Below, piece after piece: positions 1 through 64,000 of a DNA stretch of 64,000 nucleotides. The notes beneath the pieces were generated by a model. The model was not told the origin of the DNA. It did no database searches and saw nothing but the letters and a program-made list of their open reading frames with translations. Location: NCBI RefSeq assembly GCF_020497125.1, contig NC_059081.1, forward strand, positions 61,276,768-61,340,767. Reading direction: 5' to 3'. How positions within the stretch are numbered: the first letter of the stretch is position 1; each line of letters starts with the position of its first letter. This DNA is from Mauremys mutica (Eukaryota; Chordata; Testudines; Geoemydidae). A program made the position numbers and the translations under genes.

Positions 1-1104
1 CAACTTTCTGTGTACGAGGGAGAATATTATCCCTAATGAGAAAATATTTGTTTCTGCTACACTGTGTTACGCTCATTCTTACAAATACAGAAGAAACCTG
101 TTGCCTTTCCTATTTTCCCACTGCACCCCACCCCACACTTGGCTCAGAAAAGTGCCTCTTAAAGATGGTGTGGAAATGGCTGAACCTTGTGAGAAGTGGG
201 GACCATGATGATGGGGCCTGGGTAAAACAGCATTACGCCGTGTATAAGTGCATAAAGAGAGAGGAGCAAGAAGCTGGAGCAGGGCAGAGTGGCATGCAGC
301 TCCAGACAGAAGAAAGAACTCCTCCTCCTTGCCTCTTATCTCCCCTTGTTCTGGGTATGGGCGTGGATATGGAGGGATTTTGGCTGTGACCCTGAGATGG
401 AGAAATGATGAAAGAGAGGGAAAGGAAGGGAGTTATATAAAGATCAAGCTGACCTAGAATAAAGGGGTTGGTAGGGTTCCCACTTGAGCTTGCTAATTAT
501 ACTTCAAAGGTCTCTGTTCATTCCTGCTTGTAGTGAACTGTCTCTCTTGGTGCTTCAGGAACACAACATGTTTCTAAAGCTTTTTCATCTGGGGCTGTAC
601 ACATGCACCCTCTATCTGTATTGAATGTTCAGTGCCTAAGACTATATTAGGTAGTGCAGCCTCAGTTCCTTCTCTTCCACTCCAAAGTGCATTCAGGGAG
701 GCTTTAGCTTTATCCAAGTCTGCACCTGCAGACCTTTATTTAGGCTCCTTTAGTTCTTTTGTAAATAATGGTATATATAGTTAATTCTCTTTGGGGTTTT
801 CCCGAGTGAGTGCAAACTGCCTCAATGGCTTACATTGTCTTGGAGTCCATGCTGGAACCTCATCCTCAGACAAGTTTGAGAAGATATACATTGTCTCTCT
901 TGATAGTCTCAAATCCAATATTTGGTTGCTGCTATAGAATTCTTTACACTGGTCTCCCTGCTAGTTTGATGTTTAAATAGCATAAAGGATTCTTTCATGT
1001 GGTTTATTTTCTAGTCAGTACAGGATTGAATCCTTTTCCTGATCATGATATACAGGATGGTGTGTTTGGATAGTTGAGAAGATCACTTAATGTTTTTTCT
1101 TTAG
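1..1104 (+). other. ADAM23 intron, partial at left edge
   Basis: Intronic sequence upstream of the first visible ADAM23 exon. I searched it by eye for the preceding disintegrin exon (CGNGYVEAGEECDCG-type) and did not find it. No repeat family, RNA gene or conserved block is recognisable. The short open frames here have no family resemblance. Confidence 0.6.
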
Positions 1105-1191
1105 GAATGCTATGAAAACTGCTGTAAGAAGTGCTCTCTCTCTAATGGAGCTCACTGTAGTGATGGACCCTGCTGTAACACATCCTGTCTT
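1105..1191 (+). CDS. ADAM23: ADAM23 exon: disintegrin domain, part 1
   Basis: An 87-bp exon, phase 0 at both ends, preceded by TTTAG and followed by GTGAGT. It encodes 29 residues beginning ECYENCCKKC and ending CNTSCL. The dense cysteine pattern (CCKKC, HCSDGPCC) is that of the ADAM disintegrin domain, in the version specific to ADAM23. The next exon continues directly with FFPRGYDC. The preceding exon is outside the window. Confidence 0.96.
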
Positions 1192-3023
1192 GTGAGTCTT
1201 ATTATAGCATTTCTTTCTATTTTATTTACTCTTAGTCTTCCCTAGAACTAATGTCTAACCTGATATAGGTCAAATACTGGGTGACAGTGTGGGGAAATAG
1301 GCCACATATACTGAGTCAAAATGTTTTTAAGGAACATAATGATTACTGACCTTCAGACAATGTGGCAGTAGATGGAATTATGTGTATGTTGCTATTGTTG
1401 ATGCACACAATGTTATACCATAGATCTGGGTTTGATTAATTCCACCACCACAACATATATGACCAATCTTGGGAGTTAAAGATTTTTATCTAAATTTTCA
1501 AAATATTGTGCTGGTTTGGGTCACAAAACTTTCATTGACTTTGATATGGTTCATATATCTGAAACCTTGATCAACACTTTGAAAATGTTATTGAGATTAA
1601 TGTTAAAACCAGATTACATTTATTTATCTATTTACTTACATGGTTTAAAATAAATGTGTTATGGGTAGAGTGTATTTTAAGCTGCTTGATGTTTTGGGTG
1701 CAATGATCTAATAGTATGTAAAGTTGTAATGTGCACATCGCCTTTTCTTCAGTATGAAATAGCAAGTAATTGAATGTATACTTTTACATCCAGCTGAATT
1801 CTGGATACTTTTACATCTGTATACTTTTACATCCAGCTGTATTACTTGTCATCCAGCTGAAATCTCTGGAAGCCACACAGTATGATAAATACTAATAGTT
1901 GCTACAATGGTAGTGCAGGCTTTCTTCTCCGATGAAGTTTGCCAATAGCAGGTATTGAAGGGCATACTAAACAGCCTCACTTGATTTTTCATTTTTAAAT
2001 ATTGTGATTTGTGGTCCAAAATTCTGGATTGCAAGTACTTTAGAAAAAATTAGTTTAGATGCTGGTCTCATTGTGATAATATTGGGCCATACTCTGGTAT
2101 CCTGTTGTTTCATGCACAGGACTTCAAATGAAGTCAGTGGGAGTCTTGTGCATAGCTTATGGCAGGATATGGTGAATTATTAGTATATCTGGGAAATGTT
2201 ATTAGAGACAGAGCAAACATGAGAATTCCTAAAGGATGTGGCTCAAACTGTTGCATGAGAACTAGAAGAGTTAGATCTCTGAACATCACAGGAATATAAC
2301 CTGCCTTTTGACTTGGGGCAGTTGATGTCATTTCTCAGATAACTATCTAAATGTAATTAAAAGACACAGGATGAGACTGGGTTGAGATATAGTATCTTTG
2401 TTGGTAAACATTAACAATATTTTTTTCTTTTACTGTCTCATGATGCTGGACTTTGTTTTAGCCCCATAAAATTAAACATACACCTAATCTATATAATGTA
2501 GAAGTAGATGTGCTGTTGATAAACCAATGGATGGGTAGGTTGGTTTTGTTAAGTCTCAATATTTTCTCGGCAGAAATAAATCTTTATAGTTTTTCCCATA
2601 CACAGTGTGTTAATGGTATGAAAAATATTTCTAGCAGAGATGTATCACTGAAGAATACTTTTCAGATTACTGATGTGTACCACTTTCAGTTGAACCAGAA
2701 GCTAGCGGTGGGTTTTTTGTTGTTCCTGGATAATTCAGCATTTACTGAAGTGTGTGTGTGTGAACGCACACATATGTATGTACACAAGTATTACAAAATG
2801 TAGGTTTCTGAGTTAATCATACACTATTTCTGTACTGAAGGCTTCCTCTGGATATGTTTTGTTCTCTCTGTTATTCTGTGGGCAAGACTCAAAGGATGTT
2901 GATGCTGAGACTCATTTGAAAATTGAGAAGTATGGCTTTGAAACACAAGGAATATTTCTAAACAAGAGTCTGGAATATGCCATTATATAATCTCAGTCCT
3001 AATGAATGGTGGTTGTTTTCTAG
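1192..3023 (+). other. ADAM23 intron
   Basis: Intron between the first two visible exons, AT-rich. Apart from the small local repeat at 1778-1862 and a short TG/CA alternating stretch near 2748-2775, I see no recognisable element. Confidence 0.7.
1778..1862 (+). repeat. short local direct repeat (ACTTTTACATCCAGCTG units)
   Basis: The unit ATACTTTTACATC(CAGCTG) occurs at about 1779, 1805 and 1820, with a partial CATCCAGCTG unit near 1850. Spacing is irregular (about 15-27 bp). It looks like a small, young, local expansion within the intron. No function is implied. Confidence 0.75.
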
Positions 3024-3104
3024 TTTTTCCCACGAGGCTATGACTGTCGATATGCAGTGAATGAGTGTGATATTACAGAGTACTGTACTGGCGACTCTGG
3101 TCAG
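3024..3104 (+). CDS. ADAM23: ADAM23 exon: disintegrin loop
   Basis: An 81-bp exon, phase 0 at both ends, preceded by TTCTAG and followed by GTATGT. It encodes 27 residues, FFPRGYDCRYAVNECDITEY onward to CTGDSGQ. It contains the disintegrin loop AVNECDIT. In human ADAM23 this loop region has been linked to integrin alpha-v beta-3 binding, and the ECD core replaces RGD. Intact AVNECDIT residues suggest conserved adhesion function. Confidence 0.97.
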
Positions 3105-5246
3105 GTATGTATACCTAAGCTTTCTGATACTCTATTCAATTTTGTAATCTTTTTATCTCAATTAAATATATTGAGTAACAAGCTGATATTACATTTGCTC
3201 AAAATGACCAGTTCCCTCATTAGTTGTAAATATTAAAAATGTATTTTGTGTGAAGTGTATTTGAAGAAGGTTTTTGTTCAAGTGATTAGCAAATGGCTGT
3301 TCTCAATTATTTAATAAGTATAAACTCTGTTACAAAAGGAGAAAGGAAAACTCATAAAACAATGCGAAGAATGAATGACACAAACCCCAGCAAAATATCT
3401 AAAACTGCTAAACAGGTTATTGGCAATAAGCACTTACTACAGATGCACAGTGTAGGTATTCACGTGTTAGCAGAAAGCAAAGCAATTGTTTAAGGAAAGC
3501 AAAGGGAAAGAAATCAGTTATAGTAGAAAATAAGGAAAGGAAAATAAAATCCGTTTATGTGCTGTGCTGAATGGTTTGTTTCAGAACATAACTTATCAAA
3601 AGAAATAATGGCCGAGAGACTTAAGTCTGCCTTTACTCAAACCCCATTGGCATTCCCAGGAGTTTAGTGAGGGCACAACTTAGCAAAAGTATCAAAGAAA
3701 AGGTATGCATGTAAAGCTATATTTCATTCTACCCACAATGGAGCCATGACATTTCATATATTGACTCATCTCCTTAATTTCCATTAGATATATATGCAGT
3801 AAGAGTAGAATTTAACATGGCACTTCAAGGTTTATCAGGCAATTAAAGCCATTAGCTGTTTGTACCAGTATAATCAATATGCTATTTATGATTTTGGTCT
3901 GGGCTACTTAAACTGTACATGATTCAAAGGGAATCCTAGACACTTTGGCTATAGCAGTCTTGGCTGAAAACAAAAGAAAAGATGGAATTTTTATTCTTTA
4001 CTGGTTAAATGTATTTATCTTAAGAGCAAGCATTACAATTTCTGTTTAACGAAGAGCCAGAATTTCTCTGTAGTGGAGAATGAAAGCTGTCCTATCCTAG
4101 AGCATTCCTAGAGATGTAGATAGAACAGTGTGCTCAATTTCTTCTCCCTCTCTCCCCACACACACTTCCAGTGAGCACCAAGAAAATAACAGAATAATGC
4201 CCTAGGCAGCTAGCATTTACACTGGCTCTCAGAACACTTTGGGTAAGATTATATCTGGTCCTGCAGAATGCACAAGTTTAAAGGCATTGTAGGCCAGTCA
4301 GATCCTTGCAGTCCCCGGAATACAAAGACTGCACAAGATTAATGCTGTCAACAGTGGCATCTTCAGAGTTTGTGGGGAGGGAGTTGGGCATTGCCCACAT
4401 CCCCATCTATCCCTCAGAGCTAATGAGTGCAGAGTGGAGCTGAAATTCCAGCCACCTCTTATCAGGTGAAAGAGGTTAGTTTCAAAGAAAGGGTAGGGGA
4501 AAGAGTTTTGATCAGAGACTCTTTGGTTCATGAGAAAACTCCCTCCCCCATGTTTGTTTCTCTCCCCCTCTATATAGGCTCTGTGTCCTCCCCACTTCCA
4601 TGTTGTCTCTTTCTTCCATCGCATCCTGCATTGTTTCCTTGCTGGTGCTTCACTTGTTTAACAAAAATAGCAGTATGAAAGTAACTAATATCATCCTTTC
4701 TGACAACTAGCCTTTTTAGTTGCACTTACACTCTGCTTCTTCTACCAGTAGTATTAGAGTAAGCAACAACAGAAACCAGCTTGAGAGTAAGTGATTGATG
4801 TTTACATACTAAGGTCATGGGTGTTACAGAAAAACCTTAAAACCACCTTCCTGTCCTCACTTAAGAGGACATAGCTGGAATATCATTATGTTCTTTGGCA
4901 CTCTAAAAGTGTGCACCAAACAAAAAAGGATCCAAATCCAATTTAAAATAATTTTAGATCCAGTTCTATCACACACGCTCACTTTGAATAGTATCTTACT
5001 CTGCAAGTAGGTCCATTGTTTCTAGTGGACATACTTGCACAGTAACTCGTCTTCATCTTTCCTGATCTATCGGCTGCCATTAATGCCAGCCACACTCTTC
5101 TTGAAATCTGGTAATCTGTTGGCTTTCATGACTGTCCTCACATGGTTCTCCCACTGACTGTTGGATCACGCCTTTAGTGTCTAATTCAGTGCTTCTCCCT
5201 CTCTCACCCTCTTTCTGTGGGGAGACCCTCTGGTTTGCATCCTTGG

Positions 5247-5475
5247 CAGGCACCAGCGAAGGAAGCAGGTGCTTGGGGCGGCCAATGGAGAGGCGCGGCA
5301 CGTCCGGGTCTTTGGCAGCAATTTGGCAGCGGGTCCCTCAGTCCCACTCGGAGTGAATGACTTGCCACTGAATTGCCACCGAAGAATGAAGCGGCGCGGT
5401 TGAGCTGCCGCCGATCATGGCTTTTATTTTTTCTCTTCTCCTCTTGGGGCGGCAAAAAAGCTGGAGCCAGCCCTG
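5247..5475. mobile_element. hAT-type element with perfect 8-bp TSD, inside the LINE
   Basis: A 229-bp GC-richer element starting CAGGCACC and ending CCAGCCCTG. It is flanked by identical 8-bp direct repeats ATCCTTGG at 5239-5246 and 5476-5483, the TSD length of hAT transposons. Internal GGGGCGGC blocks occur near both ends (5274 and 5446), one direct and one close to the right terminus. It splits the LINE reverse transcriptase frame between the Gly-Pro rich block and ILGPLLF. No coding capacity, so non-autonomous. Confidence 0.82.
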
Positions 5476-6251
5476 ATCCTTGGCCCCCTCCTCTTCTCCC
5501 TATCCACTCTATCTCTGGGCAAACTTATCTGTAAACATGGCTTTGACTACCATCTTTATGGTGATGACTCAGAAGTCTGCCTCTCTACTCTGGACCTCTT
5601 GCCCTACAATTAGACTAAAATCTTGGCCTGGCTTTCTTGTTGTGGGTGTCCAGTCATCAGCTGAAATTAACATGGCCAAAACAGAGCGTTTAACTTTTCC
5701 CTGAAGCCCTTTCCTGCCCTTCCCTTTCTCTGTCATTGTGGTCTTTCACCTTGTCTCTTGGTTTCATTTTTCATTTGGGCCTCTTTCTCATTTGCCCTGT
5801 TGCCTGCGGCCTCAAGTTAATTCAACATGCTGTTCCTAAGATCATCTTCCTGGCTTGTCACTTGGACTACGTTACCACCCTTTTTAAGTCCCACTATTGG
5901 CTCCCCCTCTTCCATCACATCTAATGTCAATTTCTTATCCTAACTTTCCACTGTTTAGCCCTGCCCTATCTATCCATCCTACTATCTTACTGCAAGGTCA
6001 GCTCCTGCCTTCTCTTTGCCAGCGATTCCAGCCTTGATCACCCTCTTGTCTGCTTTTCCCACAAGCACCTTTGCGCTTTCTTCCATGCTACCGCCTTGCA
6101 TGGAAAAAGCTCCCAGGCAAAATCCTTAATCACCACGTTATCCTTCTTCAAGCCCCTTCTCAAAGCTCACCTCTGCCAAAATGTATAGAGCAAGCTGCCA
6201 TCTGGCAATTGTGATTATTGCTAATATATGGCTAAGATTTGTGCACATATT

Positions 6252-6442
6252 GCTGGTCTGCACATGAAAATTAATCCAGAATAAAACAGGAAGTGAATTT
6301 AAAGTGGATTAACACTTCCAAAGCTTTAGAAGTGGATTAAGCTAATTTGGAATAAGGCATTCTTATTTCAGAATAAGTGTGTCCACACATCAAGTTAGTC
6401 AGGAATAGTTACCTCAGAGTAATTTCTCATGTAGATAAGCCC
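6252..6442. mobile_element. inverted-repeat element (MITE), inside the LINE tail
   Basis: The left end GCTGGTCTGCACATGAAAATTA matches the reverse complement of the right end (GGGCTTATCTACATGAGAAATTA) imperfectly. Internal AATCCAGAATAAAA and TTATTTCAGAATAAG also pair. It is an old non-autonomous DNA element of the GGGCTTGTCTACA type seen several times in this window. A clean TSD is not visible. Confidence 0.6.
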
Positions 6443-6620
6443 TAAATCTGTATTAAAACATCCAGTTATTTTTTATTACTCCATTCTCCTCCCAGCCTGA
6501 TTGTTTGTCTCATCCATCTGTTATGCCTGTCTCTCATACTAAGCTCTACAGGGTAGAGACTGTTAATTTATATATTTTTGTATGATGACTTACATAATGG
6601 GGCCCTGTCGCAGTTGAGGC

Positions 6621-7049
6621 CAGAGGTGGCCAAGAGGAAGCCTGAGGAGCCAGAATTTACCAATGTACATTGCCAAAGAGCCACAGTAATATGTCTGCAG
6701 CCCCCCATTAGCTCCTGCCCCCCTGCTTCCAGTGCCTCCCATCCACCGGCAGCCCCACAATCAGCACCTTCCCCTCCCTTCCTGCACCTCCCAATCAGCT
6801 GTTTCATGGCGTGCAGGAGGCTCTGGGGTGGGGGGAGGCGGGAGGAGTGAGGGCACGGCAAGCTCAGGGGAGGGGGTGGGAAGAGGTGCAGTGGGGGCAG
6901 GGCCTGTGGCAGAGCCAGGGGTTGAGCAGTGAGCACCCCCCGGCACATTGGAAAGTTGGCACCTGTAGCTCCGGAGCCTATACAAGGAGCCGCATATTAA
7001 CTTCTGACGAAACGCATGTGGCTCTGGAGCCACAGGCTGGCCACCCCTG
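6621..7049. mobile_element. hAT-type non-autonomous element
   Basis: A 429-bp element with ends CAGAGGTGGCCA and TGGCCACCCCTG, giving a terminal inverted repeat (TIR) of about 12 bp. It has a GC-rich, purine/pyrimidine-biased core. It interrupts the LINE 3' tail: CATAATGGGGCCCTG lies to the left and GGCACTACCACAATAT to the right. Flanking octamers GTTGAGGC and ATGTAGGC agree at 5 of 8 positions, compatible with a decayed 8-bp TSD. The open frames across it (90-126 codons on both strands) are composition artefacts. Confidence 0.75.
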
Positions 7050-7769
7050 ATGTAGGCACTACCACAATATATATGTTAAACAATAATACTAACAAAGTAA
7101 GATACTATTTAATATGAGTCAGTGTGGCAAAATTGTGACCTAAGTTTGTGGGCAGCTGGTTTGAATGAAAAAAATAACCAAGTAACATGAGAAAAAGGAG
7201 AGCCCTGGAAAATTAATCTAACAGCATAAACAGATTGATGGCCAAAAATAAAGCCCAAGCAAGAACACTGTCACAGTCCAACTAAGAAAGTATGTGCATT
7301 TAGTAGCAGAAATGTTTAAAAAGCCTGCACATTTTAGAAAAGTTAAGTAAAAAAAGGCAAATATGAACAATTAAACCAATATGAAAAATAGAAGGAAAAT
7401 GACATTTTTAAAAATGGACTCCCACATTTTTTACCACAGACACTGAATAAATAGATAAATTGTTAAAAGAGGTTAGTCAAAATGTAGCCTCTGAGAAAAG
7501 TTAAATATGGACAAAACCGAAGCTTTGTTTCTTAAGAAAGTTATGAGCTATTCAGTTTGTGATGTTTGGAAGACATTGCTGAGCGTGCCTACAAATATTT
7601 AAATGGATAATGTCATCTTCTTTATGCCCCAGTATGTCACCTATTTTAAAATTGTTCTCCTTCAAGTGATTGTCCTTATGCCCGTCCCAGTGATGGTATG
7701 TATACACCTCATGTGAGGAAGATCAGAGCGCATGTCCGTGGAATTTGCATATAGACAGTCACTTATCAG

Positions 7770-8115
7770 AGAAAGGAAAGTTAATTACTGTATACAGTAA
7801 CTGGAGTTCTTTGAGATGTTTGTCCATATGCATGTTCCACAACCTGCCCTTCCAGCTTCTCTACATCAGAGTCCTCTTATATAGGATTCTGCAGTCAGAA
7901 GGAACCAAATGGCAGTGGATGTGCTTTGCCCTTATATGCTCTTGCAGAAAAGCATGAGGACTGCAGAGCGCACGTGCGCCCTATGCGTACTGCTGGCCCC
8001 CAAAACTCGGACCTACTTCATGAGGTGCATGCATAGCATCAGTGAAATGTGCATATGGACAACACATCTTGAAGAACTCCAGTTACTGTACACAGTAATT
8101 AACTTTCCTTTTAAA
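7770..8115. mobile_element. MITE with about 70-bp terminal inverted repeats
   Basis: The left arm starts GAAAGGAAAGTTAATTACTG and continues through GTAACTGGAGTTCTTTGAGATG. The right arm, read on the opposite strand, gives AAAGGAAAGTTAATTACTGT and GTAACTGGAGTTCTTCAAGATG. About 70 bp pair with few mismatches around a 200-bp core without coding potential. Family not assigned. Confidence 0.8.
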
Positions 8116-10236
8116 CTAGTAAAAAATCTCTGCACCAGAAAAATTTTTTGTGCTATTTTAACAAATCCACCATTCTGTTATCAAAAACATTAAAGAGGAA
8201 AAGCTATTTGCCCCTACTTTTTAATTGATTATACAAAATTACTGTAACATGTACTTTTTGTGGACATGTTGCTCTGTAGCAACTATATCTAACAAATACT
8301 TGCATACAAAAAAATGAACTGCATGACAATTTAGTGCATAGCCATTTCTGTTGATGTCTCCAACAATGTCATAAAATCAGTATACATACAGAAAAACCAA
8401 AATAGGCAGTTAGGTTAGGGCAAGTTGTCTTGTGACAATGCAGAATCACTGCCAATTGGCAGATCCCAGGAGCTGGTCCCAGTAAGGATTTGGGCGCTGT
8501 GAAAGTAGTATGCTTACTATTTTTTTTTTAAGTCATTCTATCTCTGTCCCTTTGTTTCTTGTTCTACAGTTCCACCATTCACGGGACATCCCTGTGAAGC
8601 AGGTTTTCTAGTATGTATTAATGATAGGCAAGTTTTCACTGTTTTAATATCAGAACACACAGCTCTAAGAACTGGAAGTGGCTGGTTATCATATAATTCA
8701 TATATATATGTAACTGTGTGACTGTTTATGAACTTAGCACAGAAATATATGTAACTATCTAAAGCTGCATTAGTATTTGGTTGATGTAAAAGTTAATGAA
8801 CCATCAATTAATCTTAAATTATTTCTAAATAATTTCTTATCTACATTGTGCAGCATTTCCATTTTTTCTTGTGTTTATCACTATTGCTGAGCATAACCAT
8901 GGAAAATTGTTCTTTGTGTGATTTATATATTGGTGGCATCATTCATCAGCCAGGATTTTGTACAGCTAAATTCACACACTTCTACCACAGCCGAATTCAC
9001 CCTGTGCAGGGTTCTGTACAGGTTCTAAGAGTTGGACATGTGCCCACTCGAATCTGGGGCCACTAAGAGCCAGTTTGATCCCTATAGCTGGTTAGAACAA
9101 CCCTAAGGGCTGCCCTAACTTGTGCCCAGCTGCTCAAGGACTTTATAGATTTTGTGGCAGCTCAGGAATAGCTGAGGTACGGGACTGCCCTAGTCACACC
9201 CCTCTCGTTTGTCAGATGACCAGGAATGCTCTCCCCCCACCCCCCCTCCGCCCATCAGTGGCTCTTGGAGGAAAGTGTAAGTCTGGTGTAGTTAGTTCTG
9301 TATCTGTCTAGAGGGGCTCCTGTATCAGGAACAATCCATCAGGGGCCTTGCAACTGCTTTGCAGCCCCTTTGCACCAACATGATTTCTTTAAATGTGTTT
9401 TGTAAAATGTGTGTAGATATAGATATATTTAGATGTATTACGCTATACAATTTAATCTGTTTATACACATACCTTAAGAAAGGACCGGATAAAACAGAAC
9501 GGTTACAGGTAATGTTAACAAGGTAATGTTTTGGCAAGGAGTGGTAAAGTGACCTGCTACATGTCTGTCTACCTAGCCAGCTAGCACTTTTACTCTGTAA
9601 AGTTGTTTTCCTTAAGTTCTTGAATATATTTGGAATTTCTACTGTTTGTTGTGGAACAGACCACCAATGGAATTACTTTCATTCAAAGTTTATTCTGAGA
9701 TTCCTAAGTGTCTGTCTGGTTCTTTCTTTGTTTCATTCTATTCCCTCTTGGTTTGAATTTCACTGTCAAATAGCATTGTGATATTTCTTAAATGGGTGTG
9801 TGATGTGACTTGTGTAACCTTTGTCTTCCTTCCTCCCTGCTTCCATCTATTATTTTTTATCTCATGTCTATAGGTAGAGTGCATTTACTGTATCATTTTA
9901 ATTGGTCTGTAAAGCACCTACCACATTTTGGATACTATATAAACATAATAAGCCTTCTCCATTCTTTTTTCCTTTGAATTTTATATGCCACAATCATATA
10001 TCCTATTAGTTTATTTTCTAATAAATATAAACCTAATTTTTGTGACTTCTTATACTGTATTTATAACCCTTGGGGCGCTTTGTCATCCTTAGTGCTATCT
10101 TCTGTTGCACAGTTCCTCTGCATGTATTTTATGCCAACTATTTGTTTTTAAACAATTTATTGTTAAACATTTGTTTATTGTCCTACAGTTCCAAATGTTA
10201 TAATTTGATCAAGAATTTTTATCTTTTGATGTTCAG

Positions 10237-10287
10237 TGCCCACCAAATCTTCATAAACAAGATGGATATGCTTGTGATTCTAATCAG
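10237..10287 (+). CDS. ADAM23: ADAM23 exon: end of disintegrin domain
   Basis: A 51-bp exon between TTCAG and GTATGT, phase 0 at both ends. It encodes CPPNLHKQDGYACDSNQ (17 residues), the ADAM segment linking the disintegrin and cysteine-rich domains. It is easily missed because of its size, but splice sites, phase and sequence all fit. Human ADAM23 is very similar here. Confidence 0.96.
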
Positions 10288-11248
10288 GTATGTAACGTGT
10301 TTAAACCTTTGCAAATCAATGAATAATGAATCCAGTGTAAATTTTCATTTCTTAACTCACTTTTCTTCCTTATTTTTTCATAAACTCTGTGTCTCAGTTT
10401 ATTCATCCTAAGGGTTTGTCAAACTTTGGGCAGACAAACAGAGCACCTATTAAATTTGAACATATCATCCATCCCTCTCTCCCTGCAGTTCTTCAATGTT
10501 TTGTTCAGCCTTCTGGTGGGCCATTGTATGGACATAGGGACTGATTTAGTCTCTCACTTTCTTGGTTAAAGTTGAGGCATATTGCTTGCTTGTAGCAGTG
10601 TAAAGAAACTTGCACTGATGTTGCCTGCGCTGCCTGTGCTCTGTTTTTAACATTGAGAATTTCAGTTTAAGTGCAGTCAGTTTGGCCCTTTTCAGATCAC
10701 TTTAAAAAAATTCAGCTTTCTCCTCTGATTTTTATTTCTGGCCAGCAGGCAGTTTGCAGAAAATAGAAATACAAGATTGGTGCGGCTCAGTGGGCACCCA
10801 GATGTTCAGGTGTATATTTTTATATAATTCTGCAATGATTTACTGGTGTTAGTTCCAGTTAAGTTAATAGAAATGAAGGGCCAGTTCTTTCATTAGTTTG
10901 CCTCTTATGCAGGCCTTTACACCTTGCAAAGTGGATGTATAATGCTGCCGCTAGTGTGGGTGAGTGGAAAATCTGATTTGGCAGCATTTTCAACCCACTG
11001 TGACTAGTTTAAATGACAACATGAAATGCAGTAGAGAATCAGGCCCTCAGTGTATAAATGTGCTTTCCACCCCCACCCTCATCCCACAACACAAACACAA
11101 GCACATTAAGGGGAGAGTATATCCCAATGTATAAAATATAATAAAATGAAAGAGAAGTTGTAAAGACAGCTAAAGGACAGCATTTGATTTAAAAAAATAA
11201 AGTAATATGTTCGGTTTCCCTTCACTAATTTGTTGTGTTTTTGTTTAG
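10288..11248 (+). other. ADAM23 intron
   Basis: A 961-bp intron. I see no repeat that I can name. A C/A-rich patch near 11070-11100 is simple sequence. Confidence 0.65.
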
Positions 11249-11312
11249 GGACGTTGCTATAATGGAGAATGCAAGACAAGAGACAATCAGTGCAAATACA
11301 TTTGGGGAATTA
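11249..11312 (+). CDS. ADAM23: ADAM23 exon: start of cysteine-rich domain
   Basis: A 64-bp exon between TTTAG and GTAGGT, phase 0 at the start and phase 1 at the end. It encodes GRCYNGECKTRDNQCKYIWG plus one more residue and the first base of a split codon. The GRCYNGEC motif is the typical opening of the ADAM cysteine-rich domain. The split codon is completed by AG from the exon at 13396. Confidence 0.96.
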
Positions 11313-11841
11313 GTAGGTTAACGTTGCCTACCTTAAATATATTTTATTCATGTGTATTTTTTAGTTTGTATTATTAGTATTTTCACCTACTGTACTTTCC
11401 TCCTTCAGTTAAAAGTTTCCATCGTAGAGCAGAGAAAAAATGTCTGTTGAGATAATATGGGTGAATTGTGATGTCATTTGGTATTTGGGTGCTGATATCT
11501 TTAGGAGCCGTGGGAGTCAGGTGGTTATAACTTGCTGTGCCTGTAGATATAGATAAGATGAGCAGCATATACTGCAGCTAACCCAGGCTGAAACTCACCA
11601 GAAAATATAAAACTTATTTCTACAGCCATGTTAGGTTAATATCTTTGGATAAATATATTTTTGTGTTCAGAATATTTCTTAATACACCTTAATATAAATG
11701 TGTGGTTTTAAAAACTAAATCACAGATAATTATTGATTCCCTCATCTTCAGGGGAGACATGCACTGGATAATGATTTTGAGCATAAGACAGTAGAACCAA
11801 ACTACCAGTATGTTGCACTCATGCCATTGTGATGTTTATGT

Positions 11842-12025
11842 AGAATCATAGAATATCAGGGTTTGGAAGGGACCTCAAGAGGTCATCTAGTCTAACCCGC
11901 TGCTCAAAGCAGGGCCAATCCCCAGACAGATTTTTACCCCAGTTCCCTTAGTTGCCCCCTCAAGGATTGAACTCACAACCCTGGGTTTAGCAGGCCAATG
12001 CTTAACCCACTGAGCTAGCCCTCCC
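11842..12025 (-). mobile_element. CR1 LINE, 3'-end fragment
   Basis: It starts AGAATCATAGAATATCAGGG and continues GGAAGGGACCTCAAGAGGTC, the reverse complement of the CR1 3' terminus with its ATTCTATGATTCT repeat. It runs to GAGCTAGCCCTCCC. Only about 184 bp of the 3' end is present, the usual severe 5' truncation of CR1. This is one of the strongest sauropsid signatures in the window. Confidence 0.93.
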
Positions 12026-12824
12026 AACTTAAGTGATTGTGGGGTGGGTGTGGTCCGTGAGAGAGAGAAGAATGTTCCTACCCATTGTGGTGTTAGGAGA
12101 TTTCCATCTTTTACTGTCTGTCACAAGCAACACAAGATATAGTGCATTTAATACAGAGAAAGATGGGGACAGTAGTTTTAGTGGACTCCTGGTACCTTTC
12201 CCTTAGCTCAGTGGCAGTACAGTACATTTTTTTCTCTAACTCTAAGGTTATATTTTAATTGAAATTATTTAGATTGTCTTTTCTATATAAGTGCCTATGC
12301 TGTAACTAATACATTGTATTTAGTTGTTACTTTTTCTGTCATTCTAAATAATGAAGACACTGGTTTTTTAATGAAAGAAAGCCTAAAGCACTTGTTAATG
12401 AGTAATTTCATATTAACTCCATGAGTCTGGAAGGATGTTTATTGGTCCACCCCCAAGCACAGAAAAGTCACATCACAGACCAAATTCTGAGAACATCTTT
12501 TCAGGCTCTGCCTTTGTTCTCTCTCTACTTTCCTCTGTTTCAACAATTTCCCATTATTGTTTGCTCTGCCTCCTCATGGCCAGCTTGCTGCTCCTGCCTT
12601 TTTAGGTAGGTGAGACTCTGAAAAGGTTTATTCTTAGCACAAGCATACTAATGTGTGGGAACCCAAAAAGACTAAAGAAGAGAAAAGTGGAAAATGTTTT
12701 AGATTTAATGTGGCTCTTCTATCCAATCCTACTTGATTAGGAAAGTTAGGACTTCTCTGCTTACACTGAAAAAACATGAGTTAATCTCAGTTTTATGCTG
12801 TTCTCACTTATATTGGTTTTGTAT

Positions 12825-13020
12825 CTGTTTAACTACATTACTCCTGATTTACACTGGTGTAAGTGAGAGGAGAATCAGGCCCCTTAATTCTTTCCCTGGA
12901 TACATCGAGAGGCAAATATCTGGTGCTACAGAGAGAGAATCTGATTCTACTCTCACACTAGTATAAATCAGGAATAACAGCAGGGAAAACAGTTAAATTG
13001 CACCACTGTAAAACTGATGT
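12825..13020. repeat. palindromic TTTACACTGGTGTAA-type interspersed repeat
   Basis: The left arm has CTCCTGATTTACACTGGTGTAA followed by GAGAATCAGGCCC. The right arm has AATCTGATTCTACTCTCACACTAGTATAAATCAGGA in the opposite sense. Related degraded palindromes occur near 39.32-39.42, 50.10-50.20 and 52.44-52.50 kb. It looks like an old, non-coding interspersed element. Confidence 0.55.
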
Positions 13021-13395
13021 ACATGTGAACAATGTTAGACCCCCAGAATATTCAAGTGAAGAAGATATACACCCAGGTAGATGTTGCTTAGACAGATCAC
13101 CGAGAGAGAGAGTCTCCAGACTGATATTCAGTTCAGATATTGGAATCTGAGTATAAGGTGGGAAATATTTTCCCTTTTCAGCTGCCTGATAGAATTCTCT
13201 TTTCTTCTCTCTCCTTCTCCCTCTCATTGTGTAAACAAAATCTACTCCATAAATTAAAACACAGGATGAAATTTCAAAGTCCTGTGTTTATATTTTCTTG
13301 TGGCAGTTCTGTACATATTTTACACTAATTTTATGAAGAGAATACTTGCTGCTGTCAATGTAAAGTACATTCTCTTTTCCCTTTTTCATCAACAG

Positions 13396-13501
13396 AGGCT
13401 ACAGGGTCTGACAAATTCTGTTATGAGAAGCTTAATACAGAAGGCACAAAAAAAGGAAACTGTGGAAAGGATGGAGACCAATGGATTCAGTGCAGTAAAC
13501 A
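13396..13501 (+). CDS. ADAM23: ADAM23 exon: cysteine-rich domain
   Basis: A 106-bp exon between CAACAG and GTAAGT. The first two bases complete a Lys codon. It then encodes [20 protein letters not shown] and [14 protein letters not shown], and ends after CA of a His codon finished by the next exon. Length and phases (2 + 34 codons + 2) fit exactly. Confidence 0.96.
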
Positions 13502-14579
13502 GTAAGTTTAGCTTTGTAGAAACTGTCTAAATATTTTGGGTGAATTTGGCCTAATATTTTTCAGATTTTTTAATGAACTTATTCAGCAGTTTGTTTTGCA
13601 TGGTTTTGAATCCTCCATTTTTTCCTACAAATTTTCAGAACTCCAAAATATTTCACATATTGGTTTGCAGAATTCCCAGGTGGCTCAAAAATTCACATTT
13701 TTGGAATTTCTCACATCTAGATTTTCGTGCAGATGTACTGGCAATTTGGACTTGTGGAGAGAAGTTAAAGGATATAGCAGCACAGTGTCACACATTTGTA
13801 ATGTACACGCACACAAGGTCAGGCAGGGATGTAAGTGGCCAAAGATATGAATACTGGTTCCACCTCCAGACGTGGTCCAGGAATCTCTGCTAGATCCTGT
13901 GATCTCAGGGTAATTCCATCCCATAGCTGGGGGTGGGGAGGAAGACGGGAAATGGCAGGGATAGCTTGGTAGTAGTCTGCTCTCACTGAGTGAGACCATG
14001 ATCTTCCATCATGTTGGACCTCCCCGTATACAATATGACCAAATATTTGGAAGACACTAGTAGGCCATGGAGAACAGTGAGCTCTGACTGATCTGTGGAA
14101 GACAAAGGCTCATCCTACCAATGTGCATCCAGAGATGTCCCGTAGCTGGTGTCATTACCTGAAAAAGCACAATGTGATGTAGTCTAGGATAACAAAACTA
14201 TGCATAGTTTCTCCACCTGTATGCCCCTTTTAATATTATATTCAAGTATTTTTGTGGAAATAGATTTTTGTTCAGATAAATTGGTAGAATTTTGTTTGTT
14301 TTTACAATTAACACCATCTGATTCCGACTAGCTTCCGCCATCATTATTCCCATCAAGTAGTACCTTACTTAGAGTAGTACTACCAAAGTCTGTGGTACTA
14401 CTCACTGAGTAAGTTATTACTTTATGTGACCAGCAGTGGCGGAAGCTGGTCTTAAGTTATTTATTGCAGTAATATTGTTGGTTTCATGCCTTCATTGCTT
14501 TTGACACAACAGTTTGTATCTTATAAATATTGTTAGTATGACTCTATTTGGTAACTTTGTCTTTGTTTTTCTTTTGCAG
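13502..14579 (+). other. ADAM23 intron
   Basis: A 1.08-kb intron. The first 220 bp are rich in AAATTTTCAGA/TTTTGAA-like words resembling the AT-rich repeat at 38.8-39.17 kb. A short inverted-repeat element occupies 14326-14451. Confidence 0.65.
14326..14451. mobile_element. short inverted-repeat element near exon 14580-14699
   Basis: The left end GACTAGCTTCCGCCA is the inverted match (one mismatch) of the right end TGGCGGAAGCTGGTC. Inside, AGTAGTACCTTACTTAGAGTAG and GTGGTACTACTCACTGAGTAAG also pair, so the 126 bp could fold into a long imperfect hairpin. It ends 128 bp before a coding exon. Confidence 0.65.
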
Positions 14580-14699
14580 TGATGTGTTCTGTGGCTTTTT
14601 GCTCTGCACTAATCTTACTCGAGTTCCGCGAATTGGTCATCTTCAGGGAGAAATTACCCCAACCTCTTTTTACCACCAGGGGCGTGTAGTGGACTGCAG
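14580..14699 (+). CDS. ADAM23: ADAM23 exon: cysteine-rich domain, continued
   Basis: A 120-bp exon between TTTTGCAG and GTAAAA. It completes the His codon, then encodes DVFCGFLLCTNLTRVPRIGH and continues through QGEITPTSFYHQGRVVDC, ending with AG of a Ser codon. The NLT triplet is a potential N-glycosylation site. The CFLLC/VDC pattern is typical of ADAM11/22/23-type cysteine-rich domains, and the exact residues point to ADAM23. Confidence 0.96.
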
Positions 14700-14749
14700 G
14701 TAAAAGACTATACATCATACACAAATGGTTTTTCTATCCGTAACCAAAT

Positions 14750-16060
14750 TGGATGGATTAAAAGCTGGCTAACTGATAAGTCTGAAAATGTAATTATTAA
14801 CAGGGCATCATCAAAGGGGCATGTTTCTAGTGGGTTCCACAGGGTTTGGTTCTTGGCCATATGCTATTTAACAATTTTTATTAATGATCTGGAAGCAAAA
14901 ATAAAGCCATCACTGATAAAGTTTGCAGATGAAAAAAATTGGGAGAAGGGTAAATAAAGAAGAGGACAGGTTACTGATACAGAGTGAGCTGGATCATTTG
15001 GTAAGCTGGGCACAAGCAGTATGAGTTTTAATTTGGCTATATGTACACATTGAGGGACAAAGAACGTAGGCCATACTTACACATGGTGGACTATCCTGAG
15101 GATCAATGATTCTGAAAAAGATTTGGGGGTTGTGGGGGATAATCAGCTGAACACAACCTCCCAGTGTGATGCTGTGGCCAAAAGAGCTAATGCAATCCTC
15201 GGATGCATAAATAGGGGAATCTCAAGTAGAAGTGGAGAGATGATTTTACCTCTCTGTTTGGTGCTGATGGAATACTGTGTCCTGGTCTGATGTCTACAAT
15301 TCAAGAAGGGTGTTGATAAATTGGAGAAGAGTCAAAGAGAAGACACAAAAATGATTAAAAGTTTGGAAAACATGTCTTTATAGTGATAGATTGAGGTCCT
15401 TGAGACTATTTCCCTTAACAAAGAGAAAGTTAAGGTATGATCTAATCAGTCTTCAGGTACTTACAGGGGGAACAAATATTTAATAATAGGCTCTTCAATC
15501 TAGTATAGAAAGGTACAGCATGATCCAGTGGCTGGAAACTGAAGCTAGACAAATTCAGACTGGAAATAAGGTGTAAATTTTTTACAGTGAGGGTAATTAA
15601 TCACTGGACCAATTTACCAAGGATCATGGAGGGTTCTCTGTCACAGACAATTTTAAAATCCAGATTGGATGTTTTTTCTAAATGATATGCTCTAGGAATT
15701 ACTTTGGGGAAGTTTTATGGCTGAGGGCTGGTCTGCACTGAAAAGTTACATGAACATAGCTACATCTCTCAGGGGTATAAAGAATCCACAGCCTTGAGAG
15801 ACGTAGGTAAATTGACTGTAACCTCCAGCGCAGACAGCGCTAGGTCAACAGAAAAATTATATAGCAACAGGAGAGCTGGTACATACAGCAACAGGAGAAA
15901 CTCTCCCATTGCTGTAGTCTCCACAATGAAGTGTTACCGCAGCGCTGCAGCTGTGCTGCTGCAGTGTCTTAAGTGTAGATATAGCCTGTGCTATCCAGGA
16001 AGTCACACTAGATAATCACAATGGTCCCTTCTGAACTTGGAATTTAGGAAGCTATGGAAA
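14750..16060 (+). mobile_element. CR1 (L3-like) LINE, 5'-truncated, dead
   Basis: The + strand copy reads WLTDKSENVIINRASSKG, then LGHMLFNNFY-type remnants of VLGP.LFNIFINDLE, then SLIKFAD, the ORF2 reverse transcriptase of a CR1 subfamily. Later blocks (AAAAGAGCTAATGCAATCCT, CAATTCAAGAAGGGTGTTGA) match the ORF2 C-terminus. The 3' end AGATAATCACAATGGTCCCT is the CR1 3' UTR. Many stops and indels. A DNA element splits the 3' end. Confidence 0.85.
15724..15987. mobile_element. DNA-transposon fragment (GGGCTGGTCTGCACT-type), inside CR1
   Basis: It starts AGGGCTGGTCTGCACTG and ends AAGTGTAGATATAGCCT, which are imperfect inverted copies. Internal AGCGCAGACAGCGCTAGG and AGCGCTGCAG words recall the larger element at 37091-38054. 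It separates TTTTATGGCTG from CTGTGCTATCCAGGAAGTCA, two adjacent parts of the CR1 3' UTR, so it inserted into CR1 after CR1 landed. Confidence 0.7.
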
Positions 16061-16961
16061 AGATAAAGATAAAAAATGTCAACAGCTACATTTAAAGTTG
16101 TTAAAGGTAAAAATCACTATTTTAAATGGTATTTCTCCTTTTATTAAAAATCACTGATATTCTCCGTTTAAGGGTTGAAAAGCATGTGGATTCACAGGTT
16201 ACCTTCTTGAGACTGGTATAAAACCTTATTGTTCAGCATCATATTGCTCTTCCATGAAGTTTAAGAATTATAATCCAGAAGAGCGAAAGATCCATATATA
16301 AGACTTCCTGGTTTTGAGCAGTACTGTCTCAGCAAGAGGAATTATTTGTTTTATATGAATGATTGTGGTAGGAGGAGATCTTTAGTTATCATTTAATTGG
16401 TCAGAGGACAGGCACATGTTTTTATTGTCTTGCATGCAGATTACTGGATGGGTGCTTTTAAAAAATTAAATAAAATTTGATTATTAAGAATAGTAAAAGT
16501 AACAAAGAATACTCTCTTGTATATATACAACCATTCTCCACCATATTTCCTACCTGTTCCCATTTGAGATCAAAGTTTAAGAATGAAACATTTCTCATAA
16601 AATATGCATAAATATATATACATGAACTAGTAATATTTTCTAGAAATATCATTTTATGCTATGAAAAAAAGAAAGATGTTCTGTCAGTTATAGAATGTAA
16701 ACTAAGAGCAAATTAAAATTGCGTGTCAATACCTAGAATTCTTCTCCAAGTTATAGCTATTTCATTTCAGTGCTACTGTGAGAATTGTGTGATTAATAGA
16801 AAAATTTTGGTGTGAATTTGTGCATACCATATTCTTTCCTATAGTGTGCTGTGGAGTGATGAAGTTATAGCGCTTTTAACATCCATACCTTTATTGTGTT
16901 TTAATATCTTAAAAAGGCTCTAGCCATAATATTAATAGTATTTTAAAACTTTTTCTCCTAG

Positions 16962-17130
16962 TGGTGCTCATGTACTTTTAGATGACGATACAGATTTAGG
17001 ATATGTGGAAGATGGAGCTCCATGTGGCCCTCACATGATGTGTGTAGACAGGAAGTGCCTACCAATTCAGTCCTTGAACATAAGCAGCTGCCCTATTGGT
17101 TCTGATGGAAAAGTCTGTTCAGATCATGGG
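16962..17130 (+). CDS. ADAM23: ADAM23 exon: cysteine-rich domain to EGF-like domain
   Basis: A 169-bp exon between TCCTAG and GTAAGT. It completes a Ser codon and encodes GAHVLLDDDTDLGYVEDGAP, then CGPHMMCVDRKCLPIQSLNI, then SSCPIGSDGKVCSDHG. The last part starts the EGF-like domain (C..KVCSDHG), which continues in the next exon. NIS is a possible N-glycosylation site. The TDLGYVEDG region is diagnostic for ADAM23. Confidence 0.97.
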
Positions 17131-18539
17131 GTAAGTCCATAGCCATGGGATAGCAGATAAGCTCTGTTCATACTTCCAAAATAAACAGGGCCTAATGTAC
17201 AGTGTTGTGTACTGTACCTAAAATCTTCAGTGAGACCTCCTGATTTCCTGAATACACAAGTGTTGGGTTTTGTGACATACTTTAATTCTATGACAGCGTG
17301 AGAGGCATAGATAACATGAGAAAACAAGGTTTTTAAATTGTGTAACACAATTCACTGTAGTTTTTCATGTTAATATTTAGAGAGGGATTTTCAAAAGCAT
17401 TTATAGCTGGCCTGTGCTCCCACTGAAGTCAATAGTAAACTCCAGTACTATAAAAACATCCCTAATGTTTCATCACACATTTCAAACCTCTGAATAATTT
17501 CAGTTTGCCACAGAATCCAGTATTAATGCTGCAGAAAGCTAGTGTTCTGGGCTGCTTGAAGAGACTGTGAAAGCCCTACTGTACCATCTGGATGCGAGGT
17601 CTTTAGGATAGTGGTAGCAGAAATAAGTGGGACAAGGGCATAGGACCTGAATAGGATTGGAGCAGATCGGAAAACACCAGCAAGAGGGAATAGAAATAGA
17701 CATTCGGTGGTGCTCCAAAAAGGCTCCTGGAGAAAAGTAGACCACACTGAGCAAGTTCATCTTTCAAGGATGGATCATGTTTCACTTTGAATGTATGGGA
17801 AAACAAATGAGCAGTATTCAGGATTGTGTCATGATCTGAAGCCTGGTTAACTCCTTTTGGTAAGGTGTCTATACCTCCTTGAAATTGGATTAAGATCCAT
17901 TGGTGCAAATAACTTTGCTTGTCTATGTTCAGGGATTGCACCTGTGCAGCAACACTGATAGCTTGCCACCGCAGGCAGTAGCCAAGGAAAATCTCCCATG
18001 TAGAGAAGACCTGAAAATGACACCTTCTTACTTGTGCTTCTTGTGTGCATTCACTCATACTTGCTAATTCTGTGATTCAAATATTAAACTACTGGTCCTC
18101 ACCTCCTTTAGCAGCACTAATTTCTTTATTCTCCACAGAGTCTTTTTATATGCAGTATACTTCCTCTGAACATAAACCTATATTCCTCTGTTCCAGTTTA
18201 TTAACCTTAATTTGATAGAATTTAATAGGATACCTCTTATCACCTCAGACAAATAATCCCAATATTGTGTCATATGTGAGTCTTCCAGTTCCATTTATTG
18301 TCTCTATTGCATTGTGCTGGACAGGAAGCTCCAAAGGTAGCAACCAATGCTCGATACATTAACAACTCATTTTCCTAGGGCTGTTGATATGTACTCTTAA
18401 TACAGAACATCAGGCTATTTCATCCTCTTAGCCTTCCTCGCAGCTACATTGTACTCTGGACTGAAAATATGAATGTTGGCCCTCTGCATATGCAGATTGT
18501 CTTATTCTGCCTAATTAAAGAAGTCATTACTGTTTAAAC

Positions 18540-19604
18540 CAGGGATCCTAAGCTTCTTTCTTGGACGTCCATCTGTGCTGCTGCAGTAGGCACTGCAGCC
18601 CATTAACACTTCTTGAGGGAAATTATTAATTTTAATTACATACACTAGAACTGTAAATACAGTGCATGTTTTCTTTTCATTTTAATGTAAACAGTTGTAA
18701 TGATAGAAATTCCTAGCAATATGCACTCAAAGAAATGCTTCAAGATCTTTGAAACCAAACGCTTTTAAGAAAATGACACTTTTTAAAAAAATGTTGAGCT
18801 AAATTTGGTGTTCAAACAAGGAAAACACAGTGTATAAATGTACAGTGTATAAAACTGAATAAGCAACACAGCAATGTTAACAAAATTAACGTGTTATTTG
18901 TTGATTTTAGAACAAAATAGTTGTCCAACTTTAAACACTGTGTTTTCAATTTTTTTACTATAGCATCTGGATTTCTGTGCTGTGTAAGTAAAGATCCAGC
19001 CCTACTCTCAACTAATTAGAAAAGAATCAAATATTGTAATTAAAAATATAAAATAACAGTTTATAATATAACACACTGAGGCAATGGGTACTCATCCAAT
19101 CCAGTAAAGGAGAATCCAAACTTCAAGAACGTGTCATCATATCTTCTTAACACTTTCTTTCTTTCTTTATTTTTTTTTGGCTGGCTCATTTTGTGTAGAT
19201 GTATATGGTCTGGGACTCTCATTATCTTCTCCGCCAGTGCACCTTCTCGTTTTCGAAAAATAAAATCGATCCATGTCAGATTAAAATACTGCTTGCCATT
19301 TTTTACAGTTGTAAGTGACAGACTGTACATTGCTAGGTTACCTTGCAGCAAAACATACCATTGTATGCGTGCGAGAATTAAACTTGCATACAGTACTGCA
19401 GCTTATTGTTTTAAATATTTTTTCTATGCTCTGTCCAACATATACAGCTCAAAACATTACATTTATATAGCTTTTACTTAGATTACACGAGTCACTTGGA
19501 GTTAAAGATATATTAAGACTGAGCTTGACTGGAGAATGCAGTCATGCTGATAGACCACCCAACAATGTGTCAAGGTGGGCTGAGGCCACATTTTGGAAAC
19601 CCTG
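18540..19604 (-). mobile_element. hAT (Charlie-like) transposon, internally deleted, perfect 8-bp TSD
   Basis: A 1,065-bp element starting CAGGGATCCTAAG and ending TTGGAAACCCTG (inverted-repeat ends CAGGG.TCC). It is flanked on both sides by GTTTAAAC (18532-18539 and 19605-19612), an exact 8-bp TSD that happens to be a palindrome. On the - strand, an open frame around 19061-19351 contains RRYDDTFLKFGFSFTG then PLPQCVIL. This resembles the N-terminal zinc-finger region of Charlie/ZBED-type hAT transposases (Y..FGF....PQCV.C). Only that part of the transposase remains, so it is a deletion derivative. Confidence 0.85.
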
Positions 19605-21059
19605 GTTTAAACTATACTTAGTTTTGACACTATTTCCACCCTGGCACATCAGTTTACACTGAGGGATGTTATGCTTCATAGTCCACCTCTGAGTCTATTT
19701 GACTAAGTTATCAAGTGTCTTAACTACTGATCAAACACTTTGTTTTTCTGGCTACTTGTGCTCCCCACCACCACCCTTTTTTTTTAACGGCGAGCAGGGC
19801 CAACAAGGGATAAGATAGACTGCTATAATTTCTACAGATATGTGCCGTAGAGGACTAGACTCTATATTAGGAAGTTGTTTTCTTATTATGGGGAAGATTC
19901 ATATGGGAAGAGAATCCGAAAAGGGAGACAGACTGAAAGGAGGGTGAATTGGGTTCAGAAGGAAGGAGAAGGAGAGAAAGGCACGGAGACCGCGGGCAAT
20001 ATAGGAGTTAAGAAAGGGACCCAGACATTCTCTTGACGACTTTGAATTTTTTTCCACATTCCTATTGTGCTTTTGCTAATTCGAATTTTCAGTTCAACAA
20101 ACCTTTCTTACAAGTAGAGATTAAAGTTATCTTTATCCTTCTTGATAAGCTTCTTTAGTTAACATTAGAGGATGCAGAATGAGATAAAGGTATAAACAAA
20201 AATTACATGGCTTATTTACTTTTGATTGTCAGCATTGTACCGTCTGTCAACTTGGTTAAGCATTATCTATAGACTATGTAGTCTATAGTTTTTATACATT
20301 ATGTACCAGTTGATTAGGTACCTCTATTGATGACTAACTGCCCTTCTAATCATGATCAAAATTTCATTCTTTCTATCTTTATCTGCTTTTCCACCACACC
20401 TTCCTGCAGTCACTTTCCTCAGCAACTTACTCCATCTCTAATTTCTTTTTACCATCGTCCATTTACAGCCATCATCCACTATTGATTAGTATTTTAAATA
20501 TTATGGGTTTGGTAGGAGTTCATATTTATTACAAGTGTAATGTAATTTTTAGTGGGTTTAAGCACACATTTTCACAGAGGTATCCTTCTAAGTGCAGTCT
20601 GAAAATGAAGCCCTCGCCTATTCTGCTGGAGGATAGACTGACACTGCCAGCCTGGAAGAATGAAGAAGAAGCTGTTAGTTGAAACTCAGAATTCCCCCTC
20701 TCTCTTACATTGGAACAAGCTGCCTAAGGAAATATGAGGCCCAAAGTTTGCAAGTGGTTCTGATTACAATGATCACTTTGAAAATGGATACATATAACAA
20801 GTACCTTAATTTGTGTCCCCCTTTCACAGCTTCATGAAAAGAGCAGATTAATAAGGGCTAGACTGTGACTTCACCAAATGCCTAATCCACCCAGACCCAA
20901 GATCTCTGTTGCCCATGAATAAAAACAAGGGTTCTTAGAGCTCCCGATACCCCTGCACTGATGAGAGTCCATGGGACAGTTGAGCTGTAATGGAGTCTTC
21001 TACTCTTGCCATGCTATCTTCTGAGTGTATCTACCTGGGGAATTAAATAAAACTACAAA

Positions 21060-21760
21060 CTTGATATACTTGTGTCTTGGGGTTTACAGCTCACCACTGT
21101 GGCACCTCCTTGTGGCCGTATCTCGGGATTACCTCTTGGCCAGTCTGATGCCTCTTCCTTTGGTTGCTCACCTGTGTCCCTCCATCTTTCCTTTTGACTT
21201 GATTGCTCCCTCTTTGTAACTCAGGGTGCTCCCTCTTCATGGCTTGTCCTTCTGGCCAAGTCACTATAGTTTTTCCCTTGAATTCTCTCAGGCAGTCCTT
21301 CAGTTCACTGCCCAGACTGTGTCACTTCCCTACTGGCTGAGAGGGGAACCCAGGCCTGCCCAGTACTCCAGGTTCCAAGGACCTTCGAATCAGCAGTGAA
21401 GGTCTGAACCATCCCAAACCTTGTAGCCATTTTCCCTGAACCTTTTCCTACTTCACTTCTTTCAGGCTTCGTTCTCCTACACCTCTCTGGGTATGCCCTT
21501 TTCTCAGGGCCTGGATCCCCAGGGCTTCTACTCTCCTGGGTTTTTCCCCTTCTCCTTTTTAAGCCCAGAGACCAACTGGAGGCTTGCACATGGCAGCCCC
21601 CTTCTGCCCTCAATGCTTGGCCTTATACCAGCCCCACCTGCTGCTGCTCCTCAGCTCTGCTTGCTCATCAAACCTAACTCTCCCTATGTGTGACCTATCA
21701 GTTACTGAACTCCTTCTGAGCCACATTAATGTTTTCCGGGCTAGTGTGGGGTGAACATTC
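21060..21760. repeat. C/T-rich block, probably old repeat, family unassigned
   Basis: A block with markedly higher C+T than the flanks, opening near CTTGGGGTTTACAGCTCACC and running past TGCTGCTGCTCCTCAGCTCT. The abrupt change in composition and words such as CACCACTGTGGCACCTCC suggest an interspersed repeat. I cannot place it in a family. Open frames on both strands here (64-102 codons) look like composition effects. Confidence 0.45.
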
Positions 21761-21944
21761 CATCCTAACCTGTTATGTACTAGATAAGGTTATTGATTTC
21801 TTGAACTTTCTAAACAATCATTCTTGTTATGGTATGTGTTTTGGTAAATGTTATCCTGTGTATCTTATAACTTAGTTCTACCATATGCTGAATAACCTTA
21901 ATCAAAAGTGTTTCAAAAACAGTTATTTTCATTTTCTTTTCTAG

Positions 21945-22056
21945 GTGTGTAGTAATGAAGCCACTTGCATTTGTAATTTCTCCTGGGCAGGGACAGACTG
22001 CAGTATTGATGACCCTATCAGGGATACTTCCAACAAGAAGGTTGAAGGACCTAAGG
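21945..22056 (+). CDS. ADAM23: ADAM23 exon: EGF-like domain and stalk
   Basis: A 112-bp exon between TTCTAG and GTTTGT, phase 0 at the start and phase 1 at the end. It encodes VCSNEATCICNFSWAGTDC, the second half of the EGF-like domain, then a stalk SIDDPIRDTSNKKVEGPK, then the first base (G) of a split Gly/Val codon. NFS is a possible N-glycosylation site. The terminal G can join either transmembrane exon: with GT it gives Gly (38280 exon), with TG it gives Val (29690 exon). The donor GTTTGT is weaker than the other donors, which may matter for alternative splicing. Confidence 0.97.
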
Positions 22057-24547
22057 GTTTGTGTGATTTCAGTTGCAATATTTAGTACACGTTTAGATTA
22101 GTCTTCTCTATTAGCACCAGTAGAATTAACATGTGGGAAAGGAAGGTATAACCCTATCATTCAGAATCAAACCCTTGAGCATATTAAAACTATGCCTCTA
22201 TGAGAAGATATATGAATGTTAGTTTGAAAACTGTTTGTGAATATACTTTTGACTTTTATAATTCCAGATCCCATTTCTAGAAAAATATGAACCCAGACAT
22301 TTCGGTTCATCCCAATTTTCCCCCTTTATTCTGTCCTTGAATAGCCGTCTTCATAATTAAAACCTACATTTACTAGATTTCTACATTTATGGCCATATGG
22401 TGAGTTTATTATTTATCCTTTAGTAGAGATTTTCCAGTTGCTGATGTTCCTTGACTGTTCCAAGCTGTTCCTGAAAGCTAGGACATAATGAAGGGGGAAA
22501 TGAAGCCTCCCTTGTACAAAAATTTCTTTTACAGTTATCTTGACTGTAAAGGGGGCTTCATCTCATTTTGGATCTGGAAGAGTGCTTAGAAAGCTTGGCC
22601 TCCTAAGCATCAGATTTCAGTGGGAAAGAAAATAAACAAAATATGATAGGAACTGTTATTTTCTCATACTATTATTACTGTCTTCTACTTTTGCATGTTT
22701 ACTAGATGCCTCATTGACTGTATAAGAAGTAGAAAAACCTAGAGGAACTATTAGGGAAATACTCTTCAGAAATACTTTTCACATGGAAAGGTATGCACTT
22801 GAAATTGTGGCTCCCCACCTCCTCCAAAACCCAAATCACTACACTGGCAAGAAAGACAGCAAAATTGTACAGTCCACTCAATATCTTAACTGTCTGTGGA
22901 AAACCAAAAGAAACAGGTATTCTCCTTCTTAGGGAACCTTTTGAGGTGCATCCTTCCCCACCACCAACCACCATAGGGCTGTACAGTTTCTACCTCACCG
23001 AGCATAGCTCCCTGCCCTCTCTGCTCCCCTAGAGCCTTCCTGACTCTGTGAAGAGCCATCTGCAAGGACTTAGTAAGGGGAGTCTTCCTTTCTGTGCAGA
23101 AGGGTGAGATGCAGCTCCTGTTGTAGCATTTAAGAGTACTGTAATACTTGTCTTGCAGATGCATTAGATAAGAAATAATAAAAAGAAGCCATTGTTTAAT
23201 TTATAAACAAGTCTAATAAAGACAAGTAGAGAAGTTCATCTGGTCACCTAGATCAAATTCCTATACTACAAACTTTATTTTTTACTTTCAAAATGGAAAA
23301 GCCATTCTAGAAATTAACATGCCAACTTTGAGACATTCTGGGAAAATATCTTAGTGGATAGATACCACCAATGATATTGATGAATAAGATTGTATCAGCA
23401 GATACGGACAAATGGATTACTATAATACAATATGATGGCTATATTGAAAAAATAAACTTGATATCTTTTGTTTTCTTTTTAGTTTATTTTGATACAAGAA
23501 TGGGTCATAAGGAGAATTGACACTTTTTTTTTAAATTTGTGGCAATATTAGTTTATTGGAAGTTGAATCCCCAAGAGACTTATGACAGGGAATTGGACTT
23601 TGACTACTTTCTCCAGTTTATTTTGGTCTGTTAATAGAGAAATCCAATTGGGAAAAAGTGTCAGGAAGTATAAAGACATAGTTTTCTGCAATAATATAAA
23701 ACTCTAAAGTACTTGAGCACTTCCTATTAAGATTTTCTTTTTATTACTAACATTACATAACTCACATGTCAGCATACAAACAACAGACATGAAGTAAAAT
23801 GCTTTCTATATTTCTTTAGCACAAAATGTGAGTTCCATAACATTGCAGAAGCAGGAAACTCAATTTTCTCAAGATTCAGATAACACGGATTCAATTGTGA
23901 GAACATCACAGCTAGATTAACTCCAGTGTCACAAAATGTCATCTGGTATGACCACAGGTTTAAAAAACATGCCAGGATTATTGTACTCTGACTCACAAAA
24001 TCAATGCAGGGAAAAATACATGAAATAAGAGCCTTTACAAATCTGATGATAGACACCTCAGTGGAATTCATCTCAAATCTTCATTTTTACTTTTTTGGTT
24101 GCAAATACTACACTTCAATATATCACTGTTCTAAGAGGTTAACTTCTCTTAGAGTGGGATGTAGTGATCTCTCTTGCCCATTTCTCTTGTCCTTCAAATG
24201 TAACTTACGGTACTCCCAGAAGGCATAGAAATCTGGAAAAACAGCTCCAAAGTATTATATTAATTTTTCTACGATGTAAGAAGGCATGGGTTCACTTAAT
24301 TTGGAATTTATCCAAGGAATTAGAGGTATTGGTTCCTCCAAATTCTGACATCTGACAGTTCAGATATCTGGAGGCTGGGTGAGAGAGAGATTTCTAACCT
24401 TAATTCTGATGCTTGTTCAAGAATTAAAAAAAAAAAGTTAAGTCTAAAAATCTTCTACAGCTTCAATATCTTAAAATGTTAACAGCACCTTTCCACCTAC
24501 TCCCTGGCTTACACCATTCATGAACAAAGAGATGGACCGCTTTCTTA

Positions 24548-24749
24548 GTGCTTGTCTACACGAACAATTAGACCATGGCAAGCTGGGGTTATGAATCTGC
24601 CCCACACTACCCTGCCATGGTCTAACTGCCCGTGTGCACACATCCTGCTGAGATACATTAACAGTTTGTTAATGAACTTTGAGCAGTCTAGAGCAGCATA
24701 GAGTCACACTCCAGCTTACCATGGTCTAATTCTTCAGGTAGACAAGCTC
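24548..24749. mobile_element. Harbinger-like MITE with TTA target duplication
   Basis: A 202-bp element with ends GTGCTTGTCTACAC and GTAGACAAGCTC, inverted copies with few changes. Internal AATTAGACCATGGCAAGCTGG pairs with CCAGCTTACCATGGTCTAATT, so the arms extend to about 40 bp. It is bordered by TTA at 24545-24547 and 24750-24752, fitting the TWA 3-bp TSD of PIF/Harbinger elements. No coding capacity. Confidence 0.8.
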
Positions 24750-25715
24750 TTAGGAGTATATTCTTACGATGATGAAGGTACTTATATGCATAATGTCCTT
24801 CCCATTAAAATGAGACTATTCCTTTGGAATAGATACCCTCTTAGTTAAGGGGAAAACAAAACGTAGATTAATTTGAATTCTCATACTGGTTTATATTGAC
24901 AAGGACTGAGCTGAAGGAAGAGTTGCAGTAACAACAGTCAGTCATTCTCTTTGAAGAATTTAACAACATTGGAGAATGTTAATTTTTTCTGACTTCTGTT
25001 TTCTACCATGTTCTCTAGTGCTGAAACATGCCCTTAAGTAGCATACGAGCAGATAATTCCTTGGGGGAAGGTTACCAACACTTTCTTCTGAGATGTGAAA
25101 ATTCATATAATTAACAGTTTTTCACACCATAAATCCCTACATTTTTCTTATTATGATTGGTATTATGTATAGCTAACATATTGCTTGCTTTTTCTTTATT
25201 CTGTTATGATAACTGATGATTGATTGCTGCTCCTGTTGCACTTCTGTTTTTCTTTTCAGACCTTTACATCATCTATCAGTTGCTTTTTCCTCTTTACTAT
25301 ATTTAAGGATTTTAAAAAATCAGTGGTCATTTATTATTTTGGAATTAATTCATATTGATGTTATGAGCTAGTCTAAACTCAGAAACCTACTGTATCCTGC
25401 AGTGGCAGACCAAGAATATAGTATTGCAGGACAGTAGCAGTTTTTGGAAGTGAAGGAAACTTGAAGCTACTTACAGTATTGGATCCTATTCTTGAAGTCA
25501 GTGGGATTCTTGCACACAGGTGTTTTCCTGTGCAGATTCATTTGCCGGATTGGACTTTGGCTTGATTTAACTGTATTATACTTGAACCAGAACTTTAAGT
25601 ATATGAAATAGACTGAAGTTTAAGACTGTCTAAAACATTCTTTGAAGTAAGACTGTATTACTTGTAAAATCTCTGATCATTAAAGCTAGAATAATAGGTA
25701 ATCATTAGATTCACA

Positions 25716-25847
25716 AGTATCAGAGGGGTAGCCATGTTAGTCTGGATCTGTAAAAGCAGCAAAGAATCCTGTGGCACCTTATAGACTAACAGACGTTTTG
25801 CAGCATGAGCTTTCGTGGGTGAATACCCACTTCGTCGGATGCAAGTC
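25716..25847 (+). repeat. interspersed repeat (TATCAGAGGGGTAGCC type)
   Basis: The sequence AGTATCAGAGGGGTAGCCAT onward, with TGTGGCACCTTATAGACTAA and GTGGGTGAATACCCACTTCG, is a very common interspersed repeat that I recognise from turtle and crocodile genomic DNA. I do not assign a superfamily. It is well preserved. It contains a perfect small palindrome, GTGGGTgaatACCCAC. Confidence 0.75.
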
Positions 25848-26407
25848 ATGCCTGTGTGAGTTCAGTGAGTCAGCTACAGTCTACTACTATTGAATTTAAT
25901 GTTTTAGAATATGGGAAGTATACAGGCAATTTTTCTTATCTCAGAGGAGAGTTCTTCTCTGTGTCTGAAAAATAAATCTCTGTGTAGTAAGAGAGCATCA
26001 GCAAGTAGAAAATACTGAAATCCCAAATCATTGCCTAAAAAGCACTTTTTATTATAAATGATTCCTCTTATAACTGCTGTTACATGTGTCTAAAATATAT
26101 AATTTTAAATCCATCCCCCTTCCCCCCCCCCAAATAAAATCAGTCCAGCTTAGGAAAGCTTTACTGTTTAAGTAATACAGATATTCTCATCCATTAGTAA
26201 TATATCTGTTTGGAAAAAAAATACGCCTGAACAAAAAATTTCAAAACAAAACAGTTTTTATTTGGATTTGACTTACAATTTCATTTTCAATTCAGTTTAA
26301 AAGTTGATTTTTGTTTTTCCCTCGTCTCCTCCTTTTTTCCCCATTGACTACAATAGAATGAATTACATGTAGGGGCTTTGTTTGTCTGTTTTTCCCCTCT
26401 ACTTTGT

Positions 26408-26605
26408 TTTCCTTTTCCACTCTATAAATTTATAAAATTCTCCAACTTCTAAAAAGTAAGAGTGGCAAAAGGAAAAATGGAACACTGTAACTTTTGAAGA
26501 AATTTTGAAAAGTTGGAGTTAATTTTATTTTCCTTTTGCTACTTTGTAACTTTTCAGAACATCTCCAATTTTGGAAAAGTTAGAGTGAATAAAAGGAAAA
26601 AAGCG
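26408..26605. repeat. AT-rich palindromic repeat
   Basis: TTTCCTTTTCCACTCTATAA on the left pairs with TTAGAGTGAATAAAAGGAAAA on the right. AGTGGCAAAAGGAAAAATGG near 26462 pairs with TTTTCCTTTTGCTACTTTG near 26528. CTCCAACTTCT and AGTTGGAG also pair. The unit is an imperfect inverted repeat of about 200 bp, likely a MITE. No TSD seen. Confidence 0.55.
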
Positions 26606-26654
26606 GTGATGGTAGGGGAACCAACAAAAACTTTGCACAAGATACTAGCCTGAA

Positions 26655-26835
26655 ACCCAAGACACCCGGGTTCAGTTCTCTTCTCTGCCACAGATTTCCT
26701 GTATGGTGTTGGTCAGATTACTTAATCTCTCTGTGCCTCCATTTCCTTTCTGTAAAATGGAGATAACTCTTCCCTGCCTCACAGATAAATATGTTAAAGA
26801 TTGTAAGGCAATCATATACTGTGGTAGTGGGAAAG
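26655..26835 (+). mobile_element. MIR/CORE-like SINE
   Basis: The order CCCGGGTTCAGTTCTCTTCTCT..CCACAGATTTCC, GTCAGATTACTTAATCTCTC, TGTGCCTCCATTTCC and GTAAAATGGAGATAA is that of the CORE-SINE/MIR body (box B, then CTGTGCCTCAGTTTCC and TGTAAAATGGGGATAA). The 5' tRNA-like part is worn. Orientation +. Confidence 0.8.
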
Positions 26836-28075
26836 TCATAGATAGTTTAGGGGACCTTAAAGAAAGAGAGACAAACCCCCATTATATTGGAATGACCAAG
26901 GCCTCCTGCAGTAAAACCCACAGGAGAGAGACAGAGGGCCCAGGAAACTCCTCAAAATTCATCTTGAATGCTTCCATCAAGAAAAGGGGCTTGTGGATGG
27001 GCTGCATAAGAGTCAGAAGATATGGCCTCCAAGCACCTTAGATCCTGGGGAGCCATAGGGAAAGGAGAATGAAACGTTATTCTGTGCCAGCCTATGTGGT
27101 GATGGCTAGTTCTTTGCCGTGTAAATATTCCTCTCTGAGAAGAGTACAGGTACAGAATGGGAGCTAATGTTTGGAGCAGCATTAATCCCTGCCCAAATAT
27201 CTGCCAGGCTCAGAGAAGAGCACACCGTGGAGTGCATTGTTCCCTCCATCCCCACTTCTAGGACTCCAATACTATTAATTTGGAGTGCAGGGCTTACACA
27301 AAATTGGAAAATCCTCAGGGAGAGAAGCCAGCACCAAGCCAAGAAGCTCTAGGTATGACAATATCATATACTTTTGAGTTCTGTCATCTCTGCTGTGAGA
27401 AATACCAACACCAAATAAATAAACCCCCCTCCACTGCCCCTACTTTCTCATTTACCCAAAGGAATCAAGGTTAAAAATTTTATACTAGATGCATTATATC
27501 TCAGTTGTGTAAGTTTGCTTTAGACTGAAATTAGGCAAGTATATTCTTGGACTTGGAGCCAATCTTGTTAAAATTTTTTCCAGAATAGTTACATATTGAC
27601 TTTTTAAAAGAGCAGAGGTTTGCTTGCTTTAGAAGAATTTTCTCTGCTTGAGTAAATTAAAAAATAGCTTGTTCTTTAGAAGAACTGATTTTGATAAACA
27701 ATCCAGAATCAAGAGGACTACTTGTAGAGTAAGGTCTTGCTCAGTATGAGTATGGATGTAAGAATCAGGCTTACGTGTTTTTCTGCAGGAAAAAAAAATC
27801 TGCCAAGATATCCTAATTCCTTTGAAGTAGTTAGGTTTTTACTTTGCATTCCAATACACATTTTGGAGAGGAGAAAAAGAAAAGAAAAAAAAGTGTAATT
27901 CAGTGTTATTTTGATCAGTTGGGTAAAACTATACCCATTCAAGAATTCTTTTGAATACCCTCAGACGTGTTATTTCTCTCTCCAACCTTTTTTTCAGGGT
28001 GCAGGGTGTGAGTGTGATGGGGGAGAGAGAGCATGAAATTCAAACCTAACAGTGCTAAGAATTAAACCTTTAGAC

Positions 28076-28840
28076 CAGGGGTTGGCAAAATATGGCCTGT
28101 GGGCCAGATCCGGCCCATCTAACATTTCTGTCCAGCCCGCCATGACTAACATTTCTGTCCGGCCTCCTCTGCCCCCTTGCGATCTCTGAGTCCAGGCCGC
28201 TAAAAGTCCCGTGGCGCAGCAGGGTGCTCCGTCAGGCTGCCTGCCTACTGTGTCCCCACACTGCTCCCGGAAGCAGATGGCTGCTGCTGGCATGTCTCTG
28301 CGTACTCCTGGCGGGGTGGGGGGAAAGGTGGCCCTGCCCCTGTCCCCAGCACCATCCTCACAGCTCCCATTGGTCGGAAACTGGCCAATGGGAACTGCAG
28401 GAGCGGTGCTTGTGGCTGCAGGCAGCACATGGAGACCTGCTGCCGCACTCTCACCTAGGGGCGTGCAGAGATGTGTGTGATGTGCAGGAGTGGCATGGGG
28501 CTATGGCAGGCAGGCAGGCAGCCTCCTGAGCCCTGCTGTGCCGCCGGCTGGGAGCCACCTGTGGTAAGCGCCTCCCAGCCAGAGCATACACCTCGCACCC
28601 TCTCCCACACCCCAGTCCCCTGCCCCAGCCCGGAGCCCCCTCCTGCACCCAAACTCCCTCTCAGACCCCTCACCACCTCCTGCACCCCAGTCCCCTGCCC
28701 CAGCCCGGAGCCCCCTCCTGCACCCAAACTCCCTCTCAGACCCCTCACCACCTCCATTAATATAGCAGAAATGTGTGGCCTGTGACAACTTACCAAAATT
28801 CGTGGAATGGCCCCCCTGCAAAAATTATTGCCCACCCCTG
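28076..28840. mobile_element. hAT-type element with 75-bp internal tandem duplication
   Basis: A 765-bp GC-rich element starting CAGGGGTTGGCAAAATATGG and ending TTATTGCCCACCCCTG, imperfect inverted ends of the CAGGGGT(T/G)GGCAA type. Flanking octamers CTTTAGAC and ATTTAGAG agree at 6 of 8 positions, a decayed hAT TSD. Inside, a C-rich 75-bp unit is present twice in tandem (starting at about 28611 and 28686). The duplicated unit creates long open frames on both strands that look like repeat proteins but are not genes. Confidence 0.82.
28611..28756. repeat. 75-bp tandem duplication
   Basis: Two nearly identical copies, each starting CCCAGTCCCCTGCCCCAGCC, offset by 75 bp (25 codons). Because 75 is a multiple of three, each frame that is open through one copy stays open through the other. 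The high identity suggests a recent event within an older transposon. Confidence 0.85.
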
Positions 28841-29036
28841 ATTTAGAGAGACTCTATAAACATGATTCTCCACTGCCTTGCCCTCTATATAATCCTTTAC
28901 ACCTATTTTAAATGGGTGCAAAACACTACCATACAGATTGGGTGATATTTACACCTCATCTGCAGTCACTTTGCACAGGTTTAAATGACTACACAGAGGG
29001 CAAGGCAGTGAAAAATCAGGCCTATCGTATCTTCAG

Positions 29037-29154
29037 CAGTGCTTTTTAACCTTTTTTTCATTTGTGGGCCTCTAAAAAAATTTTGAATGGAGGTGTGGAC
29101 ACCTTTGGACATCTTAAGACGTAAGTCCGCGGACCCCTGGGCTGAAAACCACTG
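29037..29154. mobile_element. short hAT-like element (CAGTG ends)
   Basis: It starts CAGTGCTTTTTAACC and ends GGCTGAAAACCACTG, matching inverted ends of the CAGTGGTTCTCAACC type common among short hAT elements. 118 bp, no TSD found. It lies 535 bp upstream of the first transmembrane exon. Confidence 0.65.
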
Positions 29155-29689
29155 AAAAAGAGTTCATTGCAGTTATTCAGTGTTTACATTTTTTGGGAAA
29201 TTCTTTTGTAAGCAATGCTATACAATGTAATAAGTTAACAATTATCTCTTTAACTGTTTAGTTTAATGACCTGGATACAGTATGTTTCTGGTGATAGATG
29301 AAAGTTTTCTTATTGGTGATCAAATTGTATCTATTTACATTTTAAGTAAATTGTAGGTTTATATTACAGAAGCTGAGGATATTCTATTTTAAATAAAAAT
29401 GTGATGTAATCACAGGTTATGAAACCTTACGTAGTTTCAAAATTTACAGTAAAACTTATTAAAGTAATGTTTGTAAGCATTCAGATAAAGCCAAATATAG
29501 CCTCAACTATTTCCATATATTAAAAGCTATAGTATTTGTGTAGAGAGATTTATTGGGAGGTTTGAACTGTTTCACAATCAATGGATTACAAAGTAAAATA
29601 TCCCTCTGAGGTGCTATTTTATTTTTCATTTCAGACATATACCGTATGTGATCATTTCCTTAAAAATCTTCCCTTTTCCCTCCGCACAG

Positions 29690-29780
29690 TGAGCATGGCC
29701 ACTAACAGGCTAATAGGTGCAGTGGCAGGGACCATTCTGGCTCTGGGGGTGATTTTTGGAGGCACAGGGTGGGGAATAGA
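29690..29780 (+). CDS. ADAM23: ADAM23 alternative transmembrane exon A
   Basis: A 91-bp exon between CCGCACAG and GTAAGC. With the G from the 22056 donor it encodes VSMATNRLIG, then AVAGTILALGVIFGG, then TGWGI and the first two bases of a Glu codon. This gives a hydrophobic span of about 20 residues ending in GGTGWG. It has exactly the same length and phases as the exon at 38280-38370, and 15 of 31 encoded residues agree. It therefore serves as a replacement transmembrane segment (the beta-type isoform of human ADAM23). Its use gives GIE before the NVKKRR tail. Confidence 0.95.
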
Positions 29781-31059
29781 GTAAGCATTTTTATTAGTTT
29801 AAGAGTTTTATGTTTGGTGCCTAGTGTGTGAGGTACGCACCTGAGCCCTCTGTGTACTATCCCATTAGCTTTGTGTCATGTGGTGACTGTATTCGTCATG
29901 TGCTTTGAACGTGTCCGTGTCATGTGATTTGCTCATGCAGTGTTGAACCCTCTCCTGTCTGGGACAATGTGGGGCATAAAACAATAAGTTTGTGAATTTT
30001 TACGTCATCACAATTAATACAATTAAATGTCTAAATGTTTCATTGCTCCAAATTATAAAAAGAATGAATAAATAGTAATTTGAAGATTGTGATTATCTAT
30101 TTTTGCAAAATGTAATCTAACAGAACAAGATGGACCATTTGATATAATTCACATTTTTTTTATTTCAATGAACGGGGCATTCATTCTAACAGTGGGTCAT
30201 AAAATTCAGTTAAGAAACAGAAAAAAACTCAGTTGAAATTATAGTATAAATAGACAGCTTTCCAACAAAGTTTCTGAATGTTCTGTTGGTAGGATTTTCA
30301 GTTACCTCAAGGCAGTACATTATATAAAGTTTGAGCAACAAATATTGTATTGTCTTTTATGATTTTGGGAAGTTGAAATCTGAGGTATCAGCACATTAAT
30401 TACCTCTAAGTTTTAACAATAGGGTATTTACACAATGTATATGGTTATGATAATCCTGGAGTAAATTTCTTTAATTCTGCATTCATGGAATACACTGCAA
30501 ACCGTGGAATAAACTGCCATTATTTTGGTCTTTTGACCTTTTTCATCTGCATTCTGCCCACTAATTTAACTCCACACTGACTTCATCTAAGATTTCAATC
30601 CCATCAAAGTGTTTCCCCTACAGGAATAGTGTGTGTTATGTAATTACAGACTGTATCAGAATGAATACACACAAGAAGAGTGAATTAAGTTTGCCCTGCA
30701 ACCTGAATTCTGGCATTTCTTAACTTCTGAGTGCTTGACTCTGCAACCTTAACATTTTTAACATAGTTTTTTAACAATTTTATAAAACACACTGTATTAT
30801 GTGGAATCATATTGATCACCAGTTAGTGTCCTCAGCAAGGTATGGTTTATTAGATCCACAATACTGATGTCTGTCACTTGAGCTAATAGTAGTAGAAGGT
30901 TATCATCTCCTATCTGGACCACCCACTAGAGTGGGATGAGTGACACATTTTGCCAGTGGGTTTCACTGCTATTTATTGACAGCAAAAGACTGTAGAGATG
31001 CAGGAATCCAGGGTTCAATTCCAGATTCTGAAGGTGCATGAGCTTTTATGATTATAAGC

Positions 31060-31440
31060 CATTCTGCCCTTGCATCCCCAGCCTCTCTCAGACATCTTTG
31101 CTCCTATCAACCCCTACATCCCAGCTCCTGCCCCACTTCCACTCTGCTTCTAATCAAACCCTGTTCCTGCTTCTCATCTCTCCGCTCCAGCCCTAGTGCC
31201 TCCTGACCTCTGCTCCAGCCCACAACCACTCACCCTGGCTCCTGCTCTTTCTCCTTTGCTCCTGTCCCCCCACCTCACCCTCTGCCCCTATCAACCCTCC
31301 TTCCAGTCTCTCTCTTCCTATCCATCCCTCCTTTCTTGGCTCCCCACATCCCCATTCCTTCCCACTATCTGGTTCATGCAGCACCCTCTGCTTTTGCAGC
31401 AGACAGCTTAGCTTCCTCCTCCTTGTTGTGTAGGTGCCAG
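31060..31440. repeat. polypyrimidine-biased tract
   Basis: About 380 bp made largely of C and T on the + strand, in CTCCTGCC/CCCAGCTCC-like words without a strict period. It gives open frames on both strands (63-71 codons) with Pro/Leu/Ser or Arg/Glu/Gly bias, which I treat as artefacts. It may be the worn core of a repeat. Confidence 0.6.
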
Positions 31441-31977
31441 GAAAAGGAGCATTGAAAGCACAAGAGAGATGGTTTTCCTGCTCCCAGTTCCTGTGCCTAG
31501 TGCCACAGTGGACCCTGGCTGCTCACAGCAACAATTGCAGGGAAAGTCCTGCTGAGCCCCTGAAGACCAGCGCTTGAACATGCGGAATTTAGCTGCTAAA
31601 CTTTCAACAATTATCTTCAGAGCATGTGCAAACTGATATTTTTCAGAGGCACATCTGACACCAGGGAAATTCCACTGCCAAATATGAAGCCATCCTCCAA
31701 GTATTTAGGTGATAGAGCTTTTCAATTAAATGATTATAAGAATTTTTTTAACTTGAAGACAACATGGTATTTTCCCGTAATCTTATTCTCAGAAATAACA
31801 GAACTGTTTTATCTGAAACTTTCCAAAAAACTTCAGCGTGAGAGAGGTGTCTGGCATTGAAAATGTTAGCATGAACATTTACGTTTGGCAAAATTATAAG
31901 CAACTGAAAACAGGATCTTATAATGAAAAATTTCAGGCAACCTTAACTAAAGGCAGCACTACCAACTCCGCCTATAA

Positions 31978-33650
31978 TAGAATCATAGAAAATTAGGATT
32001 GGAAGAGACCTCAGGAGCAGGAGCAACCTCCAACTAAATCATCCCGCCAGGGCTTTGTCCTAATATCCAACCTAGACCTCCCCCACTGCAACTTGAGACC
32101 ATTGCTGCCACCATTGCTGCCACCATTGAGAACAGCCGCGCTCCATCCTCTTTGAAACTGCCCTTCAGATAATTGAAGGCTGCTATCAGATCCCCCCCTC
32201 ACTCTTCTCTTCTGCAGGCTAAACAAGCCCAGTTCCCTCAGCCTCTTCTCATAAGTCATGTGCCCCAGCCCCCTAATCATTTTTGTTGCCCTCCGCTGGA
32301 CTCTCTCCAATTTGTCCACATCCCTTCTGTAGTGGGGAGCCCAAAACTGGACACAATTTCTTTACCAGAAAAAGAGAGGAATAATCTCTTCCCTTGATCT
32401 GCTGGCAATGCTCCTACTAATGCAGCCCAATATGCCGTTAGCCTTCTTGGCAACAAGGGCACACCTGTTAACTCATATTCAGCTTCTCGTCCCCTGTAAT
32501 CCCCAGGTCCTTTTCTGCAAAACTGCCGCTTAGCCAGTCGGTCTCCAGCCTGTAGAAGTGCATGGGATTCTTCTGTCCTAAGTGCAGGACTCTGTACTTG
32601 TCCTTGTTGAACCTCATCAATTTTCTTTTAGTCCAGTCCTCCAATTTGTCCAGGTCACCCTGGACCCTATCCCTAACCTCCAGCTTATCTACCCCCGCCT
32701 CCCCCAGCTGAGTGTCATCTGTGAACTTGCGGAGGGTGCAATCCATCCCATCATCCAAATCATTAATGAAGATGTTGAACAAAACTGGGCCTGGAACAGA
32801 CCCCTGGGTCTTGATACTGACTGCCAACTAGACATCGAGCTGTTGATCATTACCCATTGAGCCTGATGATCTAGCCAGCTTTCTATCCATTTTATAGTCC
32901 ATTCATCCAATCCATACTTTATTGACTTGCTGGCAAGAATACTGTGGGAGATAGTATCAAAAGCTTTGCTTAAGTCAAGATGTGTCACATCCACCGCCAT
33001 CCCCATATCAACAGAGCCAGTTATCTCATCATAGAAGGCAGTTAGGTTGGTCAGGCATGACTTGCCCTTGGTGAATCCATGTTGACTGTTCCTGATCACC
33101 TTTCTCTCCTCCAAGTGCTTCAACATGGATTCCTTGAGGACCTGCTTCATAATTTTTCCAGGGACTAAGGTGATGCTGACTCGTCTCTAGTTCCCCGGAT
33201 TCTCCTCCTTCCCTTTTTTAAAGATGAGCACTATATATTTGTTCTTTTCCAATCATCCGGGACCTCCCCCGATCACCATGTGTTTTCAAAGATAATGGCC
33301 AATGGCTCTGCAGTCACATCAGCCAACTCCCTCAGCACCCTCGGATGCATTAGATCCAGACCCATGGACTTGTGCATGTCCAGCTTTCTTTCACCACTGA
33401 GGGCTGCTCACCTCCTCCCCATACTGTGCTGCTCAGTGCAGCAGTCTGGGAGCTGACCTTGTCTGAGAAGACCGAGGCAAAAAAGCATCTGAGTAGTTCA
33501 ACTTTTTCCACATAATCTGTCACTAGGTTGCCTCCCCCATTCAGTAATGGTCCCACACTTTCCCTGACAACCTTCTTGTTGCTAGATTGGCCTAATCTAG
33601 AACTGTAATTAACAATCTCAGTAATAGATCTATAGGACATTAATTTTAGT
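31978..33650 (-). mobile_element. CR1 LINE, 3' 1.7 kb, dead ORF2
   Basis: The + strand start AATAGAATCATAGAAAATTA is the reverse complement of the CR1 3' terminus. On the - strand, pieces translate as CR1 ORF2. 32689-33150 contains QHGFTKGKSCLTNL and DLSKAFDTISHS (reverse transcriptase fingers). 32468-32827 contains GSVPGPVLFNIFINDLDDG and KFTDDTQL (catalytic FADD changed to FTDD). 32011-32319 contains LERVQRRATKMIRG (C-terminus). 33350-33640 covers the upstream FFASVFSDK region. Frameshifts separate the pieces and the 5' part is missing, as is usual for CR1. Confidence 0.95.
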
Positions 33651-36600
33651 TGCTCTCTTCAATAGGATCATCCTGGTGATAGGGATATAGAGCTTGATCC
33701 AAAGCCCTTTGAAGTCAGTGGGATTCCTTCCGTTCATAAAAAGTACCTGTAGACTGCATGGTGGCAAATACATGGAGTTGGCAGATTCACAGCAATAATA
33801 GATCTGAAAGAATTCATCCACCACAACTTTTATTTCTCTCCACCAGGCACAATAGAAAATGCCTCCAAAATACCATAGTTAATAAATTCTCTTACTTTAC
33901 ATTTGCATTTTATTCCATGTTAATCCAGTGACTATAGAAATTATATGGCTGAAATCTATTAGCTGTTGTTTCCTCCATAAATGGTACTTTTTATCATTCA
34001 TTAAAGTAATGAACAAACGTCTAGTGGTCTTTAGATTAGCAGCTAGATCATGGCATATTGATAAAAATATAAATTTCCTACGTATTTATTTGTTTGATAA
34101 AATGTAATGTGTATTTAAAAAAAAAGACAAGGTAACCATTAAAATATAAAAATGCCCAATTTTTGTGGTATTCAAAATTATCTTACAAAATATTCTCAAT
34201 CTATTGTAACATATTCTTTAAAAATTGTTTTCCAATATACGTCTCTGATTTTTTTTTATAAATTTCCAAACCGGTGCTAGTCACCTGGAGAATTCTCTGG
34301 TAAAGAAATTAATCTTTGACCTTTTTTTGTTGTTGTTTTGTGGAATTATTATTATAATTCTTTACACAGAAGGAATCACACAATATGTCTCTCCATTGAA
34401 GACTCCAGTGAAATCCTGGACCCACAGAAGTCAATGGCAAAATTCCCATTGAATTTCACCCTGAGTGTAGCCCATAGGCATTTTCAGTTTTTGTTTGATA
34501 GATTTAGCAAAAAGAGGAATTGATCTGTATGAATAGGAATTGTCACTCCTAAGCTAGTGACTAGCAGTATTTATTTTCTGTGCTAAAAGAAAAGATGCCC
34601 TTCTCTAGTTATGACACTTACAATTGGGTCAGTCCCCAGATAAGTGATTTGTATCAGGATTTTCTGGTATTCACCATAGTTATAGTAACTTTAAAGGGTT
34701 TTCCATATTTTCTAAATCTAATTTTCATTTAATTGTCTAATCTTATTTAAATCCATCAGCTTGGTGGTGAATTTATTCACAGTAACAGTAATGCCATTGC
34801 TTTCTTCCTACTGTTGAATCATTAACACGTACTTGAAACATTTTATCAAACATATAATAAACACATGGAAATTTTATTTTTTCTGTACAAGTAGACATAT
34901 TTCAAATATCCTGAAATGGCCATTTCTGAACTTCTGTTTCCAAATTACAAATATGTCACTATCAGATAAATGTATTACTGCAGTGTTTCTGTGGAAAAAT
35001 GACTTCCTGAGGCCAGACCAAAAAATAATTTCTGTGGATTTTCCAAAGCTTCTGAAACGTTGTGTAAATCATTTACTTGCTGTGTTTGCAGAACCTCTAA
35101 AATATTATGCTTGCATTGAATCCAAATCCATTTACCAAAAAAAAAAAAGATGTGCTTTGGGTTAGGCAAAGATAATAGATGAAAAATCATAAAGTTGCTA
35201 GTACTTGAGGAAAAATCTCTTAATTGGAAATAGAATGCCCATGTACCAGCATTTGTTTATCCTCCAACATGCTCAATGTTATTGATTTGTAGCCAACTCT
35301 GACTATGAAAGGTAAGTTCAGTAAGATGCATTTTCCATTAGTAGAAAATGTACATTTGATTATTGTTGTTACGTTTGTGCACAGCTCGTATCTGTTAAGT
35401 TAGATTCTTATTAATATCCCTGAATACTTGGTGTTGTCTAGATAGGAAGTATTTTTAAAAAGGAAATATATTAATTAATTTTAGACTGCTTTCATATAAT
35501 TTTTGGGGCCATAGTCTGTCCCTCTCATCTGTGGTGAGTACCCATAAGTAGTTCCCTTTGAAGTAACTGAGACTATTATAAGACTAAGGCACTACTCGAC
35601 ATAAGTAAGAGTCGCAGAATCTGAGCCATTGTTTTTAAGGATGACAAGAAAATAATTTTTATAAGCCCTTTATGTTAATTCAGAATAATAAATCATGAAT
35701 GATCTGCAGCATGGTATGTATCCTGTTTAATCCCCAAATCATGCATTGACATGAGCTAGTAAAACATGTGCTGTATACAGAATGAGTCTTTCTTTGCACT
35801 GTATGTTGCAAATAAAAGCTGGTGAGCTTGCTTTTTATTCAGTCTGACCTGATATCTAAAATAAAACCCAAGGAAACAACTGACTTATGTGATGTATTAT
35901 TCAAAAACAGATCACTGTGGTGAATTTTAAAATGTAGGGTACTTCCTCAGTGGTGTGTCCGGGACTGCGCAGTATTATAAGGTGTCCATGACACCGAACT
36001 AGCCCCTGAGCTCCTTCAGCTATTCCAGCTATCCCTCTCTGCTTCTCCCATCTTTTCTTGATGCTCCTCTTTTCCTCCCTGTATCTCTCTGACAGTATTC
36101 CAAACACCTTGTGATACCAAAACCAGAGCTGTGCTACTTAGAATAGCAAAATGGCCTTTGCAGTGGGGGAGCTCTCGCTTTGGATTTGTTTTTTTTCATT
36201 GGTACTATTTTTGAAAAGCTAATAATGGGCATTTAAATATTTCTGTTCAATTATAAGGTGTGTGATATGCAAAAGAATTGTTATATTAGATTTTACTTTG
36301 CCTTGGACTTAGAGACAGTAGATTTACATCAGAGAGTGCCTGATAGTGGAGAATACTGTGGTCTGGAATTAATTTGGGCAAACAAACATCATAGATCTAT
36401 TTTGTATTTTCTTTTCCTCGTCCTCCCCATGCAAATAAAGCACTTATGGAAGAGAATTCATAATTGATCCTACAGTGCTTTCTTGCCTTTTTAGAGAAAA
36501 TTACACCAAATGGATTTTATGCCACCTTTTTTTTCCCTTCTCTTTTTCCCTGCCCCACTTTATTGTTCAGTGGCTGCTTGAGGATGATGAAGAGATGCAC

Positions 36601-36754
36601 TGATGTTTGGAATGCTTCAGTGGGAATGCAGCTTTTATTTCAATTACAGATCTTTATTCTTTTTGATTTGAATCATACCGTTTTACTCCACCACCCTTTC
36701 TGCTGAACTCTCTGGAGTTAGTAAACTTAAGGTTGACATAACCATAGGGACTAT

Positions 36755-36842
36755 AAGGTGCTGTGTGCCTCCCTAGAGGTGCTGAACACTATCAGATCTA
36801 ATTGAAATAAGTGGGAGTTGAGGGTACTCAGCACCTTACAAG
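36755..36842. repeat. short palindromic repeat
   Basis: TATAAGGTGCTGTGTGCCTCC on the left and GGGTACTCAGCACCTTACAAG on the right form an imperfect inverted repeat of about 88 bp. Likely a worn interspersed element. No TSD determined. Confidence 0.45.
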
Positions 36843-37090
36843 ATCAGAGCTATATGAAAAGCAGAATTGATGGGCTTTTGGATTTTTCATTTGCCATCGG
36901 AGTGAAAATAAGTAGGCATTAAGTACAACCTTCATGTTTTATTACCCCTTGGATCCTATTTTTTTTTAAATTAAGACTTTATTTAATTTTACAAATATCT
37001 GAATTTTCTGAACTGATGGTTCATGTACTATGTGTTTATTGGAATAGTTGCCAGAGAATGAAGTGAATGTGACAGTGTTGTTAATTTCTG

Positions 37091-38054
37091 AGGGCTTGGC
37101 TACACTTGCAAGTTGCAGCGCTGGTAGAGGCTTTCCAGCGCTGCAATTAGTAACCGTCCACACCTGCAAGGCACATCCAGCGCTGCAACTCCCTGGCTGC
37201 AGCGCTGGCTGTACACCTGGCCAGGTTGGGGTGTAGCGATTGCAGCGCTGGTGATCCAGCGCTGCTCATCAAGTGTGGACACACACCAGCGCTTTTATTG
37301 GCCTCCAGGGAATAAGGAGATATCCCAGAAAGCTTTTAACTAAATTACTCTCTTTGTTTTGTTATGCAGCCTCTCTTTGTTTTGTTGTGAACTCCGATTG
37401 GTGCTCCGTTGAACTGCTTATCTAAAAAACAAACACTGATCACAGCAAACAGGAGCTATCTGTACCTGGCTGTGAACGATCAAATGAGAGGCAGGGAGTG
37501 AATGTTTGCTTGACAGAGAAACAGCGTTGGAGGCAGGCTGTTTGCAATTAAGACCAAGGGTTCGCAAACATTTTGTGATTTTTCAATCCAGGAAGCTAAA
37601 CTGTTGGCTCCAAAAATCCACTCTCTCTCTTCCCCGCTCCCTGTCACAGTACACCACAGGGAGTGAGTGAAACAGCGGGGAGTCCGTGTTGGAGGCAGGC
37701 TGTTTGCAATTAAGAGTTAAGACTAAGGGCTCGCGAATATTTTGTGATTTTTCAATCCAGGAAACTAACACACAGTGTTGGCTCCAAAAATCCACTCTCT
37801 CTCTCTTCCCCGCTCCCTGTCACAGTACACCACCCTCCACCCCCCTCTTTTGAAAAGCACGTTGTTGCCACTTGAATGCTGGGATAGCTGCCCATAATGC
37901 AGCACTCCCAACAGCGCTGCAAATGTTGCAAATGTGGCCACACACCAGCGCTGGTAGCTGTGAGTGTGGCCACACACCAGCGCTGCTCCTACACAGCTGG
38001 ATGACCAGCGCTGCAAACTACCAGCGCTGCAAACCGTAAGTGTAGCCAAGCCCT
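37091..38054. mobile_element. DNA transposon with long TIRs and clustered AGCGCT motifs
   Basis: A 964-bp element whose ends AGGGCTTGGCTACACTTGCA and TAAGTGTAGCCAAGCCCT are inverted copies, with the match extending about 37 bp into GCAGCGCTGGTAG. The palindrome AGCGCT occurs seven times in the left 210 bp and five times in the right 150 bp. The core contains a direct duplication of about 140 bp (about 37526-37665 and 37686-37835, sharing TTGGAGGCAGGCTGTTTGCA). hAT-like by its CAGGG-type end, but no 8-bp TSD could be confirmed. No transposase. Confidence 0.85.
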
Positions 38055-38279
38055 GAGATAGGTAAATATCTAGTATTAGAAAGGAGGCATAGCACAGTGA
38101 GAAACGTTACAACAGCTTTGTTTATTCATACTATTAATGAAAAGTAACTGGGGCCCTTTGAAAATGTTTAGAGACATCTTGTAGGTTATTTGTTTTCCTA
38201 AATTGCTTGATTACGTTTCCCTTGTCATGAATGAAGTGGTTGGTTCTTATGTCTTTCTTCCCGTAATCCTTTATCGCAG

Positions 38280-38370
38280 GTCCTAGTGCCACCAATCTTA
38301 TAATAGGTTCCATCGCTGGTGCCATCCTGGTAGCAGCTATTGTCCTTGGGGGGACAGGATGGGGCTTTAA
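38280..38370 (+). CDS. ADAM23: ADAM23 alternative transmembrane exon B
   Basis: A 91-bp exon between TCGCAG and GTAAGC. With the G of the 22056 donor it encodes GPSATNLIIG, then SIAGAILVAAIVLGG, then TGWGF and the first two bases of a Lys codon. This is the common (alpha-type) ADAM23 transmembrane segment, followed by NVKKRR in the last exon. The encoded hydrophobic span is about 20 residues. It lies 8.5 kb after exon A and is its evident tandem duplicate. Confidence 0.96.
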
Positions 38371-38799
38371 GTAAGCAATGCCGCATGTCTTCTCTTCAGT
38401 GGCTATGGCATTTCTATTTTCTGCTTACCTCACTAAGTTTTGAGTTCCTGCTACAAGACTCAAAGTGAAAAATACTGCTTCAAATAGTTACACTTGCACT
38501 GAAAAAGAAGGGAAATGTAAAAAAACACAGATGTCACCAGGGTGCAAAGTTGGAGAACAGTAGTATACGTGGATTAACCTTCATGAGATTATGGAAAAGA
38601 ACTCCAAAAGTGAAAAAAGAAATACTTTTCTTCTCATGAAGAAGGTCTAGCCATCTCCCTATATCAATATTATTTCATGCTTAGCAGAGAGTGAAACATA
38701 GTGGTAGGAAATCTAAAGGTACATTTTGAAAAATACATGAACACTGAAGTTGTGCACAGCAATGCTTGAAAACTGAGACAAAGCTGCTCTGAGTCTAAC

Positions 38800-39170
38800 C
38801 AAGATATGAAGTATGCTATAGAATTTGTTCTGAGTTTTTTGACAAAATTTCTTTCTGTCAAAAATGCTGATTCATTGAAACAGAAACCTTTCATGGGAAA
38901 TGGGCAGTTTCAAGAAATTTCCAATTTTGAGAACATTTTGAGGAGGATGTTTTGACACTTTCAAAATGAAAAGTTCTATTTAGAAGTTTAAAAAAGATAG
39001 AAAACAAAACATTTCAAAATTATTGAAACAAAAGTTTTAACTCAAACTGATTTTTTTTCAGATTATCAGTTCATGAACATTTTCAAAGATTTTGACTTTT
39101 TGTCCATGATTTACAAAATCTCGGAATTTTTTCTGAGACAAGAAAACTGTTTCCTGCCCAGCTCTAGTAT
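38800..39170 (-). repeat. AT-rich interspersed repeat ending in CCCAGCTCTA
   Basis: A stretch dense in AAATTTC/GAAATTT and TTTTGA words, ending TTTCCTGCCCAGCTCTAGTA. Read on the - strand it would begin TAGAGCTGGGCAGGAAACAG, a start I associate with an old DNA-element family of amniotes. The left end is not determined and no TSD was found. Confidence 0.4.
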
Positions 39171-41611
39171 ATTAACATTGATTGACATGAAACATATATT
39201 GAGCAAAGTTCATTCCAGGTGTAACTTCCATTAACCAAAATGGAGTTATATTTTTTTGAATTTGGATTATTATATGCTTTTCCTTGTAATGTCAATTACA
39301 TAAATCCTGTCCATAGCAAACTAGGTCTAAATTTGGAACTAGTGTAAATCGGCAAAGCTCCACTGCCTTCTGTGGAGTTAGGTTGATTTACCCCAACTGA
39401 GGATCTGGCCCCAGATGTTTAGCACCACCAAAGGTGGTGATAACACTCACCAATCTTGCAGTCAGAGAAGACAACTAAGATTGTGGCTGCTTTTTTGTGC
39501 ATCCATGAATGGCAACAACAATTGACTCTTTTGTGAGCTTGATTGAAGATTACTTAAAATGTACAAATTTAAAAAACACCTGTTTAAGATCTTAAATCTT
39601 TGACAATGGGTATCATAAAAATTACACTTGTATTTAGAAATATTTAGAAAATAATTTCCTTTCTTGCATACTACCCAACACCAGATTTCAGGATTCTAAG
39701 TATCTCCTGCAAAAGCCCATTACATCAAATCATCTAAAGCTTTGTAAGAAATACAGCTGTGTACTGTTTTCAGTGTTCTCTTCTAGGAGAAATACAACCT
39801 TGTCCTCAAATCTTGGTAGGTTAGAAAAAAATCTGTTTCCTTTTAAAACCTATTAATTTGTCATGTTAATGCTACACATTTATATTCCATTGGGGCAAGT
39901 CTTGTCTCCATCTCTATGGGTGCAAAGGGCTCTTTTTAAGCATTGTGGTTGTCAGGATTGTAGAGTCCAGTTCCATGGGAGCAGTTTATGTACTGTTGGA
40001 CAGGGTAAGGCTGGATGATAGCCAGGCTGGAGTCCAAAAAGGCCACTCCTACTCCAGTTTACTATTTGGCAGAGGCAAAATGGAAGCAACCTGGATGATG
40101 AATACATCCCAAATTTTGCCATTGTACACAAATGCTCAGCCAGGTTATTCCAGCTGGGAACATGATGCAAGCAATAATCACTGAAGTTCTTAAATAGTTT
40201 TTTGTATTTATTGATTTTATATTTTTTAAAAACCACTTCAGATCAGCTATAATAAGAACCAAAAATCTAGGTTAAATATCATTGCTTTGCATGCTCAAAT
40301 AGTACAAAGGAGGTGATATCCAATCTTTGTAAAAAAAGATTATTTCCCTAATCTCTCATTCACAGTTTCCTCAGGAGTGGTATATGAAACCCACTAGAAT
40401 TAAGGTGGTATGAGAGCTGCTCAAAAATAAATGAAATTAAAAAGGAAGAAAAGGATAGTTAAAAATACTTGATTCCGTCCATGCTTTAGACATGAGCAAA
40501 AAAGAATCCCACTTGCCTGTTTATAATTCTTTTTTTACCAAACTGTCAGTATATTAGAGTTTAAAAACAAAATTCTGCCCTCATTGTTTCTTGTGCTGCC
40601 TATTAATGTCAATAGCTTTGGATAAGTGTGAGGGCAGAATTTGCCCCAAATTAATGTCTTCCTTGTAAGATAGTCTTAATGATGACCTGTATTTGTTCAT
40701 CAAATTTTCTCACAAAACCACTTCTGACATTGAGAGTTCCACACATTTAAAGATGGAAGAATGTGACTCTTTATTACTTATGACATTCAATGCATGGGTT
40801 AAAAGCAGAACAATAGTTGAGGTATGTATTTTGGAGTATACAACTACTGGTCTGATTTACAGCCCTTTGCATGCAGACTCGCCATTGAAGTAATTGGGGC
40901 TTCTGCAAGCAGAGAGACTGCACGATTGTGTATAATGTATAAAGGCCTAGTCTATGAAACGTTAATTACTGTTCACAACCTTTTGTTGCATGTTGTGTTA
41001 TGTTGGTGTACTTTGCATCTTATGTAGCACAGGCTCTATTAGATGCAAATTTATAAAAGAAAAGAAGTCATAAAAATTACACATGTAAGAAGCTGTCTGC
41101 ATTAACATAGCATATACATTATATAGAAATATGTAATTTAGAGAACTTATTTATATTATTTAATTATAGTGTTGTTAATTCTGTTTAGGAACTTAAGCCA
41201 AATTCTGCACTCCTTCACTGAGCAAATGTTCAATTAAGGCCTGCAGAATTTGTATCTTTATAAGCTACACATACAAGTAATGTTAAGTCTGTTCTTCCCT
41301 CCACTTGTGGACTATTTTCTGGGAATTAACACAGTGGGAGTTACATGATTGAATGACAGTATATGCCTCTAGGTATGTATTTGGCCATTAGACACATGCC
41401 ACTCCCAGTGATGTAAATGAGAGCTATGTACATATATCCACGTGCAGATGTTGGTGCTCAGCCCTAAAAATATATATTTTTGGGATGCATCTCCAGTAAA
41501 AAATTGTTTAAAATGTTGTGTTCCAGGGCATATCCTTTTAAATGCAGACCTACAAACTCCTTTAAAGATTGATCTTGTGTGATAGTGGTTTCTGGATACT
41601 AGTATGGTAAA

Positions 41612-41743
41612 CCTGGATTCAGGAAAGCATCCTTGGCCAGGACAGCACTTGAGCATATGCTTAACATACTTGCTTACAGCAGTTAAGTGCTGTCCTGAAT
41701 GGGATGAAGTTAAGTTCACACTTAAGTGCATTCCAGAATCAGG
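41612..41743. repeat. imperfect palindromic element
   Basis: CCTGGATTCAGGAAAGCAT at the left pairs with TGCATTCCAGAATCAGG at the right. Inside, CAGGACAGCACTTGAG pairs with CAGTTAAGTGCTGTCCTG. About 132 bp. Probably a MITE remnant. Confidence 0.55.
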
Positions 41744-44671
41744 ACTTTAAATGGTCCAATTCTGGCTTAAGTAAAATAACATCAATTGCTTTTCCTGGTA
41801 TTGTCAACATATTTTTTTTTGTCCAGCACAAAACTAACCTGCTCCCCATCACTAAATCACCAATAAAAATGTTCCACTTTGCATCCTGCATGTCTTTTTG
41901 TCATACAAAAATATAAAAGTATTTGGTATCCCTGTATGAGTAAGCTCTCGTATTGAAAATATCAGGAGTTCAATATTTTAAAAAGAGCAAGATAAGAATA
42001 TCTATTCTGTAGCAGAACCTCAAATACAATGGCCTGGCCTAGCTCACAGCTTGAAGTGCATGTTTTTGGGGGGGAAATTGAAAGGCGTTTTCACTTGTAT
42101 GTGGAAGAAGGCTAGCATAATGTAGGGCCTCTCACACTTTGCTTCCAGATTTTTTTGTAGGATGTCCAAGACTAATAGAATGGGTTTTAATTTTCCTTTG
42201 AAGCAAGTGATGTTTCAGTCTTTAGTAATGTGAGAAGTAGCCAATACTTTACAAACTAGGAGATGTGATTTTTGTTCCACAGGTTATCAGGTGTTCACAT
42301 GCACATACGGTACTGTGGTGTCAAGTCCAAATCAAACGTAAGCTGCAATTAAGCAAATTTTGTTCATGAACTTAGTGGGTCAGTTTGGTATAAATTAGCA
42401 AAACAAAGTTTTTCTTTAAAGAAATAAACAAACTAGGATTTATTTTTAGATAGTTTCTGGAAAGATATGGATAAAAATAGGACAGAAAAGATGTTGTGAT
42501 CAAGTCTCAGTAAAATGTTCAGTGCACATAGATCTTAAGGAACATATTTAGTGAATTTGAGTTAAATGCTGCTAGTGAGCACCCAGTTAGGAACTATATT
42601 TTGTTTCACAGAAGACCTTGGTTAATATTCTGACAAAGCTGTAATTGTTTTTTGTACTGCTGTAGTGTTTAAGGGCCCCTCTCATGGGTCAGGGCTGCAC
42701 TGGTCAGGCACTATGCAGACACATGACCTGCATTGATGGTGACGTTCACATAATAGCAGCAGGTCCCTGGACCGCCCTTCAAACCATTACAATGCTTAAT
42801 TAAGGACAGAAGTGGAAGCGGAATGAGGGGTTAGTTAATGTGAGCAGTTTTGTGTGGGCCCTCTGAATTTCATGGTTAGGCCCAGTTTCCAGTTCTTTTT
42901 AATATAGAATTACTTGACAGTGGTGAATGTATAAGTGTGTAGTTTTGCTACAGTAACAAATTCAGTTGCTTTTTTAAATGCTGGCTTGCTAGTGTGTTAC
43001 ATTTTGAAAGGGGATACTTGGTAAATAAATAACAATACTAAGTAGTAGTACTGGTAAGGGCTAAATTAAAAAAAATATGTGGGAAGTTCCTTTTGAGACT
43101 GCATAATAGTCCTCAGAATGTGGAGTAGACTAGTAGGGGAGGTGCTGTGGTGGGTAAAAATGTATAGGCACAGTATTATTCCCAGTGATATCTGCTAAAC
43201 AACGGAGCTTTCCTGCCAAGTGGAGGGTTACTAGGTGGGCCAAATATTTACCCAATCCTTAAACTTCTGCATAAAGGCAGCTTTAGGAATTCAAATTGAG
43301 CCAAATCCTGTAGCCAAAAATGATCAGAAGAGCAGAGAGCCTGTGCAGTGAGATTCTGAAACCTTGTGTATGCTTCATACAAGAACTACAGACCAGCTCT
43401 CTGGTTTGTCAGTAACATCTATTTTTCTTTCCACTCTGCATTTCCTTGCAAAGTGTGTGCAGTGGCTCCATGAGCAGCAAGAATCCACCTGCTCAAAATC
43501 AGATAACATGCTATGTCTACTACTGTTTCTCATGCCAACAGATGGCAACGGGCTAGCTAAGCAGGTGCCCTAGACTGTCACTGTTGTGAGGCTGATGATC
43601 CCATCCCCTAACTTTGTTGTTTTAATTTTCAGTTTCACATAGCAACAGCCTGGTTATTGTGGGTTTGCTCACTTTTTCAAGATCTGGTATGGGGAAACTT
43701 TACAGAAACATTACTGATTTGAAGGGACTGTGCAGTCATTGGAGTAACCCTTAATTTTTTTTGGCAAGACTTTGTGTTTCTGTGAACATGGAGGAAGGCA
43801 CTGATTTACAAGAACATCATAAACTGCAATAGCAACACTAGTAGTTAGCTGCTACTAAAATAGGCAGTGTGTTTGTGCAGTAGTTGCTGTGTTCTTCTCA
43901 AAACACTTATAAGCAATGAGGAGAAAAAATAGGATACATCAAAACTATAATAAAAGTCTGGGGTAGCAGTGGCTTTATTTTGTATATTTATTTTTGCAAA
44001 GAATGAACTGTGCTGTCAAAAGAGTTAAAAGCAACTATCCAAAATGGAATGTAGGTGATTATTACTTTGCACTGTGGCTTGTTATAGTTATGCTACGAGT
44101 ATTTTATTTTTTTAACAGAAGTAATAGTTGGGTTTTGTTGTTGCTGTTTGTTTTATTCAGAGCTAATGGAGGCTGAACTTTTATTACTCTGAATTATTGA
44201 AACTGGAATTAAATGTTTAAAAAAAAAAGTTGTTAATTCCCTGTTAGAGTTCCATGGCTAAAATGGCACCAAAAACAACAGGCAATGCAGAAGTTAAGAT
44301 GGTGGCCTCAGCATCATTCTCTGTAGTGTGGCCCTTACCCGAGGGCTCATTTCCTCTTCCTCATGTTGGTGTTTACTGCACTAGTGAAGGCATCCACACT
44401 GTTCTTCCTCCTCCTCTGGCCAATGAGCATGTGTGGATGGAGCCTTGAAGAAGAGCCACTGCTTGTACGTGCTGGAGGAGGTAATATGGAGCCCTAAACA
44501 GCAGCCTCTTGCGGAGTGGAAGGGAAGTGGTCTTAGTGCTTCTGCCTTTTGCTGCTGAGGAAGAATGAGCAGACGGGGCCAAGAGGGAGGCCAACAGAGC
44601 AGCTGTTGCTAGCGGACAGGGAGCACATCTGTCCCCCTGAAGCAGCAGTGAAGCCAGGTGAAGTTCCTGTT

Positions 44672-44880
44672 AGGGTATGTCTGTACAGCATTTGGATCGA
44701 GCCTCTCAGCCCCGGTCGACAGACTCAGGCTAGCGGGGCTTGTGCTAGTCCTTTAAAATGCTGGCTGTGCAGCTATTTTTAAAGATACCGCTCAGATTGG
44801 ATCTCGGGCTCCGAAGCCTAGGAAAGGGGATCAACCCTGACTGGGAGACTCACTCCAAAACGCTGTGTAGAGATACCCCT
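44672..44880. mobile_element. MITE (GGGTATGTCTGTACAGC ends)
   Basis: The left end AGGGTATGTCTGTACAGC and right end GCTGTGTAGAGATACCCCT are imperfect inverted copies. About 209 bp with a GC-richer core. Preceded by TTA in GTTAGGG, possibly part of a TWA TSD, but the right copy is not clear. Confidence 0.65.
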
Positions 44881-46035
44881 ATTGGCCAGAGAGGGGTGGC
44901 TGCTTTCAGTATCTCAGAACAGCTATTCCAGTTGGCAGGTGAGCCAACCAGCAGTGAAAGACCACACACCTGTCAATCCTAGCCAGGCCTGTCTCCCACC
45001 TCCTCAAGATAGGGCCCAGAATATCTACTGTCCTGTGGTAGGCCAAATTCTGCACTCAGATGCACAAATGTGTGTTTTCTTCAGTGGAATCCATATGCAC
45101 TCATTTGGGGGAAGAATGTGACTGAGTTTGTGTTTAGTTCTGGGGAACTTAACATTTAACAAGGCATTGCTAAAACTAATGATCTTCCAACATTTCCATT
45201 TGAAACCTGTTTTAAGTATTTTACAACTCAGCTATAAAAACGGTTTTCACTTCGATATACATCTTTTCTGCTAGTAATTTGTTTTATAATCGGAAGCTGT
45301 TTCACATTTTTGAAGTTACAAAAATATAGCACAGTAGTCTTAGATGTAATTGGATGTTAATGGCGCCTTTAGTCCATTATATGAACTGGGCTTTGTGGAG
45401 ATATATATTAAGGGCTAACGTATGCTTTGAAGCCACAGCCTGCAACTGGGGCCAGTGCAAAGCTGCTCTGGCACATTGGGCGCTCCTGAGGTTTCCTGGG
45501 ACAAAGCACAGCCTCTGCAGTTCCCTTTAAGAGAATGTGGCATGTGCCTCTCCACCCTGACCACACATAAGGCCTATTCTGCTGAATAGTATGTGGGAGG
45601 AGCATGACTCTTTTGGGGAGTCTAGCATTCCTGTGTGCGCTAACCTGATTGTCCTTGTGTGCTCTGACTGCAAGGATTGCATTTGTGCTCAACCCTGCAC
45701 TTGGTGTAGGGGTGAGGGAAACAATTATACAGCCAGGTGGGGATCTTGATATAGCAGGGTAGAGGGCTCAGCTGACTCTTCTGACCAGTGTTTATCAGGA
45801 AGGTTTATATAACATGGTGTTTTTAAGCAATGCTTGGAGCTTAGCTATAATGAAGGATTAGCAGAATAGTGTAGGAAATTCATTATGATAAATTGCTACA
45901 CTTTACTTGGCCCATGAATATTGTTAGTTCCCTCACTTCTTGTTATGACTTTTTTGGGGAGAAAACCAAGATTTGTCCATCCGTTTGCAGTTTTTTAAAT
46001 GGACTAGTATCTTCAGCTCAACATATAATGTGTTG

Positions 46036-46195
46036 TGAGTAGAGATGTGGTTTTTTAGTGGTTAGAGCATGTGACTCTGCCAGGAGGCCTGAATTCTGCT
46101 CTCAGTTCTGTCACTGGCTTATTGTTATAACCTTGGGTGAGATAATGCTATCCAACTTAGTTAAGCACTTTGAGATATTCAGATAAGTATAACAT
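46036..46195 (+). mobile_element. MIR/CORE-like SINE
   Basis: TTTAGTGGTTAGAGCATGTGA (box A-like), GGCCTGAATTCTGCTCTC (box B-like), then TCTGTCACTGGCTTATTG, AACCTTGGGTGAGATAATGC and AAGCACTTTGAGATATTCAG follow the MIR order (tRNA head, CORE, AAGCGCTTTGAGAT tail). Diverged, + orientation. Confidence 0.75.
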
Positions 46196-48465
46196 AAGAG
46201 CAAGGTGTTATTTCTTACCAAAAAATTAATATGCAAAACTGACTTACTGAACATCAAGCATATTGTATTTCAAAAACAATTCTGTGTGCTCATTTTGAAT
46301 GTCACATTTAGATCCCTACACCCTTCGTTTTCAGGCATGACAACTTTGTCAGACTCTGATATTGTGGAGAAAACAGTTGTTACTAATGATTGACTAGAGG
46401 AAACATAACATTTTGATTTAACATATTAAGGAAATACTGAAAAAGAAGAAAGGCATTAGCTGAGTTAATTTTTTACCTTTGGAAAAATGTATTTTCATTT
46501 AATGAACTGTAGGGCATGATCAAAATAGATTTGTGGCTTTGAAATAGACCCTAGAAGACATTTGACATGATGTGGGCTGTGTTACAGTTCCACAAGAGTT
46601 TGGCAGTTGTTCCAAAGTACCTCCAAAGCTACTCAGAGACAGTACTAGCAGGACTGTGCTGCTCAGGAGTACTACTCTAGCAAGGGGTCAGTTGGAAAGA
46701 CCTGGAGGGTTATATTGGGAGGCTAGCAAAACATGTTCCCACTGTAACTTCGTACTAAATGTCACAGAGCCCACTCATCAATTTAATAGAAAAACTTCAG
46801 GCAACACATTTGACTTTAGGCTTTTAGTGGTTTGTTCCCTTAAAAATAACAGGAATGCAAACATTGAATGGACAGTTAAATCATCTGAATTTTTCACACC
46901 TATTAGTGACCTGATTTTTTCAGATTTGTTTTAAAGGTAAATAACTGTTGGTTAGTGGAGTTTGAATTTCAGTATGCTGTGTGATAAAAAATAGTCATTT
47001 AAAGCACTCCTTTTCATACACCATAGAAAAAGAGAGAAACTGGCAGAGAGAGTAAGTCCAGACAAGTTTTGATTCAGATTTAAACAGTCAATATTATTCA
47101 GACTTCCTACTATACTATTCTACATCTGACTAGAAAAAGGGTATCCATTAATATCAGATCTACTCAGAGGGTATGAATGCTACAGAGATAGCTGGGTTGA
47201 TATATCTAAATAGTGCGGTCAGTTTGAGTCACAGTGAGGATGAGTACAACTCTTTTCTATAAAAAGGGAAACAATGACATTTTAAAAGCCTGTAACTCCT
47301 ATGCTGCATGCCTTAATAACAAATAGTCAAGCTGGCACTGGCACAAGATCAAAGGCTGCCAGGTTCTCTGAAAGACCTGTCCTGGATAACTGTTCTTTTT
47401 GCACTGATTCCTAAGTCACCTGTACAGCTTAGGAAAGGCTTGCTTTCAGCTTAAACACTACAGCAGTGGTGGTATTGGGAGAGCACAGTCAAAAAGGAAA
47501 TTTTGGGCTTTGTGTATTTAATTTTTAATTCTTGTTCTATGTCTTTTGCATGACAATTTGGTGGCGGTAGTGGTGCACATGCCCAATGTTAAGACTAAAT
47601 GCATGAGCCCCTTGCTTGATGCCCCACATAAAGCCAGATTATGGGGAGGTTGCACCCAACTTGTGCTGTTGCCTTGTAATGTCTTGCTGTTTATTGATAT
47701 AGGGTATCAATATCGTAGGAGACTGGACATTAGTATAAAAGCTAAATTGTAATGGCATAATTAAAAGTCTCTGTCCATTCTCCTTCGACTGCAATGTCTC
47801 AGTATCTGCTATATTTTGTACCTTATTGGAGATTCAAAGTGCTTTGTCCATAGTATGGTAAAAGCTTACAGAGATACTAAGATAGCTTGGTCCACTATAA
47901 AATTATCTGTGGATTCAGTGTAGCCACTGAAAGATGGATACGAGGGGCCATGGTCACCTCATTTGTGGAAGATCTATGTTTTGGAGATTAATGAGTACCT
48001 GTTATAAACAGCCAGATGCCTTTTTGCATTTTAAGAGTAATTTTGTATTTGAAATGTGACTGTTTTGAGTGGTTCCAAATGATGTACAAATGCTGTCCTG
48101 GCTTAATGTATAGACATGTCAGACAGTCTGAAAAACTTCCCATCTAAATAGGCTTGACTGCCACTTGCAGTACTGCACAAAAAAAACAAACAAACAAAAA
48201 GTTAATTATATACACTATCTAGATTTAACACATGCAATTTTAAACTTCATAGAGACAGCAGGAATTGATACTGTAATACACAGTGTCCAAACCCTCTCAA
48301 AGTCAAATCATTACAGTTACTTCACTGTAAGGTTAGTTTGTGAGATTACCTCAAAGTGAGCTTATTACTTTACTATGGTGTTAGCACTGCTTCTCTCCCA
48401 TTATGCCTAACTAATGTTTTATGTTTTTCCTCCTCATTTAATCTCCTTTTGACGCACATTGGAAG

Positions 48466-48514
48466 AAATGTCAAAAAGAGAAGGTACGATCCAAATCAGC
48501 AAGGTCCTATCTGA
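48466..48514 (+). CDS. ADAM23: ADAM23 terminal coding exon (cytoplasmic tail)
   Basis: After the acceptor GGAAG, one base completes the split Lys or Glu codon. The frame then reads NVKKRRYDPNQQGPI and stops at TGA (48512-48514). This is the very short ADAM23 cytoplasmic tail; the human protein has the same NVKKRR...QQGPI layout. The dibasic KKRR is a membrane-proximal stop-transfer cluster. The exon continues into the 3' UTR. Confidence 0.97.
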
Positions 48515-48597
48515 AGGAACTTAACTGGAAAAGCTTCTTCTTGCACTACTGGATTCTAGGTGTGAAGTCTTTGCTGTCACTGTGCAGGAACTCAATC

Positions 48598-48603
48598 AAT
48601 AAA
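48598..48603 (+). terminator. candidate poly(A) signal AATAAA (proximal)
   Basis: The perfect hexamer AATAAA lies 84 bp after the ADAM23 stop codon, in CTCAATCAATAAAGAAG. Position is compatible with a short 3' UTR. Usage unknown. Confidence 0.35.
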
Positions 48604-50859
48604 GAAGAACATTAGAAATGGCAATGACTAAAGTTGAGTTGCTGGGGATGGAGTGAAGGAACACTGTCTTTTTTGGAGATAAGTTCAAATACTCCCTTCC
48701 TTTCATCTTTTTCTTCAAAAAAAGACAGTGATGGACAACTGTTTGGTTTTTTTTGTTTTGTTTTTTCAAAGAAAGAAAGAAAGAAGGGGGCAAACCAACC
48801 AAGTGCAATAAGAGAACTGTTTCAAAATAGTAAAATAGAAGATTTTTTCCCCTAGCCTGTTGGCACTCTAACTTGAGTTCGCATGACTTTTTTTTTCATA
48901 TTAAATGACAGACTCCAGTGGCATGAGCAGCTAATTTTGGAAAGGGTAAATTGCATGGCATATATACAACAAACAAACAAGCTAGCAAGCCGACCCACGC
49001 AAGATCTGCACCCAAATCTATACAGAGAAGAAAACAACAAAACACAGAATGCAGAGGTGGTGATATTAGGCTCTTATGAAATCTTCTTCCACCAGTGCAG
49101 AGCATTCTTTCTCTCTGGAGCGAAAGCTCCCTATTCTGTGGATTCATTGTCCCTGTTCTTTTATCTCCTGGACTAAAATTACTTTGGATATGGGAGCTAT
49201 TGTTTTTGAGCAGTGATAATGTATAGTTCTTCTATAGAAAGAAAAAATGTATATATGGAAATAAGAGATTGACATATCATTTTCACGGATCTTTATTGAA
49301 GGATTTCCTTAAAAAGGTTCTATTCTCTATGTAAATCTATTTTGGTGGTTTAATTTTGCTCCCCTTTTAATCTTTCTAGCATGTTGTATAGCGGGTGTTC
49401 TGGGCTTGCTCAAAAAAGGCAGATGTAGCATGCAGATCCAGGGAGTTCTGGCACCAAACAGGTGTGATCTAAAGTTTGTATGCTTGAAACCAAAAAACAA
49501 ACCATATTAAAATGTGTAAATGCATATGTATTTAATAAGTCTCTTTTGAATTAATTTTTGGCTGTCATGCAGATTTTCTGTATATAATGTAAGAAAATTG
49601 ACACCATCTCAAATTAATCACGAAAGTGCCAAGTTCATATCTTTTTAATTTCAACAACTATTTTCCTCTGTCTAGCTTTTTCAAGTGAAAGGAAAACAAG
49701 CTTAAGTAAGCCTTAAAATATTCACAAAATGCTGAAAGCTTGAAACAGGCTAAGGCTTTCCCGTTTAGTTGCCATTTTCCCACCCATTCGCCTCTCTCCC
49801 TTCCTGGCAGGCTTGCAAAGATGATCCAAGTCACTCTGAGTTTCCCTCTTTAGTACCTGTCACCTTTCAATGTACAATCTGGAGAGCTACTATTTCTGCT
49901 ATGGATGGTTAGTGTCACTCTTAGGGTTTGTTCAGATTTCACGTCTGAGGGTTGGCACATTAATGCTATTATTTGTATGTTCACACATGGGGCACAGTCC
50001 AGTTCACTGACAAAGTGGAAGGGCTCCCATTAACTTTAACAGGCATTGGACTTGGGCCTTAGTGAACTGAGCAAATAAAAGCTTTAGAGCCTGTTCATAA
50101 TTCTACTTATTCTGAATTACACTGGTAACTCAACAGGTTTCAATGGAATTACCTCTTATTTATATTAGTATAAATGAGAGGGAGTTAGTCCTATAACTCC
50201 AACTCCATCTAGGTCTTATATTTCATTTTCCTGACTTTCATTTTCCTTGTTCAAATCTTGAGTCAGTTTCTGGATTTAGCTTTAAAATTAACTGATGGAA
50301 ATACTAGGAAAAAATTAGTGTTGCAATTACTATAATTTTTTTTTGCTTTGTTCAGTAAAACGTTTTTGCCTCCAAACATATTTCAAACTCTGACAATATC
50401 CAATCTGAAAGAGAAGTCTTTCCCAGGAAAACTATATTGTTTTGCAGTCAAGATGGTTATTTGTCAAATGATGTTTTAGAAAGCGACCACTGTTATTGCA
50501 TTATGAGTAAGAGGTACTCTGTGTTGATATAGATCTACCTCATATTGTGATAACAGAGCTATTTACAGCATCATTTCAACATTATCTGACTTCAGGGCAA
50601 GAGTTTTGGTCGTATTGATGTTCAATGACAATGAATACTTGTAATTTTGAGGGGAACTCAAAGTATTTGTGTTGTAATATTGCCCACTGGTACTATGTTG
50701 CTTATTTCCACTTTGCTACTGCATATGGAAGGTATAATTACTCTCTGGCAGGTACTAAACTGCACATTTTGGTTCTACTGCAGAATCAATGTGGTAACTA
50801 CAGTAGAAATGCCACTGTGGTTACAAAATCAATTAGGTGTCTAATGTAACTACCTGTAT

Positions 50860-50865
50860 AATAAA
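50860..50865 (+). terminator. candidate poly(A) signal AATAAA (middle)
   Basis: The hexamer in GTATAATAAAACTTTG is followed, 45-60 bp later, by a GT-rich ATGTGCGATGTGATGTTTTT stretch, which fits a downstream element. Of the three candidates it has the best local context. Confidence 0.4.
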
Positions 50866-51949
50866 ACTTTGATGATAAGCATTTCACAAATAACATTGTA
50901 AATGTGCGATGTGATGTTTTTAATCAGACCACAGTGGTCCCCAAATATTATGTACATATGGTAAGTGTTGGTGTAACTTTTTGTTACACTAGCAGTTTCA
51001 TAGGAAATATGATTTCTTGACTGAATTTACGCTCCACTGTTTAGCTGTGTGCGTGTATGTGTAAAACACACAAGCATTATGCTATGTATGTACAGGATGT
51101 AAATGACATCACATAACTCACAAAAGTAGATTCTAATCAATCTTTTCTGTGGTACTAGGGTTATGTAGTCTTAACCATTTAGTTAGATATTGTTGATTTT
51201 CTAAGCCATTCGTTTGCCACATTTAGTAGAGTACACATGCTGCTTACATTAATTTATCTTTACAAGTGTCAGAATTTAATATTAATAGAGTAAATGTTAA
51301 GCAATGACGAGTCCCCATTTCACCCACTATATTTTTGCTCCATTATATGATTCATCTTGACAAGAAAATGTATGGTAACTATACAGCTCTTACTGGTATG
51401 CTGCATGATCCCACTGAATTGACCTAATCCTTTTATAAGAGAGCTCTATGAGGCAAATTAAATATACTGTAGGTGCATGTTAAAAAATAAATTACATAGA
51501 ACTAGAGTTTTATAAAGTTTTCTTTACTATGCAAAGATGGGTATTGCACAAACAAAATTTAAAGACAAATGTCTGAGGAACTTTACAAAATAATACTTGA
51601 ATTTATTTTTGTTTGAAAGCCTATCAGCCATGTTTTATATTCATTATTGCTTCCACTATTAATCTTCCTTTTTAAAATGATTTGTAAATATTTTTTTAAG
51701 TGCACAATATGATGTTATGAGCCAGTTTTTGTTTGGAGTTAATGCTCATTCATATCTTGTTGGCTGCTGATGAATGGAAATTTAATAGTCATTGTTCTGC
51801 AACTCTTAGTAAAATGGTATTAAAAACATCATGAACATGGAATGTTGTAGCTTTGTTTTGATCATTTTTCTTCTTTATTATGTATGCTTATTTTATTAAA
51901 TTCCTGTGTTCAGAATGTCACCAAGCTTGCAGGAACAATCAGAAGCCTC

Positions 51950-51955
51950 AATAAA
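51950..51955 (+). terminator. candidate poly(A) signal AATAAA (distal)
   Basis: The hexamer in GCCTCAATAAAAACGTC. It would give a 3' UTR of about 3.4 kb. No strong downstream GT element seen. Confidence 0.35.
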
Positions 51956-52718
51956 AACGTCTGATTATAGATTCTGACCAAGATTCATCTAACCTCAAAT
52001 GCTGAAAGATTCTTTTTAATGATTAGTTTTAGGTGAGATCTTTGCTTTTAAATGTACAGACTTTCCCCATCAGAAGTAAAAACTGGGTGAGTGGGATCAG
52101 TAGAGATGCCAGTTCTAATCTCCTGCCCGGTGAGCTAAAACCCCATGAGTCTTACACTAGTTCCCTCTGTGGAACTCCCATTTAAATCAGTGGGAGTTAC
52201 AATACTTCTGCATTGTCAGTTAGTTTAAAAATAAGATATCATCCTGACTTATTTTGCTACCAAGTCTTTAATACAGAGCCAGATCTAAATGAGGCATTGA
52301 TGTATTTGTAAAGGGGGATACAATGTCGGTCTATTCTATATGAAAATTTACAATATTTTTGCTTTGAAGGAATGAAATCTTATGTAAGTACCATAAAAGC
52401 CAATATAATAAATTAGTGAATATGAATGAATTTCTGTCCTTGTTTATACAAGTGCAACTCCAGTGTAATCAGTGGAGTTGCATGCTTACAATAGAGTGAC
52501 AGTTGGGCTTCTTATTGATATAATAACATACCAGCAAAGGAAATATTATTATCACAGTAGTGTAAGAAGCTGAATGTCCTTACTAATTTCTTCAGTCCTT
52601 CATGGGAGAAGAGCATGGTTTTGTTTTAATGCTTCACAAATTATATAAATCAAATTTCTCATGCAAATAGTATATGGGTAAAATTCCCAAAGCTGCGGAA
52701 AGTGACAAAGAAGCCTAA

Positions 52719-53014
52719 GGCCTGGTCTACACTAAAAAGGGGGTTCGAATTAGGGTACGCAAATTCAGCTACGGGAATAGCGTAGCTGAATTCGAAGTAC
52801 CCTAATTCAAACTACTCACCTGTCCAGACGCGGCGGGGTCGAACTCCGCAGCTCCCCCGTCGACTCCACCACCGCCGTTTGCAGTGGTGGAGTACCGGAG
52901 TCGACCGCGGCGCTTCCGGAGTCCGAACTATCGCGTCTAGATCAGACGCGATAGTTCAAACTCCGAGAAGTCGAACTCACCGCGTCGACCTGGACGGTAA
53001 GTGTGGACTAGCCC
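52719..53014. mobile_element. Harbinger-like MITE with three internal hairpins, TAA TSD
   Basis: A 296-bp element with ends GGCCTGGTCTACACTA and AGTGTGGACTAGCCC (inverted, few changes), bordered by TAA at 52716-52718 and 53015-53017, a TWA target duplication. It holds three successive hairpins: 52744-52812 (arms TTCGAATTAGGGTAC and CAGCTAC), 52859-52904 (GTCGACTCC...GGAGTCGAC) and 52918-52964 (GAACTATCGCGTCT...AGACGCGATAGTTC). It is rich in CpG compared with the flanks, so either young or hypomethylated. Confidence 0.85.
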
Positions 53015-53329
53015 TAAGTCCCAATTAAAGTCAGTAGTTTTCCACATGTATGTAGAAGTCAGTGGAACAGAAGATCTACTCCTGGGGGAATTCTGCACCA
53101 CTGCTCATGCGCAGAATTCCTGTGCCACACAGAATTTCCCTTCCCTCCCCCCCCCCCCCCGCAGAAAAATACATTCTGCTGGAAAGATGCTGCAGTTACA
53201 CCTTTTGCTAACAAGGGGCCACTGTGGTGCCAGAACAGAGATCAGCTGCTCCTGAATCAGCCTAAGCTGCAGATAGGGAACAGAAGAGGCTGTCTTCCTC
53301 AAGCACCATGCCTGTGAGGCCAGGTCAGG

Positions 53330-53600
53330 AGGCACAGGATATGGAGGGGACTGCTGGGGGGACACACTGGGGTGGGAGATGAATGGGAGTGGGGGTGTAG
53401 GGACACATAGGGGGGTGTAGACACACCTGGGGATGGGGATGAGGGGGATGAGTAGGGTTACAGGGACACATGGGAATGGGGAAGGGGGGAAGGGACACAT
53501 GGGGGAAAGTGGGGTGGCTGAGTGAGGGTGCAGGGATACATGGAGATGGGAGGGAGGGGTGGATGAGTGGGGGGTGCAAGGAAACATGGGATTGTGGGGT
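53330..53600. repeat. G-rich minisatellite-like region
   Basis: Irregular repeats of GGGACACATGGGG/GGGGTGG words, about 30-60 bp apart, inside the DNA transposon. On the - strand this gives a 160-codon proline/serine/histidine-rich open frame, which is a by-product of the repeats and not a gene. Confidence 0.7.
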
Positions 53601-53963
53601 GCAGTGACAGATGTGCCTGACTGAATGAGAGAGGCTAGGGGTCAGTCAGGATCTGCATGGTGGAGATTCCCTAATAATCCCTCCCCTCCCAAAACCCCCC
53701 ACAAAACTTGTTCTATACTTCTCCCACCCACACCCAACAACCTCCCAGGTTCAAACACAGGCTCCTTCCCAGCAATTGCTTATGTCTTCCTCAGCTCCTC
53801 TGTACCCGTGACTCTCCCAAGCCTTTGCACCGCTTTTGAGGGTGCAGGAAACACATTTCTGTATTGTAGGTTAAATTAATCAGAGTTCTGTATTAATATG
53901 CCTAGTAAAGAGTCTTTGTCAAAAAGCACTTCCTGAATCTTTTGTTGCCTGTATTGTTACAGA

Positions 53964-54118
53964 CAGCGCCATCCCTAGGGGGGTGCAGGCCCTGGGGCGG
54001 AAGTGACAGATTTGTCTCTTCCAGGACCTACCGTGCCGGCCAATTGCACCGGCCCTTGGGGCCCCCCAAAGCGCGGGGCCTGGAGCGGTTGCCCCGATTC
54101 ACCCTAGGGATGGCTCTG
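53964..54118. mobile_element. small hAT element with perfect 8-bp TSD
   Basis: A 155-bp element with ends CAGCGCCATCCCTAGGG and CCCTAGGGATGGCTCTG (inverted, one mismatch). It is flanked by GTTACAGA at 53956-53963 and 54119-54126, an exact 8-bp duplication. GC-rich, no coding capacity. It sits inside the transposon at 53079-54251 and so is younger than it. Confidence 0.93.
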
Positions 54119-54253
54119 GTTACAGACACAGTTGCTGACAGGTATTTTGAAATAAATTACCAAAATAATTGAAACTGGTGTGATTATATTGTGTTATATT
54201 GACAAAAAATATGCAGAACTTTAATTTTTTGGCACAGAATTCCCCCAGGAGTA

Positions 54254-55418
54254 AGGAGCCTAAAACTAATTGATTTTTTCAAAGGGACTCAGTCTTCTGT
54301 CACTTTATGCACTTCTGAAAATGTTATCCCACATCTGTAAATCAGACTGACTGGGAACTTTTGGACTGGACCAGCCTATCATTCTCTTTGTATCCCAGTC
54401 AGATGGCCATAAATCTGTGACAATGTGAAAGGAGGATCATTGGAGCTACACTGATGGACATCAACTGAGGATCTAGTCCACAGTTTTTAAAGCCTTCTAA
54501 GTAGGTAGTCAAAATTATCACTAAGTACAAAGGTACTTTAAAATACAATAATGGGCCAAATTCAGAATCAATTGAGGTTCCAGGGTAAAGTTTTCAAAAA
54601 TGTCCCTGTTACATAAAAGCTCTTGAAGATTTTATCCAATTTTTTTCATAAACTTGGGCTTTGGATCGGGACTAGTATGACTTAATTAAGAAAATTGATT
54701 CCTTGATAACACTTGTAGTGCTGCCATATCTGAGTTATGATTAAACTTTACTGTAAAAAACACTTGCCAGCTGATGAGGGTTTTTAAACTTCCTTTTCTT
54801 GATTTTTAGATTTAACATTTCCATTTCTTTGCAAAGGCTTGTAGCACTATGTAGTAATTATTAAAAAAAATAATTAAAACCTAACAAATATCTGTAAAAC
54901 TATCTCAATATCAGCTTAAACATAGCTGATGCATAGAAATTAGAATGAAATAAGGAAAATATCTACTTTTCTTTATTATTTTACCATGAACTAGATGTTA
55001 AAATGGACAACTTGACAAATCAGTACTCTAAGAAATGACAAGTACTGATTGAATTTATGGAAGCTATATATTTACCTTTACATCTTTGGTTATTCTGTAC
55101 TCTAAGATGTGCAACTGGAATTTTGAAGACAAGAAAACTCTGATTGCAGAAAACATGAACAGCAAGGTGCCAAGGCGAAGGGTAGCTCGGGTCAGAATTT
55201 ATGGGAAGATATAATGGATTTCTTAAAACCTACAATATCTAATTTCTGATTAGTCACTTTATATTTCACCAAGGGGAGCAGAATATAGCTCCGTGTTCTT
55301 AGTTTTGTAATGCATTGACTACATCCTTTTCTCTTTTGTTTTCGTCTCCCAATACCGTATGTTAACTGTTCTTGAATCTGCCCCCATGCTAACATTGAAA
55401 TCTAACAAACTTACTAGT
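54254..55418. other. intergenic sequence between ADAM23 and the provirus
   Basis: AT-rich sequence with no recognisable gene or repeat. It ends in TTACTAGT immediately before the provirus LTR. The 4-6 bp next to the LTR (within ACTAGT) should be the target duplication, but the matching copy is beyond the right edge of the window. Confidence 0.6.
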
Positions 55419-55497
55419 TGTGCTGATATTTAAAGTCTCCACTTTGTCGAAGAAAACTCAGTTCTCGCTTATGTTTAGGTGCAGCAAAAACAAATAC

Positions 55498-55503
55498 TTT
55501 ATT
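55498..55503 (-). terminator. retroviral poly(A) signal AATAAA
   Basis: Lies in TATTATAATAAAGTATTTG on the - strand, about 100 bp downstream of the LTR TATA box. Polyadenylation would be expected 15-25 bp further on and would define the R/U5 border. Confidence 0.75.
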
Positions 55504-55603
55504 ATAATACTCTAGTGAACACAAGAGGGAGAGAGTGTCAGGAACTGGGTTGCCCCTTGTCCTGAACAGATCTCTCTCAATTAGTAAAACAATCATAACA
55601 ATC

Positions 55604-55609
55604 TTTATA
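55604..55609 (-). promoter_or_regulatory. LTR TATA box
   Basis: TATAAA in AAGAAGGTATAAAGATTG on the - strand. Transcription from the 3' LTR would start near 55580 and run leftwards, towards and antisense to the 3' end of ADAM23. Confidence 0.7.
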
Positions 55610-55867
55610 CCTTCTTAACAGACAGTGGCTAGCAAACTTGCAGACAGTAAAAGTAAACATTTGCATTTGTTTATACATAAGCCTATTCATTATCTTATTT
55701 GTCTGCAATACCAGAACAGAAAACAAGACTGCAATTCACAAGGTCGTAACGACTTTTCACACAATTCACTCTGCACCAGATACAGGGTAACAGCTTAACC
55801 TCTGCTAATTAGCTAACATACATTAAGATCCCTTCAAACCTTTATTAATTAATTCTTGGCCTCCACA

Positions 55868-55878
55868 TTCCCCCTTTT
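55868..55878 (-). other. polypurine tract
   Basis: AAAAGGGGGAA on the - strand, touching the first base of the LTR (TGTGG). This is the plus-strand primer of reverse transcription and is of the usual class I form. env stops only about 23 bp upstream of it. Confidence 0.88.
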
Positions 55879-55901
55879 GTACTTCTAGTACAACAAATAC
55901 C

Positions 55902-56525
55902 TCAAATCTCAATTTGCATTAAACCATGGATTTCAGAGTCCACAGGAGACATCTCAACCTTAGGGGTTTTCATGGGATGTAAGGACAATGCATGATTAGC
56001 ATGAACATGAAAAGTAGTATTACTATCATTACGCCCTTTACAACAACAACAACAATAACATAATCCCACACCAACTAACAACACTACAAACAATAACATC
56101 CCCATAGGAATAAAATAATGGGGTTGTCGTACAGTTTTGGTAACAAAGCACAATACATCAAACTTAGTACATAAAGTAGAAACTCTATAAGCTGTATGAA
56201 AGGCATTCTGCTCAGCATGATATATATTCTGAAGCATGTGAATTTGCCCCTGCAACTCAGAGATTCTGCGAACCTCTGGCAACAATGAAAGCAAATTCTG
56301 AAAACGATCAGGTACTATCCTAGTCCAATTAAAATATACCTGAAATCTAAGAGCTACATGTAACATTCTATCTGCAGGCCAGTAAATAATATGATTGCCT
56401 GCAGCAGTGGTAAGATTAATATGTATATCTTGTAACGTGGTGGCATTAATGTACACACAGCTATCATTAGCCTGAAAAAGTGGGTGTCCTGTAAGGGTAG
56501 TCCCTTGACCTTTACCTCCCAGCAA
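55902..56525 (-). pseudogene. env: env, transmembrane subunit, C-terminal piece
   Basis: The third open piece of env, in the same frame as the first. It has several N-glycosylation sites (NDS, NAT, NLT, NWT) and a heptad-like stretch around ISELQGQIHMLQNIYHAEQN. A membrane span MGMLLFVVLLVGVGLC follows, then a run of cysteines (YCCCCC, a likely palmitoylation site), and a cytoplasmic tail of about 50 residues to a TGA codon. It is out of frame with the upstream piece near 56.5 kb. No CX6CC motif was seen. Confidence 0.8.
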
Positions 56526-57226
56526 ATATTGTCATAAACAGTGACAACTTCCCCTGGCTTCAGTTTCCGTATACACTGAAGCTGTGGTGGTTCTAACGGC
56601 CAAAATGTCCATAAATTCCCTAACCCCATCCAAATATCAGCTGTAATCCCAGGAGCACTAACTAAAAATCGATTAGGAGAAGCAGGTGGCCTGACTTCCC
56701 AGATATCTCGGTGAATCACCCAATCCCACATGCATCCTCCCCATGGACCCGGCAGGATTCGGTATGTGGGAGCCCACACCCCCTTAACCGGTCCATATGC
56801 TTGGAAGGAGCACTGTGAACGTCCACATTTCCATCCAGAAAGTCTCCAAGTATGTCTCCATGGCCACAGAGCAGATGGTACTCCTGACGTGTCTGTAAGG
56901 GCAGTGGGCCAAGCTTGGTGCACTAGATCATTCCGAATGGCCATCAGCTGGTCATTCAGGAAATCCTGAATTTCCGAACATGCTAGATCCCACTGCAATG
57001 CCTTCCCAGCTTCAGTTATATTCAGTACCATCTCTCTCAATAAATTCTGGGTCAGAGAACTAAGGGCGGAAATGACATGTAACTCACTCACCCCGGTTCG
57101 CACTTGTGTCAGCTGTGCCCCAGAAATCAGGCCAGTGGCCTTCTCTAATTGGCCCAATTTCTCATCATGCTCCTGGGTCTTAAAAATATTCCAAACAGCA
57201 GCTGCAGAATTGGCCCCATCCCACAA
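56354..57226 (-). pseudogene. env: env, transmembrane subunit, N-terminal piece (frame-shifted)
   Basis: The second open piece of env, in another frame. The frame is open upstream of the first Met and includes a furin-type site RKKR at 57242-57253, the expected surface/transmembrane cut. A heptad-rich segment follows (LEKATGLISGAQLTQ, then VISALSSLTQNLLREMVLNI). The useful part ends near 56.52 kb, where the coherent sequence moves to the other frame. The residues right after RKKR are not strongly hydrophobic, so a classical N-terminal fusion peptide is not evident. Confidence 0.8.
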
Positions 57227-57287
57227 GGATCCGGCTAGATCCCTCTTCTTTCTAGAGGAAATAACCCAGGCCCTCAGTTGTGCTAAT

Positions 57288-58484
57288 CTAATGGCAGCCC
57301 CTGGAACAATTTGGATATGTAGAGGTAATGTGAAAACTAGATAAAGGCAATGTAAACTTCACAGTCCCTAGTGTAGTGTTTAGTACAGTCCACCGATATT
57401 CTGGCACATATCCCCTCAGCGTAGGTCTATACCACATCTGTTGGTTGTAGACCTGCATATATTTCTGAGAGGCATTAATATCAATAGCATAAGAGGGAGT
57501 GTATTGCAATAAAGCACAAGTCACATTATCAGTCACTGGAATGGTCTCAAGACAGGTAAAATTTCCAGTAGTAGAACAAACTCTTTGGGTAGTCGTTTGA
57601 TTATTCACTAATTGGGTAACCAAATAACAATAAGGGCCTCTTTCAGGTAACATAGCACAAATTCCAGGAATAACCATCATATCTACTTCACTATGGAATC
57701 CATCAATTTCATATCTAAAGTCTAGGGGCTGATCTGCAGTAATATCATGGATCTCTATTGCCACTGATCCATTTGTTTTCCACTCAATGGTTCTCTCATA
57801 TGAAGTCTGTTGAACTTTAAAAAATAGGCTTTCTGAGCAATATTCTAATAAATCATTAAGATGGGAAGGTCTGGGCCAACGAATCTCATTAGAATATACA
57901 ATTTCGTTTACATCTGGATAAATTACAGAAGTGACGGCCAGGGTTGAGGGGCTAGTGGGGGTAACCTTTGTGGTAGCAAGGTGCTTTTGGTAGTCATTAT
58001 CTGAAAGCCAATTAGGGAGGGCAGTACATCCCCAGGGTACTTGTCCATAAGCACAGAGCCCTGCCCCTGGAAGAAATCCTAGCCACCATTGAACCCCACA
58101 CGCCCAAGCACGCTCCCCACAGTTCCCTCCTTGCCAATAAACGATGCTTCGTTTCTTCCACCAGGGCCAGTTCATAATGTCTCTTTTAGTCAGGAATCCC
58201 TGAACTCTGGAGGAGTTTGCAGAACGAATGTATCTTCTCCTCTTCCCCAAAAACAATCGTGCTCTAGCATGATAAAGGGAAGAGGGTTGTAATGTGGGAA
58301 TACCTTTAGAAAAATCCAAAGGCACAGTAGGTCCGTCAGAGGACAAGGGAGAGGTCACCAGTACGTCACCTTGTCCTCTTCTTCCGCTGTCCAGCAGGAA
58401 CAGCAGGGCTAGAAGAAGGAGCACGTTGATCATCAGTAGGTGTGGCCTCCCGAGGTGGAGGGGTCTTTTTGCAGTGCGATGCAT
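57288..58484 (-). pseudogene. env: env, surface subunit (398-codon piece)
   Basis: The first open piece of env. Its start overlaps the end of pol by 119 bp in another frame. A hydrophobic signal (residues about 17-32, MINVLLLLALLFLL) is present; the internal Met at its start is an alternative initiation site. It continues with several potential N-glycosylation sites (NSS, NGS, NQT, NFT, NVT, NAS, NTT, NCS) and about a dozen cysteines, typical of a surface glycoprotein. Two basic clusters (GKRRR, WKKRS) lie near residues 80-115. A TAG at 57288-57290 ends this frame before the furin site, so env is interrupted here. Confidence 0.85.
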
Positions 58485-61400
58485 GGGTCCAGGCAGGTAG
58501 TCCTTGACACTTCACAGCAGTGTTGGTAGTCAACAGGACTTGGAAAGGGCCTTTCCAGCGTGGAGCCAGGGCAGTCTTTCGTTGATGGACCTTTATGTAG
58601 ACCCAGTCTCCCGGTTCCAACGAGTGGCAAGGTTGCACAGGATCCTTCGGTAAGGCTTCCTTCACCTGTGTATAAAAAGACTTAACACATTTCATTAGTG
58701 CCTGACAATACTTAAGCATTATGTCATCCATCAAATGAATGTCCATCTGAGCTAAGGTCAGTGGGGGTGCAGTTGGTAGTCGCATTGGGCGCCCCGTCAA
58801 AATCTCATGAGGGCTGAGTCCAGTCTTTCGATTGGGAATGGCTCTCATACTCATCAGTGCCAATGGAAGGGCATCTGGCCACTTTAAGTTCGTTTCAGCA
58901 CAAATCTTGGCCAGTTTATTTTTTAAAATCCCGTTCTGGCGTTCCACTGTCCCAGCAGATTGTGGGTGATGAGGGCAGTGAAGGTTGTGTTGGATCTGCA
59001 AAGTTGTACATAACTCCTTTACAATCTGTCCAGTAAAGTGAGTTCCACGATCACTGTTGATACTCACAGGAATGCCAAAACGAGGGACAAAATCCTTAAG
59101 CAGAAGTTTCACAACAGTCCTGGCATCTGCCTTCCTGCAGGGAAAAGCTTCAACCCAATTGGTAAATACATCAACTAAAACCAATACATATTCATAACCA
59201 CAACATTTAGACATTTGAATAAAATCAATCTGAATATTTACAAAAGGTCCCCAAGGAGGAGGGTGGGCTGCTCGCATAGCTTTAACAGCTTTACCAATGT
59301 TGTGTTGTTGACAAATCACACAGTGTTGACAGTAGGAATGGGCAACAGAAGGGAAAATGGGTGCAAACCAATCTCGGGCAACTGCAGCAACCATCCCCCC
59401 TTTGCTCACGTGTGCCATCCCATGGTATATGCGAGCAAGATAGGGCAATAACATCTTTGGTGCCACCAGGCGACCATCCGGGGCACGCCAAAGATTATCA
59501 GAATGTAAAATGCAGCCAGCAGCACTCCAAGAGTGCTTCTCAGTTCTTGATGTTGCCTCCTGGATCTTAGCCAGATCGTCAAGGGAGGCCAGTGAAGGCT
59601 GCTCTATCAGTACACAGGAATGTACAGCCTGAGGTGCAGAAAGAGCCGCTGTCCTAGCTGCAGAGTCAGCTAGAGCATTCCCACGGGTAACTTCATCATG
59701 AGGGGTCTTGTGAGCAGTACATTTAACAACAGCTATAGCTTTAGGCAACAAAAGAGCATCCAAAAGAGCAGAAACATAAAAACCATTCTTAATAGGAGAA
59801 CCAGTGGATGTAAGGAAGCCTCTATATTTCCAAAGCAATCCAAAATCATGAACCACTCCAAAAGCATAACGAGAATCCGTATAGATAGTGACCGTTTGAT
59901 CTCTAGCCAGAACACAAGCTCGAGTCAAAGCCACAAGTTCAGCTACTTGAGAGGAAAACACTGAAGAAAGGAAAGCACTCTCAACAACAGCACAGGTAGT
60001 GCAGACAGCATAACCAGCAACTAATGTACCCTTAGAATCTCGCAAGCACGAGCCATCCACAAAATAAAGGAGATCAGGATTCTGCAAAGGCACATCCAGT
60101 AAATCATCTCTAGGACGAGTAAGAACAGACGTTACAAACACACAATCATGTGGGGTTCCATCTTCAGGCCCAGGCAACAAAGAGGCTGGATTAAGAACAG
60201 GGCAACGAGCCAAAGTAATATGAGAGGAAGAAAGCAAAACCAGTTCATATTTGATAAGACGAGAAGCGGATAAATGCTGCGTCCTAGATTTCAACAAGAG
60301 TGCACCCACAGCATGCGGAACACACACACTCAAAGGAGAACCCAATACAATAGATGCAGATAACTGAACAGAAAGGGCCGTTGCCGCTACAGCCCGTAAA
60401 CAAGGGGAAAATCCTACCGCCACAGCGTCTAAGGCAGTACTGTAGTAGGCAATTGGACGGTGTTTGTCCCCGTGCTTTTGCGTTAGTACAGCCAAAGCAA
60501 ACCCATTACGCTCATGACAGAAAAGAGTAAATGGTTTAGTATAATCAGGAAGTCCCAGGGCCGGAGCAGTAGATAGTCTCTGTTTAATAGCAACAAAAGC
60601 ACTCTCAGCCTCTGGGGGCCAAGGAAGAGGTTCAGGGGTACCAGACTTAGTCAGATCCTGTAAGGGTTTAATCACTGTTGCATAACCTAAAATCCACTGC
60701 CTGCAATATCCAGTCATGCCCAGAAAAGTACGCATGTGAGAAACAGTACTAGGCCTAGGCATATTTAAAATAGCTGAAATACGAGAGTCTGATAAATGAC
60801 GCTTGCCATGAGAAATATCATGACCAAGATAATGAACCTTGGGTTGACACAGTTGGAGTTTTTCTCGGGATGCTTTGTGACCTTTGGCAGCTAAAGCAGT
60901 TAAAAGAGTCAGAGTATCAGTTTTAGAAGAGTCAAAAGAGAAAGACGCCAGTAAAAGGTCATCCACATATTGTATAAGTACTGATTTTCCAGGGAAAACC
61001 ACATCATCCAGATCCTTCTTCAGGATCTGAGAAAACAGGGAGGGAGATTCAGTATACCCTTGGGGTAACCTGGTCCAGGTATACTGACATCCTTTATAAG
61101 TAAAGGCAAACAAATACTGACTATCTGGGTGAATTGGAATGGAAAAAAAGGCTGAACACAAATCTACAACAGAGAAATAAGTGGCTGACGGTGGAATACA
61201 AGAAAAAATTGTAGCTGGATTTGGAACCACTGGAAAAGAAGGCAAAACCACAGCATTAATAGCGCGAAGGTCTTGAACAAACCGATAGGTATTCCTTCCT
61301 GGCTTCTTTACAGGAAAGATAGGAGTATTACAAGAACTAATAGTGGGAATAATAATACCCTGTTGCAATAAAGATTCTATAACCGGAGCTATGCCTGCCA

Positions 61401-62010
61401 CTGCTTCAGGACGCAGTGGGTACTGTGGAATCCTTGGCAAAAGCTTAGCAGGGTCCACAAGAATTTTAACCAGCTCGGCTGTTCTAATCTGTCCCACTTC
61501 ATTTGCATGACGAGACCAGAGATGGGGGGGCACTTGTGACAACAAATGCACAAGGTCAGGGCTGAGTGGAGACTTCGACGCAGCTGGCTCGGATATATGG
61601 AGTGTAGCCAACACCAGGTTAGTATTCTCATCAGGAACCTGTAAGAATACGCCATCTGGTGTACAGTAGATGGTACAACCTAATTTACACAACAGATCTC
61701 TTCCCAGCAAATTCACAGGAGAAGTAGAACTGAGTAGAAAGGAATGTTTATCTTCTAGAGGGCCAAGACAAATGTCAAGGGGTACTGAGACAGGATGCGA
61801 AACAGGACAGTTTGAAATGCCCACAGCATTAACAGACAAAGCGGACAAAGGAACAGAGGGAAACTCCGAGGATCTCAGAGCAGACCTACTAGCCCCAGTG
61901 TCTACAAGACAAGTAACAGATTTACCAGCAATATTACAATCAACAAACGGGCCTTCTCGATTAATAGAAATTAAAGGATTCATGATGCAGTTACGTTCCC
62001 TCAGGCTGTC
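58366..62010 (-). CDS. pol: pro-pol: protease, reverse transcriptase, RNase H, integrase
   Basis: One uninterrupted frame from the codon after the gag amber to 58366 (1,215 codons). Numbering from the first Met (61983): protease DTGA at 28-31. Reverse transcriptase has D274, LPQG at 306-309 and YVDD at 339-342. RNase H has D643, E682, D703 and D773. The integrase zinc module has H854, H858, C885 and C888, with catalytic D920, D978 and E1014 (35 residues between the last two). A C-terminal WKGPFQVLLTT module is of gammaretroviral GPY/F type. All catalytic residues looked for are present. It is probably made as a Gag-Pol fusion by stop readthrough. It overlaps the start of env. Confidence 0.97.
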   Translation of the reverse strand, partial: DSLRERNCIMNPLISINREGPFVDCNIAGKSVTCLVDTGASRSALRSSEFPSVPLSALSVNAVGISNCPVSHPVSVPLDICLGPLEDKHSFLLSSTSPVNLLGRDLLCKLGCTIYCTPDGVFLQVPDENTNLVLATLHISEPAASKSPLSPDLVHLLSQVPPHLWSRHANEVGQIRTAELVKILVDPAKLLPRIPQYPLRPEAVAGIAPVIESLLQQGIIIPTISSCNTPIFPVKKPGRNTYRFVQDLRAINAVVLPSFPVVPNPATIFSCIPPSATYFSVVDLCSAFFSIPIHPDSQYLFAFTYKGCQYTWTRLPQGYTESPSLFSQILKKDLDDVVFPGKSVLIQYVDDLLLASFSFDSSKTDTLTLLTALAAKGHKASREKLQLCQPKVHYLGHDISHGKRHLSDSRISAILNMPRPSTVSHMRTFLGMTGYCRQWILGYATVIKPLQDLTKSGTPEPLPWPPEAESAFVAIKQRLSTAPALGLPDYTKPFTLFCHERNGFALAVLTQKHGDKHRPIAYYSTALDAVAVGFSPCLRAVAATALSVQLSASIVLGSPLSVCVPHAVGALLLKSRTQHLSASRLIKYELVLLSSSHITLARCPVLNPASLLPGPEDGTPHDCVFVTSVLTRPRDDLLDVPLQNPDLLYFVDGSCLRDSKGTLVAGYAVCTTCAVVESAFLSSVFSSQVAELVALTRACVLARDQTVTIYTDSRYAFGVVHDFGLLWKYRGFLTSTGSPIKNGFYVSALLDALLLPKAIAVVKCTAHKTPHDEVTRGNALADSAARTAALSAPQAVHSCVLIEQPSLASLDDLAKIQEATSRTEKHSWSAAGCILHSDNLWRAPDGRLVAPKMLLPYLARIYHGMAHVSKGGMVAAVARDWFAPIFPSVAHSYCQHCVICQQHNIGKAVKAMRAAHPPPWGPFVNIQIDFIQMSKCCGYEYVLVLVDVFTNWVEAFPCRKADARTVVKLLLKDFVPRFGIPVSINSDRGTHFTGQIVKELCTTLQIQHNLHCPHHPQSAGTVERQNGILKNKLAKICAETNLKWPDALPLALMSMRAIPNRKTGLSPHEILTGRPMRLPTAPPLTLAQMDIHLMDDIMLKYCQALMKCVKSFYTQVKEALPKDPVQPCHSLEPGDWVYIKVHQRKTALAPRWKGPFQVLLTTNTAVKCQGLPAWTHASHCKKTPPPREATPTDDQRAPSSSPAVPAGQRKKRTR

Positions 62011-62013
62011 CTA
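62011..62013 (-). promoter_or_regulatory. gag-pol amber codon, predicted readthrough site
   Basis: TAG, followed by G, separates gag from a downstream frame that is the same frame and stays open through all of pol; the first pol Met is 27 bp further on. In gammaretroviruses this codon is suppressed a few per cent of the time to make Gag-Pol. A downstream pseudoknot would be expected, but I could not fold it here. Confidence 0.85.
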
Positions 62014-63591
62014 GTAAGGGGTTCCTTGTGGGGAGAAAACAGGCGCTTCAGGATTGGGGAACTGAGTAGGATTTTGAGCAAATCGATTTGGACACTCATT
62101 TCTCCAGTGTCCCTCCTGACCACACAAGTGGCATGCAGTGCTCCCAGTCGGGGCAGGATTCTGGGCAGGATATGAGGAACCTCGTCCCATACCTCTCCCA
62201 CGACCTCGTCCCCGTCCTCTTCTCAGTCCCCCACGACCCCTATTCTGATAAGTTTGTAACTGTAAAGCCATAAGTTTTGTTTCACTGGTTTCTTTCTTCT
62301 GGTCTATGCAAGCTGTACAATGATTTGCAACTGTCACCAATTCTGAAAGGGGTTTAGTTTGCCAGCCAATACAAATAGTTCTCAATGGTTGCTGAACTTT
62401 CGGCAAGAGTCCCTGAACAAAAGCAGCTCCCACCGCTTCCCTGGCATTATCAGCTGGATCAGTAATTCCCGAATGCTGTTCAAAGACCTTAGTCAGTCTA
62501 TCAAGATAATCAGCAGGGGATTCTCCCGTATTTTGTTTACAATTTGCAATCTTGGTCCAATCTGTTTTCTTAGGACAAACTTCTGAAATAGAGGTCAAGA
62601 GACGATTCCTAGCCTCTGTCAAAGCATCCCCAATACCAGGGTCGGCATCAGGCCAAGCCGCCTGTCTGTTAAGGCGTTGCTGTACTTCGGCGGGCAGTAC
62701 AGCTCGTAAAAGTTGATTAATATCTGCCCAAGATGGATTATAGCACTGAATCACTGTCTGGAGCTCTTCTCTAAACTTTACTGGCTCCTCCCTGATTTTA
62801 GGAAATTCTTTCACCATGTTTCTAAGATCTCCAGGTGTCCACGGGGCATGTACCTTAATTAACCCCCCTATCGCTCCAGCTCCAGGCAAGTCCCTTAAAG
62901 GAGCCTGGAGTGCCTGTGTCGTGCTTCTAAGAAAGTAGCCGGCATGGTTATCAGCAGAAGCAGGGTTAACCGGACTACTGGTGTCAGTCAGTAGGGAAGA
63001 AGATAATTCTTCCGAAGAAGGAGAATGAACAACTTGTGCAGTTGATAATTGCGGCGACGAAACAATTACTGCCTGCACAGCCCGAGAAGGGGGGGCCGAG
63101 GGGGAAGCCTGCTGCGGCTGTGGAATGCTGCTAAAAAAAAAATCCACTATATCTTCTGTAGTCTCCTCCTCACTTTCAGGTTTAACTAATTGAGGATAAA
63201 GAGAAGCAGAGGGCTGCACTGAAGCAGGAAGACATTTGGATGTCTGACATTTAAGTTTTAAATCTTGTACTTCAGTTTTTAATTTCTCCTGGGAGTCCTT
63301 CAGACTCCGCACCCGAGACTCATGGAGTCTCTTTGTTGCTTCCTCCCACCAAGACAGAAACTGCTCGCACTGCGCAGCAGAGGTGTGTGATTTAAGGGCT
63401 TCACGGAGGCATGTAAGTTTATCTAACTCAAAGGTACCTTCTAATGGGCATTGTTTAAATGAATTTTCACGCGTGTACAGATTCCAATCATTTAAATACC
63501 TGCAGGTTTTAGGACCATAATGTACGTACATGTAATATGCTGGGGTACCCTTAGGGGGTAAAGTGGAAAGTTTAGACTGTTCCCCCCCCAT
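62011..63591 (-). CDS. gag: gag polyprotein
   Basis: 526 codons ending at an amber TAG (62011-62013). The N-terminus MGGEQSK has a Gly2 myristoylation signal. A charged, coiled-coil-like stretch is at about 93-115 (ESRVRSLKDSQEKLKTEVQD). A PSAP late-domain motif is at 164-167. The capsid major-homology-like region is near 352-376 (TGESPADYLDRL), followed by an RG-rich segment at about 451-471 and one zinc knuckle CX2CX4HX4C at 487-500. One knuckle plus the late domain and readthrough stop fit gamma-like Gag. No internal stop. The start is the first in-frame ATG after the leader. Confidence 0.95.
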   Translation of the reverse strand: MGGEQSKLSTLPPKGTPAYYMYVHYGPKTCRYLNDWNLYTRENSFKQCPLEGTFELDKLTCLREALKSHTSAAQCEQFLSWWEEATKRLHESRVRSLKDSQEKLKTEVQDLKLKCQTSKCLPASVQPSASLYPQLVKPESEEETTEDIVDFFFSSIPQPQQASPSAPPSRAVQAVIVSSPQLSTAQVVHSPSSEELSSSLLTDTSSPVNPASADNHAGYFLRSTTQALQAPLRDLPGAGAIGGLIKVHAPWTPGDLRNMVKEFPKIREEPVKFREELQTVIQCYNPSWADINQLLRAVLPAEVQQRLNRQAAWPDADPGIGDALTEARNRLLTSISEVCPKKTDWTKIANCKQNTGESPADYLDRLTKVFEQHSGITDPADNAREAVGAAFVQGLLPKVQQPLRTICIGWQTKPLSELVTVANHCTACIDQKKETSETKLMALQLQTYQNRGRGGLRRGRGRGRGRGMGRGSSYPAQNPAPTGSTACHLCGQEGHWRNECPNRFAQNPTQFPNPEAPVFSPQGTPY

Positions 63592-64000
63592 GTTCCAGTC
63601 ACACCAACTGAAGGGGTCCCTGTCCGCGCTAGCGGACCAGAATCTAAGAATCCCTCCCTACAGGGCACTCACGTACAGGAGAGACTCACAAGAAAGACTA
63701 CGACCCTCGTACATCTCCTTTCAGCAAAGAGCGTCGGCTAAAGACTCCATTTCCGGGAGATAAACCCGCATACTCTAATTGCATCCAGGGAGACGATCAG
63801 ATTGTCAGTAGCCCACACAGAAGGGAAAGGAGGGAAAATGGGTTCACACACTCCTAGACCCAGGCAGCTTCCTCGCCGGACTATGCCAAGCTGAGTCAGC
63901 CCACCGTGGGTCGGATCTCCTAAAGATCCACTAGTTACTGGGCTTGCGTTAGACTACTCCTGATCATTAGCAATCGCTTCACAGGGCAATCTGGGCGTCT
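63592..64000 (-). other. retroviral 5' leader (partial)
   Basis: At least 409 bp upstream of gag without LTR sequence, so the leader is over 400 bp long. Two GTGAGT words on the - strand (around 63667-63672 and 63683-63688) are candidate splice donors for the env mRNA. No primer-binding site or 5' LTR end is visible before the window ends. This stretch should hold the packaging signal, but I could not identify it. Confidence 0.7.

What the first reader, a model, noticed from the sequence alone, without database searches (positions are those of the whole stretch)
61983..62011. Gag and Pol in one frame across a single amber codon, both fully open
The gag stop is TAG. The next codons in the same frame are open straight into pol (27 bp to the first Met) and on for 1,215 codons with all catalytic residues I could check. 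That is the gammaretroviral readthrough design, still intact in a host genome. Over about 5.2 kb there is no other stop, so the insertion is probably young or purged of damage.
Basis: partly seen in the sequence, partly recalled or inferred. Interest (0 to 1): 0.75.

Follow-up and report, generated by a model that had tools for sequence, protein, structure and literature searches.

The report
Turtle retrovirus relic with readthrough stop
This is an old viral insertion in what looks like a turtle genome, whose core and enzyme genes share one reading frame split by a single stop signal, a layout already known from related retroviruses, and whose envelope gene is broken.

Summary
On the minus strand gag (62011-63591, 526 aa) ends in TAG at 62011-62013, and the same frame stays open for 1,214 codons of pol (58366-62010), with all 13 motif patterns I looked for. 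The interpretation needs correcting. (1) In RT trees the element groups with turtle and unnamed sequences, outside the side that holds the one named gammaretrovirus (p-AU 5e-6). Gag's only long relatives are turtle and coelacanth. This fits the published epsilon-like lineage of CoeERV1-1 and turtle/crocodile ERVs (PMC4255032, passages). (2) No compact MLV-like pseudoknot was found after the TAG. A published survey found one in all its gammaretroviruses but none in WDSV or SnRV, also readthrough viruses (PMC3835772, passages). (3) Env lies in three overlapping frames, so its frame is lost at least twice. "Young" is not shown: the 5' LTR is outside the window and 9 of 9 genome calls did not complete. 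Best reading: a new copy of a known kind of class I ERV whose ancestor made Gag-Pol by readthrough. Readthrough itself is inferred.

The parts
62011..63591 (-). gag ORF, 526 aa, stop included; Gag_p30, glycine-arginine-rich stretch, one zinc knuckle
62011..62013 (-). TAG stop between gag and pol
61984..62010 (-). nine open in-frame codons between the TAG and the first pol Met
58366..62010 (-). pol frame, 1,214 codons plus stop, same frame as gag
61669..61953 (-). protease domain (RVP, pol residues 20-114)
   Evidence: coordinates converted by hand
60817..61311 (-). reverse transcriptase domain (RVT_1, residues 234-398)
   Evidence: coordinates converted by hand
59644..60072 (-). RNase H domain (residues 647-789)
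   Evidence: coordinates converted by hand
58963..59235 (-). integrase core (rve, residues 926-1016)
   Evidence: coordinates converted by hand
58462..58626 (-). integrase C-terminal domain (MLVIN_C, residues 1129-1183)
   Evidence: coordinates converted by hand
57288..58484 (-). env, first open frame from its ATG (398 aa): hydrophobic leader and surface part; overlaps the end of pol
56354..57358 (-). env, second open frame (334 aa) with RKKR furin-like site; frame lost against the first
55902..56531 (-). env, third open frame (209 aa) with a hydrophobic anchor-like stretch; frame lost against the second
55868..55880 (-). polypurine tract before the 3' LTR (read by eye)
55445..55867 (-). 3' LTR, 423 bp, TG...CA; TATA box 55604-55609 and AATAAA 55498-55503 the likeliest of two matches each; outer edge inferred
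63592..64000 (-). 5' leader, cut by the window end; no LTR match in it

Best explanation
A provirus of an epsilon-like class I endogenous retrovirus (the turtle/crocodile/coelacanth lineage that includes CoeERV1-1) in a turtle genome, minus strand. Its ancestor made Gag from the full-length RNA, and Gag-Pol when a fraction of ribosomes put an amino acid at the gag UAG and read on in the same frame into protease-RT-RNase H-integrase; Env came from a spliced RNA. Shown: the layout, the open gag and pol frames, the motifs, the RT position relative to MLV, the broken env. Inferred: that readthrough occurs, the turtle host, the epsilon label (from published trees; no epsilonretrovirus was in mine), the LTR's outer edge, the env splicing. 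What lets ribosomes pass the UAG is unknown; no compact MLV-like pseudoknot was found.
For: Open in-frame gag/TAG/pol. RT groups with Chelydra (100/99) and then Terrapene and an unnamed sequence (99/99); placing the window with the MLV side costs 77 log-likelihood units, p-AU 5.3e-6 (that side was picked). Gag hits: 5, of which hawksbill 67%, coelacanth 47% over 98%, partial Chelydra and leatherback, and one knuckle-only match. Coelacanth and hawksbill gags end 28 and 29 residues after the knuckle (my count), 26 here. Coelacanth CoeERV1-1 is published as Epsilon-group and close to turtle and crocodile ERVs (PMC4255032, passages). WDSV and SnRV are in-frame readthrough viruses without a detected pseudoknot (PMC3835772, passages).
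Against: No readthrough was measured and no signal found. In 15 of the 120 listed pol relatives gag and pol content sit in one annotated protein, and 4 salamander proteins run from knuckle to protease with no stop, so fused frames may exist in kin. One turtle pol (Lepidochelys, 50%) lies elsewhere in the tree. Which ERV the coelacanth gag belongs to was not checked.
Confidence: 0.72

Rival explanations
1. Pol is made from its own AUG (61981-61983), from a spliced RNA or by reinitiation, and the TAG is an ordinary stop.
For: The first Met lies 27 residues before the protease DTG, so a pol begun there would hold a whole protease. No stimulatory structure was found.
Against: Pol shares the gag frame with nine open codons before the Met, which an own start does not require. 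In the 2 relatives checked the first Met stands 21 and 13 residues before DTG, not 27; these are database start calls, so weak.
Confidence: 0.1
2. The TAG is a nonsense lesion in an ancestral fused gag-pol frame of this one copy.
For: The same provirus has lost the env frame. 15 of 120 listed pol relatives also match this gag in one annotated protein; 5 of the 28 with the protease motif have a knuckle before it in the same protein.
Against: Coelacanth and hawksbill gags also end 28-29 residues after the knuckle. The salamander joint is built differently: 157-158 residues from knuckle to protease motif in 4 of 4, against 61 here with the stop. Gene models can splice a stop away.
Confidence: 0.08
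3. A true gammaretrovirus-type element whose UAG is suppressed through a downstream pseudoknot that my scans missed.
For: Gag_p30 and MLVIN_C hits; capsid part matches MLV p30 structures. With loose limits the scanner gives a wide knot of -8 to -9.5 on a crude scale. In MLV the active knot is a minor conformer (PMC4178896, passage).
Against: RT outside the MLV side; 5 of 5 fold windows less stable than their shuffle mean; no compact knot while 100 of 100 planted ones were found; no Rfam readthrough family.
Confidence: 0.05

Closest known systems
CoeERV1-1 of the coelacanth and its turtle and crocodile relatives (PMC4255032, passages)
   Same: Epsilon-group class I ERV with gag, pol, env and LTRs of similar size; the closest long non-turtle gag found is from coelacanth
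   Different: LTR 475 nt against 423 here; whether its gag stop is the same, and whether the coelacanth protein found is CoeERV1-1, was not tested
[quoted passage not shown]
   Same: gag and pol in one frame divided by a stop; no pseudoknot detected after it
   Different: exogenous fish viruses; no sequence of theirs was compared here
Murine leukaemia virus, Gammaretrovirus
   Same: in-frame UAG, same pol domain order, related capsid and RT
   Different: pol 38% identical, other side of the RT tree, compact pseudoknot and gamma-type Env not found here
XtERV-S of African frogs (PMC8278194, passages)
   Same: gag and pol in one frame divided by a stop codon
   Different: its stop is TGA and it is class III with a class I env

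Membership tests
Gammaretrovirus | gag and pol in one frame across a UAG | tested here: met
   shared with epsilonretroviruses
Gammaretrovirus | compact pseudoknot after the gag stop | tested here: not met
   crude energies, and 52 of 100 random 90-mers also lack a knot
Gammaretrovirus | RT inside the gammaretroviral clade | tested here: not met
   MLV is the only named gammaretrovirus in the trees
Gammaretrovirus | gamma-type Env with CX6CC in TM and CXXC in SU | tested here: not met
   no CX6CC in any of 3 frames; CXXC only in the cysteine run after the anchor. Frames are broken, so a motif at a break could be lost. Definition from PMC9967133, passages
Epsilon-like class I ERV (CoeERV1-1 lineage) | RT and integrase group with Epsilon viruses and with turtle, crocodile and coelacanth ERVs | tested here: inconclusive
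   groups with turtle sequences; no WDSV, SnRV or CoeERV1-1 pol was on hand; gag kin in coelacanth
Epsilon-like class I ERV (CoeERV1-1 lineage) | in-frame gag stop without a detected pseudoknot, as in WDSV and SnRV | tested here: met
Spumavirus | pol in a different frame from gag with its own start | tested here: not met
   pol shares the gag frame; use of the pol AUG was not testable. Definition from PMC8278194, passage

The most novel reading that the evidence does not exclude
A turtle/coelacanth retrovirus lineage passes an amber stop to make Gag-Pol without any pseudoknot, by a signal not yet described, and carries an Env type with no Pfam or PDB relative by sequence.
Probability: 0.3. Interest if true: 0.45.

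Novelty: new member of a known kind. Interest (0 to 1): 0.22.

Why it matters
It is one more well-kept gag-pol of an ERV lineage that seems to have moved between reptiles and coelacanths, and a clean case for asking how epsilon-like retroviruses pass the gag stop without the pseudoknot that gammaretroviruses use. The layout itself is textbook; its value is as a test item for a known open point, not as a new system.

Tried and rejected
MLV-like pseudoknot: folded 5 windows around the stop, scanned Rfam (that Rfam holds readthrough-site families is recalled), and wrote an H-type knot scanner (control and looser limits). No support. The scanner's energies are crude. 300 of 300 shuffles and 300 of 300 other TAG sites score 'as good' simply because the real site scores zero, and 52 of 100 random 90-mers have no knot either, so absence alone is unremarkable.

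DNA of relatives: two scans of IMG/VR gave nothing (1 and 71 pattern matches, none confirmed). Sister joints could be seen only as proteins.

LTR age and copy number: the genome search 'own' did not complete in 9 of 9 tries. No 5' LTR match in the 409 nt of leader held.

Env typing: no Pfam family above noise (one Prominin match at E 0.05), no PDB match below E 0.1. Two AlphaFold jobs gave mean pLDDT 32.0 and 31.4, too poor for a fold search, so none was run.

'NYNRIN-like' in many hit names was rejected as a host-gene reading, because the listed domains are protease/RT/RNase H/integrase. Selection on gag-pol was rejected as unproven (0.11).

Full report
Observation. The feature lies on the minus strand. 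Gag runs 63591 to 62011 (526 aa) and stops with TAG at 62011-62013. The same frame then stays open for 1,214 codons to a stop at 58366-58368, with the first ATG after 27 nt. In 200 single-base shuffles of the pol DNA the longest open run was 192 codons, and pol and gag are the two longest open runs of the window. Pol carries protease, RT, RNase H, integrase core and an MLV-type integrase C-terminal domain; gag carries Gag_p30 and one zinc knuckle. All 13 motif patterns I looked for in pol are present.

What surrounds it. Behind pol come three overlapping open frames with env content (57288-58511, 56354-57358, 55902-56531). The first has a hydrophobic leader and a surface-like part, the second an RKKR site, the third a hydrophobic anchor-like stretch. 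Three turtle relatives that span the first overlap read on without a break there, so the frame loss is a defect of this copy or an assembly error. A polypurine tract and a 423-bp 3' LTR follow, its outer edge inferred. The window ends in the 5' leader; the 409 nt held show no LTR match.

What it is related to. Pol: 409 proteins at E 1e-3, the best 120 listed. The closest named ones are Malaclemys (87% over 65%) and Chelydra (77% over 58%); Rauscher MLV is 38%. I chose 60 of the 120 for an RT tree and 2 fell out as too short. The window pairs with Chelydra, then with Terrapene and an unnamed sequence; a side of 13 rows with MLV, four birds, alligator, geckos, anole, two bats and wombat excludes it. 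In a careful tree of 31 relatives the same four-row set has support 99/99, and forcing the window into the MLV side costs 77 log-likelihood units, p-AU 5.3e-6 (that side was picked, which weakens the p). A wider five-row group with a further unnamed sequence was counted only against the MLV side, 17 other rows being left out of that count, so I make no claim for it. Gag: 5 hits, namely hawksbill 67%, coelacanth 47% over 98%, partial Chelydra and leatherback proteins, and one knuckle-only match. Env first frame: 5 hits, all turtle; longer Envs could not be candidates under the tool's length limit. The host is therefore inferred to be a turtle; RT pieces of a LINE in the window (the name CR1 is recalled) fit. 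No named epsilonretrovirus was in my trees. The epsilon label comes from print: CoeERV1-1 of the coelacanth clusters in the Epsilon group next to turtle and crocodile ERVs (PMC4255032, passages; repeated in PMC4977317, passages).

The stop codon. Gamma- and epsilonretroviruses use in-frame readthrough; a survey found downstream pseudoknots in all its gammaretroviruses but none after the gag stop of walleye dermal sarcoma virus or snakehead retrovirus (PMC3835772, passages). In MLV the knot follows an 8-nt spacer (PMC4178896, passages). Here 5 of 5 fold windows were less stable than their shuffle mean (z +0.92 to +1.75). Rfam gives no readthrough family at E 10 (one unrelated snoRNA match). My knot scanner finds none within compact limits although it finds 100 of 100 planted artificial knots. 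Against weight on this: 52 of 100 random 90-mers also lack a knot, and with loose limits a wide knot is reported. The joint looks like the epsilon case, not the gamma case. That readthrough happens is inferred from the layout and from kin; what promotes it is unknown to me.

Rivals. An own start for pol is not excluded: the first Met would leave a whole protease, but it does not stand at the same place in the 2 relatives checked. A nonsense lesion in a fused frame is less likely, because coelacanth and hawksbill gags end at about the same distance from the knuckle (28 and 29 residues by my count; 26 here). Told against me: the last residues of the hawksbill protein differ and may come from a gene model; 15 of 120 listed pol relatives also match gag in one annotated protein; and 4 salamander proteins run from knuckle to protease motif without a stop over 157-158 residues, 1 lizard protein over 31. 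Gene models can hide a stop, so this is weak either way.

Age. 'Young or purged' is not shown. Env has lost its frame at least twice. If two lesions fall evenly over 7,690 nt, both land in env with probability 0.11. LTR divergence could not be measured: 9 of 9 genome calls were unanswered.

Literature. Searches listed no title, and the passages I read held no text, describing this element; only open-licence papers are held, so this is no proof of absence. Xu et al. 2018 name turtles as transmission hubs (PMC6001957, passages). A 2023 survey counts turtles among hosts of ongoing ERV invasion (PMC10435555, passages). XtERV-S of frogs also has an in-frame gag stop (PMC8278194, passages). The crocodilian paper groups some ERV1 families loosely, with weak support, with turtle and coelacanth ones (PMC4299795, passages). 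A zebrafish ERV paper was also looked at and gave nothing on the stop (PMC8672886, passages).

Verdict. A real, ordinary provirus of a known kind.

Noticed in passing
55902-58511, minus strand: Env content in three overlapping frames with no Pfam family and no PDB match by sequence; hits to the first frame are turtle proteins only (5 of 5).
   Followed up: partly
protein P0127: A coelacanth gag is 47% identical over 98% of this turtle gag, the only long non-turtle gag hit; fits the published reptile-coelacanth link.
   Followed up: partly
proteins P0006, P0010, P0056, P0062: Salamander relatives are annotated with gag and pol in one protein, with 157-158 residues rich in glutamine, methionine and proline between knuckle and protease motif.
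   Followed up: no
window 32471-33186, minus strand: Two overlapping RT pieces of a LINE in different frames (the second just under Pfam's cut-off).
   Followed up: partly
window 28608-28755: Two exact head-to-tail copies of a 75-bp unit.
   Followed up: no
protein P0008: A second turtle pol (Lepidochelys kempii, 50%) lies in another part of the RT tree, so turtles carry more than one such lineage.
   Followed up: no
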